DNA from: a bacterium
GTDB taxonomy: Bacteria > Armatimonadota > Fimbriimonadia > Fimbriimonadales > Fimbriimonadaceae
DNA: 64,000 bases
Assembly: GCA_027485645.1 (NCBI GenBank)
Contig: JAIXQR010000003.1
Coordinates: forward strand, 248,001 to 312,000
Reading direction: 5' to 3'
Part shown: one piece after another, positions 1 through 64,000 of the stretch
Layout: every line of letters starts with the position of its first letter
Position numbering within the stretch: position 1 is the first letter of the stretch
Made by a program: the position numbers and the translations under genes
Notes under the pieces: model-generated
Database searches by the model: none
What the model saw: only the letters and a program-made list of their open reading frames with translations
Told to the model about the DNA's origin: nothing

Positions 1-428
1 GGGCACCGGACTCCAAGATTGGGAACTCCTTCGTGCAGGTTCACGCTCCGGTGCCGGGTTTTGAAAAGATCAATCCCGCCGCGGCTGGGCTCGTTCAAGG
101 GATGATCCACAAGGGGCCGTTCGTTCGCTTTGTCTGGACTCTCACGGACGACACGGAGCTTAACCATCATCCAGTTCACGCCAAGTCGCCAATGTTCACC
201 GGCGACAGTTTCTGGCTACGTTACGAGCGACAGGTGATGCTCGGCTTGCCAGAAGTAAATGCCTCGATCTTTCTGATTCGGGTTGGCTTTGTTTCGGAAG
301 CCAAAATCCGCGAGGACGAAACGGTCCTGACCGCGCTCCGAGAAACGTTGCACGGAATGACTCCAGAGATTCGTGCCTACAAGGGGCTCCAACCCGGCTG
401 GAACAACTTGATTGCGAAGATTGGCTAG
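1..428 (+). CDS. heme-dependent oxidative N-demethylase-like protein (DUF3445), C-terminal part
   Basis: The frame is open from the left edge (first full codon at base 3) to a TAG at 426-428, so the 5' end lies outside the window. The visible 141 residues carry the family's marks: HAPVPGF near the start, RFVWTLTDD, the signature LRYERQVMLGLP followed by a hydrophobic strand, and a terminal YKGL. In DUF3445 proteins the RxERQ...LP segment is near the C-terminus, which fits. Characterised relatives are heme-dependent amine N-demethylases; substrate specificity cannot be read here. The gene overlaps the convergent DUF1501 gene by 4 bp. Confidence 0.7.
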   Translation, partial: APDSKIGNSFVQVHAPVPGFEKINPAAAGLVQGMIHKGPFVRFVWTLTDDTELNHHPVHAKSPMFTGDSFWLRYERQVMLGLPEVNASIFLIRVGFVSEAKIREDETVLTALRETLHGMTPEIRAYKGLQPGWNNLIAKIG

Positions 429-1882
429 GCCACGATGTCGTGGACCACGTTTCCGTGGACATCGGTGAGTCGATAATCCCGCCCAGCATGGCGGTACGTG
501 AGCTTGGTGTGATCGAATCCGAGCAGGTGCAGAATCGTTGCGTGCAGGTCGTGAACATGCATTGGCTTTTCTTGAGCGCGGAAGCCGAACTCATCCGTTG
601 CACCGTAAACCGTTCCGCCCTTCACGCCTCCTCCTGCCATCCACATCGTGAAGCCGTAGTGGTTGTGGTCCCGGCCGTTCATCTTTCCGGCGTTTGAACC
701 CGGCGTCGGCATTTCGACCGTCGGCGTACGCCCAAACTCGCCGCCCCAGATGACCAAGGTTTCGTCGAGCATTCCGCGCTGTTTCAGGTCGGTAAGCAAA
801 GCCCCAATGCCTTGGTCCGCTTCGCGCGCCAAGTTTCGGTGGGCGACTTCAAGATCATCGTGGCTATCCCACGGCTGACCGGCACCGTGATAAAGCTGAA
901 TGAAGCGCACTCCACGTTCTGCGAGTCGCCGCGCCATCAGGCATTGCCGAGCAAAGTCACCTGGTCCATACATTTCCTGGGTCGCAATCGATTCCTTCGA
1001 AACATCAAAGGCATCGGTAGCCTCGCTTTGCATGCGGTACGCCAGTTCAAACGATTGGATTCTGGCTTCCAAAGCTGCGTCGCCCTGCCGGCGGGCTAAG
1101 TGCTTCTGATTCAGCCGTTGGACTAGGTCAAGCTGCGCCCGCTGCTCGCTCGGAAGGGTGTAGTTGTTGCGAACGTTCTCGATGAGTCGCTCTATGTCTC
1201 GGTTTTTCGGGTCGATGTAGGTCCCAGCTAGAACTCCCGGCAGGAATCCAGATTGCCAGTTTTGCGTCTCCTGAATCGGGAAACCTCCGGGGCACATCGC
1301 GATGAAGCCAGGGAGATTCTGGTTCTCTGTACCGAGGCCATAAAGCGTCCAAGACCCCATCGCCGGGCGTGGCATGCGGGCGTCGCCGCAGTTCATCAGC
1401 ATCAAAGAGGGTTCGTGGTTCGGCACGTCCGCATGCATTGAGCGGATGACCACCATGTCGTCCACGTGCTTCGCCACGTTGGGGAAGATTTCGCTGACTT
1501 CAATGCCCGATTGTCCGTACTTTTGGAACTTGTAGGGCGAAGGTAGCGCGGCTCCGGTGCGCCGTTCGGTCGGAAGCTGCAGGGGAATCGCCTGCCCGGC
1601 ATACTTTGCCAGCATCGGCTTGGGATCGAAAGTGTCCACCTGCGACGGACCGCCGTTCATGAACAGGAAGATGACCCGCTTCGCTTTGGCGGCGAACATC
1701 GGTGCTTTAGGTGCGAGCGGGTTGAGACGAACTCCGCCTTGCACCGCCGGACCCGCAAATGCCGACTCCCCTAAAACCCCCATCAGGCCGAGCGCCGCAA
1801 AACCGTTGCCCATGCGCGAAAGAAGCTCGCGCCGGGTGCAAAAGTGGTCCGCGATGGCCGGTTGGTGGTCGAAATCTGACAT
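425..1882 (-). CDS. DUF1501 family secreted protein
   Basis: 485 aa. The N-terminus has a twin-arginine-like leader (R17-R18, then a hydrophobic stretch to about residue 43), so Tat export is likely. The body is alkaline-phosphatase/sulfatase-fold DUF1501: FLFMNGGPSQVDTFDPKP near residue 73, a WDSHDDL segment, GGEFGRTP, and a late HDLHATILHLLG. The ATG at 1882 is preceded by a good AGGAG. In Planctomycetes and relatives DUF1501 genes are usually paired with a PSCyt1/DUF1549/DUF1553 gene; that partner lies at 3769-6714 on the same strand, but an opposed gene sits between them. No enzymatic activity is established for the family. Confidence 0.88.
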   Translation of the reverse strand: MSDFDHQPAIADHFCTRRELLSRMGNGFAALGLMGVLGESAFAGPAVQGGVRLNPLAPKAPMFAAKAKRVIFLFMNGGPSQVDTFDPKPMLAKYAGQAIPLQLPTERRTGAALPSPYKFQKYGQSGIEVSEIFPNVAKHVDDMVVIRSMHADVPNHEPSLMLMNCGDARMPRPAMGSWTLYGLGTENQNLPGFIAMCPGGFPIQETQNWQSGFLPGVLAGTYIDPKNRDIERLIENVRNNYTLPSEQRAQLDLVQRLNQKHLARRQGDAALEARIQSFELAYRMQSEATDAFDVSKESIATQEMYGPGDFARQCLMARRLAERGVRFIQLYHGAGQPWDSHDDLEVAHRNLAREADQGIGALLTDLKQRGMLDETLVIWGGEFGRTPTVEMPTPGSNAGKMNGRDHNHYGFTMWMAGGGVKGGTVYGATDEFGFRAQEKPMHVHDLHATILHLLGFDHTKLTYRHAGRDYRLTDVHGNVVHDIVA

Positions 1883-1999
1883 TGACGTCTCCTGCGCTCC
1901 ATCTTACGACAGTTCATGTTCGATTGCTTCGCGTGGCCCAGGTACAAACCCACTCGGTAGGCATAACGCCGCCGACTCCGGAACATCAAATCCCTGACC

Positions 2000-3763
2000 A
2001 TGTCGCCGATTGCCTTGCTTTCTATCATGCTTACGGCTCAATCCGCACCAACCGTGGGAACGGACACTCGATTAGTAGCCCCGGTCACCTTGAGTCACAA
2101 ATATCTCCCGGTCAAGCAATTCGCGACGCTGATCAAAGACAAAACCGGTGTAGAAATCCTGGTTCAGGCGAAGTTGCAAGAACGGAAAATGGCCGTGTTC
2201 TGCATCGACCGTCCGCTCAACGAGGTCATGGACCGCGCCGCCGATGCGATGCTGCTCAAGTGGGAGCCGGTCGGAGAGAGATATCGGCTGGTTGAGCCAG
2301 CAGAGGTTGCGGCCGCTGACGAACGAGTCCGCCAAGCCGAGGCGAAGGCGCGGCAGCAAGGCCTGCGCAACTACTGTGCTGAACTCGCCCGCATCGCTCG
2401 GATGACGCCGGCGGCCATAAAAGAAGAAATTGCCGTCCGCGAGAACAAGAAGATTCAGGCATCTGTGGAAGCTGATGCGAACTACCGCATTCTTTCTCTC
2501 CTTCAAAAGACGACGGTGCAAGAATCTCGCTCCGCATCTGGCGAGGTAGCGGCTGGTTACGTCCTTTCACAACTCGGAGCGGCCGAAGTTAAACAATTGT
2601 TCGCTGGCCAAACTATTTTTGCGCTAAGCCCTGCCGTGCCTGGGCTACCTTCGCTACCGCCGAATATGGTTCTCCAGCCCTATGACCAGAACGCCCCACC
2701 CAACACGAGCGGCGCGCTGATCTTGCGCATGAGAAGCAACGGCATCCAGTTTCAACGCCAATCGCTTGGCCGCAAGGACGGCGGGGAAGCTTCGGGTGGA
2801 GTGACCGGATCAGATTGGGCGGGCGGCTCTGTTTTCCAGTACAAAAATGAACGGGACATCGCGTGGGAAGCTGAGCGCGCCGCCGATGTTCTGAGCACCG
2901 AGTTAACCGGCGAACCAGGCGATCTGCCATCGGATCCCCCAAAGAACAAAACTCTGACCATGGCGGATCAGTTGGAAGAATTGCATCGCCGAACGAAGCT
3001 GCCCATCGTCGCCGAAGCATTTCGGATTCCCGAGACTTACTGGCGCTGGACCGAGGGCGCTACGGTTAAGGAATGGATCGAGAACCGCTACAACGAAGGG
3101 GTTTATTTCACTTCCCGGGGCTATCACATGCGCGCGAACGATGGTTGGCTCATGGGCAGGAAAGAACAACGCTGGACTTATATCCCGCGCGAACCAGCGG
3201 AGGATCTCGTGTTGGCCGCAAACGCCGAAGTGAAGCCTAGCGGGATGCTATCGACAGAAGGCTATTCGAAGTTTGCCAGCGGTCTCACCGACGAACAAGT
3301 TGAAGCATTCCGAAACACCACGGAGTACAACGTCCGGTTCCTGTTGGCGCCCTTGCGGGATGGGATGACTGGCTTCCGGCTCATCGGTTCACTCAATGAA
3401 GCGGATCGCAAGCGGCTGTTTGGGGGACAGATGTTGCCCGTTCGAGGCTTGCCGGCAAAGGCTCAAGCTCGGTATCGAGAAGCTTTAGCGGAGTCTGTTT
3501 GGCACGGCATCGTAAAGGATGAAGTCTATGCGGCCCTTCTCCCCACCGCGCCGCCGTTGCCTCCAACGATGTCACTTTGGTTGCTAAGCGCGGCAGATTC
3601 TTACTGGTCAACCGCCTATATGCCGGAAGATATCCAAGAGCCAAAGCAGCAGTCGAACTTCAATTCGACCCCGGTGGACTTTCAGCGATTGCAACTAGGC
3701 GTTTCAAAGGAGCTTGCCGCTTCGATCGGACTCATCAGCGACGACACCCGAAAGAAGCAGTAG
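2000..3763 (+). CDS. secreted protein with STN-like N-terminal domain
   Basis: 587 aa, not recognised as a whole. A short hydrophobic leader (residues 1-15) is followed by a segment typical of the secretin/TonB short N-terminal (STN) fold: the LPVKQFATLIKDKTG strand-helix, then MAVFCIDRPLNEVMDRAADAML, at about residues 34-85. The rest is a long region with no known motif, rich in Pro/Trp, with a charged Ala-rich helix at about 95-150. STN domains occur in secretins, TonB-dependent receptors and many extracytoplasmic proteins of this kind of bacterium. The gene lies head-to-head with the DUF1501 gene and ends 5 bp from the convergent PSCyt1 gene, separating that usual pair. Confidence 0.7.
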   Translation: MSPIALLSIMLTAQSAPTVGTDTRLVAPVTLSHKYLPVKQFATLIKDKTGVEILVQAKLQERKMAVFCIDRPLNEVMDRAADAMLLKWEPVGERYRLVEPAEVAAADERVRQAEAKARQQGLRNYCAELARIARMTPAAIKEEIAVRENKKIQASVEADANYRILSLLQKTTVQESRSASGEVAAGYVLSQLGAAEVKQLFAGQTIFALSPAVPGLPSLPPNMVLQPYDQNAPPNTSGALILRMRSNGIQFQRQSLGRKDGGEASGGVTGSDWAGGSVFQYKNERDIAWEAERAADVLSTELTGEPGDLPSDPPKNKTLTMADQLEELHRRTKLPIVAEAFRIPETYWRWTEGATVKEWIENRYNEGVYFTSRGYHMRANDGWLMGRKEQRWTYIPREPAEDLVLAANAEVKPSGMLSTEGYSKFASGLTDEQVEAFRNTTEYNVRFLLAPLRDGMTGFRLIGSLNEADRKRLFGGQMLPVRGLPAKAQARYREALAESVWHGIVKDEVYAALLPTAPPLPPTMSLWLLSAADSYWSTAYMPEDIQEPKQQSNFNSTPVDFQRLQLGVSKELAASIGLISDDTRKKQ

Positions 3764-3768
3764 CGGCT

Positions 3769-6714
3769 TTAATCCACAAACATAAATTCGTTAGTCAGCA
3801 TTAGCGCCTGTGCGAGAATCGCGAGGCGGCTGATTGGTGGCTGAGGTGGCGGGGCGAATCCGGCGGCGGCGCTCCAGATTTCGTTGCTACCAGACTTCCG
3901 CAGGGTCGGCGTCCAGCCGAAGCCGTCGTTTGCCGTCGAGCCCATCGGGCTCACGACGAAGTCGAGAACATCGCCTTTCTGCACCATCACCAGCGGCACT
4001 TCGGTCTTCACAACCTTGGCGTGCGCCTTCCAATCTCCTAAAACGCCAAGGCGGCTGCTGACGACCCGAGCTTGCACGCCGTTGCCGTTCTTGTCCGGGT
4101 GGTTCAAGTCGCCGGTGATCGAGAGCCTCATCGCATCTGGCGCGACCCAGCGGCGAATGATTGAGTGGTTGTCATCGTTTCCAGGATGCCCACCCGCCTC
4201 GTTCAGCAGTAAGTATCCAAGTGCCGGATCGGGGAACTGCTCACCTGCTTGATAGCGGTTTTCCTTAAAGGCGGTCAGAGGACGGAAGTCCTGAACCCGC
4301 TGCGTTATCGCATCGACCCGACCGTAGCCGTACTGCCAAATTGGGCTTGGTTGAGGCACGAGGGCCGATCCGGCGGATAGGTATTCCAAGGCGGCCGCAA
4401 GCTCATCGGCCTCCGGCGAGCGGCTGAGCAAGCGGCGGTAAAGCTGGCGAACCTGCTCGGTCGGCCCCTTTGCTTGCGCAATCTCCGCCCGATTTACGAC
4501 TCGCTTGGCCTGCTCCACGGTCAGCGGCGAGTTCATTAGGAACAAGGCTTGCTGTGGCACGGTGGTTTGGAAGCGGCGGGCATTGGTGCTGTCTGGGCTC
4601 GCAAAGTCGAAGGTCCGGAAGATGCCCGGAAGGTTTTGCCGCTCGATGAAGCCGTAGACGGCGCGCCGCTGGGTGAACGGTTTCGACCAAAGGTCGACCG
4701 ACTTCCCGCCGACCTGCTTTAGGTCAAGCTCGCCCGAAGCCAGGAATAGCGAGTCCCGCGTCTGTTCTAGGTCAAGCCGTCGACGATTAAATCTCGCCAA
4801 CCATCGGTTGTCGGGGTCAGCGTTGATCGTCGCTTTGGTCGTCTCCGACTTCAGCCGATAGGTCGCGGAGGTCACGAGCATTCGGTGCAGCTTCTTGATG
4901 GACCAACCGTTCTCGATAAAGGTCGCAGCCAGGTAATCAAGCAATTCGGGATGGGTCGGCTTTTCCCCTTGGCGGCCGAAATCAGACGGCGTTCGGACCA
5001 AGCCCGCACCGAAGTGGTGGTGCCAGACCCGGTTTACAAAAACTCGCGCAGTGAGCGGATTCCTTGGCGAGGCGATCGACTTGGCCAGCTCTAGCCGTCC
5101 GCTTGTCCCCTTCCATTCCTCTCGTGTTTCGCCTGGCTTCAAGAGCGCCGCGAGGAACCGGCGTGGAGCCTTTTCACCCTGGTTACCGGGATTTCCGCGC
5201 TTGAACACCACGCCATCGTGCGGATTGAAGTCCACCATCGCCATGGCGAATTCGGGGGTTGGCGGGGCAGAACCTCGCAGCTTGTCCAACTGCGGAGCCA
5301 TCGTCTGAATCGCCTGAAGCGCGGTGGGTTCGAAGACTTTGAACAGCTTGTTCAGGTTCTCGCCCATCGGCGTGACTTCGGGGCGGATGCTCTGCAAAAT
5401 GCCCTTGATTTCCGCGGAGAGCGACTTCGAACCTTCGGGGTCGGCGGCCATCTTTCGCAGCCGCGCCATCTGACCCATGACGGTGGTCCGAATCTTGGTT
5501 TCGAGCTCAGTCACCGCAGCTTGGTGCTTCGCCCAAGGTTCGCGAATCGGTTTCGGGGAAATCGGCAAGGTGTCCTCGCGAGAGGAGTCAAAAATTCCGT
5601 AAAGCGAGTAATAGTCCTGCGTCGGAATAGGGTCGAACTTGTGGTCGTGACACCGGGCGCAGCTCACCGTGAACGCCTGAAAACCGCGCATGGTGACGTC
5701 GATGCGGTCATCGATAATGTCCGGCACTGAGTTCAGGAATCGCCGCCCGAGGGTTAAAAAGCCCATCGCCGCGAGGGGAGTTTTGTCGTCGCCATTCGCG
5801 ACTTCTGGAAGGCGGTCCGCCGCGATTTGCTGAATGACAAACTGGTCGTACGGAAGGTCACGGTTGAGCGCGTTGATCACCCAGTTCCGGTAGGTGTAGG
5901 CGTTCGGGTAGTTCCGATCCTCTTCGAAGGTGTAGCCCTTGGTGTCGGCGTACCGCGCGACATCCAGCCAATGCCTGGCCCACCGCTCCCCGTAGTGCGG
6001 AGAGGCCAAAAGACGATCGACCGCCTTCTCGTAGGCGTCTGGAGCTTTATCTGCCTGAAACTCCGCCACCTCTTGGGCCGTGGGCGGCAAGCCGATCAGG
6101 TCGTAGCTCAAGCGCCGTAACAAGGTTCGCCGATCCGCCTCCCCTGCGGGAGCAAGCTTTTTCGATTCCAGCTTAGCCAGCACGAAGGCATCCACCGGGT
6201 TTCGAACCCAAGCTTTGGCTTTCACCGCCGGAACGGTCGGCTTCTGGACCGGAACAAGAGACCAAAGTTCAGAGGATGCCGCCGCCTTCGTCGCCCCCGC
6301 GCCGGGCCAAGGCGCGCCCATGGCAATCCACGCTTCGAAGTCCACAATCTGGTTCGGCTTTAACTTGCCGGTAGGCGGCATCTTGATCTTCCCGCCGTAG
6401 CGGAGAACTTCCAGCAGGGGATTCTGATCAGCTGGCATTCCGACCAGCTTTTTGCCGCTCGAAGTGCCCTTTAGGAAACCGGCACGGGTGTCCAGGCGCA
6501 GGCCCGAGAGCTGTACCTTTCCGCCGTGGCAACTAACGCAGTTCTCGGCAAGTACAGGGCGAATTTTGGCTTCGAAAAACGCCGCCTGCTCGGCCGAGAT
6601 CTTGGGCTCGTTTGCCTGTTCCTGGGCCGAGACGGAAAGCGTGGAAGCCCAGATGATGCTTCCCGAAGCGAAAGCAAACCCCACCCACCGAACTGCCATT
6701 TCCGCTTTGCCCAT
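3769..6714 (-). CDS. PSCyt1/DUF1549/DUF1553 planctomycete-type cytochrome protein
   Basis: 981 aa with a signal peptide cleaved near residue 30 (SVSA/QE). Domains in order: a cytochrome c-like PSCyt1 module with a single CVSCH heme-binding motif (C59, C62, H63); DUF1549 from about residue 165, containing LLRRLSYDLIGLPPT and HYGERWARHWLDVARYADT; an SCARCHDHKFDPI element near residue 352 (a second CxxCH); and DUF1553 from about residue 525, with NPLTARVFVNRVWHHHFG and FGRQGEKPTHPELLDYLA. It is periplasmic or exported. Family roles in polysaccharide degradation or redox have been suggested but are not proven. The start has AGAGGT just upstream and TACAAT about 27 nt before it. Confidence 0.9.
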   Translation of the reverse strand: MGKAEMAVRWVGFAFASGSIIWASTLSVSAQEQANEPKISAEQAAFFEAKIRPVLAENCVSCHGGKVQLSGLRLDTRAGFLKGTSSGKKLVGMPADQNPLLEVLRYGGKIKMPPTGKLKPNQIVDFEAWIAMGAPWPGAGATKAAASSELWSLVPVQKPTVPAVKAKAWVRNPVDAFVLAKLESKKLAPAGEADRRTLLRRLSYDLIGLPPTAQEVAEFQADKAPDAYEKAVDRLLASPHYGERWARHWLDVARYADTKGYTFEEDRNYPNAYTYRNWVINALNRDLPYDQFVIQQIAADRLPEVANGDDKTPLAAMGFLTLGRRFLNSVPDIIDDRIDVTMRGFQAFTVSCARCHDHKFDPIPTQDYYSLYGIFDSSREDTLPISPKPIREPWAKHQAAVTELETKIRTTVMGQMARLRKMAADPEGSKSLSAEIKGILQSIRPEVTPMGENLNKLFKVFEPTALQAIQTMAPQLDKLRGSAPPTPEFAMAMVDFNPHDGVVFKRGNPGNQGEKAPRRFLAALLKPGETREEWKGTSGRLELAKSIASPRNPLTARVFVNRVWHHHFGAGLVRTPSDFGRQGEKPTHPELLDYLAATFIENGWSIKKLHRMLVTSATYRLKSETTKATINADPDNRWLARFNRRRLDLEQTRDSLFLASGELDLKQVGGKSVDLWSKPFTQRRAVYGFIERQNLPGIFRTFDFASPDSTNARRFQTTVPQQALFLMNSPLTVEQAKRVVNRAEIAQAKGPTEQVRQLYRRLLSRSPEADELAAALEYLSAGSALVPQPSPIWQYGYGRVDAITQRVQDFRPLTAFKENRYQAGEQFPDPALGYLLLNEAGGHPGNDDNHSIIRRWVAPDAMRLSITGDLNHPDKNGNGVQARVVSSRLGVLGDWKAHAKVVKTEVPLVMVQKGDVLDFVVSPMGSTANDGFGWTPTLRKSGSNEIWSAAAGFAPPPQPPISRLAILAQALMLTNEFMFVD

Positions 6715-6833
6715 ACCTCTGCCCTACGCTGGCATTGTACGGGAATCGCGCTCAGACGCTAAGCCCATTGCCGAAATCAAGGGACGATGCGTCGTCATGA
6801 CAACGCCACGAACGATAACGGCGTCGCTCCTAT

Positions 6834-7484
6834 TTAAGAAACTTGAGAGGCCAGAGCTTTTGCCCGTAGTTCGCCGTTGCTAAGGTGGCTCTGGTCAACC
6901 GTTTCCGACCGCGATACGACTTGGTGAGTTGCCGGGTGGGCTTGCTCTAGCCAGGGCAGGAACTGCAACATCGCGCCACTGGCGCCTTCGCCGGAGCCGA
7001 AGACGATGATTTCCTTCGCGCCTTCAAGGGGCACGGCGACCGCATCAAAGTACGCATCGTGGTTGGGCTGAACATTGCGACCGGAGTCTTCGTGCTTTGT
7101 GGGGTGAACGTGGGACTTGGTGCCATCGGGATCGAGCGGTACGACACTGATTGGCTCGGCATCTTCGTCGGCCAAGTCAAAAATACGGCCTTCGTGGAAG
7201 TTTAGGACCAAAAGCAGGCGACCGTTTTGGCGCTCGCGGTGGCTTTCGTGCTCTCGCAGAAGACTCCGCATTTGGTTCACCTGATCTGGGCTGGCGACGT
7301 CTGATGCGGCAACGCCGTGAAAAACCGACAATTGCGAGTTGATCGTCACCTTCAGGTTTCCGTTGTGCTCCTGCTCTACTTGGCCCAGATGCTCGAAGAG
7401 GGAGATGGCGTCTCGCCAAGTGAGGTTGTGCGTCATGGGGTGACGGAAGATTTGAGCAAGGGTGCGCTGATTGTTTGAATTCAA
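6834..7484 (-). CDS. hypothetical protein with HicA-like N-terminal segment
   Basis: About 216 aa, cytoplasmic. Residues 7-50 (RTLAQIFRHP, then WRDAISLFEHLG and NGNLKVTINSQLSVFHG) resemble the small HicA/dsRBD-like fold found at the N-terminus of a widespread uncharacterised family. The rest (LLLVLNFHEGRIFDL, then IIVFGSGEGASGAMLQFLPWL) looks like an alpha/beta domain of the translation-factor-associated or host-attachment type, but I cannot name it securely. I chose the TTG at 7484 because AGGA lies 6 nt upstream; an in-frame GTG at 7505 is the alternative. The gene is a single unit divergent from the ABC operon. Confidence 0.6.
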   Translation of the reverse strand: MNSNNQRTLAQIFRHPMTHNLTWRDAISLFEHLGQVEQEHNGNLKVTINSQLSVFHGVAASDVASPDQVNQMRSLLREHESHRERQNGRLLLVLNFHEGRIFDLADEDAEPISVVPLDPDGTKSHVHPTKHEDSGRNVQPNHDAYFDAVAVPLEGAKEIIVFGSGEGASGAMLQFLPWLEQAHPATHQVVSRSETVDQSHLSNGELRAKALASQVS

Positions 7485-7705
7485 AATGGGTCCTGTTGCT
7501 AGCACGCCCAGAACGCATCATGGGTTGCACTTTTTGCCGCAAAATCCGCAAAAGAAAAATCTTATAGAACTACTTATGATAATAACGGAGTATTCAGTGG
7601 ACACCGCCGCGATTCCTCGGTTCGATGCTCGGCTGAATCCCAGACGTTCGTTCACCCGTATGTTGGTATATTGGGCGGACACCCGGTGTGGGAGCCGCAG
7701 TCACA

Positions 7706-9538
7706 ATGAGTGAAGTTAAAGTAAAACCCTTAGGCAAAATCATTGTAGTAATCCTGGTTGCAGGATTCGCATTTGGCGGCTACAAGCTCTACACGGGCGG
7801 CGGGCTTGGAGATCTGATTCCTTCCGCGCCGGTCCGAGAATCGGTTGTTCCGCTGAAGGCAGATTTGCCTCAGATCAATGATCAGCCAACTCCGGTCTCG
7901 GTCAAGAACCTCGCTCTTCCGGGCACCGAGAAGTTTGAAGGAACGGGTCCCCGCATCCGGTTCATGCACTGGGCTTGGAATGCCCACATGGGCATCTTCT
8001 TTGCTAACGGCGGCAAGTCAACCACCAACGGCTCGCTGATGGCAACGCGCGGAGTTGCGATCGACTTCACGCGACAAGACGATCCGGCGAAAATGCAGGA
8101 AGCCCTTGTCGACTTCGCCACCGAACTCAGCCGCGGTAATAAGCAGCCCGAGCGCGGAACCCACTTCGTCACCATCATGGGCGACGGCGGCGCAGCCTTC
8201 CTGGCTGGTCTCAACGACACCCTTGGCAAACTCGGTCCCGAGTACAAGGCGAAAGTCGTCGGAGCCATTGGCTTCTCGCGTGGAGAAGATAAGTTCATGG
8301 GACCGAAGAGCTGGTCCGCCAATCCGGCCGCTAGTAAGGGTGGCGTGGTTTCTGGCTACCTGCGAGACGGCGACTGGAACATCGCCATGAAGTGGCTCGG
8401 TGACAACGGCCTCAAGAACAACCCCGACGAAAAGACTTACGACCCTGACGCTCTGAACTGGGTTGCTGCAAATGACTACCTCGACGCAGGCGAAAAGTAC
8501 ATCTCGGGCTACACCGAAAAGCGACCGGTGGTTCGGAACGGAAAGCGCACCGGCGAAACCAAGACGATCAAGGTTGACGCGGTTGTTACCTGGACTCCCG
8601 GCGACGTGAACATTGCCGACAAGAAAGGCGGTCTCGTCTCCATCGTTTCCACCAAGGAATACAACGCTCAGATGCCCTGCGTGGTCATCGGCATTGATAA
8701 GTGGATGAAAGAGAACGAGGACCTCGTCGTGAAGATGCTCGACGGCGCCCTCGTTGGCGGAGAAGCCGTCCGCAGCAGTTCGGCTGCCCTCCGAAAGGCC
8801 GCCGAAATCAGTGCGGTCGCCTATGACGAAAAGGACGCTAGCTACTGGGAGCGGTACTACAAAGGAACCTTCGAGAAGGACAAAACCGGTGTGATGGTTG
8901 AACTCGGTGGTTCGTCGGTCAACAACGTTGCGGACAACATGCTCCTCTTCGGCCTCGTCAGCGGATCGGCAAACATCTTCTCCAGCGTGTACACGACGTT
9001 CGGCGAGATTGTTAAATCCCAGTACCCCGAACTCATGCCCAGCTTTCCGCCGGCGTCTGAGATCTTGGACACCCGCTATGTGAAAGCGGTAGCGCAGGAG
9101 CAGAACTTCAACGAACAGGCTCTTCGAAGCAGCGAAATGGCGGTCACCACGCCAAAGCCAGGTGCCATCACGAGCAAACGGCAGATCAGCGCCCGAGCTT
9201 GGAACATCGAGTTTGAGACGGGGCGAGCGGTCTTGAAGCCTTCGGCTAAGCCAGTGCTTGAAAAGCTGGTTCAGGAGCTCGCGGTCAGTACGACGACGAG
9301 CATCGAAGTCCACGGACACACCGACAACGTCGGCAACCCAGCCTCCAACATGGCTCTCTCGGAAGCGAGAGCGTTCGCGGTTCAGCGCTGGCTCAACAAG
9401 CGTGCGCCGCGCTTGTTCCCGACCGCACGCGTCCCGGTTCGAGCTCACGGTTCAACCCAACCGGTGGTCCCCAACACCACTCCGGCGGGTCGGGCTAAGA
9501 ATCGCCGCGTTGAAATCAAGGTTCAAGCCGTCAGATGA
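7706..9538 (+). CDS. ABC transporter substrate-binding protein fused to OmpA peptidoglycan-binding domain
   Basis: 610 aa. An N-terminal transmembrane segment (about residues 9-25) is followed by a NMT1/taurine-type periplasmic binding domain (about 45-440; MHWAWNAHMGIFFANGGKS, FVTIMGDGGAAFLAGLN, VVTWTPGD). After a linker comes an OmpA_C domain (about 490-605) with HGHTDNVGNPASN, ALSEARAFAVQRWL and terminal NRRVEI, including the Asp and Arg that bind diaminopimelate. The protein should therefore be tied to the inner membrane and to peptidoglycan. ATG 7706 has GGGAG upstream and is preferred to GTG 7688. The stop overlaps the permease start (ATGA). The substrate is unknown; similar fusions are sometimes labelled phosphate-binding. 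Confidence 0.85.
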   Translation: MSEVKVKPLGKIIVVILVAGFAFGGYKLYTGGGLGDLIPSAPVRESVVPLKADLPQINDQPTPVSVKNLALPGTEKFEGTGPRIRFMHWAWNAHMGIFFANGGKSTTNGSLMATRGVAIDFTRQDDPAKMQEALVDFATELSRGNKQPERGTHFVTIMGDGGAAFLAGLNDTLGKLGPEYKAKVVGAIGFSRGEDKFMGPKSWSANPAASKGGVVSGYLRDGDWNIAMKWLGDNGLKNNPDEKTYDPDALNWVAANDYLDAGEKYISGYTEKRPVVRNGKRTGETKTIKVDAVVTWTPGDVNIADKKGGLVSIVSTKEYNAQMPCVVIGIDKWMKENEDLVVKMLDGALVGGEAVRSSSAALRKAAEISAVAYDEKDASYWERYYKGTFEKDKTGVMVELGGSSVNNVADNMLLFGLVSGSANIFSSVYTTFGEIVKSQYPELMPSFPPASEILDTRYVKAVAQEQNFNEQALRSSEMAVTTPKPGAITSKRQISARAWNIEFETGRAVLKPSAKPVLEKLVQELAVSTTTSIEVHGHTDNVGNPASNMALSEARAFAVQRWLNKRAPRLFPTARVPVRAHGSTQPVVPNTTPAGRAKNRRVEIKVQAVR

Positions 9539-10371
9539 GCGCACCGACCGGACTAGCGGAAGCGCCGAAGGTCTCCAAGCAGGCGGCGGGATTGCTTCAA
9601 GCATTCTCGCCAAACAAAATCCTCAGCCGAACAGCGATGAACATCATCATCGCCGTCCAGGTCCTCATCTTTCTGTTGCTCTGGACCTTCTCGGCTTTTG
9701 CTGTCCTTCCGAAGCCGCTCGAAGTTCTGAATTCGATCCGGGATCTATGGTTCAAACAAGGGCTCGGCCAAGAGCTGATCACCAGCGTTTCGCTCAACCT
9801 AGAAGCGGTGGCGATCTCGGCTTTCATCTCGATTGGACTTGCGTATCTGACCGTGATGCCGTTTTTCCGGCCCCTCGTGAACGCGCTTGGCAAAGGCCGA
9901 TTCCTGAGCATGGCGGGATTCACGCTGGTGTTCACCCTCATCGTCGGTGGGGGCCATCCGCTAAAGCTATCGCTCCTCGTGTTCGCGATGACGGTGTTCT
10001 TCGTGACCTCGATGGCCGCGGTCGTTTCTGAGATTCCGAAAGCCGATTTCGACTACGCCCGAACCCTGCGCATGAGCGAATGGCGCGTCGTTTGGGAAGT
10101 CGTGGTTCTCGGTACCGCCGATAAGGCGTTCGAAGTCCTGCGCCAAAACGCCGCCATCGGCTGGATGATGTTAACCCTCGTCGAAGGTATCTACCGTGGC
10201 GAAGGTGGCATCGGCGCGCTGCTTCTTAACCAGCAGAAGTTCTTTAAGATGAGTGAAGTCTTCGGAATCCAAATCATCATTCTCATCGTCGGGCTGTTTC
10301 AAGACGTGATCATTGGTGCCGTGCGTCGTGCCGTGTGTCCCTACGCTGTCCTCACCTTGGAGCGAAAGTAA
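9535..10371 (+). CDS. ABC transporter permease (binding-protein-dependent type)
   Basis: 278 aa inner-membrane protein with about six hydrophobic segments, the first at residues 36-57. The cytoplasmic EAA-type coupling loop is recognisable around residues 178-205 (DYARTLRMSEWRVVWEVVVLG), as in NitT/TauT-family permeases. The start overlaps the stop of the OmpA-fused binding protein by 4 bp, and the ATPase begins 3 bp after its stop. Expression is thus coupled, and the three proteins very probably form one importer. Confidence 0.87.
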   Translation: MSAPTGLAEAPKVSKQAAGLLQAFSPNKILSRTAMNIIIAVQVLIFLLLWTFSAFAVLPKPLEVLNSIRDLWFKQGLGQELITSVSLNLEAVAISAFISIGLAYLTVMPFFRPLVNALGKGRFLSMAGFTLVFTLIVGGGHPLKLSLLVFAMTVFFVTSMAAVVSEIPKADFDYARTLRMSEWRVVWEVVVLGTADKAFEVLRQNAAIGWMMLTLVEGIYRGEGGIGALLLNQQKFFKMSEVFGIQIIILIVGLFQDVIIGAVRRAVCPYAVLTLERK

Positions 10372-10374
10372 GCG

Positions 10375-11208
10375 ATGATTCGACCGTCGATTGCCTACGA
10401 CATCAAAGAGCGGCTGTTATTGGTCGAAGGCGTCCACCTAAGTCTGGGCGGAAAGAAGATCCTCCGGGATGTCCATTTCGAAGTGCGAAACATCGTGCGC
10501 CCCGGAATCGAGCAGGGACAAGTTGTCGGCCTTCTCGGTCCGAGCGGCATGGGCAAGACCCAGCTTTTTCGGATCCTCGCCGGGTTAAACGCACCTGAGT
10601 CCGGGACCGTTCTCGTCGGAGAGCCTGGGACTCCCGTGAAGCCGGGAACGGTTGGCGTTGTCGCCCAAAACTATCCGCTCCTAAACCACCGGAAAATTAC
10701 CGGCAACCTCGTAGTGGCCGGTAAGCAAGCCGGAATGTCGGCGACCGAGGCAGAAGGCAAAGCAAAGCACTTGCTCGAAAGTTTTGGCCTCGCCGACCAT
10801 GGCGACAAGTACCCGGTCCAGCTCTCCGGAGGCCAGCGTCAGCGCGCCGCGATCGCTCAGCAGTTCATGTGCAGCAACGAACTGATGCTCATGGACGAGC
10901 CTTTCAGCGGTCTCGACCCCCTTGCGCTAAGCCGAATGTGCAAGTTCATCAAGGATGTCGCCCAAACCGATGAGCACAAGACGTTCATCATCGTTACCCA
11001 CGACATCGCTTCCGCAATTGAAGTCTGCGACACCTTAATCCTGCTGGGAAGAGACATTGACGCAGCGGGTGCATTCATTCCGGGAGCCCGGATTCAAAAG
11101 ACAATTGACCTCGTTGCACGCGGCTTGGCCTGGCATGCCGACATTTCCCGGACGCCCGAGTTTCACGCCACGGTGAACGAAGTAAAGGATCTCTTTACTC
11201 ATCTATAA
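10375..11208 (+). CDS. ABC transporter ATP-binding protein
   Basis: 277 aa. Walker A GPSGMGKT at residues 55-62, signature LSGGQRQR near 151, Walker B LMLMDEPFSGLD, and H-loop VTHD are all intact, so it should hydrolyse ATP. It is of the nitrate/taurine importer type. The C-terminal part (about 225-277) extends past the core domain. It is the third gene of the operon that begins at 7706. Confidence 0.9.
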   Translation: MIRPSIAYDIKERLLLVEGVHLSLGGKKILRDVHFEVRNIVRPGIEQGQVVGLLGPSGMGKTQLFRILAGLNAPESGTVLVGEPGTPVKPGTVGVVAQNYPLLNHRKITGNLVVAGKQAGMSATEAEGKAKHLLESFGLADHGDKYPVQLSGGQRQRAAIAQQFMCSNELMLMDEPFSGLDPLALSRMCKFIKDVAQTDEHKTFIIVTHDIASAIEVCDTLILLGRDIDAAGAFIPGARIQKTIDLVARGLAWHADISRTPEFHATVNEVKDLFTHL

Positions 11209-11249
11209 CTTGGCGCACCGGGTCATAATGTCAATCGAAGCTAACCGCC

Positions 11250-12215
11250 GTGAAATTTGACCCTTCGTTACCGATTTACAAGAGCCTGAAATACCGACTG
11301 GGAGAGGCCTTTAAAGAGGGGCCGAACTTGGTGGCACTCGCAGGATTCGTGGCGGCCTCTGCTGCAACCCTTAATCCCATTCCGCTGCTCGTCGGGCTCG
11401 TTGCCGAGGCCGTGTACTTACTGTTTGTGCCAGACACGACTTGGTACGAGAAGCGAATTCAAGCCCGTTTCGATGGTGAGGTTGTGGAACGCCGAGAAGC
11501 CCTTAAGGCTCAAACCTTCCCGATCGTTCGCAAAGAGATTCGACACGAATTCTCGCGGCTTGAGCAAGTTCGAAGTCAGATCGAGGGCCAATCTCGTGGC
11601 GAGGAAGGCTGGTTCCGAGAAGCCATGCGCAAGCTCGACTTCCTGATGGAGAAATATCTCCAGTTCGCGCAAAAGGAAGCCCAGTTCGCCAGCTACCTGA
11701 TGTCGGTTTATGCGGAGGTCTATGAAAAGATCCCTACCGGTGACCGCCGTTCGGTCACACCACCGATGATGATGGGCTCTGCCCCGCCAAAAACGCGAAA
11801 GGGCGAACGTAACGACGACGAAACCCCAGATAGCGCGGCACTTAATCCAACACCGGAGTGGGTGGAAGAAGTCGCATTCACGATATCAAGTTATTACGAA
11901 TACGAGCTTCGATCCCTTGAAGAATCGATTCAGTCCGAAACGGTTGTCGCGAACCAGAACCTGATGTCGAAGCGGCAGCAGATCATCACCCGGCGCAAGG
12001 AGTTCATCACCCGGGTCAGCCAGATCATGTCGAACCTCGGCTTGCAAATGCGGCTGATGGCCGACACTTTTGGACTCATCAACGATGAAATTCGCGCTCG
12101 CTCACCCGAACAGGTATTGAGCGATATTGACGATGTCATCATTCAAGCAACTTCGCTCACGGAGGCGATTGACGAGATCACCCCGATGACCGAGGTTGTA
12201 GGCACTTTAAGCTAA
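11250..12215 (+). CDS. unknown membrane-associated coiled-coil protein of the ABC-OmpA operon
   Basis: 321 aa, GTG start. A hydrophobic hairpin at about residues 26-61 (two close membrane segments with Ala/Leu/Val) is followed by long charged helices (about 75-165), a Pro/Asp-rich linker (about 170-205), and a second helical region with predicted coiled coil (about 215-320). No catalytic motif is visible. It lies 41 bp after the ATPase on the same strand and 10 bp before the next unknown gene, so it is probably an accessory part of the transporter complex. Function unknown. Confidence 0.72.
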   Translation: MKFDPSLPIYKSLKYRLGEAFKEGPNLVALAGFVAASAATLNPIPLLVGLVAEAVYLLFVPDTTWYEKRIQARFDGEVVERREALKAQTFPIVRKEIRHEFSRLEQVRSQIEGQSRGEEGWFREAMRKLDFLMEKYLQFAQKEAQFASYLMSVYAEVYEKIPTGDRRSVTPPMMMGSAPPKTRKGERNDDETPDSAALNPTPEWVEEVAFTISSYYEYELRSLEESIQSETVVANQNLMSKRQQIITRRKEFITRVSQIMSNLGLQMRLMADTFGLINDEIRARSPEQVLSDIDDVIIQATSLTEAIDEITPMTEVVGTLS

Positions 12216-12225
12216 GGAAACGGAC

Positions 12226-12921
12226 ATGAGCATCAAGAATATTCTTCGAAAAGCGGCATCCCTGGTGGTTGAACTTCCACCCGAAGCGGCCCCAGAACTC
12301 TCCGCCTCCATGTCGAGCTTTTCCGACGACATTCCGATGCCCGAGAGCAAGCCGGCTCCCGCGGCAACGAAGTCCGTTGAGCAAATTATCAAGGAAACCC
12401 CGGGGCCAAACTTGGATCAAATCAAAATCGCCGAAGAGACCGCGACCACCCCTGCGCCAACCGCTCCCGACGGAAAGGTGGACTACCAATCGGTGTATCA
12501 GCGCGCTGGCCTAACGCCCGTCGCTTTCTCCGCCGAGCAAGCCCTTGAGGTCATTCAGTCGCTGCCGAGCACTTTGCCCATCGAGGTACGCCGCGCCACC
12601 GTCAACGCCACCATCGCCGCCATGGGTAAGGCCATGGGCGTTGACACCGCCGGCGTCATCGCTGACGCTGGCCGAAAAGTCGCGGCTCTCTCCGCATACG
12701 AAGATCTCCTCACACACCAAACGAGCACCTACGTGGGCACGCTGGAAATGAAGATTCTGGAGCTAGAAACCCAGATCGCCATGCACCGCGAGGAAATCCA
12801 GAAGACCCAGAGTTTGCTCGCCACGGCCGTTGGACAGTGCGATGCGGAATCGAATCGGCTGGATGAGGTTCTCGAGTTCTTCACCCTCGACACCGGCGCC
12901 AGCTCGAACGCGACCGCCTGA
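12226..12921 (+). CDS. unknown soluble coiled-coil protein of the ABC-OmpA operon
   Basis: 231 aa, preceded by GGAAACGGAC as a Shine-Dalgarno site. An amphipathic N-terminus leads into a Pro/Ala/Glu-rich low-complexity stretch (about 18-80), a compact helical domain (about 85-160; VYQRAGLTPVAFSAEQALEVI, LPIEVRRATVNATIAAMGKAMG), and a C-terminal coiled coil (about 165-215). It ends the operon that starts at 7706. No family recognised. Confidence 0.7.
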   Translation: MSIKNILRKAASLVVELPPEAAPELSASMSSFSDDIPMPESKPAPAATKSVEQIIKETPGPNLDQIKIAEETATTPAPTAPDGKVDYQSVYQRAGLTPVAFSAEQALEVIQSLPSTLPIEVRRATVNATIAAMGKAMGVDTAGVIADAGRKVAALSAYEDLLTHQTSTYVGTLEMKILELETQIAMHREEIQKTQSLLATAVGQCDAESNRLDEVLEFFTLDTGASSNATA

Positions 12922-12944
12922 AGTGCCCGCATTCTTCTGTCACG

Positions 12945-12968
12945 CAAAACCGGTGCCGTCCGGTTTTG
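12945..12968 (+). terminator. hairpin after the ABC-OmpA operon
   Basis: A 9-bp perfect stem (CAAAACCGG with CCGGTTTTG) around a 6-nt loop lies 24 bp after the last stop codon of the operon. There is no T-run behind it, so termination would have to be weak or factor-assisted. It is close to the -35 region expected for the PEP-CTERM gene. Confidence 0.4.
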
Positions 12969-12990
12969 TGCGACTCGTTAAACTGCGCTC

Positions 12991-13658
12991 ATGAAAAAAT
13001 TTATTGCTTTAGGCATTCTTGCCTTGCCACTTTCGGCTCATGCGTTCACCTATCTCGAAGATTTCAAGGTCTCGTTGGTTCGGAATGGTCATCAAGCTTG
13101 GTGACCGCAGCTCCAGCCGATGCTAACCGAAAGTTCCTCGGTCGGTTCACTAACGACACGATCACGTTGACTCTGAATGGTCTCACCGCCGGTGCTCAAA
13201 CGACGGTCAACTTCGATTTGTTCGTCCTTGAATCTTGGGATGGCAACAACTCTGGCGTCGGTCCAGACCGGTTCAAGTTCGGCGCCAACGGCAACACTCT
13301 TCTCGACGAGACCTTCAGCAATGTTGAGCAATCAGGCTACGACCAGTCCTACTCCGCAAGCGGCTCGGGCAGCTTCGCCGCTGGTACCGATGCCGACGAG
13401 ATCGACACCCTCGGCTTTAACTTCTACGGCAACTCGGTGTACAAATTTGGCGGACCAAAGAACGCTGGCTTCACCTTTGTCAGCAACAGCACCAGCCTGA
13501 CCCTTACGTTCGCCGGAGCCAACCTTCAGGGCCTAAATGACGAAAGCTGGGGCATCGACAACGTCAGCGTGACTCAGGCACCCGTTCCAGAGCCAGCCAC
13601 CATGCTGATGCTCGGCGGCGGACTTGTCGCCGTCCTTCGACGACGACGCAAGAGCTGA
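12991..13658 (+). pseudogene. PEP-CTERM protein gene with apparent 1-base frameshift
   Basis: ATG 12991 opens a classic signal peptide (MKKFIALGILALPLSAHA) followed by FTYLEDF, but this frame stops after 36 codons at the TGA 13099-13101. From about 13065 the adjacent frame continues as GLVGSEWSSSLVTAAPADANRKF and runs to the end. It carries a beta-rich body and a PEP-CTERM sorting tail: VPEP, then a hydrophobic helix, then RRRRK. Adding one base near 13065-13066 would restore DFEGLVGSEW and a 222-aa protein. This may be real inactivation, programmed slippage or a sequencing error. A TAAACT element lies 6 nt before the ATG. A strong terminator follows. Confidence 0.75.
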
Positions 13659-13670
13659 TTCTAGTTAGTC

Positions 13671-13710
13671 GTGCCGGTGCTTGCGGTTTGCAGCACCGGC
13701 ACGTTTTTTT
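13671..13710 (+). terminator. rho-independent terminator
   Basis: An 11-bp perfect GC-rich stem (GTGCCGGTGCT, 13671-13681, with 13692-13702) with a 10-nt loop is followed by G and seven T. It ends the PEP-CTERM gene and reaches the last codon of the convergent SDR gene. Confidence 0.92.
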
Positions 13711-14464
13711 ATCCCATCTGGGTTACTCGACCGCCGCAGACCGGAAGATACGTCCCGGTGCAGTAGGTCGAAAGATCGCTGAGGAAGAACACGCAGGCGT
13801 TCCCGATCTCCTCGGCAGACCCATGTCGTCGCAAAGGTAGAGACGCGGCAAAGCCTTTCGAACCATCACTCGAAGTGTCGACCGTCTCCGTGGCCATCCA
13901 GCCCGGGGCGACCATGTTAATGCGAATGTTGTCCGGCCCAAGTTCGGCCGCGAGCGAACGGGATATCCCAACCATCGCGCCTTTCCCGGCCATGTACATC
14001 GACCAGTCGCCGGAGCCCATGTTCCAAAGCTCCGTCACGATGTTCACCACCGATCCACCGCCTTGTGCCCGAAAATGTGGCTGCACGGCCTTGATCGTAT
14101 TGACCACCGCCTTCGCCCCAAAGTCGATCATGTTCTGATACCCATCCCAAGTTGCGTTGGCAAACGTTCCATGCTGATCGCCGCCGATGGCGTTGTTCAC
14201 CAGGCCATCAATCCGACCAAACCGACCAACGACCTCCTCGACCATGGCCAAGACGGAATCCGCGTCCCGAACATCACCGCCGACCGCGATCGCCTCTCCG
14301 CCCTCCGCGACAATTTCCGCGACAACCGCCTCGGCCCGCTCCTTTCCGCTGGCGTAGCTCACCGCAACCTTGGCCCCGTGCCTAGCCAGCACCCGCGCCG
14401 TGGCCGCTCCAATGCCCTTCGAGGCACCGGTCACCAGCACCCCTTTTCCGGCGAGCAACATCAA
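13709..14464 (-). CDS. short-chain dehydrogenase/reductase (SDR)
   Basis: 251 aa classical SDR. The Rossmann motif TGASKGIG is near residue 13. The active-site YMAGK (YxxxK) is present, and NNAIG replaces NNAG. At the position 13 residues before the catalytic Tyr, where most SDRs have Ser, the residue is Thr (IVTEL). It may still work as a proton relay, but this is atypical. The C-terminus has the usual PGW...T and substrate-loop features. The start overlaps the stop of the upstream Gfo/Idh/MocA gene by 4 bp, so the two dehydrogenases form an operon, probably for sugar or inositol-type substrates (inference). Confidence 0.88.
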   Translation of the reverse strand: MMLLAGKGVLVTGASKGIGAATARVLARHGAKVAVSYASGKERAEAVVAEIVAEGGEAIAVGGDVRDADSVLAMVEEVVGRFGRIDGLVNNAIGGDQHGTFANATWDGYQNMIDFGAKAVVNTIKAVQPHFRAQGGGSVVNIVTELWNMGSGDWSMYMAGKGAMVGISRSLAAELGPDNIRINMVAPGWMATETVDTSSDGSKGFAASLPLRRHGSAEEIGNACVFFLSDLSTYCTGTYLPVCGGRVTQMG

Positions 14465-15576
14465 TCCACCGCCTCAAACGTGGTGTTCAAAACCTGCGTT
14501 TGGCCCGTTTCCGCGGCGCGATAGCCCGCTTCGAAAATCTCGATGACGTGTCGAGCATGTTCGGCCGTTCCGTACAGTGGCGTCCCGGTCTGAACCAAGT
14601 CGATCAACTGCATGATGTCCTCGTAAACGTGAATCTCTTCGAGGTTCAGGTGCTCACCGACCGCGTGCCGACCTTGGGCCGAATGTGGGCGAGGGTCATC
14701 ACCACCGGCGTGCTTCACTGGCTCACCGTTGAGCTTCGTGCCTAGCAGCGTCCCTCGGCTACCGTAGATGTTCGGCTGTCCCCACTCAGCTTCGATGAGG
14801 CCATGGGCAGCGCCATAGACGAAAGCAAACACGGAATCGCCAAAGTCCAAGAGCAAGAACGTGTTGTCGTCCATCTCGGTCTGGAACGGCTCGCCCTTAA
14901 ACTCGCGGGTAGGAACGGAAATTCCGGACATAGCGGTGACACGCTTCGCCGGGCCAAGAATGCCGGTGAGCGTGTGAAGCCCGTAAACCGTCATGTCGTA
15001 CATCGGTCCACCGCCAGGCTTTTTCCAGTACCAAGACGGATTCACATTGCTGAGCAGGTCATTGCCCGACCGCACATCTTCGTTCTCATGGTAGTCGCCA
15101 AATCCTGCACCTACGGCGGCCCAAGCGACCTTGCCGAGCTTGCCCGACTGCACCAAGTCTCGAATGGCTCGGTTGACCGGCCGCACCATGTTGCCCGGAC
15201 TCGCGTTGATCTTCACGCCGTGCGCCTTCGCTTCATCGATCAACTGCGTTGCTTCGTCCGCTGTAATCGACATCGTCTTGTTAAAGTGAACGTGCTTGCC
15301 GGCGCGAATCGCCGCCAGGCCCTGCTCAAAGTGCAGGCCAATCGGTGTTCCGATCGTGACCAAGTCCACGTTAGAGTCGGCCAGTAGTTCTTCCAATGAG
15401 TCGTAGCCCGCCGCCACGCCAAATCGGTCCGCTGCCGCTTGGGCCCGACCCGGCATCGCATCGCAAACCGCCGCCAAATGAACCCGATGCTGAACGTCTT
15501 CTAACGAAAGATGCGCCAGCGCCGCCCGAATACCAATACTCCCGGCGCCAATTACGCCAACCCCTAGTTTCGTCAC
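14461..15576 (-). CDS. Gfo/Idh/MocA family oxidoreductase
   Basis: 371 aa from the GTG at 15576, which places the Rossmann strand (KLGVGVIGAGSIG) at the very start as usual; a TTG at 15618 is an alternative. Domains: NAD(P)-binding N-terminal half, then the C-terminal alpha/beta domain with PSWYWKKPGGGPMYDMTVYGLHTLTG. The usual EKP lysine motif reads NKT (VHFNKTMS), keeping the Lys. It is likely a soluble sugar or polyol dehydrogenase. It overlaps the downstream SDR gene by 4 bp and is divergent from the esterase gene. Confidence 0.88.
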   Translation of the reverse strand: MTKLGVGVIGAGSIGIRAALAHLSLEDVQHRVHLAAVCDAMPGRAQAAADRFGVAAGYDSLEELLADSNVDLVTIGTPIGLHFEQGLAAIRAGKHVHFNKTMSITADEATQLIDEAKAHGVKINASPGNMVRPVNRAIRDLVQSGKLGKVAWAAVGAGFGDYHENEDVRSGNDLLSNVNPSWYWKKPGGGPMYDMTVYGLHTLTGILGPAKRVTAMSGISVPTREFKGEPFQTEMDDNTFLLLDFGDSVFAFVYGAAHGLIEAEWGQPNIYGSRGTLLGTKLNGEPVKHAGGDDPRPHSAQGRHAVGEHLNLEEIHVYEDIMQLIDLVQTGTPLYGTAEHARHVIEIFEAGYRAAETGQTQVLNTTFEAVD

Positions 15577-15661
15577 CGGAAGAGTTTGGGCCTCGGCCCC
15601 TACTTTGTCAAGCCGCAAAATGCCTCGCCATTTTCGGTTGGCGCTCTGCTATCTTGAGTCT

Positions 15662-17905
15662 GTGCGCAGCCTTTCCGTGTTCGCCCTTGTTTTGACTTTC
15701 GGGGTCGCCTCGGCTCAAGATATTGAGCTGAAACCGGCTCTTTCCCGTGGCCCATTCCCGTCTGGTGGCCGAACGCCGCTACCGACCGATCCGGTGCTCG
15801 ATTCCATCATCAACGGGACGTGGGTTTCGCCCGATGCTGGAGCAGACTGGACCTTGATCGAACCCAAGGACGGCGTTTACACGGGACGACCACTTTCCGG
15901 CGGCTACATCTATGTTCCGTTCGAAGCATCGGCCGACGGCACGGTCCTGCTGGAAGCGTCTGGCCACACCATGGTTTACGTGAATGGAGCGCCACGCGCG
16001 GGTGATCCGTACTCTTGGGGCTGGCTCACCCTCCCCATCTCTGTCAAAAAGGGCCGCAATGAGCTGCTGTTTCAAGTTGGCCGAGGTCGGCTGAAGTTCG
16101 AAATCAAGCCGGTCGTGAAGCCGGTCGAACTCGACCTGCGCGACGCCACGCTGCCGGACATTCTTCCGAGCGACAAAGGATCGCTCCTCGCCGGGATTGT
16201 CGTGCGAAACGCCACCAACCTCCCCCTGAAGGGACTGAAAATCAACGGCAAGGCGATTCCAACAATCCCCGCCGAGTCGATCCGAAAGGTTCCGGTCTCG
16301 CTCACGATCCCGAAACGTGCTTCCGGCGAATCCGCCGCTTGCGCGTTGAAGCTGACCCAGGGCAGCAAGGTCCTTCACGAAACCACGATTCCCGTCCGCT
16401 TCCGAACGGCCACTCAAACGCACAAGCGAACGTTCGTTAGCGCCATCGATGGCAGCGTCCAGTACTACGCGGTGAACCCGGCGCAAAAGCCCGCGAAGAC
16501 AAACCTCCTCGCCCTTAGCGTTCATGGCGCCAGCGTTGAAGCCAGTGGCCAATCGGATGCTTATGGATCTAAGGACGACATCACTATCGTCTGCCCAACA
16601 AACCGCCGCCCGTTCGGATTCGACTGGGAGGATTGGGGACGCATGGACGCCCTTGAGGTCCTCTCGGAAGCCAAGCGCACGATCCTTCACGATCCGCTGG
16701 CGGTCCACCTCACCGGGCACTCGATGGGCGGCCACGGCACTTGGGCGCTCGGCACGCTGTTCCCCGACAAGTTCGCCAGCATCGCTCCCTGCGCAAGTTG
16801 GATCTCCTTCTGGACCTATGCCGGTGGCTGGACTCCGCGCGAGCCGAACGCGGTGCAAAGCCTCGTTCGTCGCAGCATGAATAACTACGACACCCTCGCC
16901 CGCCTAACGAACACCTCGGCCCAGGCGGTTTACATTTGGCACGGCGATGCGGACGAAACCGTTCCGGTTTCGCAGGCCCGCACGATGAAGGCAGAACTGG
17001 AGAAGATCGGACATCCTGACCTCGGATACGGAGAGAAGCCCGGCGGTTCGCACTGGTTTGGCGGCGAGAGCGTGGACTACGCGCCGTTGTTCGACATGAT
17101 GCGGCGTCGAAAGCTGAACCCGACTCCCAACAAAATCGACTTCACGACGCCGAACCCACGCATCTCTTCTAAGGCATGGTGGGCGAGCATCGACTCGCAG
17201 ATCGAGCCCCTCTCTCCAAGCCGAATTGTTCTGACCAAAGAAGGCAACACTGTGCTCGGCAAGACCACGAATGTCCTCTCGCTCTCGTTCGAGACCGACG
17301 AGGAACTGGGCTCGGTTGTGCTCGACGGCCAAGCGGTCCTGATCGATTCTAAGAAAGTTGGCAAGAAGTACGTCGCCCACTTGGTGAACGCCGAAGGCAA
17401 GTGGCGAGAAGGCGTAGTGAAGTCGCCCGTCGGCCCGTTGAAGGAGGTGCTCAGTGATCGATTCGCCCTGGTCGTCGGCACGAAGGGCACGGCAGAGGAG
17501 CGAGCTTGGGCGGCCAACAAGGCTCGATTTGACGCCGAAACTTGGTACGTTCGAGGCAACGGCGCGGTGGACATCTTGACGGATAAGGAGAACACCGGCG
17601 GTCGCAGCCTGATGGTGTACGGAAACGCCGATACCAACTCCGTTTGGAAGGCCAGACTTTCGAAAGCGTTCGACGTTCGGGGCAACTACGGCGAGTTCCA
17701 AAACTTCCGCTTCGGCCCCGGCGTCACCGCGCTGATTCACTGGGATGGTGCAGTTGGTATTGGTGGAACCGACCTTAAGGCGATGCGCCGAACCGACCGT
17801 CTCCCGCTGTTCACCGCCGGAGTGAGCTACCCCGACTGGACCCTGATCGATGGCGAAGGATTCCTCCGCGCCGGGTTCTACGGTTCACCCGCGGCCAGCA
17901 GGTAA
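15662..17905 (+). CDS. secreted alpha/beta-hydrolase (prolyl oligopeptidase/esterase type)
   Basis: 747 aa from GTG 15662, giving a clean signal peptide (about 18 residues ending ASA/Q). TATCTT lies 6 nt before the start and no Shine-Dalgarno site is seen, so the mRNA may be leaderless. The catalytic region has GHSMGGHG with Ser near residue 354, an Asp in WHGDADETVPV, and a His in GGSHWF, a full Ser-Asp-His triad. A beta-rich N-terminal region (residues 20-270) and a C-terminal beta domain flank it, as in large exported esterases and peptidases of carbohydrate-degrading bacteria. The substrate is not determined. Confidence 0.8.
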   Translation: MRSLSVFALVLTFGVASAQDIELKPALSRGPFPSGGRTPLPTDPVLDSIINGTWVSPDAGADWTLIEPKDGVYTGRPLSGGYIYVPFEASADGTVLLEASGHTMVYVNGAPRAGDPYSWGWLTLPISVKKGRNELLFQVGRGRLKFEIKPVVKPVELDLRDATLPDILPSDKGSLLAGIVVRNATNLPLKGLKINGKAIPTIPAESIRKVPVSLTIPKRASGESAACALKLTQGSKVLHETTIPVRFRTATQTHKRTFVSAIDGSVQYYAVNPAQKPAKTNLLALSVHGASVEASGQSDAYGSKDDITIVCPTNRRPFGFDWEDWGRMDALEVLSEAKRTILHDPLAVHLTGHSMGGHGTWALGTLFPDKFASIAPCASWISFWTYAGGWTPREPNAVQSLVRRSMNNYDTLARLTNTSAQAVYIWHGDADETVPVSQARTMKAELEKIGHPDLGYGEKPGGSHWFGGESVDYAPLFDMMRRRKLNPTPNKIDFTTPNPRISSKAWWASIDSQIEPLSPSRIVLTKEGNTVLGKTTNVLSLSFETDEELGSVVLDGQAVLIDSKKVGKKYVAHLVNAEGKWREGVVKSPVGPLKEVLSDRFALVVGTKGTAEERAWAANKARFDAETWYVRGNGAVDILTDKENTGGRSLMVYGNADTNSVWKARLSKAFDVRGNYGEFQNFRFGPGVTALIHWDGAVGIGGTDLKAMRRTDRLPLFTAGVSYPDWTLIDGEGFLRAGFYGSPAASR

Positions 17906-17911
17906 CCCAAC

Positions 17912-18427
17912 GTGGCCCGACTCAGGTCTCCGTGGCTGTTCGTCGCCGTCTGGATCGGGCTCATTTTCTTGACCTCGAACGGGCTGGTAACGGTCGCCCA
18001 GCTGAGTCAGGCCGTCGCTTGGATCTCTGGCGGCCGCGTGCCAGCCGAGGGGTTCAAGCAGTTCTGGCTGCAGATTTGGTGGTTTGTGGTGAAGGGCTGG
18101 CACGTGGCGGAGTTCGCCGCCTTGTTCCTGCTCCTTCGCCTCGGCTTTAAGAAAAGCATTTGGCCACCGATAGGCATCGCGGCGCTCCTTGCCCTGACGG
18201 ACGAGGTTCATCAAACCTACATTCCGGGTCGGGGTGGCAGGCTGAGCGACGTCTGTTTAGATGTCGTCGGCATCTTGAGCGCGGCCTATCTGGCCGAGCA
18301 TGGATCGAAGCTCAATCGGGGGCAGAAGGTGCTCTTTGCCCTCGCGTTGATTGGGCTGATTTACGATTTTGCGATGTTCCCGTTTGGCCAGCTATCTTTC
18401 GGATCGGCTAGCCAAACGGGTTTGTGA
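17912..18427 (+). CDS. VanZ-like family membrane protein
   Basis: 171 aa with about four membrane segments. The VanZ fold is shown by GWHVAEFAALFLLL (conserved His), then DEVHQTYIPGRGGRLSDVCLDVVG, which matches the family's DE-HQ-(F/Y)-PGR...D...D..G pattern almost exactly. Function is unknown outside glycopeptide-resistance clusters; there is no such cluster here. It lies 6 bp after the esterase gene and is probably cotranscribed. Confidence 0.85.
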   Translation: MARLRSPWLFVAVWIGLIFLTSNGLVTVAQLSQAVAWISGGRVPAEGFKQFWLQIWWFVVKGWHVAEFAALFLLLRLGFKKSIWPPIGIAALLALTDEVHQTYIPGRGGRLSDVCLDVVGILSAAYLAEHGSKLNRGQKVLFALALIGLIYDFAMFPFGQLSFGSASQTGL

Positions 18428-18429
18428 GC

Positions 18430-21400
18430 TTATCGCCCGCCGGTCGACTTGAACGGCGGAATGGAAGGGTAGTCCGGTCGCTTCAGCGGCTTCACCGGGT
18501 TCTTGGCTAGCAGCTTTTGAATCTCGGCAATTGCCGCTTCAAGCTGCGCGTCTTTGCCTTGTCGCCACAGGAATGGATCGAGCTCGACATCGATATCCGG
18601 AGGGGTACCCCGGTTCTCGATCATCCAGGTGCCGTCTGGGTTGTACATCGCGTCGTCGGGGGAGCTGATCCGTCCGCCATCCACGAGGTTGAACCCGTAG
18701 TTGCTAATCATCGCGCCCCAGGTGGTCTTGCCGATGATGGGTCCGACCTTGTGGAAGCGGAAAAGGTGCGGGAAGATGTCCCCGCCCGACCCGGCCATTT
18801 CGTTGGCAATCATGACCTTCGGCCCGAACACGCCCATTACGGGGATCAGGTAGTCCTTTCCGTACCGCGTTCTCGAACCCGAAACGATCGGCTTGGTCAT
18901 TTCTCGGACCAGGAAGTCGGCAATGGCGCCGCCCCCGTTGTGCCGCTCGTCGATGATCATGGCTTCCTTTCCGGTCTGCGCGTAGTAGTACCGAACGAAC
19001 TCACGCCAGCCGCCAACGTTCGTGTCGGGAACGTGAGCGTAGCCGACCTTTCCGCCGGTCGCGGCTTCGACTCGTTTGCGGTTGCCTTCGGTCCAAGCTC
19101 GATTCCGGAGCTGGCCTTCGTTGGCAATTGGGAGGACAACGACTTCTCGAGCGTCCGTGCCATCGGCGTTGGGTCCAAGCTTGATCTTCACTTGCTTGCC
19201 CGCCTTGCCTTCGAGCGCGACGTACAAGTCCATGACTTCGGTGAGCTCCTCACCGTCGATCGCGAGCAGATACTCTCCGACCTTCGCGTCAACGCCTGGC
19301 TGAGCAAGCGGTGCGTACAGGTTGGGGTTCCAGCGCTCACCGTCAAAGATGCGCGCGAGTTTGTAGCGGTTCTTCTCGAAGGTGTAGTCCGCGCCAAGAA
19401 GTCCGCCCGGAATTCCGCGCGTGCCTGGAATGTCACCGCCACCGATGAACATGTGTCCAACGCTGATTTCGCCAAAGATCTCCGTGAAAAGATAGTTGAG
19501 GTCAGAGCGTGACTTCAGATTTGCCAAGAACGGCTCGTATCGCTTCTCCAGCGCGTCGAGGTCTACGCCGTGGACCTTTGGATCATAGAACCGGATCTTC
19601 TGTTGTCGAATCGCGGAGCGGTACATTCGCCGCCATTCGGTCGGTGGATCTATCTTAACCTGCGCGCTCAAGTTCACCGTGCCTTGGCCAGGATTCGCTG
19701 GAACGCTCGTTGCGATGATGCTCAGTCCACCTTGGCCCTGAACGAGCGCCTTGCTTCCGTCCGGGGTCACGCTGATTCCGCCCACGCCGGTAGTGATTAC
19801 GGTGGGGCGTCGGTCCGAAAACGCGAAGCGAATGAGGCTACTGGTACCACGAGCTGGATCGATCGACGTTGGTCGAACGGGCAATGCGATGGCGAGTACC
19901 GATCCTGGCGTTCCCGCGGCTAATCCACCGTAAGGCTGCTTCGGATGCGGCAGAGTGATGATTCGTGACTCTAGTCCATCGAGATCGACGAGCGAGGTCG
20001 CTGGCTTAGCATCTGGAGTCTTTGCTTCCGGTGCTTTGGCGTCCGGTGCCTTGGCTTCGGCCGGAGCGACTTTCTCTTCGTCGCTTTCCGGTGCCAGCGG
20101 GTTCGGAACCCCTTTCTTAAGCACCAAGCAGTAAACGTTCTGGGTCACGTTCGCCGAAGCATAAGCGGCAATGTCTTGGTTGTCTCCACCAAGACCGACG
20201 TCGGTAGAACCCAGGAAGTAAACGTACTTGCCACTTCGGTCGAAGGCGGGACTTGAAACGTCCGCCAAGCCATCGGTCACTTGGGTCGTCTTGCCGGAGT
20301 CGAGGCTGTAGAAGAAGAGCGCGCCGAAGGTGCTCTCGATGTCTCGCGTGTAAGCGATCCACTTGCTATCGGGTGACCACGAGTACTCGAATCCAATCCG
20401 GCCGCGGCGAACCAGCGAATCAATTCGCGTGCTGACTCCGCTGGCAATATCGCAGATCCAAAGGCCAAGCGAAAAGTCGGAGTAGATCAGCTTCTTGCTG
20501 TCAGGAGACCAGACAATGTTCGAGAAGCTGCCCTGACCTGCGCCGATGCTGATGATTCGGTCTTTGCCAGTTGTGGTGTTATAAAGGGCCAGCTCTTCCT
20601 TGTCGTTCTGGTCCGTAAAGTAGGCAATCGTTCGACCGTCGGGCGACCACGCGGGGCTGCGGCGCTGAATTCCGGGCTCCGAGTGCAAGACTTTCGAATC
20701 GCCTTTGCTGGCTGGCGAGGTGAAGATGAATCCACGCGCTTCGGAAACGATGCGCTGGCCGGTTGGGGAGATATCGACGCCTTGAATGCGTTCGCCAAGA
20801 TCAACGTACTTAGCGCGAACCTCGGGGAAGTCCGCGTCAATCGTGATTGGAACTCGGCTCGCCGACTTTTTCGCTAGGTCGTACAGCCAAATCGAACCAA
20901 ACTCCTCGTAGGCGATGACGCCCGGACCTGCCGAGGCGTTCTTGATGTCCGATCCGTTTGGCGCGATCTCCTCGTTAGACTTTCCGCTCTTCGTGTCATA
21001 GCGGTGGAGAGTCATTTCGCCTTTCGGGTCGGAAAGGTAGTAAATCGAATCGCCAACCCACATCGGGTTTTCGTCTCCCGTGCCCTTCCAGGGGATGCGC
21101 TTGACCTTTGAGGTCGCCAAGTCGCCGATCCAAACCGGACCAGCTTGGCCGCCTCGGTACCGTTTCCATGCGGCTTGCCATTTCGGGTTTGGAATATAGG
21201 CAAGTTGGGTGCCGTCCGGGCTAAGGCTGCCTTCGTCGACGGCTGGGAATGGAAGCTGGACCGGCACTCCGCCGCCGGTGCTCACCTTAAACAGCCGGGT
21301 GTAAGCGTTCTCGGAAGCCATGCTGGAGATGAACAGAACATGCTTGCCATCCGGCGTCCAACCATTCACTTCGTCGGCGGCGGGATGGGCGGTGAGCCGC

Positions 21401-21693
21401 TTTGGCGTGCCACCTTCCACGGGAACGGTGAAGACGTCGGTGTTGCCGTCGTATTGGCCAGAAAAGGCGATGGTGGTTCCGTCGGGCGAGAACTTCGGAG
21501 TGCTCTCGACTCCGGGTGCACTGGTGAGCCGAATGGCCGCTCCGCCGGCGCGTGGCACCTTCCAGAGGTCCCCCGCGAATTGGAAGACGATCGTCGTCGC
21601 GTTCACTGCAGGGTCGCGAAGGATCATCGGGTTCGGGCCCGGATCAAAAGTCTGCGGAGAACTAAGAGCAAGAAGAAGGGTGAACGGCGTCAT
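18430..21693 (-). CDS. tricorn-type S41 protease
   Basis: 1087 aa with a short signal peptide. It contains two beta-propeller regions (WD40-like/TolB-like repeats such as SPDGTTIAFSG, WSPDGRTIAYF, WSPDSKKLIYSD), an Ala/Lys/Pro/Asp repeat linker at about residues 543-562, a tricorn C1 region, a PDZ domain (KVGEYLLAIDGEEL), and a C-terminal S41 domain with the nucleophile in ANEMAGSGGD (Ser about 969). The usual tricorn His and Glu regions are not checked in detail. It probably degrades peptides in the periplasm, unlike cytoplasmic archaeal tricorn. It ends 2 bp from the VanZ gene (convergent). Confidence 0.9.
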   Translation of the reverse strand: MTPFTLLLALSSPQTFDPGPNPMILRDPAVNATTIVFQFAGDLWKVPRAGGAAIRLTSAPGVESTPKFSPDGTTIAFSGQYDGNTDVFTVPVEGGTPKRLTAHPAADEVNGWTPDGKHVLFISSMASENAYTRLFKVSTGGGVPVQLPFPAVDEGSLSPDGTQLAYIPNPKWQAAWKRYRGGQAGPVWIGDLATSKVKRIPWKGTGDENPMWVGDSIYYLSDPKGEMTLHRYDTKSGKSNEEIAPNGSDIKNASAGPGVIAYEEFGSIWLYDLAKKSASRVPITIDADFPEVRAKYVDLGERIQGVDISPTGQRIVSEARGFIFTSPASKGDSKVLHSEPGIQRRSPAWSPDGRTIAYFTDQNDKEELALYNTTTGKDRIISIGAGQGSFSNIVWSPDSKKLIYSDFSLGLWICDIASGVSTRIDSLVRRGRIGFEYSWSPDSKWIAYTRDIESTFGALFFYSLDSGKTTQVTDGLADVSSPAFDRSGKYVYFLGSTDVGLGGDNQDIAAYASANVTQNVYCLVLKKGVPNPLAPESDEEKVAPAEAKAPDAKAPEAKTPDAKPATSLVDLDGLESRIITLPHPKQPYGGLAAGTPGSVLAIALPVRPTSIDPARGTSSLIRFAFSDRRPTVITTGVGGISVTPDGSKALVQGQGGLSIIATSVPANPGQGTVNLSAQVKIDPPTEWRRMYRSAIRQQKIRFYDPKVHGVDLDALEKRYEPFLANLKSRSDLNYLFTEIFGEISVGHMFIGGGDIPGTRGIPGGLLGADYTFEKNRYKLARIFDGERWNPNLYAPLAQPGVDAKVGEYLLAIDGEELTEVMDLYVALEGKAGKQVKIKLGPNADGTDAREVVVLPIANEGQLRNRAWTEGNRKRVEAATGGKVGYAHVPDTNVGGWREFVRYYYAQTGKEAMIIDERHNGGGAIADFLVREMTKPIVSGSRTRYGKDYLIPVMGVFGPKVMIANEMAGSGGDIFPHLFRFHKVGPIIGKTTWGAMISNYGFNLVDGGRISSPDDAMYNPDGTWMIENRGTPPDIDVELDPFLWRQGKDAQLEAAIAEIQKLLAKNPVKPLKRPDYPSIPPFKSTGGR

Positions 21694-21732
21694 GCGAGTT
21701 GCACATAGGTTAGCCGATTAGGCCCTAGCGTC

Positions 21733-22131
21733 CTAGGCTTCGAGCGCGCGACGGGTGGAGATGAATGCCGGTCCGTTGGGGAGTTTTTTGGCAAGGGTGG
21801 AGCCTGGTTCGACAATTCGCCAAAACGGCGTGACCTCTGGGTCGCCGGCCGCCAGACGTTCAAGCGCAAGCTCGGAGACGATGCGGAGGAAAATTCCCGT
21901 GGTGAGCGCGCAGGTCGAGTCTGCCCCGTGCCTTTGGGCAAGATCGCGTCGCAAATCGGCCACCGTGCGGGTTTCCCCGGCTGGAATGGCCCTGACCCAA
22001 GCGTCGATCTCGGCTGGAGTTGAGATCAAAAGCTTGCTGCCGGTCTCTAAACCGGGCATCGGCTTGTCAATCGTCACGATCTCCGCGTCCTTCCGCGCAT
22101 CGAATTTTTCTTGCAATGACTTCTTCGCCAT
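21733..22131 (-). CDS. MGMT/ATL-like DNA-binding family protein
   Basis: 132 aa from ATG 22131. The pattern SLQEKFDARKD, IPAGETRTVADLRRDLAQRHGADSTCALTTGIF and TPFWRIVEPGSTLAKKLPNG matches the small family annotated as methylated-DNA-cysteine methyltransferase-like. Most relatives have CPITTG; here C74 is kept but the Pro is Ala (CALTTG). The PCHR active site of true O6-alkylguanine transferases is absent, so this is not a standard Ada/Ogt enzyme, and its biochemical role is uncertain. Confidence 0.7.
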   Translation of the reverse strand: MAKKSLQEKFDARKDAEIVTIDKPMPGLETGSKLLISTPAEIDAWVRAIPAGETRTVADLRRDLAQRHGADSTCALTTGIFLRIVSELALERLAAGDPEVTPFWRIVEPGSTLAKKLPNGPAFISTRRALEA

Positions 22132-22157
22132 AACAGAACTCAGTATAGAATGAGCGC

Positions 22158-22469
22158 ATGTGGGCCAAGGGTGTGATGCTGCCTTTGCTGTGTGCTGTTC
22201 TGGTCGGCTGCCAAGGGTCAACCACCGGTGCCGACTCGATTACCGGCAAGCTTGTGACCGTACTGATTCGCCGCGATATTCAAGGATCGAGCACGGTTCT
22301 ACCGAGTGGCAGCCGAGATGATTCGTTAACGCAGATCCAAGTCTCCGGTCGACTGACAAAAGTGACCGACTTTGGCGTTACCGTGGAGAACCAGAGCAAG
22401 TCCGGCAAACTTGGCCTACCCGTATTTGTCCCTTGGGATTCGATCGTGCTCGTGCAGCAGGACGAGTAA
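22158..22469 (+). CDS. small lipoprotein of unknown function
   Basis: 103 aa. The signal sequence ends in a lipobox (AVLVGC, Cys18), so it should be lipid-anchored. The mature part has an alternating strand pattern (QIQVSGRLTKVTDFGVTVENQ ... FVPWDSIVLVQQDE) like a small SH3/OB-type barrel. TAGAAT lies 6 nt before the ATG with no Shine-Dalgarno site (leaderless candidate). Its stop abuts the ATG of the next membrane-protein gene, so they are cotranscribed. Only 26 bp separates it from the divergent MGMT-like gene. Confidence 0.7.
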   Translation: MWAKGVMLPLLCAVLVGCQGSTTGADSITGKLVTVLIRRDIQGSSTVLPSGSRDDSLTQIQVSGRLTKVTDFGVTVENQSKSGKLGLPVFVPWDSIVLVQQDE

Positions 22470-23570
22470 ATGGACCTCGTTCCTGCCCTCGTCGCGAACG
22501 CCGGTACGCCATTTATTTGGAGCAGCCTCTTCGTGCTCACCCTCGGCAACGTCATCATTGCCTTGGTTGAGTCATCCATCCTTGATCGCAAGTTTGGCTG
22601 TCGACTGGAAGCATCGTTTGGCATCATGCTTGGCGCGAACTTCCTGACCGCGGGCATCGGATTCGTTTGTCTCCCTTGGCTCACCGGCATTTGGCAGCGG
22701 CTCTCTTTGATCGATCCCATTCGGGCCGCGTTCCCGACCCTCGTGCTTGCCTGGATTTACACATTCCTGCTCACGGCAATCATTGAAGCCGGGGTGCTTT
22801 CTATCATGTCTCGCCGAATGGGCCTCAAGGTCCATCCCTGGCGAGCGAGCGTTTGGATCAATCTCGCCAGCTACGTCTGTCTGATCCTGATCGCTGGTGC
22901 GACCGGACGCTACGGCGGGGCGCTCAATCTAAAGTCTCGGACCGTCTGGATGAAGATGACTCGCCCGATGCCTAGGTTCGATCTTTGGTACGTCAAGCCG
23001 GGTGGAAGGAAGATTGAAAGAATGCAGATGGAGCCGTTTCAACCCGGCAAGAAGCGTGTGTTCGAAGAGTTTGAAGACGCAACCTGGCCACAGATGGACC
23101 CAGAATCCGGTGATGCACTTGCGGTGGTTACTTCTCCGACCGGCGTCCGGTACCTAAAGTGGCTGTCTTCTACACCAGCCAATTCTCCGACACTTATCAA
23201 GCGCTTTGATCCCGCCGTGACTTTGGAACGTACTGCAGAAGTAGGTGGCTGGAAGACCTACGATCCGGGATTCAACGGCCTTTCCAGAACCTTGCAGACC
23301 GAAGAAAATCCACGATTCACATTGGCTCCGATGGTTTGGCCAGGCTACGACTTCGAGGTCACGGACAATCAAACGGGCGAGCGCTACTCCTTCGGACTTG
23401 AAACGCCGTTCTTTCAGTGGCGATGGGGCAACTTGATACAGCTCCCCGACGGCTGGTGCATCGCCGAAAAGGACGGCCGAATTTATCTCGTCGACCTGAA
23501 GCTAAAGCAGATCGGACGGCTAGCCGACGGCTTCGGTGCAACCGCCGTGATTCCCGGGAACTCAAAGTAG
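22470..23570 (+). CDS. membrane protein of unknown function with C-terminal beta-rich domain
   Basis: 366 aa. About four membrane segments lie in residues 15-160 (for example VLAWIYTFLLTAIIEAGVLSIM and INLASYVCLILIAGATG). A soluble C-terminal domain (about 175-366) has repeated strand-turn units that look like a partial beta-propeller (WPQMDPESGDALAVV, LIQLPDGWCIAEKDGRIYLVDL). It starts directly after the lipoprotein stop codon. No family recognised. Confidence 0.7.
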   Translation: MDLVPALVANAGTPFIWSSLFVLTLGNVIIALVESSILDRKFGCRLEASFGIMLGANFLTAGIGFVCLPWLTGIWQRLSLIDPIRAAFPTLVLAWIYTFLLTAIIEAGVLSIMSRRMGLKVHPWRASVWINLASYVCLILIAGATGRYGGALNLKSRTVWMKMTRPMPRFDLWYVKPGGRKIERMQMEPFQPGKKRVFEEFEDATWPQMDPESGDALAVVTSPTGVRYLKWLSSTPANSPTLIKRFDPAVTLERTAEVGGWKTYDPGFNGLSRTLQTEENPRFTLAPMVWPGYDFEVTDNQTGERYSFGLETPFFQWRWGNLIQLPDGWCIAEKDGRIYLVDLKLKQIGRLADGFGATAVIPGNSK

Positions 23571-23580
23571 TTGAAATGCG

Positions 23581-23586
23581 TATAAT
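23581..23586 (+). promoter_or_regulatory. -10 element upstream of the ring-cleaving dioxygenase gene
   Basis: A perfect TATAAT lies 33 bp before the ATG at 23620. No convincing -35 is seen at the right distance. Confidence 0.45.
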
Positions 23587-23619
23587 TGTTGTGGCAATTA
23601 AAAACGCCCCAACAAAGCC

Positions 23620-24594
23620 ATGAGTACCGAACTGAAGTCAAATGCCCCGGTCGTTACCGGAATCCACCACGTCACGCTGGTTTCGAAGGACATCCAGCGC
23701 AACTACGACTTTTGGACCAAGACCCTCGGAATGCGATTGGTGAAGAAGTCCGTCAACCAAGATTCGCCGAGCGACTACCACCTCTTCTACGGCGACTACG
23801 AAGGTTCTCCCGGCACTGAAGTCACGTTCTTTGACTGGCCGAAAACCGCGCCAAACCGAATCGGCAGCGACACCATCGATATCCTCATGCTCCGCGTGAT
23901 CGACGATGCTTCGGTTGCGTGGTGGGCCGAGCGTTTGCGCGGACTTGGCCTCAGTGTGCGCGACGGACTCAATCGAAACGGCCACGCCGCGATCGCGTTT
24001 TCTGATCCGGATGGCGTTCAGCTGGAGATCGTCGCCGACGGTAACGCTCCCCGAGGCGGTTCCGATTGGCCTGGCAGCCCGGTACCCGCGCCGCACCAGA
24101 TTCGCGGCGTCTTTGCCGTCGTCTTCGCCCTCAGCGAACCGGCGACGACGCTCGCAATGATGCAGAACACCCTTGGCTTCCGAATCGCTGGCACCTACTC
24201 CCGAGAGGGCCGCGAAACCACGGTCCTTGTGGCCGGAGATGGACAACCAGGTCGACAGGTCCACGTCGTCTTGGACGAGTCTCGCCCTCGCGGCTACCTC
24301 GGTCACGGCGGCATCCACCATGTCGCGTTCCGAATCACCGACTATCCAACCTACGATCAGTTCTTGAATTGGCTGACCGAGAATCGGATCGGACACAGCG
24401 GCCCGGTCGACCGCCACTGGTTCCGGTCGATCTACTTCCGCTCCGCCGAAGGCCTGGTGCTCGAACTTGCAACCGACGAACCCGGTTTCGCGACCGATGA
24501 GCCGCTAGAAACGCTCGGCGAGCACCTGGCCCTCGCTCCGTTCCTGGAGCCGTCTCGAGACCGCATCGAAGCGTCCCTAAAGAAGCTGGTCTAA
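23620..24594 (+). CDS. ring-cleaving dioxygenase (VOC family, MhqO-like)
   Basis: 324 aa with two tandem VOC/glyoxalase-fold modules (about 8-150 and 155-315). The N-terminal GIHHVTLVSKDIQRNYDFWTKTLGMRLVKKSVNQD and HLFYGDYEGSPGTEVTFFDWP are highly typical of MhqO-type hydroquinone dioxygenases. The second module repeats the pattern (GGIHHVAFRITDY), and VLELATDEPGF supplies the late Glu metal ligand. It is a soluble Fe(II) enzyme, probably for detoxifying quinols. In Firmicutes such genes answer to an MhqR repressor; no such regulator is seen here. Confidence 0.88.
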   Translation: MSTELKSNAPVVTGIHHVTLVSKDIQRNYDFWTKTLGMRLVKKSVNQDSPSDYHLFYGDYEGSPGTEVTFFDWPKTAPNRIGSDTIDILMLRVIDDASVAWWAERLRGLGLSVRDGLNRNGHAAIAFSDPDGVQLEIVADGNAPRGGSDWPGSPVPAPHQIRGVFAVVFALSEPATTLAMMQNTLGFRIAGTYSREGRETTVLVAGDGQPGRQVHVVLDESRPRGYLGHGGIHHVAFRITDYPTYDQFLNWLTENRIGHSGPVDRHWFRSIYFRSAEGLVLELATDEPGFATDEPLETLGEHLALAPFLEPSRDRIEASLKKLV

Positions 24595-24602
24595 GAGGAA
24601 AC

Positions 24603-24629
24603 GCCCTCGCCGGAAGGACCGGCGGGGGC
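24603..24629. terminator. GC-rich hairpin between convergent genes
   Basis: An 11-bp stem (one G-U pair) with a 5-nt loop AAGGA lies between the convergent dioxygenase and GH42 genes. The T-runs on either side are poor (AACTTT forward, GTTTCCTCTT reverse), so it is only a likely bidirectional terminator. Confidence 0.5.
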
Positions 24630-24633
24630 AACT

Positions 24634-26622
24634 TTAGGCTGGCAGGACAATCGATCCGAACGGCGGGATCTCAATCCCTTCCTCGCCGACCGCCACAAAC
24701 TCGGCTTCTTCCGTGCAGTTGAGAATGAAAAGCTTGTCCCCTCGGCGAACCGCCATGACGCCGCGCGAAGTCGTCGAGGTCAAGTCCTTTTGCAGTCCCA
24801 GGTTCGACGCCAAGGTCGTGTAGAACTCTTCCAAGAATGAATCTCGAGTTCGCGCCCCGATGTACCAAGCCTCGCCCGAGCCGAGAACCTTACGCGTGAG
24901 TGCGGGCTTTCCAGAATAGAACTCGCTGGTGTAGTACCCCCGCACCTCGGCGTCGGTCACCCAGAACAGTTCGCAGAACCGCTCGCCCTCGTAAGACTCC
25001 GATCCTTCGCCCGAATCGAGGGCAAGGTGGACCCTCTCTTGCGGAAACAGCGCATCGATCTCTTCCGGCACGATGCCAAGGACCGTCTCCAGCGGCCAAG
25101 TCTTTTGGCGATCGATCACTAAGTCGTTCTCATCCACCATGCCCGAAAGGTAAGTGGTCACGAAAACACCGCCACCCGCGACGAAGGCTTCGATCTTCTC
25201 CGCCACCCCCGGCTTCAGCATGTACAGCATAGGCGCGACGACAACCCGGTACCGGTCAAACGGCTGATCGCTGTCGATCACGTCGCATGGAATACTCTGC
25301 TCCCAGAACCCGCGATAGTGCTCGACGCAGGTTTGGTGATAATCCTTCTCCCCCACAACTGGTCCGCAAGACTCCTTCAGCGCCCAAGCATTTTCCCAGT
25401 CGTAAACAATCGCAACTTCTGGCTCGGAGGTCCAACCAACGACATCCTGAAGCTCCTTCAACGTAGCTCCAACTTCGCATGCTTCGGTGAACACCCGCGT
25501 GCCGGTGCCGCCCGCGTGGCCAACAAACGCACCGTGCCACTTTTCTTGCGACCCGCGCGATTGTCGCCATTGGAAGTACATCGAGCCTTCGCTACCGTGC
25601 GCAACCGCCTGCATCGCCTCCAGCTTGTGCATGTTTGGCCGCTTCAGCCGCATGCTGCTGTACCAGTTGCTCGAGCTCGGCGTGCTCTCGATGAGCAAGA
25701 ACGGCTTCTGCTTGATGCTCCGATACATGTCGTGTACGAACGCGACTTTGATCAGCTCCCAAGTGCCGACCGGGTGCGATTGGAACCCGGGATAAGAGTC
25801 CCAAGTAAAGACCTCTAACTCGTCCTTCCACTTCCAGGGATCTAGCGCCTCGTAGGTGCCCATCATGTTGGTGGTGATCGGAATGTTTGGCGTAATCCGT
25901 CGCAGCGGGGCACTCTCTTCTCGGAAGAAGCTGAGCATTTGGTAAGAGCAGAACCGCTTCCAATCGATGGTGAGGCCATGAATGCTCGTCTCGCCAACCG
26001 GGTGACCGGGCAAGTCAATCTGGTCCCAATCCGTGTAGGTATGGCCCCAGAAGGAGGTCCAGTAGGCCGCGTTCAAGCGCTCAAGAGTCACGTACTTGTT
26101 CCGTAGCCAGTCGATGAAGGCCAGTCGCGACTCTTCGCTGTAATCCTCGCCGCCGTACTCGTTCGACACGTGCCACATGGCAAGCGCTGGGTGAGATCCG
26201 TACCGGTTAGCCAGCATCTCCGCCATTCCCGCCGCTTTTTCCCGGTAGACCTTGCTTGCCCAGTTGAAATTGACCCGGTTGCCGTGATGCCGCCGCTGCC
26301 GGTTTGCATCGGTGCGTAACGTCTCGGGATACTTCTTGCTGAGCCAAGCCGGTGGTGCCGCACTTGGCGTCGCTAGCACCACGTGAATCCCGTTCGCGTG
26401 AAGAAGATCAAAGACTTCGTCGAGCCATTCAAAGGTGTGAACGCCTTCTTCGGGCTCAAGCGACACCCAAGAAAACACTCCGACCGTGGCCGCGTTAACG
26501 CCGGCCTGCTTCATCAGCTCTACGTCTTCGAGCCAAGTCTCCTTTGACCACTGCTCCGGGTTGTAGTCCCCGCCGAACCACAGGGTAGGAAAGTGCGAAT
26601 TGATCGGTGGGTGTTGCTTCAT
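24634..26622 (-). CDS. beta-galactosidase, glycoside hydrolase family 42
   Basis: 662 aa, the usual GH42 length, without a signal peptide, so intracellular. The TIM barrel starts with WFGGDYNPEQW near residue 15. The acid/base Glu is E155 in HVSNEYGG and the nucleophile E312 in LIESTPSSSNW, both intact. A trimerisation domain follows (FVAGGGVFVTTYLSGMVDENDL) and then a small C-terminal beta domain. It hydrolyses terminal beta-galactosides, probably from plant galactans or arabinogalactan oligosaccharides. No transporter or regulator is adjacent. Confidence 0.93.
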   Translation of the reverse strand: MKQHPPINSHFPTLWFGGDYNPEQWSKETWLEDVELMKQAGVNAATVGVFSWVSLEPEEGVHTFEWLDEVFDLLHANGIHVVLATPSAAPPAWLSKKYPETLRTDANRQRRHHGNRVNFNWASKVYREKAAGMAEMLANRYGSHPALAMWHVSNEYGGEDYSEESRLAFIDWLRNKYVTLERLNAAYWTSFWGHTYTDWDQIDLPGHPVGETSIHGLTIDWKRFCSYQMLSFFREESAPLRRITPNIPITTNMMGTYEALDPWKWKDELEVFTWDSYPGFQSHPVGTWELIKVAFVHDMYRSIKQKPFLLIESTPSSSNWYSSMRLKRPNMHKLEAMQAVAHGSEGSMYFQWRQSRGSQEKWHGAFVGHAGGTGTRVFTEACEVGATLKELQDVVGWTSEPEVAIVYDWENAWALKESCGPVVGEKDYHQTCVEHYRGFWEQSIPCDVIDSDQPFDRYRVVVAPMLYMLKPGVAEKIEAFVAGGGVFVTTYLSGMVDENDLVIDRQKTWPLETVLGIVPEEIDALFPQERVHLALDSGEGSESYEGERFCELFWVTDAEVRGYYTSEFYSGKPALTRKVLGSGEAWYIGARTRDSFLEEFYTTLASNLGLQKDLTSTTSRGVMAVRRGDKLFILNCTEEAEFVAVGEEGIEIPPFGSIVLPA

Positions 26623-26834
26623 GGCCGCCCTCCGAGTTTGCCCGCTTTGGGCGCCTTGCCGCCACTCAAAAACGGTGAATCATTTCCGGCCCCGCCGCCC
26701 TTCGTATGGTTGAAAGGCAGTGCCCGGTTTAGTCCGATTCACAACGCGGCTAAAGAACGTCCCATTCCTCAATAGATGTTCGAGAAAAAGGAATCGTTCG
26801 GCATGGGAAAGGTGAGCCCCAGGCGGTGGTATCT

Positions 26835-27140
26835 ATGAACGCGTTGTTTGAGTTCACCAATACTGAAGGCGAAAAGGAAGCCATTCCCGCGCAGTGGCTC
26901 GACGAAAATGGCGTTGTGTTGGCTTGGCCCAGCCGGAAGCAGCGCAAGGTGCAGCTGCAAATCTTGCGCTACCTTGCCACCAAGTTTCTGCCCAATCGAA
27001 CCTACCGGGAAGTTGAAGTGAACATCGTCCTAAAGAACTGGCACGCCTTCAACGACCATGCCCTGCTTCGCCGCGAGATGTTCGACCTAGGGCTGCTAGA
27101 CCGTGAACTCGATGGTTCGGAGTATCGCCGCGCCGTTTAA
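26835..27140 (+). CDS. DUF2087 domain protein
   Basis: 101 aa from ATG 26835 (GGTGG 6 nt upstream). The C-terminal two-thirds has the DUF2087 pattern: KVQLQILRYLATKFLPNRTYREVEVNIVLKNWHAFNDHALLRREMFDLGLLDRELDGSEYRR, a winged-helix-like fold often fused to regulators. It is probably a small DNA-binding regulator. It overlaps the convergent aldo-keto reductase gene by 4 bp. Confidence 0.83.
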   Translation: MNALFEFTNTEGEKEAIPAQWLDENGVVLAWPSRKQRKVQLQILRYLATKFLPNRTYREVEVNIVLKNWHAFNDHALLRREMFDLGLLDRELDGSEYRRAV

Positions 27141-28099
27141 GGCTCGTCGTCCCAAAGGTCGGTCCAGTCTTTCGCCCCTTCCCAAAGGAAAACGTGCCCT
27201 TTGATGAGGCGGCAATTTCGGTCGATCCCGCTGATCGCGGTCATCTCTTCGGGGGTGAGTCGCAACTCGCTCACCGCGCGGAGCATTCCTTCATACTGAG
27301 GTCGCTTTACTGAGAACGGAATCGGAATCGAACCCAACTGAACCTGCCAGAGTACGCAAACAACCGCCGGATGAACCCCCAAGCGCTCGGCGGCCGCCAC
27401 GATGACCGGGTCTTCGATATCCACGGAATCTTCAGGAGTGCGATCTCGCTCTGGACGACTTGGTGATCCGATGGGCGAGTAGCCAATCGGCTGAATGCCG
27501 TTTTCCACCAAGTATTCAAAGTTCGCTTTCTGCTGAAAGTGGGGATGCAGCTCAAGCTGCGCGGCGGCTGGCCGGATCGCCGCATCGCGGAGCAAATGCT
27601 TCAGCTTGTGCACCGTCATGTTTGAGGTTCCGATGTGTCGGACCAAGCCACGCTCGACCAACCGCTCCATCTGCGCCCAGGTTGCCATGTAGGCGTTGTG
27701 GTCGTACGGCACGGCATGAGGGTCTCGGGAGTTCACGTCGACGCCTTGGGCATGATGGTTCGGGAAGGGCCAGTGCACCAAGAACAGGTCGAGGTAGTCG
27801 AGCTTAAGATCGCGCAGAGACTGCTCGCAAGACGCTTCCACCTCGCCGTGCATGTTGTTCCAGACCTTGCTGGTGACCCAAAGATCCTCTCTCGCGATGC
27901 CACTTTCCGTAACCGCGCGCAACGCCTCGCCAACTTCTGGTTCGTTGGCATAAATCGAAGCGCAGTCGAAGTGGCGATATCCCACTTCGCCGGCGCCAAT
28001 CACGGCTGCGGCAATTTGGTCTGCCGTGTAGTTATCCGAACCAAACGTGCCTAATCCCAGTTGTGGAATTGGTTGGCCGCTGTGAGTAAACAAATTCAT
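27137..28099 (-). CDS. aldo/keto reductase
   Basis: 320 aa from ATG 28099 (an upstream in-frame start at 28138 would add 13 unlikely residues). The catalytic tetrad is complete: D45, Y50, K78 and H109 (FDCASIYANE, VTSKVW, FLVHWP). The TIM-barrel strands IPQLGLGTFG and the NADPH-binding IPIPFSVK region are present, though IPIPFS replaces the more common IPKS. It is a soluble NADPH-dependent carbonyl reductase of unknown substrate. Confidence 0.9.
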   Translation of the reverse strand: MNLFTHSGQPIPQLGLGTFGSDNYTADQIAAAVIGAGEVGYRHFDCASIYANEPEVGEALRAVTESGIAREDLWVTSKVWNNMHGEVEASCEQSLRDLKLDYLDLFLVHWPFPNHHAQGVDVNSRDPHAVPYDHNAYMATWAQMERLVERGLVRHIGTSNMTVHKLKHLLRDAAIRPAAAQLELHPHFQQKANFEYLVENGIQPIGYSPIGSPSRPERDRTPEDSVDIEDPVIVAAAERLGVHPAVVCVLWQVQLGSIPIPFSVKRPQYEGMLRAVSELRLTPEEMTAISGIDRNCRLIKGHVFLWEGAKDWTDLWDDEP

Positions 28100-28313
28100 T
28101 CCGGTTCTGTCTCGCTCCTGTAAGTCATCTTGAACCAATCCGGGGTCATTTTTGGGCCAGGGATCTGCTGTAGGTTCTACGAGTTAGATTGGAAAGTAGC
28201 GTTGCGGTGACCGATTTAGAACTTGTAGAGCTTCGCGCGCGAAACCGGGACGGATCAATTGTTATCGGTCGGGGTGAACTCTGCAGTTTTTGGGCCAAGA
28301 TAGGTTACAGGCC

Positions 28314-29906
28314 ATGAAATACCGGAGATCGTTGTCCGCAGTGATGATGGGTGCGCTCATTTCGTGCGGTTTCGCGCAAACGACACCTCGGCCCATTTCA
28401 TGCGTAAGCTACACAAATGCCGGCGCGGCTCAGGCGAGCGGTGCGAGTGATAGCGTGGATTCGATTCTTACCGAGTTCAACATTCACCCGATCGTCAGCG
28501 GCCAGGGACTCAGAATCGCGGTAACTGGCTGGGGCAAAGGCGACATCACTTGGAACCCATATCCCGCGGGTCATAAGTACGCCAACACCGACAAGTACCC
28601 CGGCTTTCAAGAGTCGCGAGTGATCGCGGGCCCGGTGAAAACGGAGTTTGCCGTCCTCGTTAATGGCACCTGGCAAAAGGCGACTTTTGCGGGCCAAACG
28701 GTCGGATTGATGCAGCCCGGCGCCCACATGTTTTCCGACTGGCTGAACATTCCCGTCACGTCCGGAACGGTGATCAAAGCGCGCCTCCGTTACACCCTCA
28801 TCAATCCCGCGCAACAGCTCCTATGTAGCACGCTCGCTGCCTACGATTACACGAGTTTTAAGACGTCTGCTGGTGCGACCACGCCCGCTGTCGATGTCCC
28901 AACCTTCTCAGCTAATGCGTTTAAGTACGACAGCGGCAAATTCCTCGGGCCACGCGTTTGCGCGATGCCAGCCTTGATTCAGACCCGGACCACCGATCCC
29001 AACGCCCATAGCATTGCCGCGTTTGGAGATTCGGTTTTGAACGCCGGAAACGACAGTGGCTCCCACTATAACCGCGATGGCTTCTACAACCCAGGCTGGG
29101 TAGGCCGGGGCTTTGCGCGGCTAAAAATTCCGGTCGTGAGCTTTGGCGTTTCGGGAGACCGAAGCGAGATCAACACCGAAGCGACCATGACGCGTCGCTT
29201 AGCCCTCCTCCGCGAGTCCGGCGCTGACTACGGCCTCATCACGCACGGAATCAACGACGCCGCCAGCTTTGCTTCAACCGGGACCGGACGTTGCCCAGCC
29301 AGCGAAATCGTCACACGTAATCAGGCGCTTGCCGCCATTCTGGTCAAGTACGGGATCAAGAGGATGTATCTCTCCACTCTCCACCCGTACACCACAAGCA
29401 CCGACCAATGGGCTACAGCCGCGGGACAGAAAACGAAGAATAACGACTTCGCCGTCGCCAACTGGCTCACTTACAACGACTCACTTCGCACCACCGTGCC
29501 GGCTGGATTCTTTGCTGTGCTCGACCCCGCGAAATATGTTTCAGATTCACGAGGCGTTTGGCGCGATGGCACGCAGGTTGCTCAGACCGTTTCGCAAGGG
29601 ATCGGTAACTCGAATTTGCTCATCGCCAAATGCGTTGGGGGCGATGAAAAGCCCGGCTACTACGATGGCTTCTCCGTAACCGGATTGACCGGCGGAAACA
29701 CCGGCGCGTCGCAAATGACCATCACCAGCTACCCCGGCACGACGGGTCTGGAAGTTGTCCTTCGAGCGATGTTTGCGAAGCCCGTTGTCTCGGGTGACAC
29801 TTTCCGGCTCACCCGCGTATTGACTCGTGACGGGTTGCACCCGACGCCCGAAGGAGCCCGGCTCGGGGCATACGCGGTGTACGCATTTCCGAATCTCTTC
29901 CGGTAA
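28314..29906 (+). CDS. secreted SGNH/GDSL hydrolase
   Basis: 530 aa from ATG 28314, with a signal peptide (about 1-22, ending GFA/Q). SGNH blocks: AFGDSVLN (catalytic Ser), a block II Gly in SFGVSGDR, THGINDAA (block III Asn), and DGLHPTPEGARLGAYA (block V Asp and His). The N-terminal 200 residues form a separate, probably beta-rich domain. It is probably a carbohydrate esterase or lipase acting outside the cytoplasm. TAGGTT lies 7 nt before the ATG with no Shine-Dalgarno site, so the transcript may be leaderless. Confidence 0.82.
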   Translation: MKYRRSLSAVMMGALISCGFAQTTPRPISCVSYTNAGAAQASGASDSVDSILTEFNIHPIVSGQGLRIAVTGWGKGDITWNPYPAGHKYANTDKYPGFQESRVIAGPVKTEFAVLVNGTWQKATFAGQTVGLMQPGAHMFSDWLNIPVTSGTVIKARLRYTLINPAQQLLCSTLAAYDYTSFKTSAGATTPAVDVPTFSANAFKYDSGKFLGPRVCAMPALIQTRTTDPNAHSIAAFGDSVLNAGNDSGSHYNRDGFYNPGWVGRGFARLKIPVVSFGVSGDRSEINTEATMTRRLALLRESGADYGLITHGINDAASFASTGTGRCPASEIVTRNQALAAILVKYGIKRMYLSTLHPYTTSTDQWATAAGQKTKNNDFAVANWLTYNDSLRTTVPAGFFAVLDPAKYVSDSRGVWRDGTQVAQTVSQGIGNSNLLIAKCVGGDEKPGYYDGFSVTGLTGGNTGASQMTITSYPGTTGLEVVLRAMFAKPVVSGDTFRLTRVLTRDGLHPTPEGARLGAYAVYAFPNLFR

Positions 29907-29980
29907 GGTCCTGTTTTCGAAAGGAAATTCGTACCCTTAACCTTCCGGTAACAGTCATCCGGTACGAACACCACACTCAA

Positions 29981-30526
29981 ATGACGATCGTCGACGAGAT
30001 CATCCAACTTTTTGAAGAACGCGGCAACGGGCTTTACTTCGGCGAGCAAGTGACCGAAACCGAGCACGCCCTGCAAGCGGCCCACCTGGCGCGAGAAGCC
30101 GGAGCCAGCGACGACATGATCCTCGGCGCGCTTCTGCATGACATCGGCCACCTGCTGCACGGCCACGGTGAAGATATTGCCGATCATGGGGTGGACGCAA
30201 AGCACGAAGACGAGGGGGCAGAGTTTCTCGCTGGCAAGTTTCCGCCCCTCGTGATTGATTGCGTGCGGCTACACGTGCCGGCGAAGCGGTACCTTTGCGC
30301 TGTCGAGCCCGAGTACCTTGCCGGACTGTCCCCCGTGTCGCAGCGTAGCCTAGAGCTTCAAGGCGGACCGATGACGGCAGAAGAAGTGGCTGAGTTTGAA
30401 ACCGAGCCTTACTACCGGGAAGCTGTCCAGGCACGTCGTTGGGACGATCAGGCAAAGATCGTCGGCTTGGATGTACCGGGCGTCGCGAGCTACCGCTCAT
30501 TGCTCGAAGCGTCGGTAATAGAATGA
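29981..30526 (+). CDS. PhnZ-like HD-domain oxygenase
   Basis: 181 aa. It matches the PhnZ/TmpB mixed-valent di-iron HD oxygenases: LYFGEQVTETEHALQAA supplies Tyr19, Glu22 and His29; LLHDIGHLLHGHGED supplies H53-D54 and H57; HEDEGAEFL gives H75; VRLHVPAKRYLCA gives the late His and Lys; LQGGPMTAEE and RRWDDQAK close the pattern. Characterised members cleave the C-P bond of alpha-hydroxy-phosphonates. No phnY or phosphonate transporter is adjacent, so another substrate is possible. The stop overlaps the next gene by ATGA. Confidence 0.83.
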   Translation: MTIVDEIIQLFEERGNGLYFGEQVTETEHALQAAHLAREAGASDDMILGALLHDIGHLLHGHGEDIADHGVDAKHEDEGAEFLAGKFPPLVIDCVRLHVPAKRYLCAVEPEYLAGLSPVSQRSLELQGGPMTAEEVAEFETEPYYREAVQARRWDDQAKIVGLDVPGVASYRSLLEASVIE

Positions 30527-31032
30527 CCGAGCCGATTCCTTTCGTTCCCGTTCCAAACTACTGCGAAGAAAACGTTTGGATGCTCGCCAACCTGCCCTCG
30601 CAAAACGAGCGGTGGGCCGTGTTTGTGGTTAGCGAGAATCGACGTTGCCAAATGCACGCGCAGGTGCCGCAATACCCTTCGGCCGAAGCGGTGATTTGGG
30701 ACTACCACGTGGTTTTGCTCGATCGCACCCCGACGGGAGACGTCGTCTATGACGACAGCTACACCGGCGATTTTCCGGGCTGCGCCATCAAATGGACCCA
30801 GGAAAACTTTCCGGTGGATGACAATCTAATCCGATTCCGCGTGGTGGACGCGGTCGAGTACGTTCGCGACTTCCGGTCGGACCGTCGCAACATGCAAGAC
30901 CCAAACCGACAGCCACCCTGGCCCGCAATCTCGCCCGGGGAATACAACCTGACCACCTACCTCAACGCCACCGAACCCACCCCCGGCCGCCTGCTCACGC
31001 TGGCTGAGTGGCGCGCGGAAATCCTTCGATAG
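30523..31032 (+). CDS. protein N-terminal glutamine amidohydrolase-like protein (WDYV/NTAQ1 family)
   Basis: 169 aa from ATG 30523. It resembles the eukaryotic Nt-Gln amidase family: YCEENVW with Cys14 at the start, VSENRRCQMHAQ, the name-giving IWDYHVVLL with His62, VVYDDS with Asp77/78, and FRSDRRNMQ in the place of SDRSHM. The Cys-His-Asp triad is therefore in place. Eukaryotic members turn N-terminal Gln into Glu for the N-degron pathway; a bacterial role is not established. The start overlaps the stop of the PhnZ-like gene, so translation is coupled. Confidence 0.75.
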   Translation: MTEPIPFVPVPNYCEENVWMLANLPSQNERWAVFVVSENRRCQMHAQVPQYPSAEAVIWDYHVVLLDRTPTGDVVYDDSYTGDFPGCAIKWTQENFPVDDNLIRFRVVDAVEYVRDFRSDRRNMQDPNRQPPWPAISPGEYNLTTYLNATEPTPGRLLTLAEWRAEILR

Positions 31033-31057
31033 AGGGGTTTTCAATGCCTTTTTGATT

Positions 31058-31089
31058 ACGGTCTGGAACCCGCTTTAGCGCCAGACCGT
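31058..31089 (+). repeat. inverted repeat before the tandem paralog cluster
   Basis: A 9-bp perfect stem (ACGGTCTGG with CCAGACCGT) encloses a smaller CGCT-TT-AGCG hairpin. It ends 11 bp before the AGAGG site of the first paralog. There is no T-run, so it is more likely a regulatory structure or a weak terminator for the gene pair upstream. Confidence 0.45.
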
Positions 31090-31110
31090 TATGTGAATTT
31101 AGAGGCAACG

Positions 31111-31806
31111 GTGGAAGATAACTTTTCGGAGCAAGAAGCGCAGGAAATTCTGCGCCTAGCTGCCGAAAAGTTCGCCGCCGCCGAATCCGAGCGTCGATCC
31201 CAAATTAGATCACCCGATTTGGTGCAGATGGCATCAGAGATTGGCGTGCCAGAGGAGTACGTTGCGGAAGCCATCGCCACCAAGAGAGCTGAACGCAAGA
31301 AAGGTCCGCCCATTCAAATGGACCTAAAGACTCCGGTTCCCGGCAACCCTGGCCGTGACCAATGGGTTCGACACGTCCCCGGATATGTCTCCGAAATAGT
31401 CTGGGTCCAAATGGTGGATTACCTTTGTACTCGGTTTAAGGGGCTTAGCCAGAACGCATATCGAATTGACATTGCGGAGTGGATTCAAAACGCCGATGGT
31501 GCGGTCACCTTTGTTGGTGCACAGAACCACAATGGCTTCGTTCGCCTCCAGCTAACTCGGCCAAAAGATCGCAGCCTCGGGATCGGAAAATTCGCGGCCG
31601 TGCTGCTACTTGCGTTTGCTCCGGCGCTGTTCTATACGCGATATGTCGACCAGAACCTGGCCGGTGCGCTCATGTTCTTCTGTTTGATCATAGGATTCTA
31701 TGCCCACAAGCAGTTGCTGCTTTCGAAAGAGCAATCGATAGAATCCGAAGCAGTCATGGACCACCTCGAATGCCTAATCCGGCGAAGCTCCGAGCAGGCG
31801 GCCTAA
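31111..31806 (+). CDS. tandem membrane-protein paralog 1
   Basis: 231 aa from GTG 31111, chosen because AGAGG lies 5 nt upstream and the start aligns with the two paralogs that follow. It has an N-terminal helical domain (residues 1-50; FSEQEAQEILRLAAEKFAAAE, then MASEIGVPEEYVAEAI), like the small helical module found in front of 2TM proteins; a middle soluble part (PGRDQWVRHVPG, FNG-like HNGFVRLQLT); two close membrane segments at about 160-205; and a conserved tail MDHLECLIRR. Function unknown. Confidence 0.7.
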   Translation: MEDNFSEQEAQEILRLAAEKFAAAESERRSQIRSPDLVQMASEIGVPEEYVAEAIATKRAERKKGPPIQMDLKTPVPGNPGRDQWVRHVPGYVSEIVWVQMVDYLCTRFKGLSQNAYRIDIAEWIQNADGAVTFVGAQNHNGFVRLQLTRPKDRSLGIGKFAAVLLLAFAPALFYTRYVDQNLAGALMFFCLIIGFYAHKQLLLSKEQSIESEAVMDHLECLIRRSSEQAA

Positions 31807-31841
31807 GTCCTGGATTAAGAACTTTCAGAGATCTCCAAACC

Positions 31842-32519
31842 GTGGCTGAACACTTCACCGACCAACAAGCTCAACAAATCCTTCGCTTAGCTGCGGAAAA
31901 ATTTGCCTTCGATGAAGCGCGAAAGCATGGCTTGATCAAGCAAGAGCAGCTTGTTGAAATGGCCCGCGAGATGGGTGTTCCCGAGAAGTACGTAACGGAC
32001 GCAATCGCCGAGACTCAGGCGACTCAGCAAATAGGAGACACAAGCGAGGGGCCGACTACTTTCGCTGGCGATCCTCCCCGTGAGCAGTGGGTGCGATTCG
32101 TGCCCGGGAAAGTTAACGCAGAGACTTGGCAACAAATCTGTGGCTCTCTTCGCAAACATTTCAAAGGGAAGAGCCTTGATGTTTTTGATACCGATCGTGG
32201 CGACTGGACGCACGAAGGCGAGGGGCTTCTCGTGACGGTCAGCGTGCAAAACTTCAATGGGTTCGCGAAGCTTGTCTTCACGCGAACGCAGCCGAGGAAG
32301 ACTCAATACGGCGTGCTTTGGTCCATGCTGCTTGTGCTATCCATTCCAGTTGCCGTCATCAGCCGAAAGTGGGATGAGACGGCAGCTCTGGTCTATATGC
32401 TCGCCATAGTGTCCTCAATTCCTTACATCATTCGCCAGATCGTCAAGTCAAACCAACTCGCCACAAGTACCGAGCCGATTTTGGACCACTTGGAATGTCT
32501 CATCCGCAGAGGCGCCTAG
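31842..32519 (+). CDS. tandem membrane-protein paralog 2
   Basis: 225 aa from GTG 31842, which aligns with its neighbours; the open frame extends upstream into the first paralog, and an ATG at 31768 is a less likely start. It has the same layout: FTDQQAQQILRLAAEKFAFDEAR, MAREMGVPEKYVTDAI, PPREQWVRFVPGKVN, FNGFAKLVFTR, two membrane segments, and DHLECLIRR. The product is clearly homologous to those of 31111-31806 and 32615-33319. Function unknown. Confidence 0.68.
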   Translation: MAEHFTDQQAQQILRLAAEKFAFDEARKHGLIKQEQLVEMAREMGVPEKYVTDAIAETQATQQIGDTSEGPTTFAGDPPREQWVRFVPGKVNAETWQQICGSLRKHFKGKSLDVFDTDRGDWTHEGEGLLVTVSVQNFNGFAKLVFTRTQPRKTQYGVLWSMLLVLSIPVAVISRKWDETAALVYMLAIVSSIPYIIRQIVKSNQLATSTEPILDHLECLIRRGA

Positions 32520-32614
32520 CGTACTGGTGCTATTCAGCTCAGCCGTTGGGCCGTTACCATCTCGTATCATAAGTAGAGCCGGATAGACGAACCTAAACCG
32601 GTCGTAGTTGAACC

Positions 32615-33319
32615 ATGGAGCAGCGATTTTCGGACAAAGAAGCGGAAGAAATCCTGCGCATGGCTGCGGGAAAGTTCGTCGCGGCCGAGTCGAAGCGTCA
32701 CACCTCATTCGACCGCGAAGACATTGAGGAAATGGCCGCGGAGATTGGCGTGCCCCCAGAGTACGTATCGGAGGCGATTTCTGTTGTTTCGACTGCCTCC
32801 GCCGAGCCACTCACTCAACTGGCTCCGCGTGACCAGTGGCATCCGGTTCCAGGCAACCCCAAACGCCGCCAGTGGATTCGGGAGGTTCCCGGCGTTTTTA
32901 ATGATGAAACTCGCGCTCAGGCGATCCAGTACCTAAACAGCCTACATGATTCAAAAGGCAGGTTTGCCTTCACAAAAGACCTCACCGAATGGGCGAGTGC
33001 CATGGATAGCCCCATGACAACCTGCACATTTCGAAATGTTAAGGGGCATGTGCAAGTTCATTTTACGGAACCCGTTCCGCCAACTTTTGATCAACGACCT
33101 TGGATCGTCACGCTCGTCCTAGTGGCCGTGTATATGGTGGTTGCACTGTACATGTTTGAACCGCAGGCCGCTATTCCTCCACTGATGATGTTGGGAATTG
33201 GTTGGTCAAACTACCAAAGGGCGAGAGACATTTATAAGCTCGACACTAAACATCGGTGCGCCATCATGGACCGACTCGAGTGCATCATCCGTCGAGAAAA
33301 CGACCCCGCAAAAGCCTAG
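32615..33319 (+). CDS. tandem membrane-protein paralog 3
   Basis: 234 aa, the most diverged of the three. N-terminal FSDKEAEEILRMAAGKFVAAE and MAAEIGVPPEYVSEAI match the other two; the middle has KRRQWIREVPGVFN and VKGHVQVHFTEP; two membrane segments follow (WIVTLVLVAVYMVVALYMF and AIPPLMMLGIGW), and MDRLECIIRREN closes. It overlaps the convergent redoxin gene by 4 bp. Confidence 0.7.
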   Translation: MEQRFSDKEAEEILRMAAGKFVAAESKRHTSFDREDIEEMAAEIGVPPEYVSEAISVVSTASAEPLTQLAPRDQWHPVPGNPKRRQWIREVPGVFNDETRAQAIQYLNSLHDSKGRFAFTKDLTEWASAMDSPMTTCTFRNVKGHVQVHFTEPVPPTFDQRPWIVTLVLVAVYMVVALYMFEPQAAIPPLMMLGIGWSNYQRARDIYKLDTKHRCAIMDRLECIIRRENDPAKA

Positions 33320-33894
33320 AGGTTTGCTTTCGCTTCCTTCAAAATGCTTCCGCCGCTGAGCCGGTCTGTGTAGTTTGGATTCGAATGGGCATACACGATT
33401 TTTCCGGCCTTATCGATCAAGTACACCGCCGGTACCGGGAGCACTTGGCCGTTGTTTGAGAAGGCGAGTCCAAACGCCTTGCTGTTCTCTGCGTTAACGT
33501 CTGAATACAGCTTGTAAGTCAGCTCGTTCTGATCGATCGTCCCCTTCACGTCTCCCGGATTCTCGGGCGAGAGTGCGATGAGTTGGTACCCAATTTTCCG
33601 GAGTTCGCCCTCAACTTGGATGAGTTCTTTGAGGTGGATATTGCAGTATGGGCACCATCCGCCGCGATAGAAAATGAGAACGGTTGGCTTGCCAGCCGTG
33701 ACTTCCTTCAAGCTGGTTTCCTTGCCATCGGAGCCCTTCAATGGTGCCGATGGGGCCACGCCGCCGACCTTCAGCGGATTCACTGCTTCGGGTGTTTTCG
33801 GCAGGCCAGCATCGCTGATTCCGTCCGTGCGGTTGCAAGCAACGATAACGGCGGCGAGAACCGGAAGGGAGAGGGCTAGGTGTAACGGGCGCAT
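33316..33894 (-). CDS. thiol-disulfide/peroxiredoxin-like lipoprotein (AhpC/TSA fold)
   Basis: 192 aa. The signal sequence ends in a lipobox-like AVIVAC with Cys20. The thioredoxin-fold domain starts at about residue 42 (VGGVAPSAPLKGSDGKETSL). The active site is WCPYC (C81, C84) after VLIFYRGG, typical of AhpC/TSA-Redoxin proteins of the peroxiredoxin-like PRX_like family. VPAVYLIDKAGKIVYAHSNPNYTDRLSG gives the conserved cis-Pro region. It is probably a membrane-anchored reductase or peroxidase facing the periplasm. Confidence 0.85.
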   Translation of the reverse strand: MRPLHLALSLPVLAAVIVACNRTDGISDAGLPKTPEAVNPLKVGGVAPSAPLKGSDGKETSLKEVTAGKPTVLIFYRGGWCPYCNIHLKELIQVEGELRKIGYQLIALSPENPGDVKGTIDQNELTYKLYSDVNAENSKAFGLAFSNNGQVLPVPAVYLIDKAGKIVYAHSNPNYTDRLSGGSILKEAKANL

Positions 33895-33937
33895 GGAACA
33901 CAGAAGCCGCCGGCGTCCGAAACAGTTCCAAAAATTG

Positions 33938-34168
33938 TTAAACGTTCAAGGGCTGCTCTTCCGAAACGGGCGCTCCAAAACTTCGAACCTCGACCGGTTT
34001 GTCTGGAAAACGAAACAGGCAATAGGAGACCCAAAGTCCGCCGAGCGGTCCAAAAATCGCCTGTGGGTACGTCGCCAATATCCATAGGGACTGGACCAAA
34101 CCTACCGAGCAGTAGATTGCTATAAGTCCGGCGAGTGTCACGCGCAACCAAATCCAGAACTTCCGCAT
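33938..34168 (-). CDS. small two-segment membrane protein
   Basis: 76 aa, with two hydrophobic segments at about residues 6-30 and 38-53 and a short charged tail. TAACAT lies 8 nt before the ATG. A competing frame on the same strand (33876-34151) is less protein-like. No family recognised. Confidence 0.5.
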   Translation of the reverse strand: MRKFWIWLRVTLAGLIAIYCSVGLVQSLWILATYPQAIFGPLGGLWVSYCLFRFPDKPVEVRSFGAPVSEEQPLNV

Positions 34169-34286
34169 ACCTTCGTATGTTAGTTCTGATGAAAGGTTGC
34201 TCTAGGTCTTATGTCGGTCCTAAGTAGGCGCAATTTCCAAGCTCATCCGGAAACTCATAGGCAACCCGCGCCTCAGCGGCTAGGTT

Positions 34287-37199
34287 CTATTTCCGAGCCG
34301 CCAAATATCCCCAAACATAAACGTTCGGTGCCCAAGCATCCACCGTGTACTCCTCCATGGCAGGATACAAGTACGTTTCAAACAGTGCCTCGTGAATGGG
34401 CCAATTGTATGGGCTCGGGACTCCGACCCGACTCACGTGCCACTGAATGGGCCAAGTGAAGAAGCCGTTGTCGGGCCAGCCAACGTAGTCGCAGTTTCCG
34501 TAAATCGTGATCCCCTCGGGAATGGCTTGGCCCGGGATTCGGTAGTCAATTTTGAAGGGGCGTGCGCTCCGAACTCCTAGACCCGAGGTGTACGTAAGGT
34601 TATTCGGGTTCGCACCGCCCGAAAAAAGGCAAGCCTGCACGGTTCCGGCAAGGTATTCCGGCTTGCCGGTCAAGAAGTGCGCGCGCGCCACTTCGATGGC
34701 GTTTGGCGAGCTGTAGAAACCAAGGAATGCTGGCTTTCCGGTGTCGTTTGTGGTCAGATTCCACCCGTTGCTCTCGGCGTACCGCAGAGCCGTTTGTGCT
34801 TCCGCTTCGATCGCGGCTTTAGCGCGAGCTTTGAGTTCGGCCAGCCCTAGAGCTTGCGGCAACCGGGCATAAACAAATGCCGCGTCCGTTTGAATCGCCG
34901 TACCGTAGGCAAATAGCTTCGGTTCTGGCTTCGCTAGGACGGAGTTTTCCAGGAAGAGCTTGTGCCACTTTTCGTCCTTGGTCGAGCGGTACAGCAAGAG
35001 CGCCGCGAGATTGCGAGAGTCCCACATCTCCCAGGTGATCTTGCTTCGGACAGGAGCGAGGTTCGCCTCCGCCCAGGTCATTGCCCGGATCGCACTTTGG
35101 CGGTAGGTCGTCGAAAGCGCCGAATCGTAAGGCTTCACCAGGTCGGAGAAGCGGATAGCGACCGATGCGTAGTACCAGCTACTAAATGGGTCAGCTGCAT
35201 AGACGTAAGCTGGCATCGACTGAAGCCAAGAAACCTCCCCCTCGATCGGGTCTCCATTGGTTTCAATGCCAAATCGGACTCCTCCGTGAGGCAACTGGAG
35301 TCGACGGAAGCAATCGAGCTCCCAAAGCGCCTCGTTCAGAACATCCGGTGCTTTCGTGGGCTTCGGAATGTTCAAGTTCTGCTTCGCAAAGAAGGCAGGA
35401 AACAGCTCGAACACTTCTAACTGCGCCATCGTGACTTTTAGGTGAGTCACGCGGCGTGGGTTCCAGTCGCCGGCGTCGTGATAGCCGCCCCACGCCTCTG
35501 GCACCAACTTGCCCGTGCTGGTCTTTTCGAGCTCTGCGAAGGCCTCATTCTTGTCTAGCACCGAGTGGGTGGACTGATAGACGACCTGCCCATCCGCCGG
35601 ATGCATGTCCCTCGGCTTCTTGTACGTCGTGTAAGGCGGGCCAAGCTCCATGCCAGACCGGTTGTGGAACAGTCCGCGCATTTGGGTTCGGAACGCCTTT
35701 TGCCAAACATCCTCGCCAATCGGGAAATGGTCGCTTGTGCCGACACCGTCGACCACCACCCGATAAGTTCCGGGCTTGTTCAGCTGCGGAAAATCCATGC
35801 GATAAACGTCGGTGAGGCTGTAGTTGACCTGCTTGTTTTGGATCAGCTCGGTCTCGGTCGCCTTCTTTGTGTACTTTGCCGTGCCGGTTGCGACGGTCGT
35901 TCCCGTGGTCGTATCGATGACCCGGAACTTTGGCTCATCACCAAAGCTGAGGGCACCGCCGGTACCGAGCCATTCGGAGAGAAACGCCCGCTTCACCGGG
36001 TCGCTTGGCCGGAACCCAATCTGGTTCACGTGGACCGCCGGACTCTGGATCTTTTCCGGCGAGTACTGAATCTTCGGAGCTGATCCCTGCACGTTCAGCT
36101 TGCCCCAAGTTAACTGGTACTGCGCGTCTTTCGCGAGCTCACTTGGCAACTTTAGGTACACGCGATGTCGGAGCACCATCTCGTAACTAGGCATTGCCGC
36201 GTTGATGGGACGAGTTTTGCGATGCACTTCGACGGGCCGCATTTCGATGCCGCTGCCCTGTAGGGCAAACTGCTGCGGGTCGGCTGCGTACTCATCAATC
36301 AGCGGGTCGCCTTCGAATTTCTCAGTGTTGGCCAGCCAATCTCGCTTTGGGCCGATGAGGTAGCCCACCCGCGCTCCGTTCCGTACGAGGAACACCTTCT
36401 TGTCATCCTTCTGCTGCTGGTCCCCCGGCTGCGGCACGTACTTGGCGAGCCCCGCGCCAGAGACTTTGCCGCTTTCGAACTCAAGACACAGCATCTTCGG
36501 CCCCAAGAAGGAGTACGAGATGAAGCGCGGAGACCGACTCGTGATCGTTCCGTACTTGGTCCGAAGCTCAGCCTTGGCGGCCTCCGCCTGGCGAAGAGCT
36601 TCGGCCTCGGCCGCTTTCGCCTTTTCCCGTGCCTGCTTCTCGGCGGCTTCGGGCGGCTTTGCTCCAATGGTCAAAACATCCACATCGAGCGACTCGTCCG
36701 AGGACCAGTCGCCCAGGAGTTGGTACTGGAAAATCCGCTTGAGGTCTGGTTTGCCCTTCGACTTTCCGGTTGCATCCTTACCTAGCTCCGACGGATCGCC
36801 GAGCGGACTGCCATCGATCGGCGTGATCCAGGCCGTTCCCGTCTTTGGGAGCGCAAAGGTCCAAGTGCCCGACCGTTCGGCATCATCCGAGAGCATGAGC
36901 CGCAGGTTCGCGGCTCGATTGCCGGAGCCGACGGAGACGCGGAGGGTCGGCACCATGTCCGCATGGGTGCTAAGATCGACCGGTGGCTGAAGATTTACGC
37001 CGGCTCCACCTCGCGGCGTTGCACGCAGAATCGCGCGCCCGCCCTCAATCTTGACCTTGTTCTCCCAGGAGGAATAGCTGAAGAGGAACGGCCGATCAAG
37101 TCGAATGATCTCGGTTGGGGCTTGAGGCTGATTGGCGATCAGCAGACTGGCTAGGCCAATCGTCGAAAACGAGAGACAGAATTTGGCGAAAGTCTTCAT
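34287..37199 (-). CDS. glycoside hydrolase family 9 (endoglucanase-like)
   Basis: 970 aa from ATG 37199, with a signal peptide. An N-terminal carbohydrate-binding-like beta domain (about 25-165) is followed by a coiled-coil-like Ala/Glu/Lys stretch (about 180-215), a CelD_N immunoglobulin domain (HVNQIGFRPSDPVKRAFL, from about 395), and the GH9 (alpha/alpha)6 barrel with GGYHDAGDWN, carrying the two catalytic Asp. Near the C-terminus the usual G-x-N-P...HH-R site reads GANPNNLTYTSGLG...IDYR, without the His pair; HEALFET is a candidate for the acid Glu. It is extracytoplasmic and probably acts on a beta-glucan. Confidence 0.87.
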   Translation of the reverse strand: MKTFAKFCLSFSTIGLASLLIANQPQAPTEIIRLDRPFLFSYSSWENKVKIEGGRAILRATPRGGAGVNLQPPVDLSTHADMVPTLRVSVGSGNRAANLRLMLSDDAERSGTWTFALPKTGTAWITPIDGSPLGDPSELGKDATGKSKGKPDLKRIFQYQLLGDWSSDESLDVDVLTIGAKPPEAAEKQAREKAKAAEAEALRQAEAAKAELRTKYGTITSRSPRFISYSFLGPKMLCLEFESGKVSGAGLAKYVPQPGDQQQKDDKKVFLVRNGARVGYLIGPKRDWLANTEKFEGDPLIDEYAADPQQFALQGSGIEMRPVEVHRKTRPINAAMPSYEMVLRHRVYLKLPSELAKDAQYQLTWGKLNVQGSAPKIQYSPEKIQSPAVHVNQIGFRPSDPVKRAFLSEWLGTGGALSFGDEPKFRVIDTTTGTTVATGTAKYTKKATETELIQNKQVNYSLTDVYRMDFPQLNKPGTYRVVVDGVGTSDHFPIGEDVWQKAFRTQMRGLFHNRSGMELGPPYTTYKKPRDMHPADGQVVYQSTHSVLDKNEAFAELEKTSTGKLVPEAWGGYHDAGDWNPRRVTHLKVTMAQLEVFELFPAFFAKQNLNIPKPTKAPDVLNEALWELDCFRRLQLPHGGVRFGIETNGDPIEGEVSWLQSMPAYVYAADPFSSWYYASVAIRFSDLVKPYDSALSTTYRQSAIRAMTWAEANLAPVRSKITWEMWDSRNLAALLLYRSTKDEKWHKLFLENSVLAKPEPKLFAYGTAIQTDAAFVYARLPQALGLAELKARAKAAIEAEAQTALRYAESNGWNLTTNDTGKPAFLGFYSSPNAIEVARAHFLTGKPEYLAGTVQACLFSGGANPNNLTYTSGLGVRSARPFKIDYRIPGQAIPEGITIYGNCDYVGWPDNGFFTWPIQWHVSRVGVPSPYNWPIHEALFETYLYPAMEEYTVDAWAPNVYVWGYLAARK

Positions 37200-37330
37200 C
37201 GACAGCACCGGTGCTAGCTGTATTGTAGACGCAAGTTTCGGAGATTACGTCCGTGGTATAGCCAGAACGGACAGTCGTTCAGTAAATTCTTTGGGCAAGG
37301 TGTGCAGACGTCGTGCGGCCGGACAAAAAT

Positions 37331-37687
37331 TGGTGGAGGCGGGGAGAATTGAACTCCCTTCCAAAACCGTCGGCCCTCCCATTAACCACGAGCGTCTCCT
37401 CTGTACTTTTTCTCGATGTCGCTCTCTGCCGAGGCCGCCTGAGCAATCACCCAGTCTGATTGATTTAGACTAGCTTGCTACAGACGGAAGCTCACCAGTC
37501 GATCCCGATTTTTTTACACCCGGAACTCTCCCTACGGGCTCGAGAGAGGCGGACGTCGGGCCTAATTAGGCCGCGAATGCGTAGTTGTTGTTCGCAGCTA
37601 CTTTTTTTCTCGTTTTTTACGTGGCCCACGAGAATCCACGGCTCGCAACAGAAAGTCAAACCGGCCCTGTCGAAGCCGTTCGCCCCC
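37331..37687 (-). ncRNA. ssrA: transfer-messenger RNA (tmRNA)
   Basis: On the minus strand the RNA starts GGGGGCGAACGGCTTCGACA, a standard tmRNA 5' end, and finishes CCGCCTCCACCA. GGGGGCG pairs with CGCCUCC to form a 7-bp acceptor stem with one G-U. The T-arm GTTCAATTC is near the 3' end. The tag frame lies at 37566-37598 and reads AANNNYAFAA followed by TAA, with conserved GTAGC just before it. Length is 357 nt and CCA is encoded. It releases stalled ribosomes with SmpB, which is not in this window. The region 37200-37747 has no protein gene. Confidence 0.96.
37566..37598 (-). other. tmRNA proteolysis-tag reading frame
   Basis: Ten sense codons (AANNNYAFAA) and TAA inside ssrA; the first Ala codon may be the resume codon or lie just before it. 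The Ala-Ala end is the normal ClpXP degron. Confidence 0.9.
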
Positions 37688-37747
37688 AATTACAGTTCAG
37701 TATGACATTTACCAAGGGGTCCAGGTTCCCCTCGTAGGACTTAGAAA

Positions 37748-39895
37748 CTAGACCGAGGTGCGAGTCTTTGCGGGCGCTCGGAACTGCTTGATGATCTTGT
37801 AAAGATCGTGCGCCGCAACGGGCTTCGTAAGGAACTCCACCATACCAAGGCGAATGCAGCGGAGTCGGTCGTCCTGGTTGGCGTTCGCGGTGAGTGCGAC
37901 CACCGGAATCTTCCACTTCTGCGCGATTCGGCGGTAGGTCTCGTAGCCATCCAGACCCGGCATCTGCAAGTCGAGGAGCACGATATCGAATTCGCCTTCG
38001 TGCTCTTGCAGCAGGTCCAGCGCTCGGAAGCCGTCTTCGGCGTGTACGACAACGCAACCCGTGCGTTCCAGAAGCCGCTGCACGACGAGCGCGTTGATGT
38101 TGTTGTCTTCCACCAACAGAACGCGGGTGTCGTGAATGTCCGGCGTTTCGGGGGTTTGCTCCACTTTGCCTTCGATTTCATCGAGCGGCAAGAGAATCGT
38201 AATCTTCGTACCTACGCCTGGCTCGCTCTCCAGGGCAAGGGTGCCGTTAAAGAGCTCGACCGTTTGCTTCACAATCGCGAGGCCAAGCCCCGTACCGCCA
38301 TAAACGCGCGAGTCGCTGGCGTCCGCCTGTTGGAACGGATCGAAGACACGGCTCTGTTTGTCGACGGGGATTCCGATGCCGGTGTCTTCCACGCGGAACT
38401 CAACCCGCGATCCGACCTTTCGAACGATCACCGCGATCCGGCCAGCTTCGGTGAACTTGACCGCATTGCTCACCAAGTTGTTGAGCGTTTGGCGCAGCTT
38501 GCTTGGGTCGGTGCTCACGAAGTGCGGCACTTCGGCTGCCATTTCGTAAACAAAGTTGATGCCGCGGCTCGTGGCGGTGGCTTCATGCCCTTTGACGACG
38601 TCCTTGACGAGCTGGCGAAGGTCCGTGTCCTTCCGTTCCAATTCAAACTTTCCGGCCTCCAGCTTGCTGAGGTCGAGAATATCGTTCACAACGTGCAGCA
38701 AGGTGCGGCTACAGCCTTGAATAGCTTGCACGTATCCGCGCTGTTCGCGGCTCATCTCCGTCGCCTGCATGAGCTCGGCGATACCGATGACGCCGTTCAG
38801 CGGGGTTCGAATTTCGTGGCTGACGTTTGCAATGAAGCGAGACTTCGCGGCGCTTGCGTTTTCGGCGTATTCCTTTGCCGAAGATAGTTCTCGCTCGTAG
38901 GCTAGAACCTCCGTCATGTCGTTGAATTGGTAAACCGCGCCAACGTTATCGCCCATCGCGTCGGTCACCGGGTACCGCAAAAGTTGGTAGGTTCGGTCAT
39001 CCGTAAGGAACCACGGGTCCTGCCACTTGCCGCACCGGTTGATTGTGGTGAGGGCCGTTTGGCCAAGCATTCGCGGACTCTTGAGCCCAAACATGCGGCG
39101 CGCCGCTTCGTTCACATCGATGATTCGGTCGTTTTCGGCCGTCACCAAAACGGGCATTGGCAACTGCTCAACCACCAGGTCGCGGGCAATCGGAGCCAAG
39201 TCAAAAAGCGACCAACGGAAGACGCTACCGGCAAGCGCGACTCCGGCAATTCCCATCAGCGCAGGCGTTGGATCGTAGCCCTCAATGGGAGACAAGCCGC
39301 AAACGTATGCAGCACTTCCCAAAACCGGCGCCAAGACGCCAAAGAGCATGATGCGCGTCTGCTTGCGATACAGGTTGTTCTTGCTGAGTGCAAGCTGCGC
39401 AATCAACAGCACGCCAACGATGATTTGAATGTACGTGAGACCAAGGTTAATCAGGTACCAAGGCCCCTTGTCGTACTCCAAGTTTCCAAAGCCGCCCAGG
39501 CTGTTGAAGCTTAGGTTGCGGCGGAACCACTGATTACGGGTGTCCGCGAAAATGATCGGGAGCGAGATGACGGCTTGAATGTAAGGAACGTATTTCAGCC
39601 ATTTCGGGGGAGTCTCAAAGGCATTGCGGTAGTAAATGCCGAGGAGCAAAATCGCTGGCCCCAGAAAAACGAGCCCGAGGTACTGGAAGTTGGCCCAGAA
39701 CTTGGCCGTCGTGCTGTTTGCCGAGCAGAGTTCCAGCGCGTAGCCGAAACACCAGACCATCGCCGAGCTCGCCAGGAAGAAGACAGGACCCGATGTGCGC
39801 TGGCTACGATAGGTTGCTGCAGCGATCCCAACGATCAGCAGAATGACGCCGCTGAGGATGGGAAGTACCGCGTAATTGCTCCAAGCGTAGCTCAA
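37748..39895 (-). CDS. hybrid sensor histidine kinase/response regulator
   Basis: 715 aa from TTG 39895 (AAGGA 6 nt upstream). It has a seven-helix membrane domain of the 7TM histidine-kinase type (about 1-225), a PAS domain (about 235-345; VLVTAENDRIIDVNEAARRMFG), HisKA with phospho-accepting His near 359 (SHEIRTPLNGV), HATPase_c with N (NLVSNAVKF), G1 (DTGIGI) and G2 (GGTGLGLAI) boxes, and a receiver domain whose phospho-Asp is near 639 (DIVLLDLQMPG), followed by VALTAN and the late Lys (FLTKP). It has no linked output regulator; the signal is unknown. Confidence 0.93.
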   Translation of the reverse strand: MSYAWSNYAVLPILSGVILLIVGIAAATYRSQRTSGPVFFLASSAMVWCFGYALELCSANSTTAKFWANFQYLGLVFLGPAILLLGIYYRNAFETPPKWLKYVPYIQAVISLPIIFADTRNQWFRRNLSFNSLGGFGNLEYDKGPWYLINLGLTYIQIIVGVLLIAQLALSKNNLYRKQTRIMLFGVLAPVLGSAAYVCGLSPIEGYDPTPALMGIAGVALAGSVFRWSLFDLAPIARDLVVEQLPMPVLVTAENDRIIDVNEAARRMFGLKSPRMLGQTALTTINRCGKWQDPWFLTDDRTYQLLRYPVTDAMGDNVGAVYQFNDMTEVLAYERELSSAKEYAENASAAKSRFIANVSHEIRTPLNGVIGIAELMQATEMSREQRGYVQAIQGCSRTLLHVVNDILDLSKLEAGKFELERKDTDLRQLVKDVVKGHEATATSRGINFVYEMAAEVPHFVSTDPSKLRQTLNNLVSNAVKFTEAGRIAVIVRKVGSRVEFRVEDTGIGIPVDKQSRVFDPFQQADASDSRVYGGTGLGLAIVKQTVELFNGTLALESEPGVGTKITILLPLDEIEGKVEQTPETPDIHDTRVLLVEDNNINALVVQRLLERTGCVVVHAEDGFRALDLLQEHEGEFDIVLLDLQMPGLDGYETYRRIAQKWKIPVVALTANANQDDRLRCIRLGMVEFLTKPVAAHDLYKIIKQFRAPAKTRTSV

Positions 39896-39988
39896 GATTA
39901 GTCCTTTGGTATCTAAGTGATCGGGATTTGTTCGTTATTTTTTCGTAAATCTGCGAAAAATTCCCTAAAAGGGGAAGTGTAGCCTAGA

Positions 39989-40156
39989 CTACGACCCGTC
40001 TCTCGACGTTTGCGTAAAACTTGTAATCTCCACAGGTTGAGCCGGTCGCTGGGTCGGCCAAATCCAAAACAAAACAACAGTTCCAAGCAGTAGCAGGAGT
40101 AACAGGACCTGAATCACCGGCCCTCTTCTACTCGCACCACCACCTGTCCGTAGCAT
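39989..40156 (-). CDS. possible small single-pass membrane protein
   Basis: 55 aa from ATG 40156: positive N-terminus (RTGGGASRRG), one Leu-rich membrane segment (about 15-35), Pro-rich tail. Reading could begin at 40222, but that adds an unlikely leader. Only composition supports it. Confidence 0.4.
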   Translation of the reverse strand: MLRTGGGASRRGPVIQVLLLLLLLGTVVLFWIWPTQRPAQPVEITSFTQTSRDGS

Positions 40157-40189
40157 AAGCCGAGGGTACCTAGGGCAGAAGTACCGGAA

Positions 40190-40219
40190 TTGAGTGAAAA
40201 TATCTGAACCTGCTAAGAT
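40190..40219 (+). promoter_or_regulatory. promoter of the MlaE-like gene, probably leaderless
   Basis: TTGAGT (40190-40195) and TAAGAT (40214-40219) are spaced by 18 bp. The GTG start follows 6 nt after the -10 box, so transcription would begin at or next to the start codon. No Shine-Dalgarno site is present. Confidence 0.6.
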
Positions 40220-40225
40220 CAATTT

Positions 40226-40996
40226 GTGGATCGCCGTGGTTTCTTGGTTTGGCCCGCGGCGCAGTCTTTCCTAGAATTCGTAGGCGAAACCACACTGATT
40301 CTCGGCGATGCCGTTCGTGGATTTTTCCGCCGTCCTTTTGAAGCCAAGGAAACCCTCGACCAAATGTCGTTTGTCGGGTTGTCCAGCGTTCCGATCGTAT
40401 CGATGACCGGGTTCTTTTCCGGAGCCGTACTTTCGCTGTACCTCAGCAAGTTCTTGATGCAATACGGAGCGACGCCGTTTATCGGCGGAACCGTCGGGCT
40501 AACCGTTACCCGCGAAGTCGGACCCGTTCTCGCCGGAATCATGGTCGCCGCCCGGTGCGGAAGCGCCATGGCCGCCCAGCTCGGCACCATGAAAGTCACC
40601 GAGCAGATCGACGCCCTGAAAATGCTGAGCGTCAACCCGAGTAACTACTTGGTGGTTCCTCGTGTTTTGGCGGGAATCCTGATGTTGCCGATGCTCGCCC
40701 TGGTTTGCATGTGGTCTGGCGTACTCGGTGGCCTCCTGGTCGCTTACGGCGAAGGTGTGCCCATCACGACCTTCCTTCAATCCCTCCAGCAATTCCTCAA
40801 GCCAGAGGACGTTTTGAAAGGAATGATCAAAGGGCCCTGCTTCGGTCTCATCGTTGCCCTGGTGGCATGTCAGCAAGGCTTGCGAACCACCAACGGCGCG
40901 GTCGGGGTTGGAAAAGCGACAACCAACACGGTCGTCATTTCCATGGTCCTGATCTATGTCGCTAACTTCTTGCTGGCCCAGGTCCTATTCCGCTAA
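40226..40996 (+). CDS. MlaE family lipid-transport ABC permease
   Basis: 256 aa, GTG start. MlaE-type signatures: SSVPIVSMTGFFSGAVLSLYLSKFLMQYGA, EVGPVLAGIMVAARCGSAMAAQLGTMKVTEQIDALKMLSVNPSNYLVVPRVLAG, and a late GPCFGLIVALVACQQGLRT. About five membrane segments. In other bacteria it works with an MlaF-type ATPase and an MlaD substrate protein to move phospholipids between membranes. Neither partner is next to it here. Its end overlaps the convergent gene by 12 bp. Confidence 0.9.
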   Translation: MDRRGFLVWPAAQSFLEFVGETTLILGDAVRGFFRRPFEAKETLDQMSFVGLSSVPIVSMTGFFSGAVLSLYLSKFLMQYGATPFIGGTVGLTVTREVGPVLAGIMVAARCGSAMAAQLGTMKVTEQIDALKMLSVNPSNYLVVPRVLAGILMLPMLALVCMWSGVLGGLLVAYGEGVPITTFLQSLQQFLKPEDVLKGMIKGPCFGLIVALVACQQGLRTTNGAVGVGKATTNTVVISMVLIYVANFLLAQVLFR

Positions 40997-41359
40997 GGCG
41001 AGGATCTCAGACCGCAAGCGCGGAAGGTCAGCCTGCGCCAACTCGAACAGTGCCGACACTTCGTCGAGATAATCGGGCGCAGAGCGCATCCGCACCGTCA
41101 CGTGCAACTCGCCTTTCTTCGCCATGGCAAACATAAGGTCGAGGCTGCCTTCGGTAAGTTGCCAGTGGTAGTGGCCGGCTCCCGAGCTTTCAAGGTCGGC
41201 TAGTGCCATCGCGGCGGCCTTCAGCTCATCTGCACTCGCAATTATTGAGACCGCTGCGCTGAACCAAAGCCCCTCTACTCGCGCGGCGATTCGAACATCA
41301 TCGCCAGCGCGCGAAATGCGGTCAATTCTAAACCGCTTCGGAGCTTCGCCGAACCTCAT
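40985..41359 (-). CDS. hypothetical protein, possibly WapI-like
   Basis: 124 aa soluble alpha/beta protein. The order of elements (RIAARVEGLWFSAAVSIIASADELKAAAMALADLESSGAGHYHWQL, then GSLDLMFAMAKKGELHVTVRM) resembles small proteins of the WapI/DUF6228 immunity type. The likeness is weak and there is no toxin nearby. It starts 2 bp after the der stop codon and is cotranscribed with der. Confidence 0.6.
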   Translation of the reverse strand: MRFGEAPKRFRIDRISRAGDDVRIAARVEGLWFSAAVSIIASADELKAAAMALADLESSGAGHYHWQLTEGSLDLMFAMAKKGELHVTVRMRSAPDYLDEVSALFELAQADLPRLRSEILALAE

Positions 41360-41361
41360 GC

Positions 41362-42717
41362 CTACCTATCGTCGCGCTTGTGGCTTTCACGGGCAAGAAT
41401 CCGAATAGGCGTACCGCCCAACGGGAACACCGCGCGAATCTTGTTCAGCAGATACCGCTCGTAGCTAAAGTGGAACAGCTCGGGATCGTTCATGAAAAGC
41501 GCAAACGTCGGTGGGCGAGTGCTCACCTGAGTCGCGTAATAAATCTTCAGTCGCTTACCCTTCGAAGTGTAAGGCCGTTCGAACATCGCTTCGCCGATGA
41601 TCTTGTTCAGCTGACCCGTGGAGATTCGGAACGAGTAGTTCTCAACCGCGGCCAGAATCTCGTCCAAAACCGGCTCCAGACCCGCGCTCTCTGCCGCAGA
41701 CGTAAACGCCGCGTTGGCGTAGGCAAGCTCCGGAATCTGGTCTCGAAGAATCTTCAAGAAGTCCTTCTTAATGAGCGAGCTTCGCTTCGGCAAACCGTCT
41801 GGCGGTTCCTTCAGGTCCCACTTGTTTATCGCAAAAACGCATGCTTTGCCCGCGTCGTGGGCCAGCTTCATGATTCGCTTATCGCCGTCGGTCAGACCTT
41901 CGTTTCCGTCTACCACGACCATCGCGCAATCAGCTCGCTCCAGCGCGCGCTGAGCTCGGTTAACCATGTAGTACTCAACCGTTCCCTGAATCTTTCCGCT
42001 TCGGCGAATTCCCGCCGTGTCGATCAGCCGGAAGGTGTCTTCCTTGTAATCCAGAACCGTATCGATCGCATCACGAGTCGTGCCTGCAATGCTGGAAACG
42101 ATCATCCGCTGTTCGCCGGTGAAGGCGTTGATCATGCTGGATTTGCCGACGTTCGGTCGGCCGACAATTGCCACCTTGATCTCTTCTTTGACCAGCCCAA
42201 GGTCGGCATCGGCGGGCGGCAGCAGCTTCACGATCTCGTCGAGCGCATCGGCAACGCCGCGACCGTGCAAGCCAGAAACCGGATAAACATCCCCAAGCCC
42301 AAGGGCATAAAACTCGTTGGCGTAATCGTCGCGGTTCGGGTTATCCGCCTTGTTAACGATCACCAGTAGCGGCTTCTTGATGCCGCGAAGCTGGTTTGCC
42401 AGGTCCCAGTCGTCGCCGGTAATTCCGGCCGTGCCATCGGCCATGAACAGAACCACATCGGCTTCGGACAAGGCGATATTCGCCTGAACCCGAATCTGCT
42501 CAACCAGTGGGTCCTCTTCCTGAAAGACAATTCCGCCGGTGTCCACGATCTGGAAGGTCCGCCCGTTCCACGTGGCTTCGCTATAAAGCCGGTCTCGGGT
42601 GATGCCGGGAGAGTCCTCAACCACCGCGATTCGTTTGCCGACAATACGATTAAAAACCGTGCTTTTGCCGACGTTTGGTCGGCCAACAATAACAACTAAG
42701 GGGAGCTTGGCGACCAT
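41362..42717 (-). CDS. der: ribosome biogenesis GTPase Der (EngA)
   Basis: 451 aa with two tandem GTPase domains and a C-terminal KH-like domain. First G domain: GRPNVGKST near residue 12, DTGG, and NKAD. Second: GRPNVGKSS near 188, DTAG and NKWD. The C-terminal TSKGKRLKIYYATQVSTRPPTFALFMN is the KH-like domain typical of Der. It is essential for 50S subunit assembly. Confidence 0.96.
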   Translation of the reverse strand: MVAKLPLVVIVGRPNVGKSTVFNRIVGKRIAVVEDSPGITRDRLYSEATWNGRTFQIVDTGGIVFQEEDPLVEQIRVQANIALSEADVVLFMADGTAGITGDDWDLANQLRGIKKPLLVIVNKADNPNRDDYANEFYALGLGDVYPVSGLHGRGVADALDEIVKLLPPADADLGLVKEEIKVAIVGRPNVGKSSMINAFTGEQRMIVSSIAGTTRDAIDTVLDYKEDTFRLIDTAGIRRSGKIQGTVEYYMVNRAQRALERADCAMVVVDGNEGLTDGDKRIMKLAHDAGKACVFAINKWDLKEPPDGLPKRSSLIKKDFLKILRDQIPELAYANAAFTSAAESAGLEPVLDEILAAVENYSFRISTGQLNKIIGEAMFERPYTSKGKRLKIYYATQVSTRPPTFALFMNDPELFHFSYERYLLNKIRAVFPLGGTPIRILARESHKRDDR

Positions 42718-42747
42718 CTGGACTCTTCAAGGTACCTGAGTTCACCC

Positions 42748-43461
42748 CTATTCCTCGCTATTTAGGTTCAACTCGAAGCTAGAGAGGTACTTCGTAATCC
42801 GCTTTCCGCCGGCACCTTCGGCGAGCATTTTGCGAATGCGGTCGATGGCAAGCTCGGCGCGAAGACCCGCCTGCACCTCTTCGGCAAATCCAGGATTCTC
42901 CGCAAAGTAGAAAAGATCCCCGCGTCCGAGCAGGCTCAGTCGAGCATCCACCACGATTCGCAGCCCGTTCGGAACCTCGGCAAAAACCAAATCGACCCCT
43001 CGTTCAATCGCAGCCTGCGAATCTTCGGCAAGCTGATCCAGGGCCGCGGAGTCGGCAAGAAAATGGGCGGACTTCTTACTCGCCTGCAGCATCGCCTGAG
43101 CGCGTCCGATCGCAAATGCCCGAGAACGCGAAGTGTAAATCCGAGCGTCCAGCTCCGTACTCGCCGTGCTTTCGAGCTCGCTTTTCAGCTTTGCCGTCAA
43201 CGCCTCGCGCTCTCGCCCCCAGCGTTCAATCAACTCATCAAGCGGCACTGGCTTACAAAGCCGCTTGTCGCCTTCCTCAATCAGAATCGCTCCCTTCTGG
43301 TCCAAGGTTTCGATCGCTTTGTACGTGTTCGCTGCTGGCTTCTTGATCGCCTGCGCGATCCGGTAACCGCTGGCCGGCCACTCGACCAGCAAGAAAGCAT
43401 AAATCTCGGCTTCCAGCCCGGTGAAACCAAACTCGGTCAGATATTGCGCAGCGTTCGACAT
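42748..43461 (-). CDS. TrmB family transcriptional regulator
   Basis: 237 aa. A winged HTH at about residues 8-65 (FGFTGLEAEIYAFLL, SGYRIAQAIKKPAANTYKAIETLDQKGAI) is the TrmB pattern. It is followed by a helix (ELIERWGREREALTAKLKSEL) and an effector domain related to phospholipase D-like sugar-sensing folds. In this family the effector is often a sugar. It lies next to the NanE-ROK gene, same strand, 29 bp downstream, so it may sense an amino sugar (inference). TATCCT sits 6 nt before the ATG. Confidence 0.8.
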   Translation of the reverse strand: MSNAAQYLTEFGFTGLEAEIYAFLLVEWPASGYRIAQAIKKPAANTYKAIETLDQKGAILIEEGDKRLCKPVPLDELIERWGREREALTAKLKSELESTASTELDARIYTSRSRAFAIGRAQAMLQASKKSAHFLADSAALDQLAEDSQAAIERGVDLVFAEVPNGLRIVVDARLSLLGRGDLFYFAENPGFAEEVQAGLRAELAIDRIRKMLAEGAGGKRITKYLSSFELNLNSEE

Positions 43462-43490
43462 CCAAAAAGGATAGCGCGAACTACTAATAT

Positions 43491-44936
43491 TTAGAAGAGG
43501 ACCGGGTCAGTTTCGGGTGGAAAGAGCGCCGTCGCCGCCGCGCCGAACAGCCCGGCCTGCGTTCCAAACGGACTCGGAAACACGCCAAGGCGCTCCAAAT
43601 GCGGCGCCATCCATTCACTCAACCCAACCGAACCCCCGATCAAAATCGCGTCGGGGAAGTACAGATTCCGCACCGCCGAAATCGCATCCTCCAGAGCCTC
43701 GACCGCCGTCGTCTGCTGTTCTTGAGTCGGTTCCTTACCGAGATTGATCCCACCAAGCAGCTTTTCGTAGGTTTGTCCGGTCCGCGTCGGGAGGTCGTTG
43801 ATGCGCGGATACTCGCCTTTGCGCCCGGCCCAAATTCGGCCGTGCTGCACAAAGCCCGCGCCAAGCCCGGTGCCAATCGCCAGCGTGGCGACGCGCAGCC
43901 CGGCGAACTGGGGAAGGCAAGCATGCCCCCAAGCCGTCGCGTGGCCATCCCCAATCGCGAACGTCTTCACGCCCAGCGATTCCTCGTTGAAGACAATCCC
44001 CGCGTGATCAGGCATCAGGTACTCCTTCGCCGTCCAAACCTCGCCCGTCGCAGGGTCCACGATGCCGCCGGTGCCGATCCCAAGCTGCGTGATGGCATGC
44101 GCTTCTACGCGCTCTCGAATCCAAGCCAGACGCTCATCGCGAGTTTTCGGATAAGCAATCTGCTCAACCTCGCCAATTTCCCACGCCTGCGAAAACGGGG
44201 CGAATCGAAGCCAAGTCCCGCCAATGTCCACCGCGCCAACTTTCGCTTCCGCATCAATCGTGCGCGGCAACAGGGCGCGAGTTTGCTTCACCGGGTCGTT
44301 CAGCGCTCCGCCAACAACGACGCCAACCGCGCCAATCCGGAGCGCCGCTTCAACCTGCCAGCGTTCCGTAAATCGCCCTTCCGCAATCACCGGAATCTTC
44401 ACCGCCTGAATCACGGCTCGAAGCAACTCCAGATCCGGTCCGTTCGTGGCGATTCGGTCCGGCGTGTAGCCTCCCAACGTCGTGCTCAGCATGTGAGCAC
44501 CCGCCGCCTCGGCCGCCAGGGCCGTCTCGACCGTGTCAATGTCGGCCAGAACCAGCTTTCGGCGCTTCTTGATGTGGGCGATCATCGCCTCCAAGTTCGC
44601 CCGCTTCGGTCGCTCGCGGCCCGTCCCGTCGATCGCGATGATCTCGCAACCGAGTTCCATCATTGCGTCCGCGTCTTGGTTGGTCGGCGTGATGTAAACG
44701 TCGCTGCCCGGGTACCGGCGCTTCAGCAATCCGATCAAGATGCCATTTAGCTCGGGTCGCATCACGCGGACGTTCTTTACGCCCTCGATGCGCAGCACCC
44801 GCACGCCCTGCTTCACGCTTGCGCGGGCAGACCGCAACAACGTATCGGGGTGATCCAGCGGGGATCCGTCGCTCGCCTGTACCGAAGCAATAAGGGGGCA
44901 AGCGCGCAAGCGAACCAAAAAGCCTTCTACCGTCAC
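43491..44936 (-). CDS. N-acetylmannosamine-6-phosphate 2-epimerase fused to ROK kinase-like domain
   Basis: 481 aa, GTG start, with TAGCTT 6 nt upstream. Residues 1-230 are a NanE-type TIM barrel (LIASVQASDGSPLDHPDTL, EIIAIDGTGRERP, VLADIDTVETALAAEAAGAHMLSTTLGGYT, PVIAEGRFTERWQVEAALRIGAVGVVVGGALNDP). Residues 231-481 are a ROK domain (VGAVDIGGTWLRF, ATLAIGTGLGAGFV, AILIGGSVG). The phosphate-transfer Asp is kept (IGDGHA), but the CxCGxxGC zinc motif of ROK kinases is absent. Fusion would couple ManNAc phosphorylation and epimerisation to GlcNAc-6-P in the cytoplasm. Confidence 0.9.
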   Translation of the reverse strand: MTVEGFLVRLRACPLIASVQASDGSPLDHPDTLLRSARASVKQGVRVLRIEGVKNVRVMRPELNGILIGLLKRRYPGSDVYITPTNQDADAMMELGCEIIAIDGTGRERPKRANLEAMIAHIKKRRKLVLADIDTVETALAAEAAGAHMLSTTLGGYTPDRIATNGPDLELLRAVIQAVKIPVIAEGRFTERWQVEAALRIGAVGVVVGGALNDPVKQTRALLPRTIDAEAKVGAVDIGGTWLRFAPFSQAWEIGEVEQIAYPKTRDERLAWIRERVEAHAITQLGIGTGGIVDPATGEVWTAKEYLMPDHAGIVFNEESLGVKTFAIGDGHATAWGHACLPQFAGLRVATLAIGTGLGAGFVQHGRIWAGRKGEYPRINDLPTRTGQTYEKLLGGINLGKEPTQEQQTTAVEALEDAISAVRNLYFPDAILIGGSVGLSEWMAPHLERLGVFPSPFGTQAGLFGAAATALFPPETDPVLF

Positions 44937-44945
44937 AAAGGAAAG

Positions 44946-45701
44946 CTACCTGTCTTCGATGCCGCTTCGTTCGAACAATTCACGCAAACGATCTTTTTCG
45001 CTTCGCTCAAACTCGCGTCGAGCCACATCTGCCAGAACCGTTTCTTGCCGAATCTTTTCGGCTTTGGAAACTTCTCGAACGGGTAGCGGAGCGATCAGCC
45101 GGAGGCCGGGAATCTTGTCATCCGCCACCAAACTCGCCAGTCCGAGGTGCAAAATCGCGAGCAAACCGAGCACGGGACTCGCCGAACCGTAGCTCACCAA
45201 CACAAAAAGCGTGGTCAGCCAGCCCAATATCCGCCCGTTCAGCGGGATCAGTCCGTACAACATCACGCGCATCGCCCGATTGCGGCACGCCCACATCACC
45301 GAAAGCGCTCCTAACGGCAACATCGGACCGTAAACGAGGTCACCCTTCTTCAGGATGAGCATTCCGGCATACAGCAACGCGGCGGGAAGCACGGTTGCCA
45401 CCAACCAAATCATCGCCAATTTGGCGCTGCCATACGCCTGCTCAAGACTTCGGCCAACAAACAGCAGCCAAGCGATGAGGAAGACCAGAAACAGGATGCT
45501 GAGGGGCCCGCTGAGCCCAAAGTAAACAAACGGGTAGGTGAGGATGCTCCACGGCTGGCTCAGCCAAGATGGTCCAAATGACAAGACCTGGGCCACGCCT
45601 GTCCCCACGAAAAAGAACAGAACCGACATCGCCACGATCAATCCGCAGATCGAAAGAACGACGGGCGAATCCTGCTTTTTCAACCACTGGATCGGGGACA
45701 T
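44946..45701 (-). CDS. rhomboid-like membrane protein, probably inactive
   Basis: 251 aa with about six membrane segments. PWSILTYPFVYFG, then the GRSLEQAYGSAKLAMIW loop, follow the rhomboid pattern of TM1-TM3. At the position of the GxSG nucleophile loop the sequence is VYGPMLPLGALSVMW, without the Ser. A His is kept in AILHLGLASLV. It is probably a pseudo-rhomboid. A charged C-terminal helix (about 205-251) lies in the cytoplasm. TATAAC is 9 nt before the ATG. Confidence 0.6.
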   Translation of the reverse strand: MSPIQWLKKQDSPVVLSICGLIVAMSVLFFFVGTGVAQVLSFGPSWLSQPWSILTYPFVYFGLSGPLSILFLVFLIAWLLFVGRSLEQAYGSAKLAMIWLVATVLPAALLYAGMLILKKGDLVYGPMLPLGALSVMWACRNRAMRVMLYGLIPLNGRILGWLTTLFVLVSYGSASPVLGLLAILHLGLASLVADDKIPGLRLIAPLPVREVSKAEKIRQETVLADVARREFERSEKDRLRELFERSGIEDR

Positions 45702-45790
45702 CTACTGTTGGTTATACGCTCTGATGGCAGATGTCGTTGTGGGCCTACCGTGGGACTCACCCGGCTTTCTCGTGCCCAAAAGTGGACCGA

Positions 45791-46822
45791 TCACGATGCG
45801 GTCCGAAAGTCACGAACTGACTTGAGTCCCAAGCGGTCCATCTCGCCGAGAATGTCCGTCAACATCTGCGGAATCAAACCCGGCCCGCCATAAATCCAGC
45901 CGGTATAAAGCTGCACCAAATCCGCGCCGAGCCGAAACTTCTCAATCGCATCGGCAGCCGTGAAAATCCCCCCAACCCCAATGAGCGCGGTAGTCGGATC
46001 GCAGTTCTCTCGCAAATGCCGAAGGATCAGGTTCGACTTCGTCCGAACCGGCGCTCCCGAGAGCCCACCCGCCTCACTCGGATCGCTTTTTAGCCCCGTG
46101 CGGTCAAGGGTCGTATTTGTGGCAATCACTCCTTGCAACAGCCGCGCGTTCACCACCTCGATCACGTCGTCCACCGCCTCAAACTCCAGGTCCGGCGCAA
46201 CCTTGATGAAGATCGGCTTGGTCGCGTGGACCGCCCGCATCGCATCTACGATCTCCAGCAGCGGCCCCTTCTCCTGCAGCGACCGCAAGCCCGGCGTGTT
46301 TGGTGAAGAGACGTTGATCACGAAGTAGTCGCCCAAGTCCTTCAACCGCGCGAAGCTTAAAGCGTAATCGCTCGCCGCTATCGCCGCGTCGGTGTCCTTG
46401 TTCTTGCCTAAATTGACCCCCAGCGGAATCTTTGGAAACGATCGCTCGATCCTTGCGGCAATTGCCTCCGCCCCGTCATTGTTGAATCCCATTCGGTTGA
46501 TCAGCGCCTTGTCCTCGGGCAATCGAAAGAGCCGGGGTCGCGGATTTCCTGGCTGGGGTCGGGGCGTAATCGTCCCCAACTCGGCAAAGCCAAAACCCAG
46601 CCGGTGCCACTGGTTAACCGCCACCGCGTTCTTGTCAAAACCTGCCGCTAGCCCGATGGGATTTGGAAACTTGATCCCCGCGACCGTCGTGACCAACCGG
46701 GGGTCTTGCGGCACAGTTACCGAGATCAATCCCCGTTCAATCGCCCCCATGGCGCGCTCATGCACCCATTCCGGGTCGAACCGGAAGGCGATGGGGCGCA
46801 GCAGGCCAGAGTACAGATTCAT
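45791..46822 (-). CDS. pyrD: dihydroorotate dehydrogenase (quinone), class 2
   Basis: 343 aa. An N-terminal membrane-associating helical part (LYSGLLRPIAFRFDPEWVHERAM) is typical of class 2 enzymes. FMN barrel motifs: PNPIGLAAGFDKN, FGFAELGTITPRPQPGNPRPRLFRLPEDKALINRMGFNNDG, the active-site Ser region INVSSPNTPGLRSLQ, and late ALIGVGGIFTAADA. It oxidises dihydroorotate to orotate with quinone in pyrimidine synthesis. TAGACT lies 7 nt before the ATG. Confidence 0.95.
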   Translation of the reverse strand: MNLYSGLLRPIAFRFDPEWVHERAMGAIERGLISVTVPQDPRLVTTVAGIKFPNPIGLAAGFDKNAVAVNQWHRLGFGFAELGTITPRPQPGNPRPRLFRLPEDKALINRMGFNNDGAEAIAARIERSFPKIPLGVNLGKNKDTDAAIAASDYALSFARLKDLGDYFVINVSSPNTPGLRSLQEKGPLLEIVDAMRAVHATKPIFIKVAPDLEFEAVDDVIEVVNARLLQGVIATNTTLDRTGLKSDPSEAGGLSGAPVRTKSNLILRHLRENCDPTTALIGVGGIFTAADAIEKFRLGADLVQLYTGWIYGGPGLIPQMLTDILGEMDRLGLKSVRDFRTAS

Positions 46823-46877
46823 CGAGCTGAGTCTAAGTTAGCCGATTCTGGGCTCGCGGGTATCCTGTGATATTAAC

Positions 46878-49009
<2,132 letters not shown>

Positions 49010-49010
<1 letters not shown>

Positions 49011-49519
49011 TGATCCTCGCCGCCCTTTTCACCCTCGCATCGGCTCGAACCTACCGGCTCGAGCCGATCGTCATTAAAGCCCTCCCGCCCTTCTCCGAAC
49101 TCAAGAAAGCCGAAGCCAGCGAGCTTTTGGATCGGGAAGTGCAATACGTCCTTCGGGCTTCGCTGGAGCAGGACGCGCGGATCGTGGTCGCTCCCGGCGA
49201 AACTGCCGAGCGCACGGTAAAGCTCGAACTTCGCAAAGTCAGCCAGAAAAACCGCTCGCGAACTGAGCTGCTCAACAATCCGAACGGTGGCGCCAGCGTT
49301 ACTGAAGTCACCGTGGGACTAAGCCTCAACGACAGCCCGTTCCAAGAGCTCAAAGGAGCGGCCAAAGGCGCCTACTTCGGCACCACCAACCGCCGAACCA
49401 TGGTCGGTAGCCCCGACGCCGAAGCTCTGGAGATTCGAAACAGCAACCGAGAACGCGCCCGAGCCGTCGGCCGCGCGATCTGGGATGCGGTGAAGCTGAA
49501 TGTTCTGCGAGAGGAGTAG
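49010..49519 (+). CDS. secreted protein of unknown function, coupled to gyrB
   Basis: 169 aa with a short leader (residues 1-12, LAALFTLASA). The mature part is alpha/beta, with TYRLEPIVIKALPPF, LDREVQYVLRASLEQDARIVVAPG, TVKLELRKVSQ and TEVTVGLSL, like a small periplasmic domain that builds variable strand-helix units. Its ATG overlaps the gyrB stop (TGATG), so it is translated with gyrB. No family recognised. Confidence 0.65.
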
Positions 49520-49547
49520 GATTCGCGCGTTTGATAAACGTTCAAAA

Positions 49548-49976
49548 CTAGCGAAATCGAAGATTCCAGAACAGCCTTTTATTCAGATGCTCGTGCGGCC
49601 GGCCAGCCGCTGTCATGGGCGTTTCAATTTGCAGGGTCACTCGCAGTTCGTGAAATTGCTTTACGGACAGCACCTTGCTTTTTCCCTTGTGGGACACAAC
49701 ACCGTAGCGATCAACGAGAAACTCTTCATTGCCGAACGCGGCGCGAAACCGAACTTCTCCTGCGTCAAAGTCGCCGGGGATGGAGGCGCTGGTCAGCAAA
49801 CGATAGATATCTGGGCTGCTCCCCTCAAATAGACACTGAATATTCTTGTATTTTCGAATGATCTCCGGCGTGATCGGCCACAGCGTGTCCGCCGTCCAAG
49901 GCACAAATTGGACGGCCGTGAGCCTAGGTGACATCAAATTGACTGCCAGGGCAAAGATCGCAGAAACACTATTCAT
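49548..49976 (-). CDS. hypothetical protein
   Basis: 142 aa. The N-terminus is hydrophobic (residues 3-15) and may be a leader. The body (PWTADTLWPITPEIIRKYKNIQCLFEGSSPDIYRLL, GEVRFRAAFGNEEFLVDRYGVVSHKGK) looks like a folded alpha/beta domain but is not recognised. No Shine-Dalgarno site is seen. It marks the left side of a more A+T-rich segment. Confidence 0.5.
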   Translation of the reverse strand: MNSVSAIFALAVNLMSPRLTAVQFVPWTADTLWPITPEIIRKYKNIQCLFEGSSPDIYRLLTSASIPGDFDAGEVRFRAAFGNEEFLVDRYGVVSHKGKSKVLSVKQFHELRVTLQIETPMTAAGRPHEHLNKRLFWNLRFR

Positions 49977-50105
49977 AATCTATTTGAAGTCTCAACTCTA
50001 GCGACGCTTCTTCAACGATGTGGGGTGAATCCCCTGATTCAACATACTATGAATGCGGGACAAAGCGTTACAGGACCATGAAGAACTCAAGTTGGGATAG
50101 GTCTA

Positions 50106-50369
50106 TTATCGATTCCAACGTTGTCTGATTCTCTCAAACTGTTCGCGCACGAACACCTGATCAAAGCGAATTTCTGACCTTCGTAACTCAACTTTTTGAT
50201 CGACCATGCTTACGATGCCATCCAAAAAGTATCCTTCATGATCGATCAACCAGATTCCCTCGGATTGGTCTTCCCAGTCCTCCAGGGTTCGCAGTATGTC
50301 GATCTCGGAATCGTACATATCGAATGTCCTGTCCTGATTTATCTGTAGGATTGGATAAGTTACGTCCAT
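50106..50369 (-). CDS. small acidic hypothetical protein, possibly immunity-like
   Basis: 87 aa with AGGAAA before the ATG. YPILQINQDRTFDMYDSEIDILRTLEDW... and a Glu/Asp-rich body are reminiscent of small acidic proteins found with polymorphic toxins, though I cannot name the family. No toxin gene is next to it. The 180 bp up to the next gene holds nothing recognised. Confidence 0.5.
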   Translation of the reverse strand: MDVTYPILQINQDRTFDMYDSEIDILRTLEDWEDQSEGIWLIDHEGYFLDGIVSMVDQKVELRRSEIRFDQVFVREQFERIRQRWNR

Positions 50370-50550
50370 ATTTTCCTGCCGGGGTGCCTCTCCATTCAGG
50401 TCTCAACCCCTGTCCAGACTTTTTGACCCACCAAGATTCGAGATTGAATGAAGTGTGGCCATTTCGAGCATGTGACAACCACTCTCAAACTTTATCTTAG
50501 CTTGTAATTCGCAGCTGCGGCCGAATTGTCGCGGCAGGGACCATCTACAT

Positions 50551-51357
50551 TCATACCCAGTTGAATGCAGAGAAGTTCTTGCTTCGTCTATCGACGCAAG
50601 ACTGGCCCCGGATCACCGCACGTAATGTGATAAAGGAAGTCCACCACCGACCGCTACGGAAAGCAGATCTTCCTAAGTAGATGCAAGCAAGCTGGTCAAG
50701 CGGTGCTAGACGAACACATTTTTTGGCACGCTCCATACACAGAGAATAATTTCTCCTAACGTAAGCCGCCATTGCGCCCACTAACCAGTAAGTGGGACTA
50801 TTTTCTAAGTGTCGATTGTAGTCGCTAAATCGTTGCTCGAACTCATTAAAATCACGATCACGAAGAACCATAAACAGTAGACAGAGCATGCCAGAAATTG
50901 AATGTGGAGAAATATCACTAGCAAGTTGATTGATGTTTAGAGGGGTGATCTCTTTATGTGCCAGCGCACATCTCAGGGCAATTAGTTTACTTGTATTGCT
51001 CTTTGGCACTACTTGCGCCACCTGAGCCGGAGATAGACGGTATATCAATTGGCGCACCACCACAGCATCTTGAATTGCCTCAGCCATCTGAGGAGGGACT
51101 ATATCGTCAGCAAGGTCCATCTTCATTTCACCCATCGACTGACGATATTGACCCATCACCTCCTCGGTGACACTCGGTCGAGACGCACAAACGTTATATA
51201 GTAACGTATATAACCTTCTCAATTGAAATGTCCATGCTAAACCCATCGCTCTGATTAAATTCGAATCCGACAGACCGTTGCATGAGCACCGGGATCGAAT
51301 CATTATTTCCATAAAACAGTTGAGTTCGTACAACTTGCTAAAGTCTTCGTCTGTCAT
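50551..51357 (-). CDS. hypothetical protein in A+T-rich segment
   Basis: 268 aa, mostly helical. The C-terminal third (YWLVGAMAAYVRRNYSLCMERAKKCVRLAPLDQLACIYLGRSAF) looks like TPR-type repeats. The start has a strong GGAGGATC site. Base composition is clearly more A+T-rich than the surroundings. No family recognised; possibly acquired. Confidence 0.6.
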   Translation of the reverse strand: MTDEDFSKLYELNCFMEIMIRSRCSCNGLSDSNLIRAMGLAWTFQLRRLYTLLYNVCASRPSVTEEVMGQYRQSMGEMKMDLADDIVPPQMAEAIQDAVVVRQLIYRLSPAQVAQVVPKSNTSKLIALRCALAHKEITPLNINQLASDISPHSISGMLCLLFMVLRDRDFNEFEQRFSDYNRHLENSPTYWLVGAMAAYVRRNYSLCMERAKKCVRLAPLDQLACIYLGRSAFRSGRWWTSFITLRAVIRGQSCVDRRSKNFSAFNWV

Positions 51358-51453
51358 TTTGATCCTCCCAAGAAAAAGTGAACTGCATACGTCCTTAGCA
51401 AATGGTGTGGCATCTTGTTCTATGCAGAATGTTCTGAGTTCACATGAGAACGA

Positions 51454-51753
51454 CTATGGGTTATACTTCGTGCCCTTAGGTCCGAAAAAGCCGTCAGATC
51501 TCAATCGCCTCACAATGGGTTCGATCTCCATGTTTACCTCGTTGCCCGCCTCAAGTTCGCCTAAGCGATAAAGAGTAACCTTCTTTGAAATCAAGAGACT
51601 AAGACGACGTTTCCCACCATCCGGCGAGGACTGCAGCTCCTCTTCGATTTCTTCAAGGTGCCTGCGATATATGCTCAAGTCGCCCGTAAGTTTTGCTTCT
51701 GCGGTCTCCGCGTCCCTTCGAGAATAGGAAAAACGTTTTCTTACTTCATCCAA
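51454..51753 (-). CDS. hypothetical protein with charged N-terminal helix
   Basis: 99 aa: a helical, highly charged region with likely coiled coil (residues 10-50, RRDAETAEAKLTGDLSIYRR, then HLEEIEEELQ), followed by a short basic part. GGAGG lies 10 nt before the ATG. It is 96 bp upstream of the gene at 50551-51357 and probably in the same unit. Confidence 0.55.
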   Translation of the reverse strand: MDEVRKRFSYSRRDAETAEAKLTGDLSIYRRHLEEIEEELQSSPDGGKRRLSLLISKKVTLYRLGELEAGNEVNMEIEPIVRRLRSDGFFGPKGTKYNP

Positions 51754-51907
51754 AGAACGCCTCCGACTGACTCACCAACCACCATCAGATTGTAAGTCAA
51801 AGTCGGCAAATTTCCAAACGGCGTTAGATTGCCTCATCGGCCTCCGGGCCGCCACGTGCCCTGTTCAGGATCAGTCCCACTTCACCTCTCCGGTAGGATT
51901 CCAAAAC

Positions 51908-52828
51908 ATGTTGTCCCTCGGTCTCGTCGCAATCCTCGGCGCGCAGATTCCGGCGCAAATCGGCAAGCCCTATCTGATCGGAACCGTCGGCCGCACCAAA
52001 GGTGAAAAGCAAGTCTCCGAACTCGGGAACAGCCGCGTTGTCACGATCAAATCGGCTCGCGCCGCCATCGCCTTCGGAACCAAGAAGGAAACGATCGTTG
52101 CCGGCGAAGGCAAGAAGCTGGTGATTCTCGAAGCCAACATTCGGAATCCAGAAAAGAAACCCATCTCCGTTACCGAGAGCCAGACTTTTGGGCTTCGGGT
52201 CTATGACACGAAGTTCACCGCGAACGACGTTCAGTATCGGGGCGCCGCCGCCAAGGATCTGTCGCTTCTGAGCAAGACGCTGAAGCCCGGAGAGAGCATC
52301 GACATCGTTACGATCTACGAGTTTCCGGCCAAGACTCCCCACCTGCGATTTGGAATCTTCTATCACACCTATATTCGAAGTCAGGCGCCAAAGATCGATC
52401 TAACGGCGCAACTCACGCCGCCCGCGTCGGTCTTTGCCGAGTCGGCCATGAACTATGTGCCGACCGCAGAAGCCTCCCTCGGCGCGCGTTTTGATCTGGA
52501 TGATTTGCAGTTCAAGGTTTTAGGCCAGCGAAAAATCGAACAAGACGGAATCGCTGTCCGCGTCGAAATTTCGAACCCGATGCCGCGACCGGGACGGTGG
52601 GGCTGGCAATACGCAACCGCCGCCATGCTCTCGGGCGCAACCACGGTCAACAGCTACCCCGAGTTCTACATCGATCCGCAGTTTCAAACCTGGGGCAACG
52701 AAATCCGCCCCGGCGCGACCGTCGTCGGCGAATACCGCTTCTACCCCCCGGCCAGCTTCTCGGCCAAACAATTCCGCCTGCAAATGAACGGGACGAAGCG
52801 AACGGTAACGGTCGGCTTGGGCCCGTAA
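51908..52828 (+). CDS. secreted protein of unknown function with DUF4352-like elements
   Basis: 306 aa with a leader of about 17 residues. Two similar beta-sandwich-like parts: residues 60-150 (KLVILEANIRNPEKKPISVTESQTFGLRVYD ... LKPGESIDIVTIYEFPA) and 195-305 (IAVRVEISNPMPRPGRWG ... IRPGATVVGEYRFYPPASF). The pattern of strand, NPxxxP and PGxxxxxxxxF is that of telomeric-repeat-binding/DUF4352-type sandwiches. TAGGAT lies 8 nt before the ATG with no Shine-Dalgarno site. Confidence 0.65.
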   Translation: MLSLGLVAILGAQIPAQIGKPYLIGTVGRTKGEKQVSELGNSRVVTIKSARAAIAFGTKKETIVAGEGKKLVILEANIRNPEKKPISVTESQTFGLRVYDTKFTANDVQYRGAAAKDLSLLSKTLKPGESIDIVTIYEFPAKTPHLRFGIFYHTYIRSQAPKIDLTAQLTPPASVFAESAMNYVPTAEASLGARFDLDDLQFKVLGQRKIEQDGIAVRVEISNPMPRPGRWGWQYATAAMLSGATTVNSYPEFYIDPQFQTWGNEIRPGATVVGEYRFYPPASFSAKQFRLQMNGTKRTVTVGLGP

Positions 52829-52845
52829 GCGGCGGTGCACTCAAC

Positions 52846-52986
52846 TCAACGATTCATCTGAAGGCGATCTTCGATCCGCTGAAATCGCTCGTGCATTTGG
52901 AGGCTTTTGACGATGAACAAAGGAAGCGCGATCGTGACCAGGATCACAAAGCAAACCGTGTTTAGAACCTTGAGATTGACTTTCAT
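52846..52986 (-). CDS. tiny membrane protein 3 of a tandem set
   Basis: 46 aa: MKVNLKVLNT, one membrane segment (about 11-27), then a charged helix ending QMHERFQRIEDRLQMNR. Its ATG overlaps the stop of the preceding tiny gene (ATGA). It has the same layout as the genes at 52983-53123 and 53159-53317. Confidence 0.55.
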   Translation of the reverse strand: MKVNLKVLNTVCFVILVTIALPLFIVKSLQMHERFQRIEDRLQMNR

Positions 52987-53123
52987 CGGTTCTTCTGAGT
53001 CGCGATGAACTCCTCCATCTGTCCAACCCTTCGCTCCATGATGGGATAAACGACCAGCAGCCATCCGAAAATGGCGACGATGCAAACAAGTTGCAGCCCC
53101 AGGATGATTTGTTGATACTTCAT
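52983..53123 (-). CDS. tiny membrane protein 2 of a tandem set
   Basis: 46 aa: MKYQQIILGL, membrane segment (about 6-26), then YPIMERRVGQMEEFIATQKNR. Same length and layout as its downstream neighbour, with which it overlaps by ATGA, and an almost identical end (QKNR and QMNR). Confidence 0.55.
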   Translation of the reverse strand: MKYQQIILGLQLVCIVAIFGWLLVVYPIMERRVGQMEEFIATQKNR

Positions 53124-53158
53124 CCCCGGATCAGGACCTGCCTCACGGTTGTGATTGA

Positions 53159-53317
53159 TCATCTGCTCCGTTCCGCCCGGATCTCTAAATCCGTAACCGC
53201 GTCATCTAGCCGCAAAAACCGCGTGCGGACGGTCATCTGCGTCGCAACAATTCCGCCGAAGAGCAAGACGAGAAGAAGTACTGCGCTTTGAAGCTTTAGC
53301 TGTTCACTTCGCTGCAA
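53159..53317 (-). CDS. tiny membrane protein 1 of a tandem set
   Basis: 52 aa from TTG 53317, with AGAGG about 9 nt upstream. Basic/polar start, membrane segment (about 11-25, SAVLLLVLLFGGIVA), then a charged helix TVRTRFLRLDDAVTDLEIRAERSR. It begins within the end of the decayed nucleotidyltransferase gene and precedes the two other tiny genes. Confidence 0.5.
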   Translation of the reverse strand: MQRSEQLKLQSAVLLLVLLFGGIVATQMTVRTRFLRLDDAVTDLEIRAERSR

Positions 53318-53528
53318 ACACGTTCACCTCTTGTTCCTCCAAGCTCGCTTTGAAGAAGGGATTCCTAACGCCTCGCCGTTCGACGAGATCAACCTTCCGA
53401 CCGTACGAGTCTTCCAACTCACTCATAAAGCCGAAGTACTGCTTCGAAGCCGAAAGCCATACCAAGCCGTACTTTCGGCAAAGTTCTGAGAGCTTCGGCA
53501 GCTGCAGCCTCTGGCTGACGACGTCCAT
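53304..53528 (-). pseudogene. minimal nucleotidyltransferase (MNT type) with catalytic core deleted
   Basis: 74 aa. The start (LPKLSELCRKYGLVWLS) and end (SELEDSYGRKVDLVERRGVRNPFFKASLEEQEVNVFA) match the two flanks of MNT-family proteins, which are about 100 aa. Between them the GSxxRxDxxxxSDxDLLV core, with the metal-binding acidic residues, is missing and replaced by a few residues (ASKQY). It thus looks like an internal deletion of about 30 codons. The frame is intact, so a product may still be made, but it cannot be an active transferase. It starts 15 bp after the Fic gene. Confidence 0.7.
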
Positions 53529-53543
53529 GGATCTAGTCTACGC

Positions 53544-54356
53544 TCAACTTTCTCGGAAATAACCTTCAATCCAATGCGTTACGTTCTGTCGAACCCTCTC
53601 GTGAACCACAACGGATGTCGACGATAGCGCTGTCTCAAGTGTTTCGCAAAATGACTGAGCTACGGCATTCCTAACCAGCCGATCCAATGCCTCTCGATTG
53701 AAGCTCGACTGCGCCAACTCCAACGCCGCAATATATTCCGCCCGCTGCTGAACCCGCAGAATCGCGATCGGGTACCCGTGTCGGAGCAACAAAAGGTTCA
53801 TCAACAATCGCCCAACTCGCCCGTTGCCGTCGCGAAACGGATGAATCGTCACGAACCGCAAATGCGCCTCTGTCACCAAGTCCACTGGATGCGTCTTCGC
53901 TGTTTCGAGCCAGACAACAAACGACTCCATCAACTCTGGTAGCCGCAGATGGGATGGATAAACGTACTCCGTACCCGCCGCCTTCACATCGAGATTCCGG
54001 TACCGTCCGCGATCCCCGGCGTCCTGCCCCTTCATCACCAAAGCGTGAATCTCGCGAATCTCTCGCTCGCCAATTGGGGTAGCCGCCTCCGCAAGCTCGA
54101 TCACAAAGTCAAGCGCCTCCTTGTGCCCAATGATCTCAAGATGCTCGAGCATTGACTTGCCGCCAATGGTGATCCCCTTCTCAATCACAATCTGCGTCTC
54201 GCTTTGGGAAAGCGTGTTTCCTTCGATTGCGGTGGAATGGTGCGTCAGGCCGACTTCATACCGATGCCGAAGTTCCTCAACCACCTCCGCAGGCAAGGGT
54301 CGAATCTCCTGCAACCAGCGGTGCGCCATTGAAAGCTCTTCAAGTGTGGTCATCAA
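53544..54356 (-). CDS. Fic family protein
   Basis: 270 aa. The Fic core motif HPFRDGNGRVGR is at residues 172-183, complete, including the catalytic His. An inhibitory-helix motif STAIEGN at 41-47, (S/T)xxxE(G/N), lies before the core as in class II Fic proteins, so activity is probably self-restrained. A flap GRYRNLDVKAAGT is present. A C-terminal extension (about 225-270) is helical. It probably attaches AMP to a protein target. It heads a unit with the decayed MNT gene and the three tiny membrane-protein genes. Confidence 0.92.
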   Translation of the reverse strand: MMTTLEELSMAHRWLQEIRPLPAEVVEELRHRYEVGLTHHSTAIEGNTLSQSETQIVIEKGITIGGKSMLEHLEIIGHKEALDFVIELAEAATPIGEREIREIHALVMKGQDAGDRGRYRNLDVKAAGTEYVYPSHLRLPELMESFVVWLETAKTHPVDLVTEAHLRFVTIHPFRDGNGRVGRLLMNLLLLRHGYPIAILRVQQRAEYIAALELAQSSFNREALDRLVRNAVAQSFCETLETALSSTSVVVHERVRQNVTHWIEGYFRES

Positions 54357-54463
54357 TAATTGCCCCGCCTGGAAACTTCCTTGGTTTACTTTTGTCCTTT
54401 TCGCACTCTATATCTGGAGAGCAAGATTCCTTTAAGCAAATCCGAACGAACCCAAATCCCAGT

Positions 54464-54503
54464 GTAATTAATTAATCCGCCTGGGGGGGAACGTTAATTA
54501 ATT
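54464..54503. repeat. A+T-rich inverted repeat between fic and 54515 gene
   Basis: TAATTAATTAA (54465-54475) and TTAATTAATT (54494-54503) face each other around CCGCCTGGGGGGGAACG. About 10 bp can pair, and both halves are themselves palindromic. It may be a protein-binding site or a loose terminator; nothing shows which. Confidence 0.4.
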
Positions 54504-54514
54504 CTGGCTCAGGT

Positions 54515-55318
54515 TCAGTTCTTGTGCTGAACATGCTCCGTCAGTTCCTCTTCCGCCACCCGCAAGTCGCGAAGATTGCTGAGCGCGGAGTCGAGGGATT
54601 TGCCGGGGCGGATGTCCATGTCTTTCGCCGTCTGAAAAGCCAGCCGCTCTGCTTCTTCGGCCAAGGCGCGCAGCTTGTCCGCCACTGCGCGGGCGACGTA
54701 GAAGCCGGGCGGGACCTGGCTCGGGTTCACCTTGCCTTTGATCCCAAACGATTCCAGTGCCTCGTCCACGTAGTCCAGCGGATTGCGGCCATCGACCGAA
54801 TCGGGCAAAACGTGCCGGTAGGCAAGCAACACGTCGTACATCCCTTCGTCCGCGGCAAGTCGTGCCGCCGCTCGGGCGGAAACGTACGAGTGCGGCAGCG
54901 TCTCTTCTTGCCATTGACCGGTGCCAAAGGCGATCCGAATCCTCACCCAATAGTGCGCGCACTCTTCGAGGATGAGCAAGCTGCTGGCATCAAGATCGCG
55001 GTGTAGTCGCCGATGCTCGACCAAGCCCTTCATCGCGTGGGCAACTTTGCGAATCTCTTCTCGCCGCTGCGCCTCGCCCTCGTTCAGCTTGGCCCGAGGT
55101 TGCATAACCACCATCGTCGTCCCCGCGAGCGCCGGAACCGCCGCCGCCAGAACCATCAGCGGAACCCCAGCGATGAGCGCCACCACGGAGCCGACCGCGC
55201 CAAGTCCGAGCAAGCCCCAGCCGGTCAACTTCTGCGGAGTCTGAGGCTCTGGCCGGCAGGCGAAGTTGATGTATTCCACCAAGTTCGGATACTGCTTCGC
55301 GGGATTGGCTGCAAACAT
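54515..55318 (-). CDS. hypothetical membrane protein
   Basis: 267 aa from ATG 55318; a GTG at 55345 would add 9 residues but lies upstream of the TACAAT (55327-55332) that is 8 nt before the ATG. Two adjacent Ala/Gly/Val-rich membrane segments (about 33-70) are followed by a helical soluble part (MKGLVEHRRLHRDLDASSLLILEECAHYWVRIRIA, LDYVDEALESFGIKG). No family recognised. Confidence 0.68.
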   Translation of the reverse strand: MFAANPAKQYPNLVEYINFACRPEPQTPQKLTGWGLLGLGAVGSVVALIAGVPLMVLAAAVPALAGTTMVVMQPRAKLNEGEAQRREEIRKVAHAMKGLVEHRRLHRDLDASSLLILEECAHYWVRIRIAFGTGQWQEETLPHSYVSARAAARLAADEGMYDVLLAYRHVLPDSVDGRNPLDYVDEALESFGIKGKVNPSQVPPGFYVARAVADKLRALAEEAERLAFQTAKDMDIRPGKSLDSALSNLRDLRVAEEELTEHVQHKN

Positions 55319-55452
55319 CTCTCTGTATTGTAGTTGACGATTCACCGGACCGAAGGGTCCTAGGACCTTTCTTGATAATCATGGTTAGATGAAACTTGAG
55401 CCTATTTAACTCACGTTATCTATCTTGTAACCCATCAACGGGGGAAAACAAA

Positions 55453-55902
55453 ATGATGAGAACTCTAGTCAACGTCAACCCACTCAACGAACTCCGCGCC
55501 ATGGACGAGGTCCTGGAACGACTCTTCACCCACCCCGCCCGCCCGGTCAGCAACGTCGGTGGATTTCCCGTCGACATCATCGAGCGAGATAACAAGCTCG
55601 TCATCCGCGCCGCCGTCCCCGGCGTCGCCCCCGAAGCCATCGACATCTCGGTGGAGAACAACGTGCTCAGCATCCGCGGCGAATCGAAAGATGAAAACTC
55701 CACGGAAAACGACAAGGTCTACCGGCGCGAAATCAGCTACGGCCTCTTCGCCCGATCCATCCGGCTTCCCGAGAACATGGATCTCAACGCCATCGATGCC
55801 GAGTTCAAGCACGGCTTCGTGACGATCTCGATCCCGCGCATCGTTGAGGAAGCTCCTCAACCCATCAAGATCGCCGTCCGAAATGGCGATCTCACAAACT
55901 AA
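55453..55902 (+). CDS. small heat-shock protein, Hsp20/alpha-crystallin family
   Basis: 149 aa from ATG 55453 (GGGG-AAAA upstream at about -10; a second ATG is next to it at 55456). N-terminal LNELRAMDEVLERLF; alpha-crystallin domain from about residue 37 (FPVDIIERDNKLVIRAAVPGVAPEAIDISVENNVLSIRGESK), with AEFKHGFVTISIPR as the closing conserved strand. It is an ATP-independent holdase. Overlaps the convergent antiporter gene by 4 bp. Confidence 0.93.
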   Translation: MMRTLVNVNPLNELRAMDEVLERLFTHPARPVSNVGGFPVDIIERDNKLVIRAAVPGVAPEAIDISVENNVLSIRGESKDENSTENDKVYRREISYGLFARSIRLPENMDLNAIDAEFKHGFVTISIPRIVEEAPQPIKIAVRNGDLTN

Positions 55903-57473
55903 CCGCCCTTAGCCACCAGGGGCTGGCCCGCCGCAATCCAGGCGTCCCAGCCCCCATCCAGCGCATTGGCGTTTACAAACCCACCGGCCCGAAGCTGACC
56001 GGCCACGATCCGACTGGTCCGGTCGTTCGGGCACCCACAATACGCCACCAAAAACCGATCCTGCGAAATGCCGCGAGCCAAAATCTGCGTCACCGCACGG
56101 TCCGGATCCACTCGCATCGAATCTGGAATCGTCTCCGAACTGGCCAGATAGCTCTTGTTGGATCTCGCGTCGATAAAGATCAAATCCTCACCATCCGCCT
56201 TCCGCTGTAAAACTTCCGAAACCGACACGACCGGTCCTGGGCCAACCGTCGGCAGCAGCATCTTCTCGCCTTTCCGAATCTGGCTCTGCCGCTCAAGCCA
56301 CATCACCGTTCCGCCGTGCAAAACAATGCTCACCAGCATCACCGAACAGGCAATCTTGAACAAGTAAGCCGCCCCCGGAACATCCGCGAACACAGGAATC
56401 AGCACCATCAATATCGAACTAAGCCCGCGCGGCCCAAACCAGGCCAACGTGATCTTGCTCCGCCGCTTCATCCCTGTCCGGCTCACGGCAAACCAAAGCG
56501 CCGCTGGCCGCGCGACCAGGGCGAGAACCACGACCAAGGCGTAATCCCAGCCGGTGAAGTCAAACCCCGACCAAACCACCGAAACCCCGAGCAAAACGAA
56601 CGTCGAAAGCACCGCCAACTCGCCGGTGGTCTCACCGTATTCGTGGAAGCAATCGCAAAGCTCCACATCCAACGTGGCAATCACTGCCCCCGCCGCAAAC
56701 GCCGCCACAAACCCGCTGGCATGAATCGCCTCCGCCACGCCAAATGACACAAAGCAAACTCCGAGGCTGTAAAGCGACTCGTACTCGCGCTTGATGCCAA
56801 TCGCCCGCCGAACGTAAGTCAGAGTCGCCACCGCCAAAAGCCCAACCAGCCCACCCGAAATCGGGCTCATCACGAGGACCTGAAAAATTGTCTTCGGAAT
56901 GTTCACCGGCTCACCCGCCGACATCATCGTGGCGATACAAACGATGATCACCGGCAGCAAAACCACGTCGTTTAGCCCGCTTTCCAAGCGCAAGGCCAAC
57001 CGCGTGTCCTTCGGCAACCCTGTCCATCGCAGAAGCGGTCGAAGCAGAACCGGATCCGTACTTGCCAACGCCGCCCCCAGAATGAGCGCCATGGGTAGCT
57101 CAATCTTCAAAAGCGAATGCGAAACGCCCGCAATCGCCAGCATCGCCAACACTGTCCCAGGCCCAAGGATCAAGAGCGCGAGTTTTGCGTTCTTCTTCAC
57201 CTCGCGAAAGTCGAGGGTCAAGGCTTCGGTAAAGAGGATCAGAGCTAGGGTGAGCGTGCTAACAATCCGAAGGGCTTCCGAATCAATCGGAATGTCAAAC
57301 GCCTTCATGCCGAACGGACCAATGATCGCGCCGAGGCCCAGAAAAACCGCAACTTGCGGCGTTCCGCTCCGTTCCACCCAACCGCTAAACAATCCGGCAA
57401 GGAGCAAAACGACCCCGAGCAGGGCCAGCGAGGCAGCAAACCCGCTAATGTCGGCAGCAGCTATCGGCATCAT
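55899..57473 (-). CDS. cation:proton antiporter (CPA type) fused to C-terminal rhodanese domain
   Basis: 524 aa. Residues about 10-400 form a CPA1-type antiporter with about 12 membrane segments: ASTDPV at 137-142 and the ND pair (ESGLNDVV, N168-D169) are the ion site; AWFGPRGLSSI is the late conserved loop. After a linker, residues about 420-520 are a rhodanese domain (LIFIDARSNKSYLASSETIPDS, VAYCGCPNDRTSRIVAGQLRAGGF, LDGGWDAWIAAG) with active-site-type Cys in YCGCPNDR. The rhodanese should lie in the cytoplasm and could give redox or sulfide control (inference). Confidence 0.9.
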   Translation of the reverse strand: MMPIAAADISGFAASLALLGVVLLLAGLFSGWVERSGTPQVAVFLGLGAIIGPFGMKAFDIPIDSEALRIVSTLTLALILFTEALTLDFREVKKNAKLALLILGPGTVLAMLAIAGVSHSLLKIELPMALILGAALASTDPVLLRPLLRWTGLPKDTRLALRLESGLNDVVLLPVIIVCIATMMSAGEPVNIPKTIFQVLVMSPISGGLVGLLAVATLTYVRRAIGIKREYESLYSLGVCFVSFGVAEAIHASGFVAAFAAGAVIATLDVELCDCFHEYGETTGELAVLSTFVLLGVSVVWSGFDFTGWDYALVVVLALVARPAALWFAVSRTGMKRRSKITLAWFGPRGLSSILMVLIPVFADVPGAAYLFKIACSVMLVSIVLHGGTVMWLERQSQIRKGEKMLLPTVGPGPVVSVSEVLQRKADGEDLIFIDARSNKSYLASSETIPDSMRVDPDRAVTQILARGISQDRFLVAYCGCPNDRTSRIVAGQLRAGGFVNANALDGGWDAWIAAGQPLVAKGG

Positions 57474-57508
57474 TAACCTTACGCCAATCTGGCTACGTAG
57501 ATGACGGA

Positions 57509-58888
57509 ATGAACCTCAATCTTGTCTGGTTCAGGAACGATTTACGTGTGCAGGATCACCCCGCGCTGTCGGCCGCCATGGCCGCTCCCGGCGCGACGCT
57601 GGCCCTCTATGTGTTCAACGAAAACTGGACCGCCCGGACCGCCCAAGGCCACCCCAAAATCGGAGACTTGCGTAAGCGATTCGTCCTGGAATCCCTCCAA
57701 GATCTTCGCGCTCAGCTCGCCAAGCTCGGGGTTCCCCTCGTAATCCGCAATGGATCGGTGGCCGATGCCGCTCGCGAGCTAGCAAGCCTGGTGGAGATTC
57801 GATCGGTTCACTTTTCCGCCGAACCCGCACCCGAAGAGCGAACCGAAGCGAGCTTATTAACCTCGGCGGTTAACAGCAAGTTCTACAGTCACGAAACCTA
57901 TTCGCTCATCCATCCCGGTGACCTTCCCTTCTCTATCTCAGAGCTTCCAAATCTCTTCACGACGTTCCGGAAGGCGGTCGAATCCGATTGGCGAATCCGA
58001 TCCACCATCCCATCGCCCAAGCCGCAAGCCTGGCCAGAATTGGACATCGATCTTGGTGAATTCCCCTTGCTTGATGATCTTCCGAAATCCCCATTTGCGG
58101 GGGGAGAATCTGCAGCGCTCGCCAGAATCAAGCACTACCTCTGGGATACCGATCGGCTCAGGATTTACAAAGAAACCCGCAACGGAATGTTGAAGCTCGA
58201 TGACAGTTCGAAGTTCTCTCCGTACCTCGCGCATGGGTGCATTTCGGCGCGCAGCATATATTGGGAGATTAAAAGGTACGAGGCCGAGCGGGGAGCCAAT
58301 GACTCCACCTACTGGCTGGTTTTCGAACTGCTCTGGCGCGATTTCTTCCGATTCACGCTAGAGAAGTTTGGTTCCAAAATGTTTCGCCGCTCCGGTCTGC
58401 AGGGGTTGGAACTCCCATGGTCGCGGAACGCGGAGCATCTCGAAGCGTGGCGTACGGGAACCACGGGCTTCCCCTTAGTTGATGCCGCGATGCGCGAGCT
58501 GCTCGCCACCGGCTACACCAGCAACCGAAGCCGACAGATTGTCGCCAGCTTTTTTACCAAGAATCTCGGGCTGGATTGGCGCTTGGGGGCAGAGTGGTTC
58601 GAATGTCAACTCGTCGACTACGAGGTCGGATCGAACTACGGAAACTGGCAATATGCCGCCGGGGTTGGAAACGACGCTCGTGAGTTTCGGCTGTTTAATC
58701 TGAAGAAGCAGGCGCAGCAATACGATCCGAACGGTGACTTCGTCCGGCATTGGCTCCCGAATCTGCGGGCAGAAAGCTTGCCAGAAATCGTGAACTTCGA
58801 TCAGTCAGCGCGGGAGAATCGCCTCAAGTACGAGCGAGCGGCTTTGGCAATGGACGGGAAATCCAAGTCATTCGGTCGCCGTCGATAA
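57509..58888 (+). CDS. cryptochrome/photolyase family, DASH-like
   Basis: 459 aa. N-terminal alpha/beta domain (LNLVWFRNDLRVQDHPAL, FVLESLQDLRAQL) and C-terminal FAD domain: TRNGMLKLDDSSKFSPYLAHGCISARSIYWEIKRYE, STYWLVFELLWRDFFRF, FPLVDAAMRELLATGYTSNRSRQIVASF, DWRLGAEWFECQLVDYEVGSNYGNWQYAAGVGNDAREFRLFN. These match cryptochrome-DASH proteins, which repair cyclobutane dimers mainly in single-stranded DNA. The end overlaps the convergent glycosylase gene by 65 bp. Confidence 0.92.
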   Translation: MNLNLVWFRNDLRVQDHPALSAAMAAPGATLALYVFNENWTARTAQGHPKIGDLRKRFVLESLQDLRAQLAKLGVPLVIRNGSVADAARELASLVEIRSVHFSAEPAPEERTEASLLTSAVNSKFYSHETYSLIHPGDLPFSISELPNLFTTFRKAVESDWRIRSTIPSPKPQAWPELDIDLGEFPLLDDLPKSPFAGGESAALARIKHYLWDTDRLRIYKETRNGMLKLDDSSKFSPYLAHGCISARSIYWEIKRYEAERGANDSTYWLVFELLWRDFFRFTLEKFGSKMFRRSGLQGLELPWSRNAEHLEAWRTGTTGFPLVDAAMRELLATGYTSNRSRQIVASFFTKNLGLDWRLGAEWFECQLVDYEVGSNYGNWQYAAGVGNDAREFRLFNLKKQAQQYDPNGDFVRHWLPNLRAESLPEIVNFDQSARENRLKYERAALAMDGKSKSFGRRR

Positions 58889-59426
58889 ATCGCCAAGGCA
58901 GTTCGTCCCCCTTCCCAACCGCGAGGCCAATTCGGGTGCCGGTGACCATGTTGGTCACCGGCTTTGGGGCTATCTCAATGCTGAGTTCTTCTGAGCCAAG
59001 GAGATCTGTATTGTCAAAGCGACGATCGATTCCGAAGGCCTGACATAGCTTCCCCGGGCCAGAAAGCAACTGCCGCAGATCAGATTTCTTTCGACGTTCT
59101 TGCATCGTCTCGAACCCGGTCAGGGGTTCGGCAGCGCGGATCAGAATTGCTCCCGCTAGGTCAACGGGCAGCGCCACCAGGTTCAGCATCCAGTGGTTGC
59201 CATATGTGAAGTAGACGTACGCATGCCCGGGCCGACCGTACATCGTTTCGCACTTCGGGCCGCGGCGGTTATAGGCATGGCATCCAGCATCGTCAAGGCC
59301 CCGATAAGCCTCGACTTCGACAATGCGGGCCGATAGTTCCCCAAGTCGCAGGATCCCGCCAAGTAAGCGGTGCGAGGCAGTAATGACATCTCGTTCCGCC
59401 AGGTTGCGAAAATCGTCCTGGGTCAT
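58824..59426 (-). CDS. 3-methyladenine DNA glycosylase, AAG/MPG family
   Basis: 200 aa from ATG 59426 (AAGGA 6 nt upstream). AAG family marks: VEVEAYRGLDDAGCHAYNRRGPKCETMYGRPGHAYVYFTYGNHWMLNLV, AILIRAAEPL, GPGKLCQAFGIDRRFDNTDL, RIGLAVGKGDELPWRFI. The catalytic Glu (VEVEAY) and the intercalating Tyr region are present. It removes alkylated purines. It lies divergent from the imuB-like gene with 48 bp between the two starts. Confidence 0.93.
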   Translation of the reverse strand: MTQDDFRNLAERDVITASHRLLGGILRLGELSARIVEVEAYRGLDDAGCHAYNRRGPKCETMYGRPGHAYVYFTYGNHWMLNLVALPVDLAGAILIRAAEPLTGFETMQERRKKSDLRQLLSGPGKLCQAFGIDRRFDNTDLLGSEELSIEIAPKPVTNMVTGTRIGLAVGKGDELPWRFIDGDRMTWISRPLPKPLART

Positions 59427-59435
59427 AAAATGTCC

Positions 59436-59464
59436 TTGCAATGTGGACGTATGTCTACTATAAT
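59436..59464 (+). promoter_or_regulatory. strong promoter of the imuB-like/dnaE2-like operon
   Basis: TTGCAA (59436-59441) and a perfect TATAAT (59459-59464) at ideal 17-bp spacing. The start codon at 59475 is 10 nt after the -10 box, so the leader is about 0-4 nt. The spacer holds an imperfect dyad (TGTGGAC-GTAT-GTCTACT) that could be a repressor site, perhaps for a LexA-type protein. The -35 overlaps the Shine-Dalgarno region of the divergent glycosylase. Confidence 0.7.
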
Positions 59465-59474
59465 CATGTCAGCC

Positions 59475-60644
59475 ATGCGATATTTACTTTGCGTCCGGAT
59501 CAGTCGGTTTTACACCCGAACCCTGGAGGCTCGGGAGCCCCATTTGGCAAAGCGCCCTTTGGTGGTTCATCGGGAAAAGCAGGTTCTGGACGCAAACTTG
59601 CAGGCAAGATCGCTCGGCATCAAGGTTGGAATGGGGCTTTCTGAGGCGAAACTTCTCGCGGAGGGAGGAAACTTTTATGGCTACCGCGAAGAGGAATATC
59701 GAGACGCTCAAGAGCGCTGGCTCAATATCTGCGCCGAATACTCCGATTTTGTTGAGCCTCTGGGCATGCATCATGCCTTGCTCGATCTGAGCCGTCACCC
59801 CAATCCAAGAAACCTTGCGGAGTCTCTCGTGCTTCGGTTAGAAGGAGGACGTGGCGGAGCGGGATTGACGCGCTGGATTGCCGAAGCTGCCGCCGAAGAG
59901 GCGAGTCTTGGTCAACCGATCTTTGATGTCACGGCATCCGGTCCTGAGTTTGTAAAGAGGTATCCGGTGATGCAATTGCTGGCGCTGCCGATTGAAGTAC
60001 GGGAGAAGCTTGTTTTTCTCGGCTACGAAACGATGGGGCAGGTGGCAGGGCTATCGGTCTCTGTTCTACGAAAGCAGTTTGGCGAACTGGGGGACTCCAT
60101 TCGTATCTTTGCCAAAGGCGGGGGAGATGCTCATGTTGAGGACAGCTATCCTCCCGAATCAGTTGCTGATCGCCTGATGTTCGAAGGCGCAGTCGAAGAT
60201 CTCACCATGCTCGATGAAGCGATGCAAACGCTTGCTGATCGACTAGCCCAAACTTTAATCGAAGAGGATCGCCAGGGCAAAACGCTAGAGTTGCTGTTCG
60301 ATCAAGAGGATGGACCACCCATTGCTCGCAAGCGGACCTTTGCTCGGTCGATGCAATCCGAAACCTCCCTCTATGCCGCCCTCATCCTCATGATGCGGGA
60401 TATCCCGGTGAAGTCTGTCGTCGGTATCCGCGTTCGAATGCCGCGCACGATTCGAACCAAGCGGGTTCAGTCGGCATTTGGGGCCTACCTCGATCAGCGT
60501 ATGCGCAACACCGCGGCCGACGTTGCGATCGATCGGGTCAAGTCCGTCTTTGGGGATGAGTCGATCAAGACCGGGGCCGAGATGCCGACTCCTCGCCGAA
60601 AGCAGCTCTTAAGAGCGTATCAAGATGCTACCGGCTGGGTCTAA
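59475..60644 (+). CDS. ImuB-like Y-family DNA polymerase homolog
   Basis: 389 aa from ATG 59475. Fold elements of Y-family polymerases are present (RPLVVHREKQVLDANLQARSLGIKVGMGLSEAKLL, FGELGDSIRIFAKGG), but the catalytic acidic residues are gone: the first motif reads CVRISRFYTRTLE instead of a D-x-D type, and the SIDE motif is VEPLGMHHALLDLS. It should therefore act as a non-catalytic adapter like ImuB, which bridges the beta clamp and DnaE2. It overlaps the downstream polymerase gene by 20 bp. No imuA is present in the window. Confidence 0.82.
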   Translation: MRYLLCVRISRFYTRTLEAREPHLAKRPLVVHREKQVLDANLQARSLGIKVGMGLSEAKLLAEGGNFYGYREEEYRDAQERWLNICAEYSDFVEPLGMHHALLDLSRHPNPRNLAESLVLRLEGGRGGAGLTRWIAEAAAEEASLGQPIFDVTASGPEFVKRYPVMQLLALPIEVREKLVFLGYETMGQVAGLSVSVLRKQFGELGDSIRIFAKGGGDAHVEDSYPPESVADRLMFEGAVEDLTMLDEAMQTLADRLAQTLIEEDRQGKTLELLFDQEDGPPIARKRTFARSMQSETSLYAALILMMRDIPVKSVVGIRVRMPRTIRTKRVQSAFGAYLDQRMRNTAADVAIDRVKSVFGDESIKTGAEMPTPRRKQLLRAYQDATGWV

Positions 60645-63600
60645 GGTTCTCTCCCAGTGGCGAGAGGCCGGGGAGTGGTGGGAATTCAAACCCCAACGCG
60701 AGGTGACCCGGTTCGTCGACCCCAAAGGACGCTGGCGGGAGCACATCGAAGAGCTCTCAGCCTTTGCCATCAAAGAAGCCCCTGGGCAAAAGCCCCTCAA
60801 CGACAATCACGTTGAGGACTGGGTTCTGCGCGAGAGGAAGATTCGAGATGAGAAGTGCGCGGCAGCCTGCGGACAGCTCCCCGAAACCTACTACGAGCGA
60901 GCTCGCGAGGAGCGCCTCGGGGCAAGAACGCGCAGCCGAGCCGTTCCAACTCGCCCCGACCTGAGGCCAGAAGCGGGGAAGGTTATTGCCTATGTTCCCT
61001 CACAATCGGGTCCTTACGTCGCCATTCATGGGATGTCGGGTTACGGCTTTGGACGCAGCATCATCCTCGCCGAGGAGCTTGCGGCCTACGGTGCCCAGTG
61101 CGGTTGCAGCGCGGTTGGCATTGCCGATCCCTTTTCACTCATTGGCTGCGTCGAGTTCAAACGCGCTTGCAATCGGCACGGAATCAAACCGCTGATCGGG
61201 GCATCTATCGAACTGCCCGAAGGTGGCAGTTTGGTTCTTTATGCCCGCAGTAAGCGGGGATACACCGGCCTTTCTCAACTCATCACCGAGTGTCATCTCA
61301 ATCAGCCAAGAGGTTTTCCTCTCGCCGATTGGGCACTCCTGCAGCGCTATTCGCGTGATCTCTTGTGCCTAACGGGTGGCGATCTTGGCCCGGTGAATCG
61401 CGCTTTGATGGCGAATGAACTCCATCGGGCAGATGAGATTGTCTCCCGGTTGAAAGAGATCTTTGGCTCTGGGCAGGTCTACATCCAAATGGAGCGTTCT
61501 TGGCATCCATGGGAGCAGACTGTCGAGTCTCGGCTGACCCAATTAGCAGAGCGGCATCAACTGCTTCAGGTTGCGGGCGGCCCCATCACCCATCCCCGGC
61601 GGGACCAGTTTCCGGCCCAAGACGCGCTCATGTGTTCGCACTCCCTTTCTTTGGTCGAAGAGGTTCTGGGTCGAAAACCGCAACGTGCAGAGGGACAGCC
61701 TAACGTTCCCCATATGCCGACGCGGTCTATGAACGCCGAAAGGTTCTTCCTCACCGCAATTGAGATGCGCGCTCGATATGCGGATGAACCGAACTGGGTC
61801 GAAAACACTTTTCGAATTGCAGAGGCAATCGACGAAGACGTTTTGCCTTCCAGAACCCGGCTACCCGCTATCTATGAGAATGACGATGAAGCGCTAAGGC
61901 AGATCGTGGACGTCCGGGCGAGAGCGGTCTATGGACTGGATTCCGTCAAACACAAAAGGCGACTCCATTTTGAACTCGCTCGCATCGCGAAACTCGGGTT
62001 TTCAGGTCACTTCCTGGTGGCTACAGACTTCTGCGATTGGGCCAGAGATCGTAATATTCAACTCAGCGGGCGGGGGTCGGTCGTGGATTCCGCGGTTGCC
62101 TATGTGCTCGGGATGTCCCGAATCGATGCGATTCGCCACAAGCTCCACTTCGACCGATTTCTTCCCGATGACGGCACCAAACGCCCGGATATCGACATCG
62201 ACTTCGAGGCTCACCGAAGAAACGACATTCGGAACTATCTGATTCAAAAGTACGGAGTTGACCGCGTTGGCCAAGTCGCGGCAATCGGGGCTTTCTGCAG
62301 TCGTGGAATCATTCGCGAAGTCGGCAAAGCGCTTGGCTTGCCAAGTGAATCCATAAGCTTTTTGGCCAAGCGGATGCACGGTGGCGTCGCGCCAGACCAA
62401 ATCCTTTCCGCCCTGGAAAAGAAGCCCGAGCTGCGCGCCAGCGGTATCCCGAAGGATAAATTCTGCTGGGTTTTCCGCCTTGCCGAACTACTGATGGACG
62501 TGCCAAGAGACATGAGATGCCACTCATCGGGAGTGGTGATTTCAGATCGTGCCCTTGCCGAGACTGTCCCTGTCATGTGGAGCGCTTCCGACTGCGAATA
62601 TGACGGGCAACAGGAAAACCTCCGTCTGATTCAGTGGGACAAGCGGTCGGCAAAGTACTACTTCGACAAGTTCGACATTCTTTGTCTTCGGGGGCAGGAT
62701 GTGCTTTCTGGCACCGAAAGGCGAATGCGCCAGCAGGACGAGAGTTTCAACGTCCAGTCGGTGCCCATTGACGATCCGGAGATCTATCGATCCTTTCGAT
62801 CCGGCGAGCTTATTGGTATTCCTCAATCTGCCTCTCCCGCCATGCGCCAAGCTCATGTTCGCCTTAAAACGGACAACCTCGAGGACGCCAGCCTCGTTCA
62901 GGCCGGTATCCGGCCCGGCGTTGGTGGTGCAGTTAAGATCAATGAACTCATTGCCCGCAGAAGAGGCAAACCGTACACTTTTCTAGATCCCAAATTCGAG
63001 GAAATCCTCGGCCATACGTACGGCATCATCGTTTTCCAAGAGCAAGTCGACCAGCTTTTGCAGACCTTCTGTGGTTACACCGGCGGGGAAGCAGAGGACA
63101 TACGCGATGCCATCCACAAGCGAAGAAGGGAGGATTTTGGGCAGACCATTCGGGACGAACTTCTTCGGCGGGTGACCGAAAACGGATTTTCACCCGCCGT
63201 CGCGGAGCAGGTTTTTGAGTACGTCGCCGGATTCAAAGGCTACGGGTTCGCCCAAGGGCATGCCTTGGCCTTTGCTGAGGTCTCCATTCGAAGCGTTTTT
63301 TGCCAGCAAAACTTTCCGGCGGAGTACTTTGCCTCCCTTCTTTCAGCCCAACCAGCAGGCTATTACGGGCCGTGCACCATCGTTAATGAGGCTCGAGCCC
63401 GGGGCGTGCCCATTCTTCATCCCGATGTGAACCGATCTGGCGCTGAATTTACGGTTGAAGATGCCAAAAGCGCCATGGATCCCAAGGTCGTGGTTCCCAA
63501 TGGAGCCATCCGGGTTGGACTTGCCCAAATTGCTGGCTTGTCCGAAGCAACCCGAGACCGAATCATTCAAGCCCCCACCGTAATCAACCTCGGAACGGCA

Positions 63601-64000
63601 ATAGGGGAAGCCGGCTTCCACGCTAATCCCGCAAACCAACAGATTCGATTCCGGTCGATCTTCGATTTCTGCACCCGAATTCGACCCAACCGAGATGAAC
63701 TGGAAAACCTGATTCTCGCCGGGGCATTCGATTCGTTACACGCGAACCGCCGAGCTCTCCTCTGGGCAATTCCAGAAGCAATGGCCTTAGCCCAAGTCGA
63801 GACTTCGGCGAATCCTGAGCTGCCTTTCGATGTTCCCGAACCCAAGATTCCGGATGAGATAGAAGACTTTTCCGAAGCCGAGAAGGCGGTGCACGAGCGG
63901 CGGGTGATGGGCCTAGATGTCGAGCATCACCTCATGGCGTTCGAGAGAGATCGAATTTCTTCGCGTGGTGGAGTGGTGAGCAGCCGGGCGAAAGCCCTCA
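60625..64000 (+). CDS. DnaE2-type error-prone DNA polymerase III alpha subunit, partial at right edge
   Basis: The frame is open without a stop from ATG 60625 to the window end (1125 codons). Residues 1-40 (VLSQWREAGEWWEFKPQREVTRF) resemble the small DUF6504 domain, here fused in front. A PHP domain follows (from about 130), but its usual HxHS start reads AIHGMSGYGF, so it is degenerate. Polymerase core: SGRGSVVDSAVAYVLG, catalytic PDIDIDFE, KFDILCLRGQDVL, and fingers/helix-hairpin parts such as GYGFAQGHALAFA and FKGYGFAQGH. Such proteins do error-prone synthesis in SOS mutagenesis with ImuB. Confidence 0.9.
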   Translation, partial: MLPAGSKVLSQWREAGEWWEFKPQREVTRFVDPKGRWREHIEELSAFAIKEAPGQKPLNDNHVEDWVLRERKIRDEKCAAACGQLPETYYERAREERLGARTRSRAVPTRPDLRPEAGKVIAYVPSQSGPYVAIHGMSGYGFGRSIILAEELAAYGAQCGCSAVGIADPFSLIGCVEFKRACNRHGIKPLIGASIELPEGGSLVLYARSKRGYTGLSQLITECHLNQPRGFPLADWALLQRYSRDLLCLTGGDLGPVNRALMANELHRADEIVSRLKEIFGSGQVYIQMERSWHPWEQTVESRLTQLAERHQLLQVAGGPITHPRRDQFPAQDALMCSHSLSLVEEVLGRKPQRAEGQPNVPHMPTRSMNAERFFLTAIEMRARYADEPNWVENTFRIAEAIDEDVLPSRTRLPAIYENDDEALRQIVDVRARAVYGLDSVKHKRRLHFELARIAKLGFSGHFLVATDFCDWARDRNIQLSGRGSVVDSAVAYVLGMSRIDAIRHKLHFDRFLPDDGTKRPDIDIDFEAHRRNDIRNYLIQKYGVDRVGQVAAIGAFCSRGIIREVGKALGLPSESISFLAKRMHGGVAPDQILSALEKKPELRASGIPKDKFCWVFRLAELLMDVPRDMRCHSSGVVISDRALAETVPVMWSASDCEYDGQQENLRLIQWDKRSAKYYFDKFDILCLRGQDVLSGTERRMRQQDESFNVQSVPIDDPEIYRSFRSGELIGIPQSASPAMRQAHVRLKTDNLEDASLVQAGIRPGVGGAVKINELIARRRGKPYTFLDPKFEEILGHTYGIIVFQEQVDQLLQTFCGYTGGEAEDIRDAIHKRRREDFGQTIRDELLRRVTENGFSPAVAEQVFEYVAGFKGYGFAQGHALAFAEVSIRSVFCQQNFPAEYFASLLSAQPAGYYGPCTIVNEARARGVPILHPDVNRSGAEFTVEDAKSAMDPKVVVPNGAIRVGLAQIAGLSEATRDRIIQAPTVINLGTAIGEAGFHANPANQQIRFRSIFDFCTRIRPNRDELENLILAGAFDSLHANRRALLWAIPEAMALAQVETSANPELPFDVPEPKIPDEIEDFSEAEKAVHERRVMGLDVEHHLMAFERDRISSRGGVVSSRAKAL

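Follow-up and report, generated by a model that had tools for sequence, protein, structure and literature searches.

In passages of the main text of Ravi et al. (2024, mSystems, PMC11237479), bacterial operons are described that combine PspA, TM-anchored Snf7 homologues, an AAA+ protein, an ABC ATPase, a permease and a PBPB-OmpA protein; for such PspA/ABC/OmpA operons, a link of membrane remodelling to solute transport was suggested. Because this neighbourhood of an ABC system, an OmpA-fused binding protein and PspA/AAA+ has been described there, the ABC/OmpA core of the locus considered here is already known. The locus lies in a 64,000-nucleotide stretch of DNA from a member of the Fimbriimonadaceae (Armatimonadota), the whole of which is referred to as the window. 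It shares with the operons in those passages an ABC ATPase, a permease and an OmpA-fused binding protein encoded in one operon. PspA/Snf7 and AAA+ belong to the published type; the window locus has neither, and encodes two other proteins, g4a and g5, instead. Lacking the PspA and AAA+ features, it is, by gene content, a variant and not a member of the operon type set out in those passages. The same passages were found to contain no mention of g4a, g5 or phage genomes. As far as found, what is new is the conserved partnership of g4a and g5 with the ABC/OmpA module, and the occurrence of the module in phages. In Jug huge phages, terD lies beside a pspA-like gene, with no transporters (PMC12363816); the main text of a huge-phage survey (PMC7162821) mentions neither OmpA, transporters nor PspA, and a literature search found no publication on such a system in phages.

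All five open reading frames of a preliminary description of the locus are borne out, with unchanged coordinates (Table 1). That description had proposed ATGA coupling of the binding-protein, permease and ATPase genes. This applies only to the g1/g2 junction, where the two frames overlap in ATGA at 9535–9538; the other junctions are gaps of 3 nt (g2–g3), 41 nt (g3–g4) and 10 nt (g4–g5). The hairpin at which the unit was said to end is real, but it is no textbook intrinsic terminator, since no U tract follows the stem. The grouping of the genes goes beyond chance, because all 13 sister loci from the genus and family, and 10 of the 11 complete Armatimonadota loci, have the same order. Downstream of the operon, an open reading frame at 12966–13658 has a PEP-CTERM-like end, VPEPATMLMLGGGLVAVLRRRRKS, and a homologue occupies the same place in the closest relative (L035).

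Table 1. Features of the five-gene locus, in window coordinates.
Feature	Position	Strand	Description and basis
g1	7706..9538	+	610 aa binding protein fused to OmpA domain; ORF call, Pfam, orthologues
OmpA domain of g1	9212..9505	+	aa 503–600; D540, R555; Pfam and alignment
g2	9535..10371	+	278 aa ABC permease; Pfam, EAA-type loop
g3	10375..11208	+	277 aa ABC ATPase; Pfam, motifs
g4 (g4a family)	11250..12215	+	321 aa, GTG start; predicted membrane hairpin and long helices
g5	12226..12921	+	231 aa; predicted helical protein, homologue of Bacillus phage G gp246
Hairpin 3' of g5	about 12939..12974	+	−22.3 kcal/mol, z −4.3; without U tract

The assignments made earlier for the individual proteins (a binding domain fused to an OmpA peptidoglycan-binding domain, a permease with an intact ATPase, and a membrane-hairpin coiled-coil protein) hold up well. 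In g1, a hydrophobic anchor (residues 6–24) precedes the binding domain (approximately 80–465) and the OmpA domain, residues 503–600, which matches PF00691 with 68.8 bits. In E. coli OmpA, D241 and R256 are the Asp and Arg that hold diaminopimelate. Their counterparts in g1 are D540 and R555; in an alignment of 89 rows, E. coli OmpA among them, the first column is Asp in 89/89 and the second Arg in 88/89. The two residues by which peptidoglycan binding was beforehand to be judged are thus both present. Nowhere else in the genome to which the window belongs (G000, 3.19 Mb) is PF00691 matched; a separate Pal or OmpA was not found. The binding half, which has no Pfam match of its own, aligns at profile level with the NMT1-like half of related fusion proteins (hhalign P 96%). 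A profile search of the PDB by sequence returned no credible structure resembling this domain, and a plasmid search gave matches to OmpA domains only.

The binding protein of an ABC system usually evolves more rapidly than its ATPase. Across phyla and phages, group medians of identity to the window are 52–65% for the binding domain, 48–58% for the ATPase, 43–54% for the OmpA domain and 41–60% for the permease, and 84 residues of g1 are at least 97% identical among 85 sequences. Since the binding domain is conserved beyond the ATPase, against the usual trend, these sequences suggest that it has one shared ligand or partner.

The permease g2 only just passes the Pfam threshold for BPD_transp_1 (26.6 bits against a cut-off of 26.4); its EAA-type loop is conserved, but the usual LP is replaced. 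The ATPase g3 matches ABC_tran with 89.1 bits and has Walker A, LSGGQ, Walker B and the H-loop. With a binding protein, an EAA-type permease and an ATPase with full motifs, the part list of a type I ABC importer is complete, and transport is a putative function.

Both remaining proteins are predicted to be largely helical. For g4, the prediction is a membrane hairpin (helices 24–40 and 44–62) plus long helices. In g5, predicted to be soluble, a low-complexity N-terminus is combined with a small helical domain and a helix of 83 residues. Neither has a credible family match in Pfam, NCBIfam or PHROG, and PDB profile searches with g4a and g5 yielded nothing credible. A structure search of the PDB with g5 gave no match either, and structural matches of g4a (BAR domains, designed bundles and others; Foldseek/VIA) score at chance level for helical bundles. 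Apparent matches of g5 to TAL effectors are regarded as artefacts: they depend on a single stretch of 26 residues, and no stretch passes by itself. TelA/XpaC, considered as relatives of g5 and g4, have no Pfam support.

Conservation of g4 and g5 beside the ABC genes was the other point on which the preliminary description was to stand or fall. The five genes are found in order in the 13 sister loci mentioned above; a fourteenth (L048) has diverged g1-g2-g3, with g4 (47%) and g5 (41%) well conserved. When the genome collection was scanned with the binding domain, 99 relatives were obtained, of which 80 were kept; they belong to Armatimonadota, Abditibacteriota, Acidobacteriota, Myxococcota, Bacteroidota and Patescibacteria, apart from single members in other groups. 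Counting only loci with complete flanks, the order g1-g2-g3-g4a-g5 is present in 10/11 Armatimonadota; Acidobacteriota have a g4-type gene in 9/9 and g5 in 8/9, Myxococcota in 11/12 and 10/12, respectively, and nearly all loci of Patescibacteria have both. Median identities of g4 and g5 to the window are 38–44% in Armatimonadota/Abditibacteriota and 12–23% in Acidobacteriota/Myxococcota. In Bacteroidota, g4/g5 accompany the module in only one of seven loci, the other six consisting of g1-g2-g3 alone. No unlinked g5 was detected in Bacteroidota genomes with the Armatimonadota profile, which also missed the known g5 of L095. g4a also occurs without the ABC module: alone in G017 (L208), and directly beside PspA, with no ABC genes, in L222.

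The two proteins are regular, not obligatory, partners of the ABC/OmpA module, because most phyla keep both, yet 6/7 Bacteroidota loci lack both and g4a is found on its own. To call them dedicated, as had been done, goes too far given the Bacteroidota, the free-standing g4a and the substitution of g4a by g4b or PspA, as detailed below. Several individual loci show further features. The lone g4a of L208 adjoins a LepA-like gene, and in L209 (G035) a g4a-g5 pair lies approximately 14 kb from a diverged g1-g2-g3. L095 (Xanthocytophaga) has an extra 343-aa anchored protein (L095:6610-7641), with a weak Ppx/GppA match, between g4b and g1. Among named species, g4b and g5 are present in Xanthocytophaga flavus, and g4a and g5 in Minicystis rosea. 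A second anchored binding protein (SBP_bac_11) adjoins g1-g2-g3 at L065:8479-9792, and recurs in L059 and L080.

The slot for the hairpin coiled-coil protein can be filled by g4a, as in the window, or by g4b, another family, for which the arrangement is g5-g4b-g1-g2-g3. Profile comparison of the two families gives P of only 14–18%, which does not establish homology between them. For g4b against PspA, the result varies with the alignment: P is 86% with an acidobacterial PspA set but 35% with a broader one; with gp247 of Bacillus phage G added as a bridge, it is 92% over 188 columns. g4b is thus probably PspA-like. For g4a against PspA, P is 0.5–5%, i.e. no homology is detectable by profile comparison, and g4a is, on its sequence, unplaced among families. 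In many relatives of the window locus, PspA/IM30, the bacterial ESCRT-III, or a PspA-like protein (g4b, gp247) fills the slot beside g5.

PspA/IM30 (PF04012) and an AAA+ ATPase are also the recurrent extra neighbours of the module. The order is g5-PspA-g1-g2-g3-g4a-AAA in Acidobacteria and g1-g2-g3-g4a-g5-PspA-AAA in Abditibacterium and one relative; the AAA+ gene is present in L056, L059, L061, L080, L081 and L088. The sole PspA of the window genome is encoded on another contig (C3), and a dedicated AAA+ was not found in that genome, where matches span the AAA core only and lie on other contigs or far away. At L111:11531-16681 (Chitinophagales), two TerD genes and a vWA protein gene lie 3' of g1-g2-g3, with no g4/g5 at the locus. 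Wall hydrolase or defence genes were not seen as regular neighbours among the relatives' loci.

The module is also found in huge phages. Homologues were detected by tblastn in 15 Lak phage records and in two further phages, of 462 kb and 735 kb, and IMG/VR contains further contigs of 363–529 kb as well as shorter pieces. All 11 complete phage loci contain both g5 and a g4-type gene, g5 of L032 being scored by position and a weak match (E 6e-4). Two later viral loci, found by g1 query alone and kept outside profile building, likewise carry g5 and g4b. The context is that of a phage genome: portal, head-protease and major-head genes are near the copy in L135, and replication genes near that in L131. 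In the examined loci of the Lak, 462 kb and 735 kb phages (MK250015-29, LR756500, LR756501), the five gene types form one block, as in the window, but in the order g5-g4b-g1-g2-g3 and with g4b in place of g4a; the NMT1-like binding domain of the Lak and 735 kb phages is approximately 25% identical.

Bacillus phage G was reached by an independent route, a structure search, in which the predicted structure of the window g5 matches gp246 (E 2e-4, probability 1.00). Annotation around gp246 lists an ABC-like permease (gp243), an ABC transporter (gp245) and OmpA/MotB proteins (gp249 and gp250). Profiles built without phage G match gp246 (g5, 2.5e-14), gp243, gp245, gp249 and gp250, and gp247 matches the PspA profile at 4.5e-8. 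The gp243–gp250 region thus resembles the window in having a permease, an ATPase, a g5 homologue and SBP-OmpA; it differs in gene order, in the PspA-type gp247 that occupies the hairpin slot of g4a, in the duplication of SBP-OmpA and in its monoderm host. The two SBP-OmpA proteins, gp249 and gp250 (L205:5414-8619), are encoded in tandem, though this host has no outer membrane. When phage G SBP-OmpA was used as query against 50,697 phage records, long matches were restricted to phage G itself (two records), a 735 kb phage (two records), the Lak phages (15 records) and a single 38 kb fragment; it was the window protein, used as query, that detected the 462 kb phage.

In the g1 tree, the phage sequences require four label changes, three of which are forced by starred branches; the position of the long branches L032 and L138 is unsure, and L130 may be non-phage. 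Because of these changes, the module has probably been transferred between bacteria and phages more than once. A copy of g1–g5 in a 1.36 Mb contig of a MAG from the same family (L212; G135:C5:357000-372000) has the same neighbours as the viral contig L130 (478,840 bp), namely DUF3307-like, HD-like, NadD-like and NADAR-like open reading frames. Either a giant phage or prophage resides in the L212 contig, or L130 is a fragment of a chromosome that has been classed as viral.

The preferred reading, which stops a little short of being probable, is that of a wall-held, inner-membrane-anchored ABC complex that would work together with PspA/ESCRT-III-type membrane maintenance. g1 would span the distance from the inner membrane to the wall, and its binding domain would recognise one conserved periplasmic ligand, or a wall state. 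Upon this ligand or wall signal, the ABC motor would turn over, and the change would be relayed to g4/g5 on the inner face; these in turn could position PspA-type scaffolds, so that the membrane is stabilised or reshaped. In the window genome, g4a and g5 may act as an adaptor, PspA being encoded on another contig, and in huge phages the same machine might, during infection, protect the membrane of the host or remodel it. The evidence counted in favour comprises the five-gene order in all sister loci, its recurrence in several phyla and in phages, the retained peptidoglycan residues, a binding domain more conserved than the ATPase, PspA and AAA+ as operon neighbours, the matches of g4b and gp247 to PspA, and the remodelling/solute-transport prediction in the passages of PMC11237479. 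Against it count a window locus without PspA or AAA+, the undetectable homology between g4a and PspA, the dependence of the g4b–PspA match on the alignment, the free-standing g4a and the lack of g4/g5 in most Bacteroidota. A wider and more tentative version would make g1–g5 one stable, wall-anchored, ATP-driven complex for membrane remodelling, in which g5 and a hairpin protein (g4a, g4b or PspA) are regular subunits, and which many huge phages carry to manage the host membrane and have exchanged with several bacterial phyla.

It seems rather unlikely that the genes encode no more than a type I ABC importer of a single scarce solute, whose binding protein would be tethered to membrane and wall so as to stay near the permease, with g4/g5 as accessories for assembly or regulation. 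In favour of this reading, the set of SBP, permease and ATPase is complete with intact ATPase motifs, the binding domain is extremely conserved, its NMT1-like relatives are solute binders and Bacteroidota retain g1-g2-g3 alone; but uptake of a single solute would hardly explain the recurrent PspA, AAA+ and TerD neighbours, the OmpA anchor and the occurrence in many huge phages. The PspA/AAA+ links favour an envelope-spanning machine, as put forward in the preliminary description, over such an importer, and make it plausible. If the ABC part were instead a transducer of signal or force like FtsEX, the whole would be a non-transporting sensor or tether whose binding domain detects fragments of the wall or tension in the envelope. 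The OmpA anchor, the coiled-coil partners and a permease loop that is conserved in the window family without the usual LP would suit this proposal; it is nevertheless improbable, as the permease, in which a coupling loop can be recognised, belongs to the BPD_transp_1 importer type, and no wall hydrolase was seen among the regular neighbours. Defence or superinfection exclusion, by which bacteria would guard their membrane against phages and huge phages would guard it against competitors, is more doubtful still. It would fit the many huge phages that carry the module, the PspA link, the patchy distribution and the TerD and vWA neighbours in L111. PADLOC matches are, however, limited to the shared OmpA domain and generic ATPase parts, and defence genes were not seen among the regular neighbours. 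Zorya (ZorB) is a case in point: its matches cover only the OmpA end of g1, and there is no ZorA-like protein among the five genes.

Two unnamed families, g4a and g5, emerge as regular partners of an ABC/OmpA module that is linked to PspA, the bacterial ESCRT-III. The gene set, with its helical partners or their counterparts, is common to distant bacterial phyla and several of the largest known phages. Its unusually conserved binding domain predicts one shared ligand or partner. Since phage G is cultured (on Bacillus megaterium), the role of this ABC transporter module of huge phages is directly testable there.
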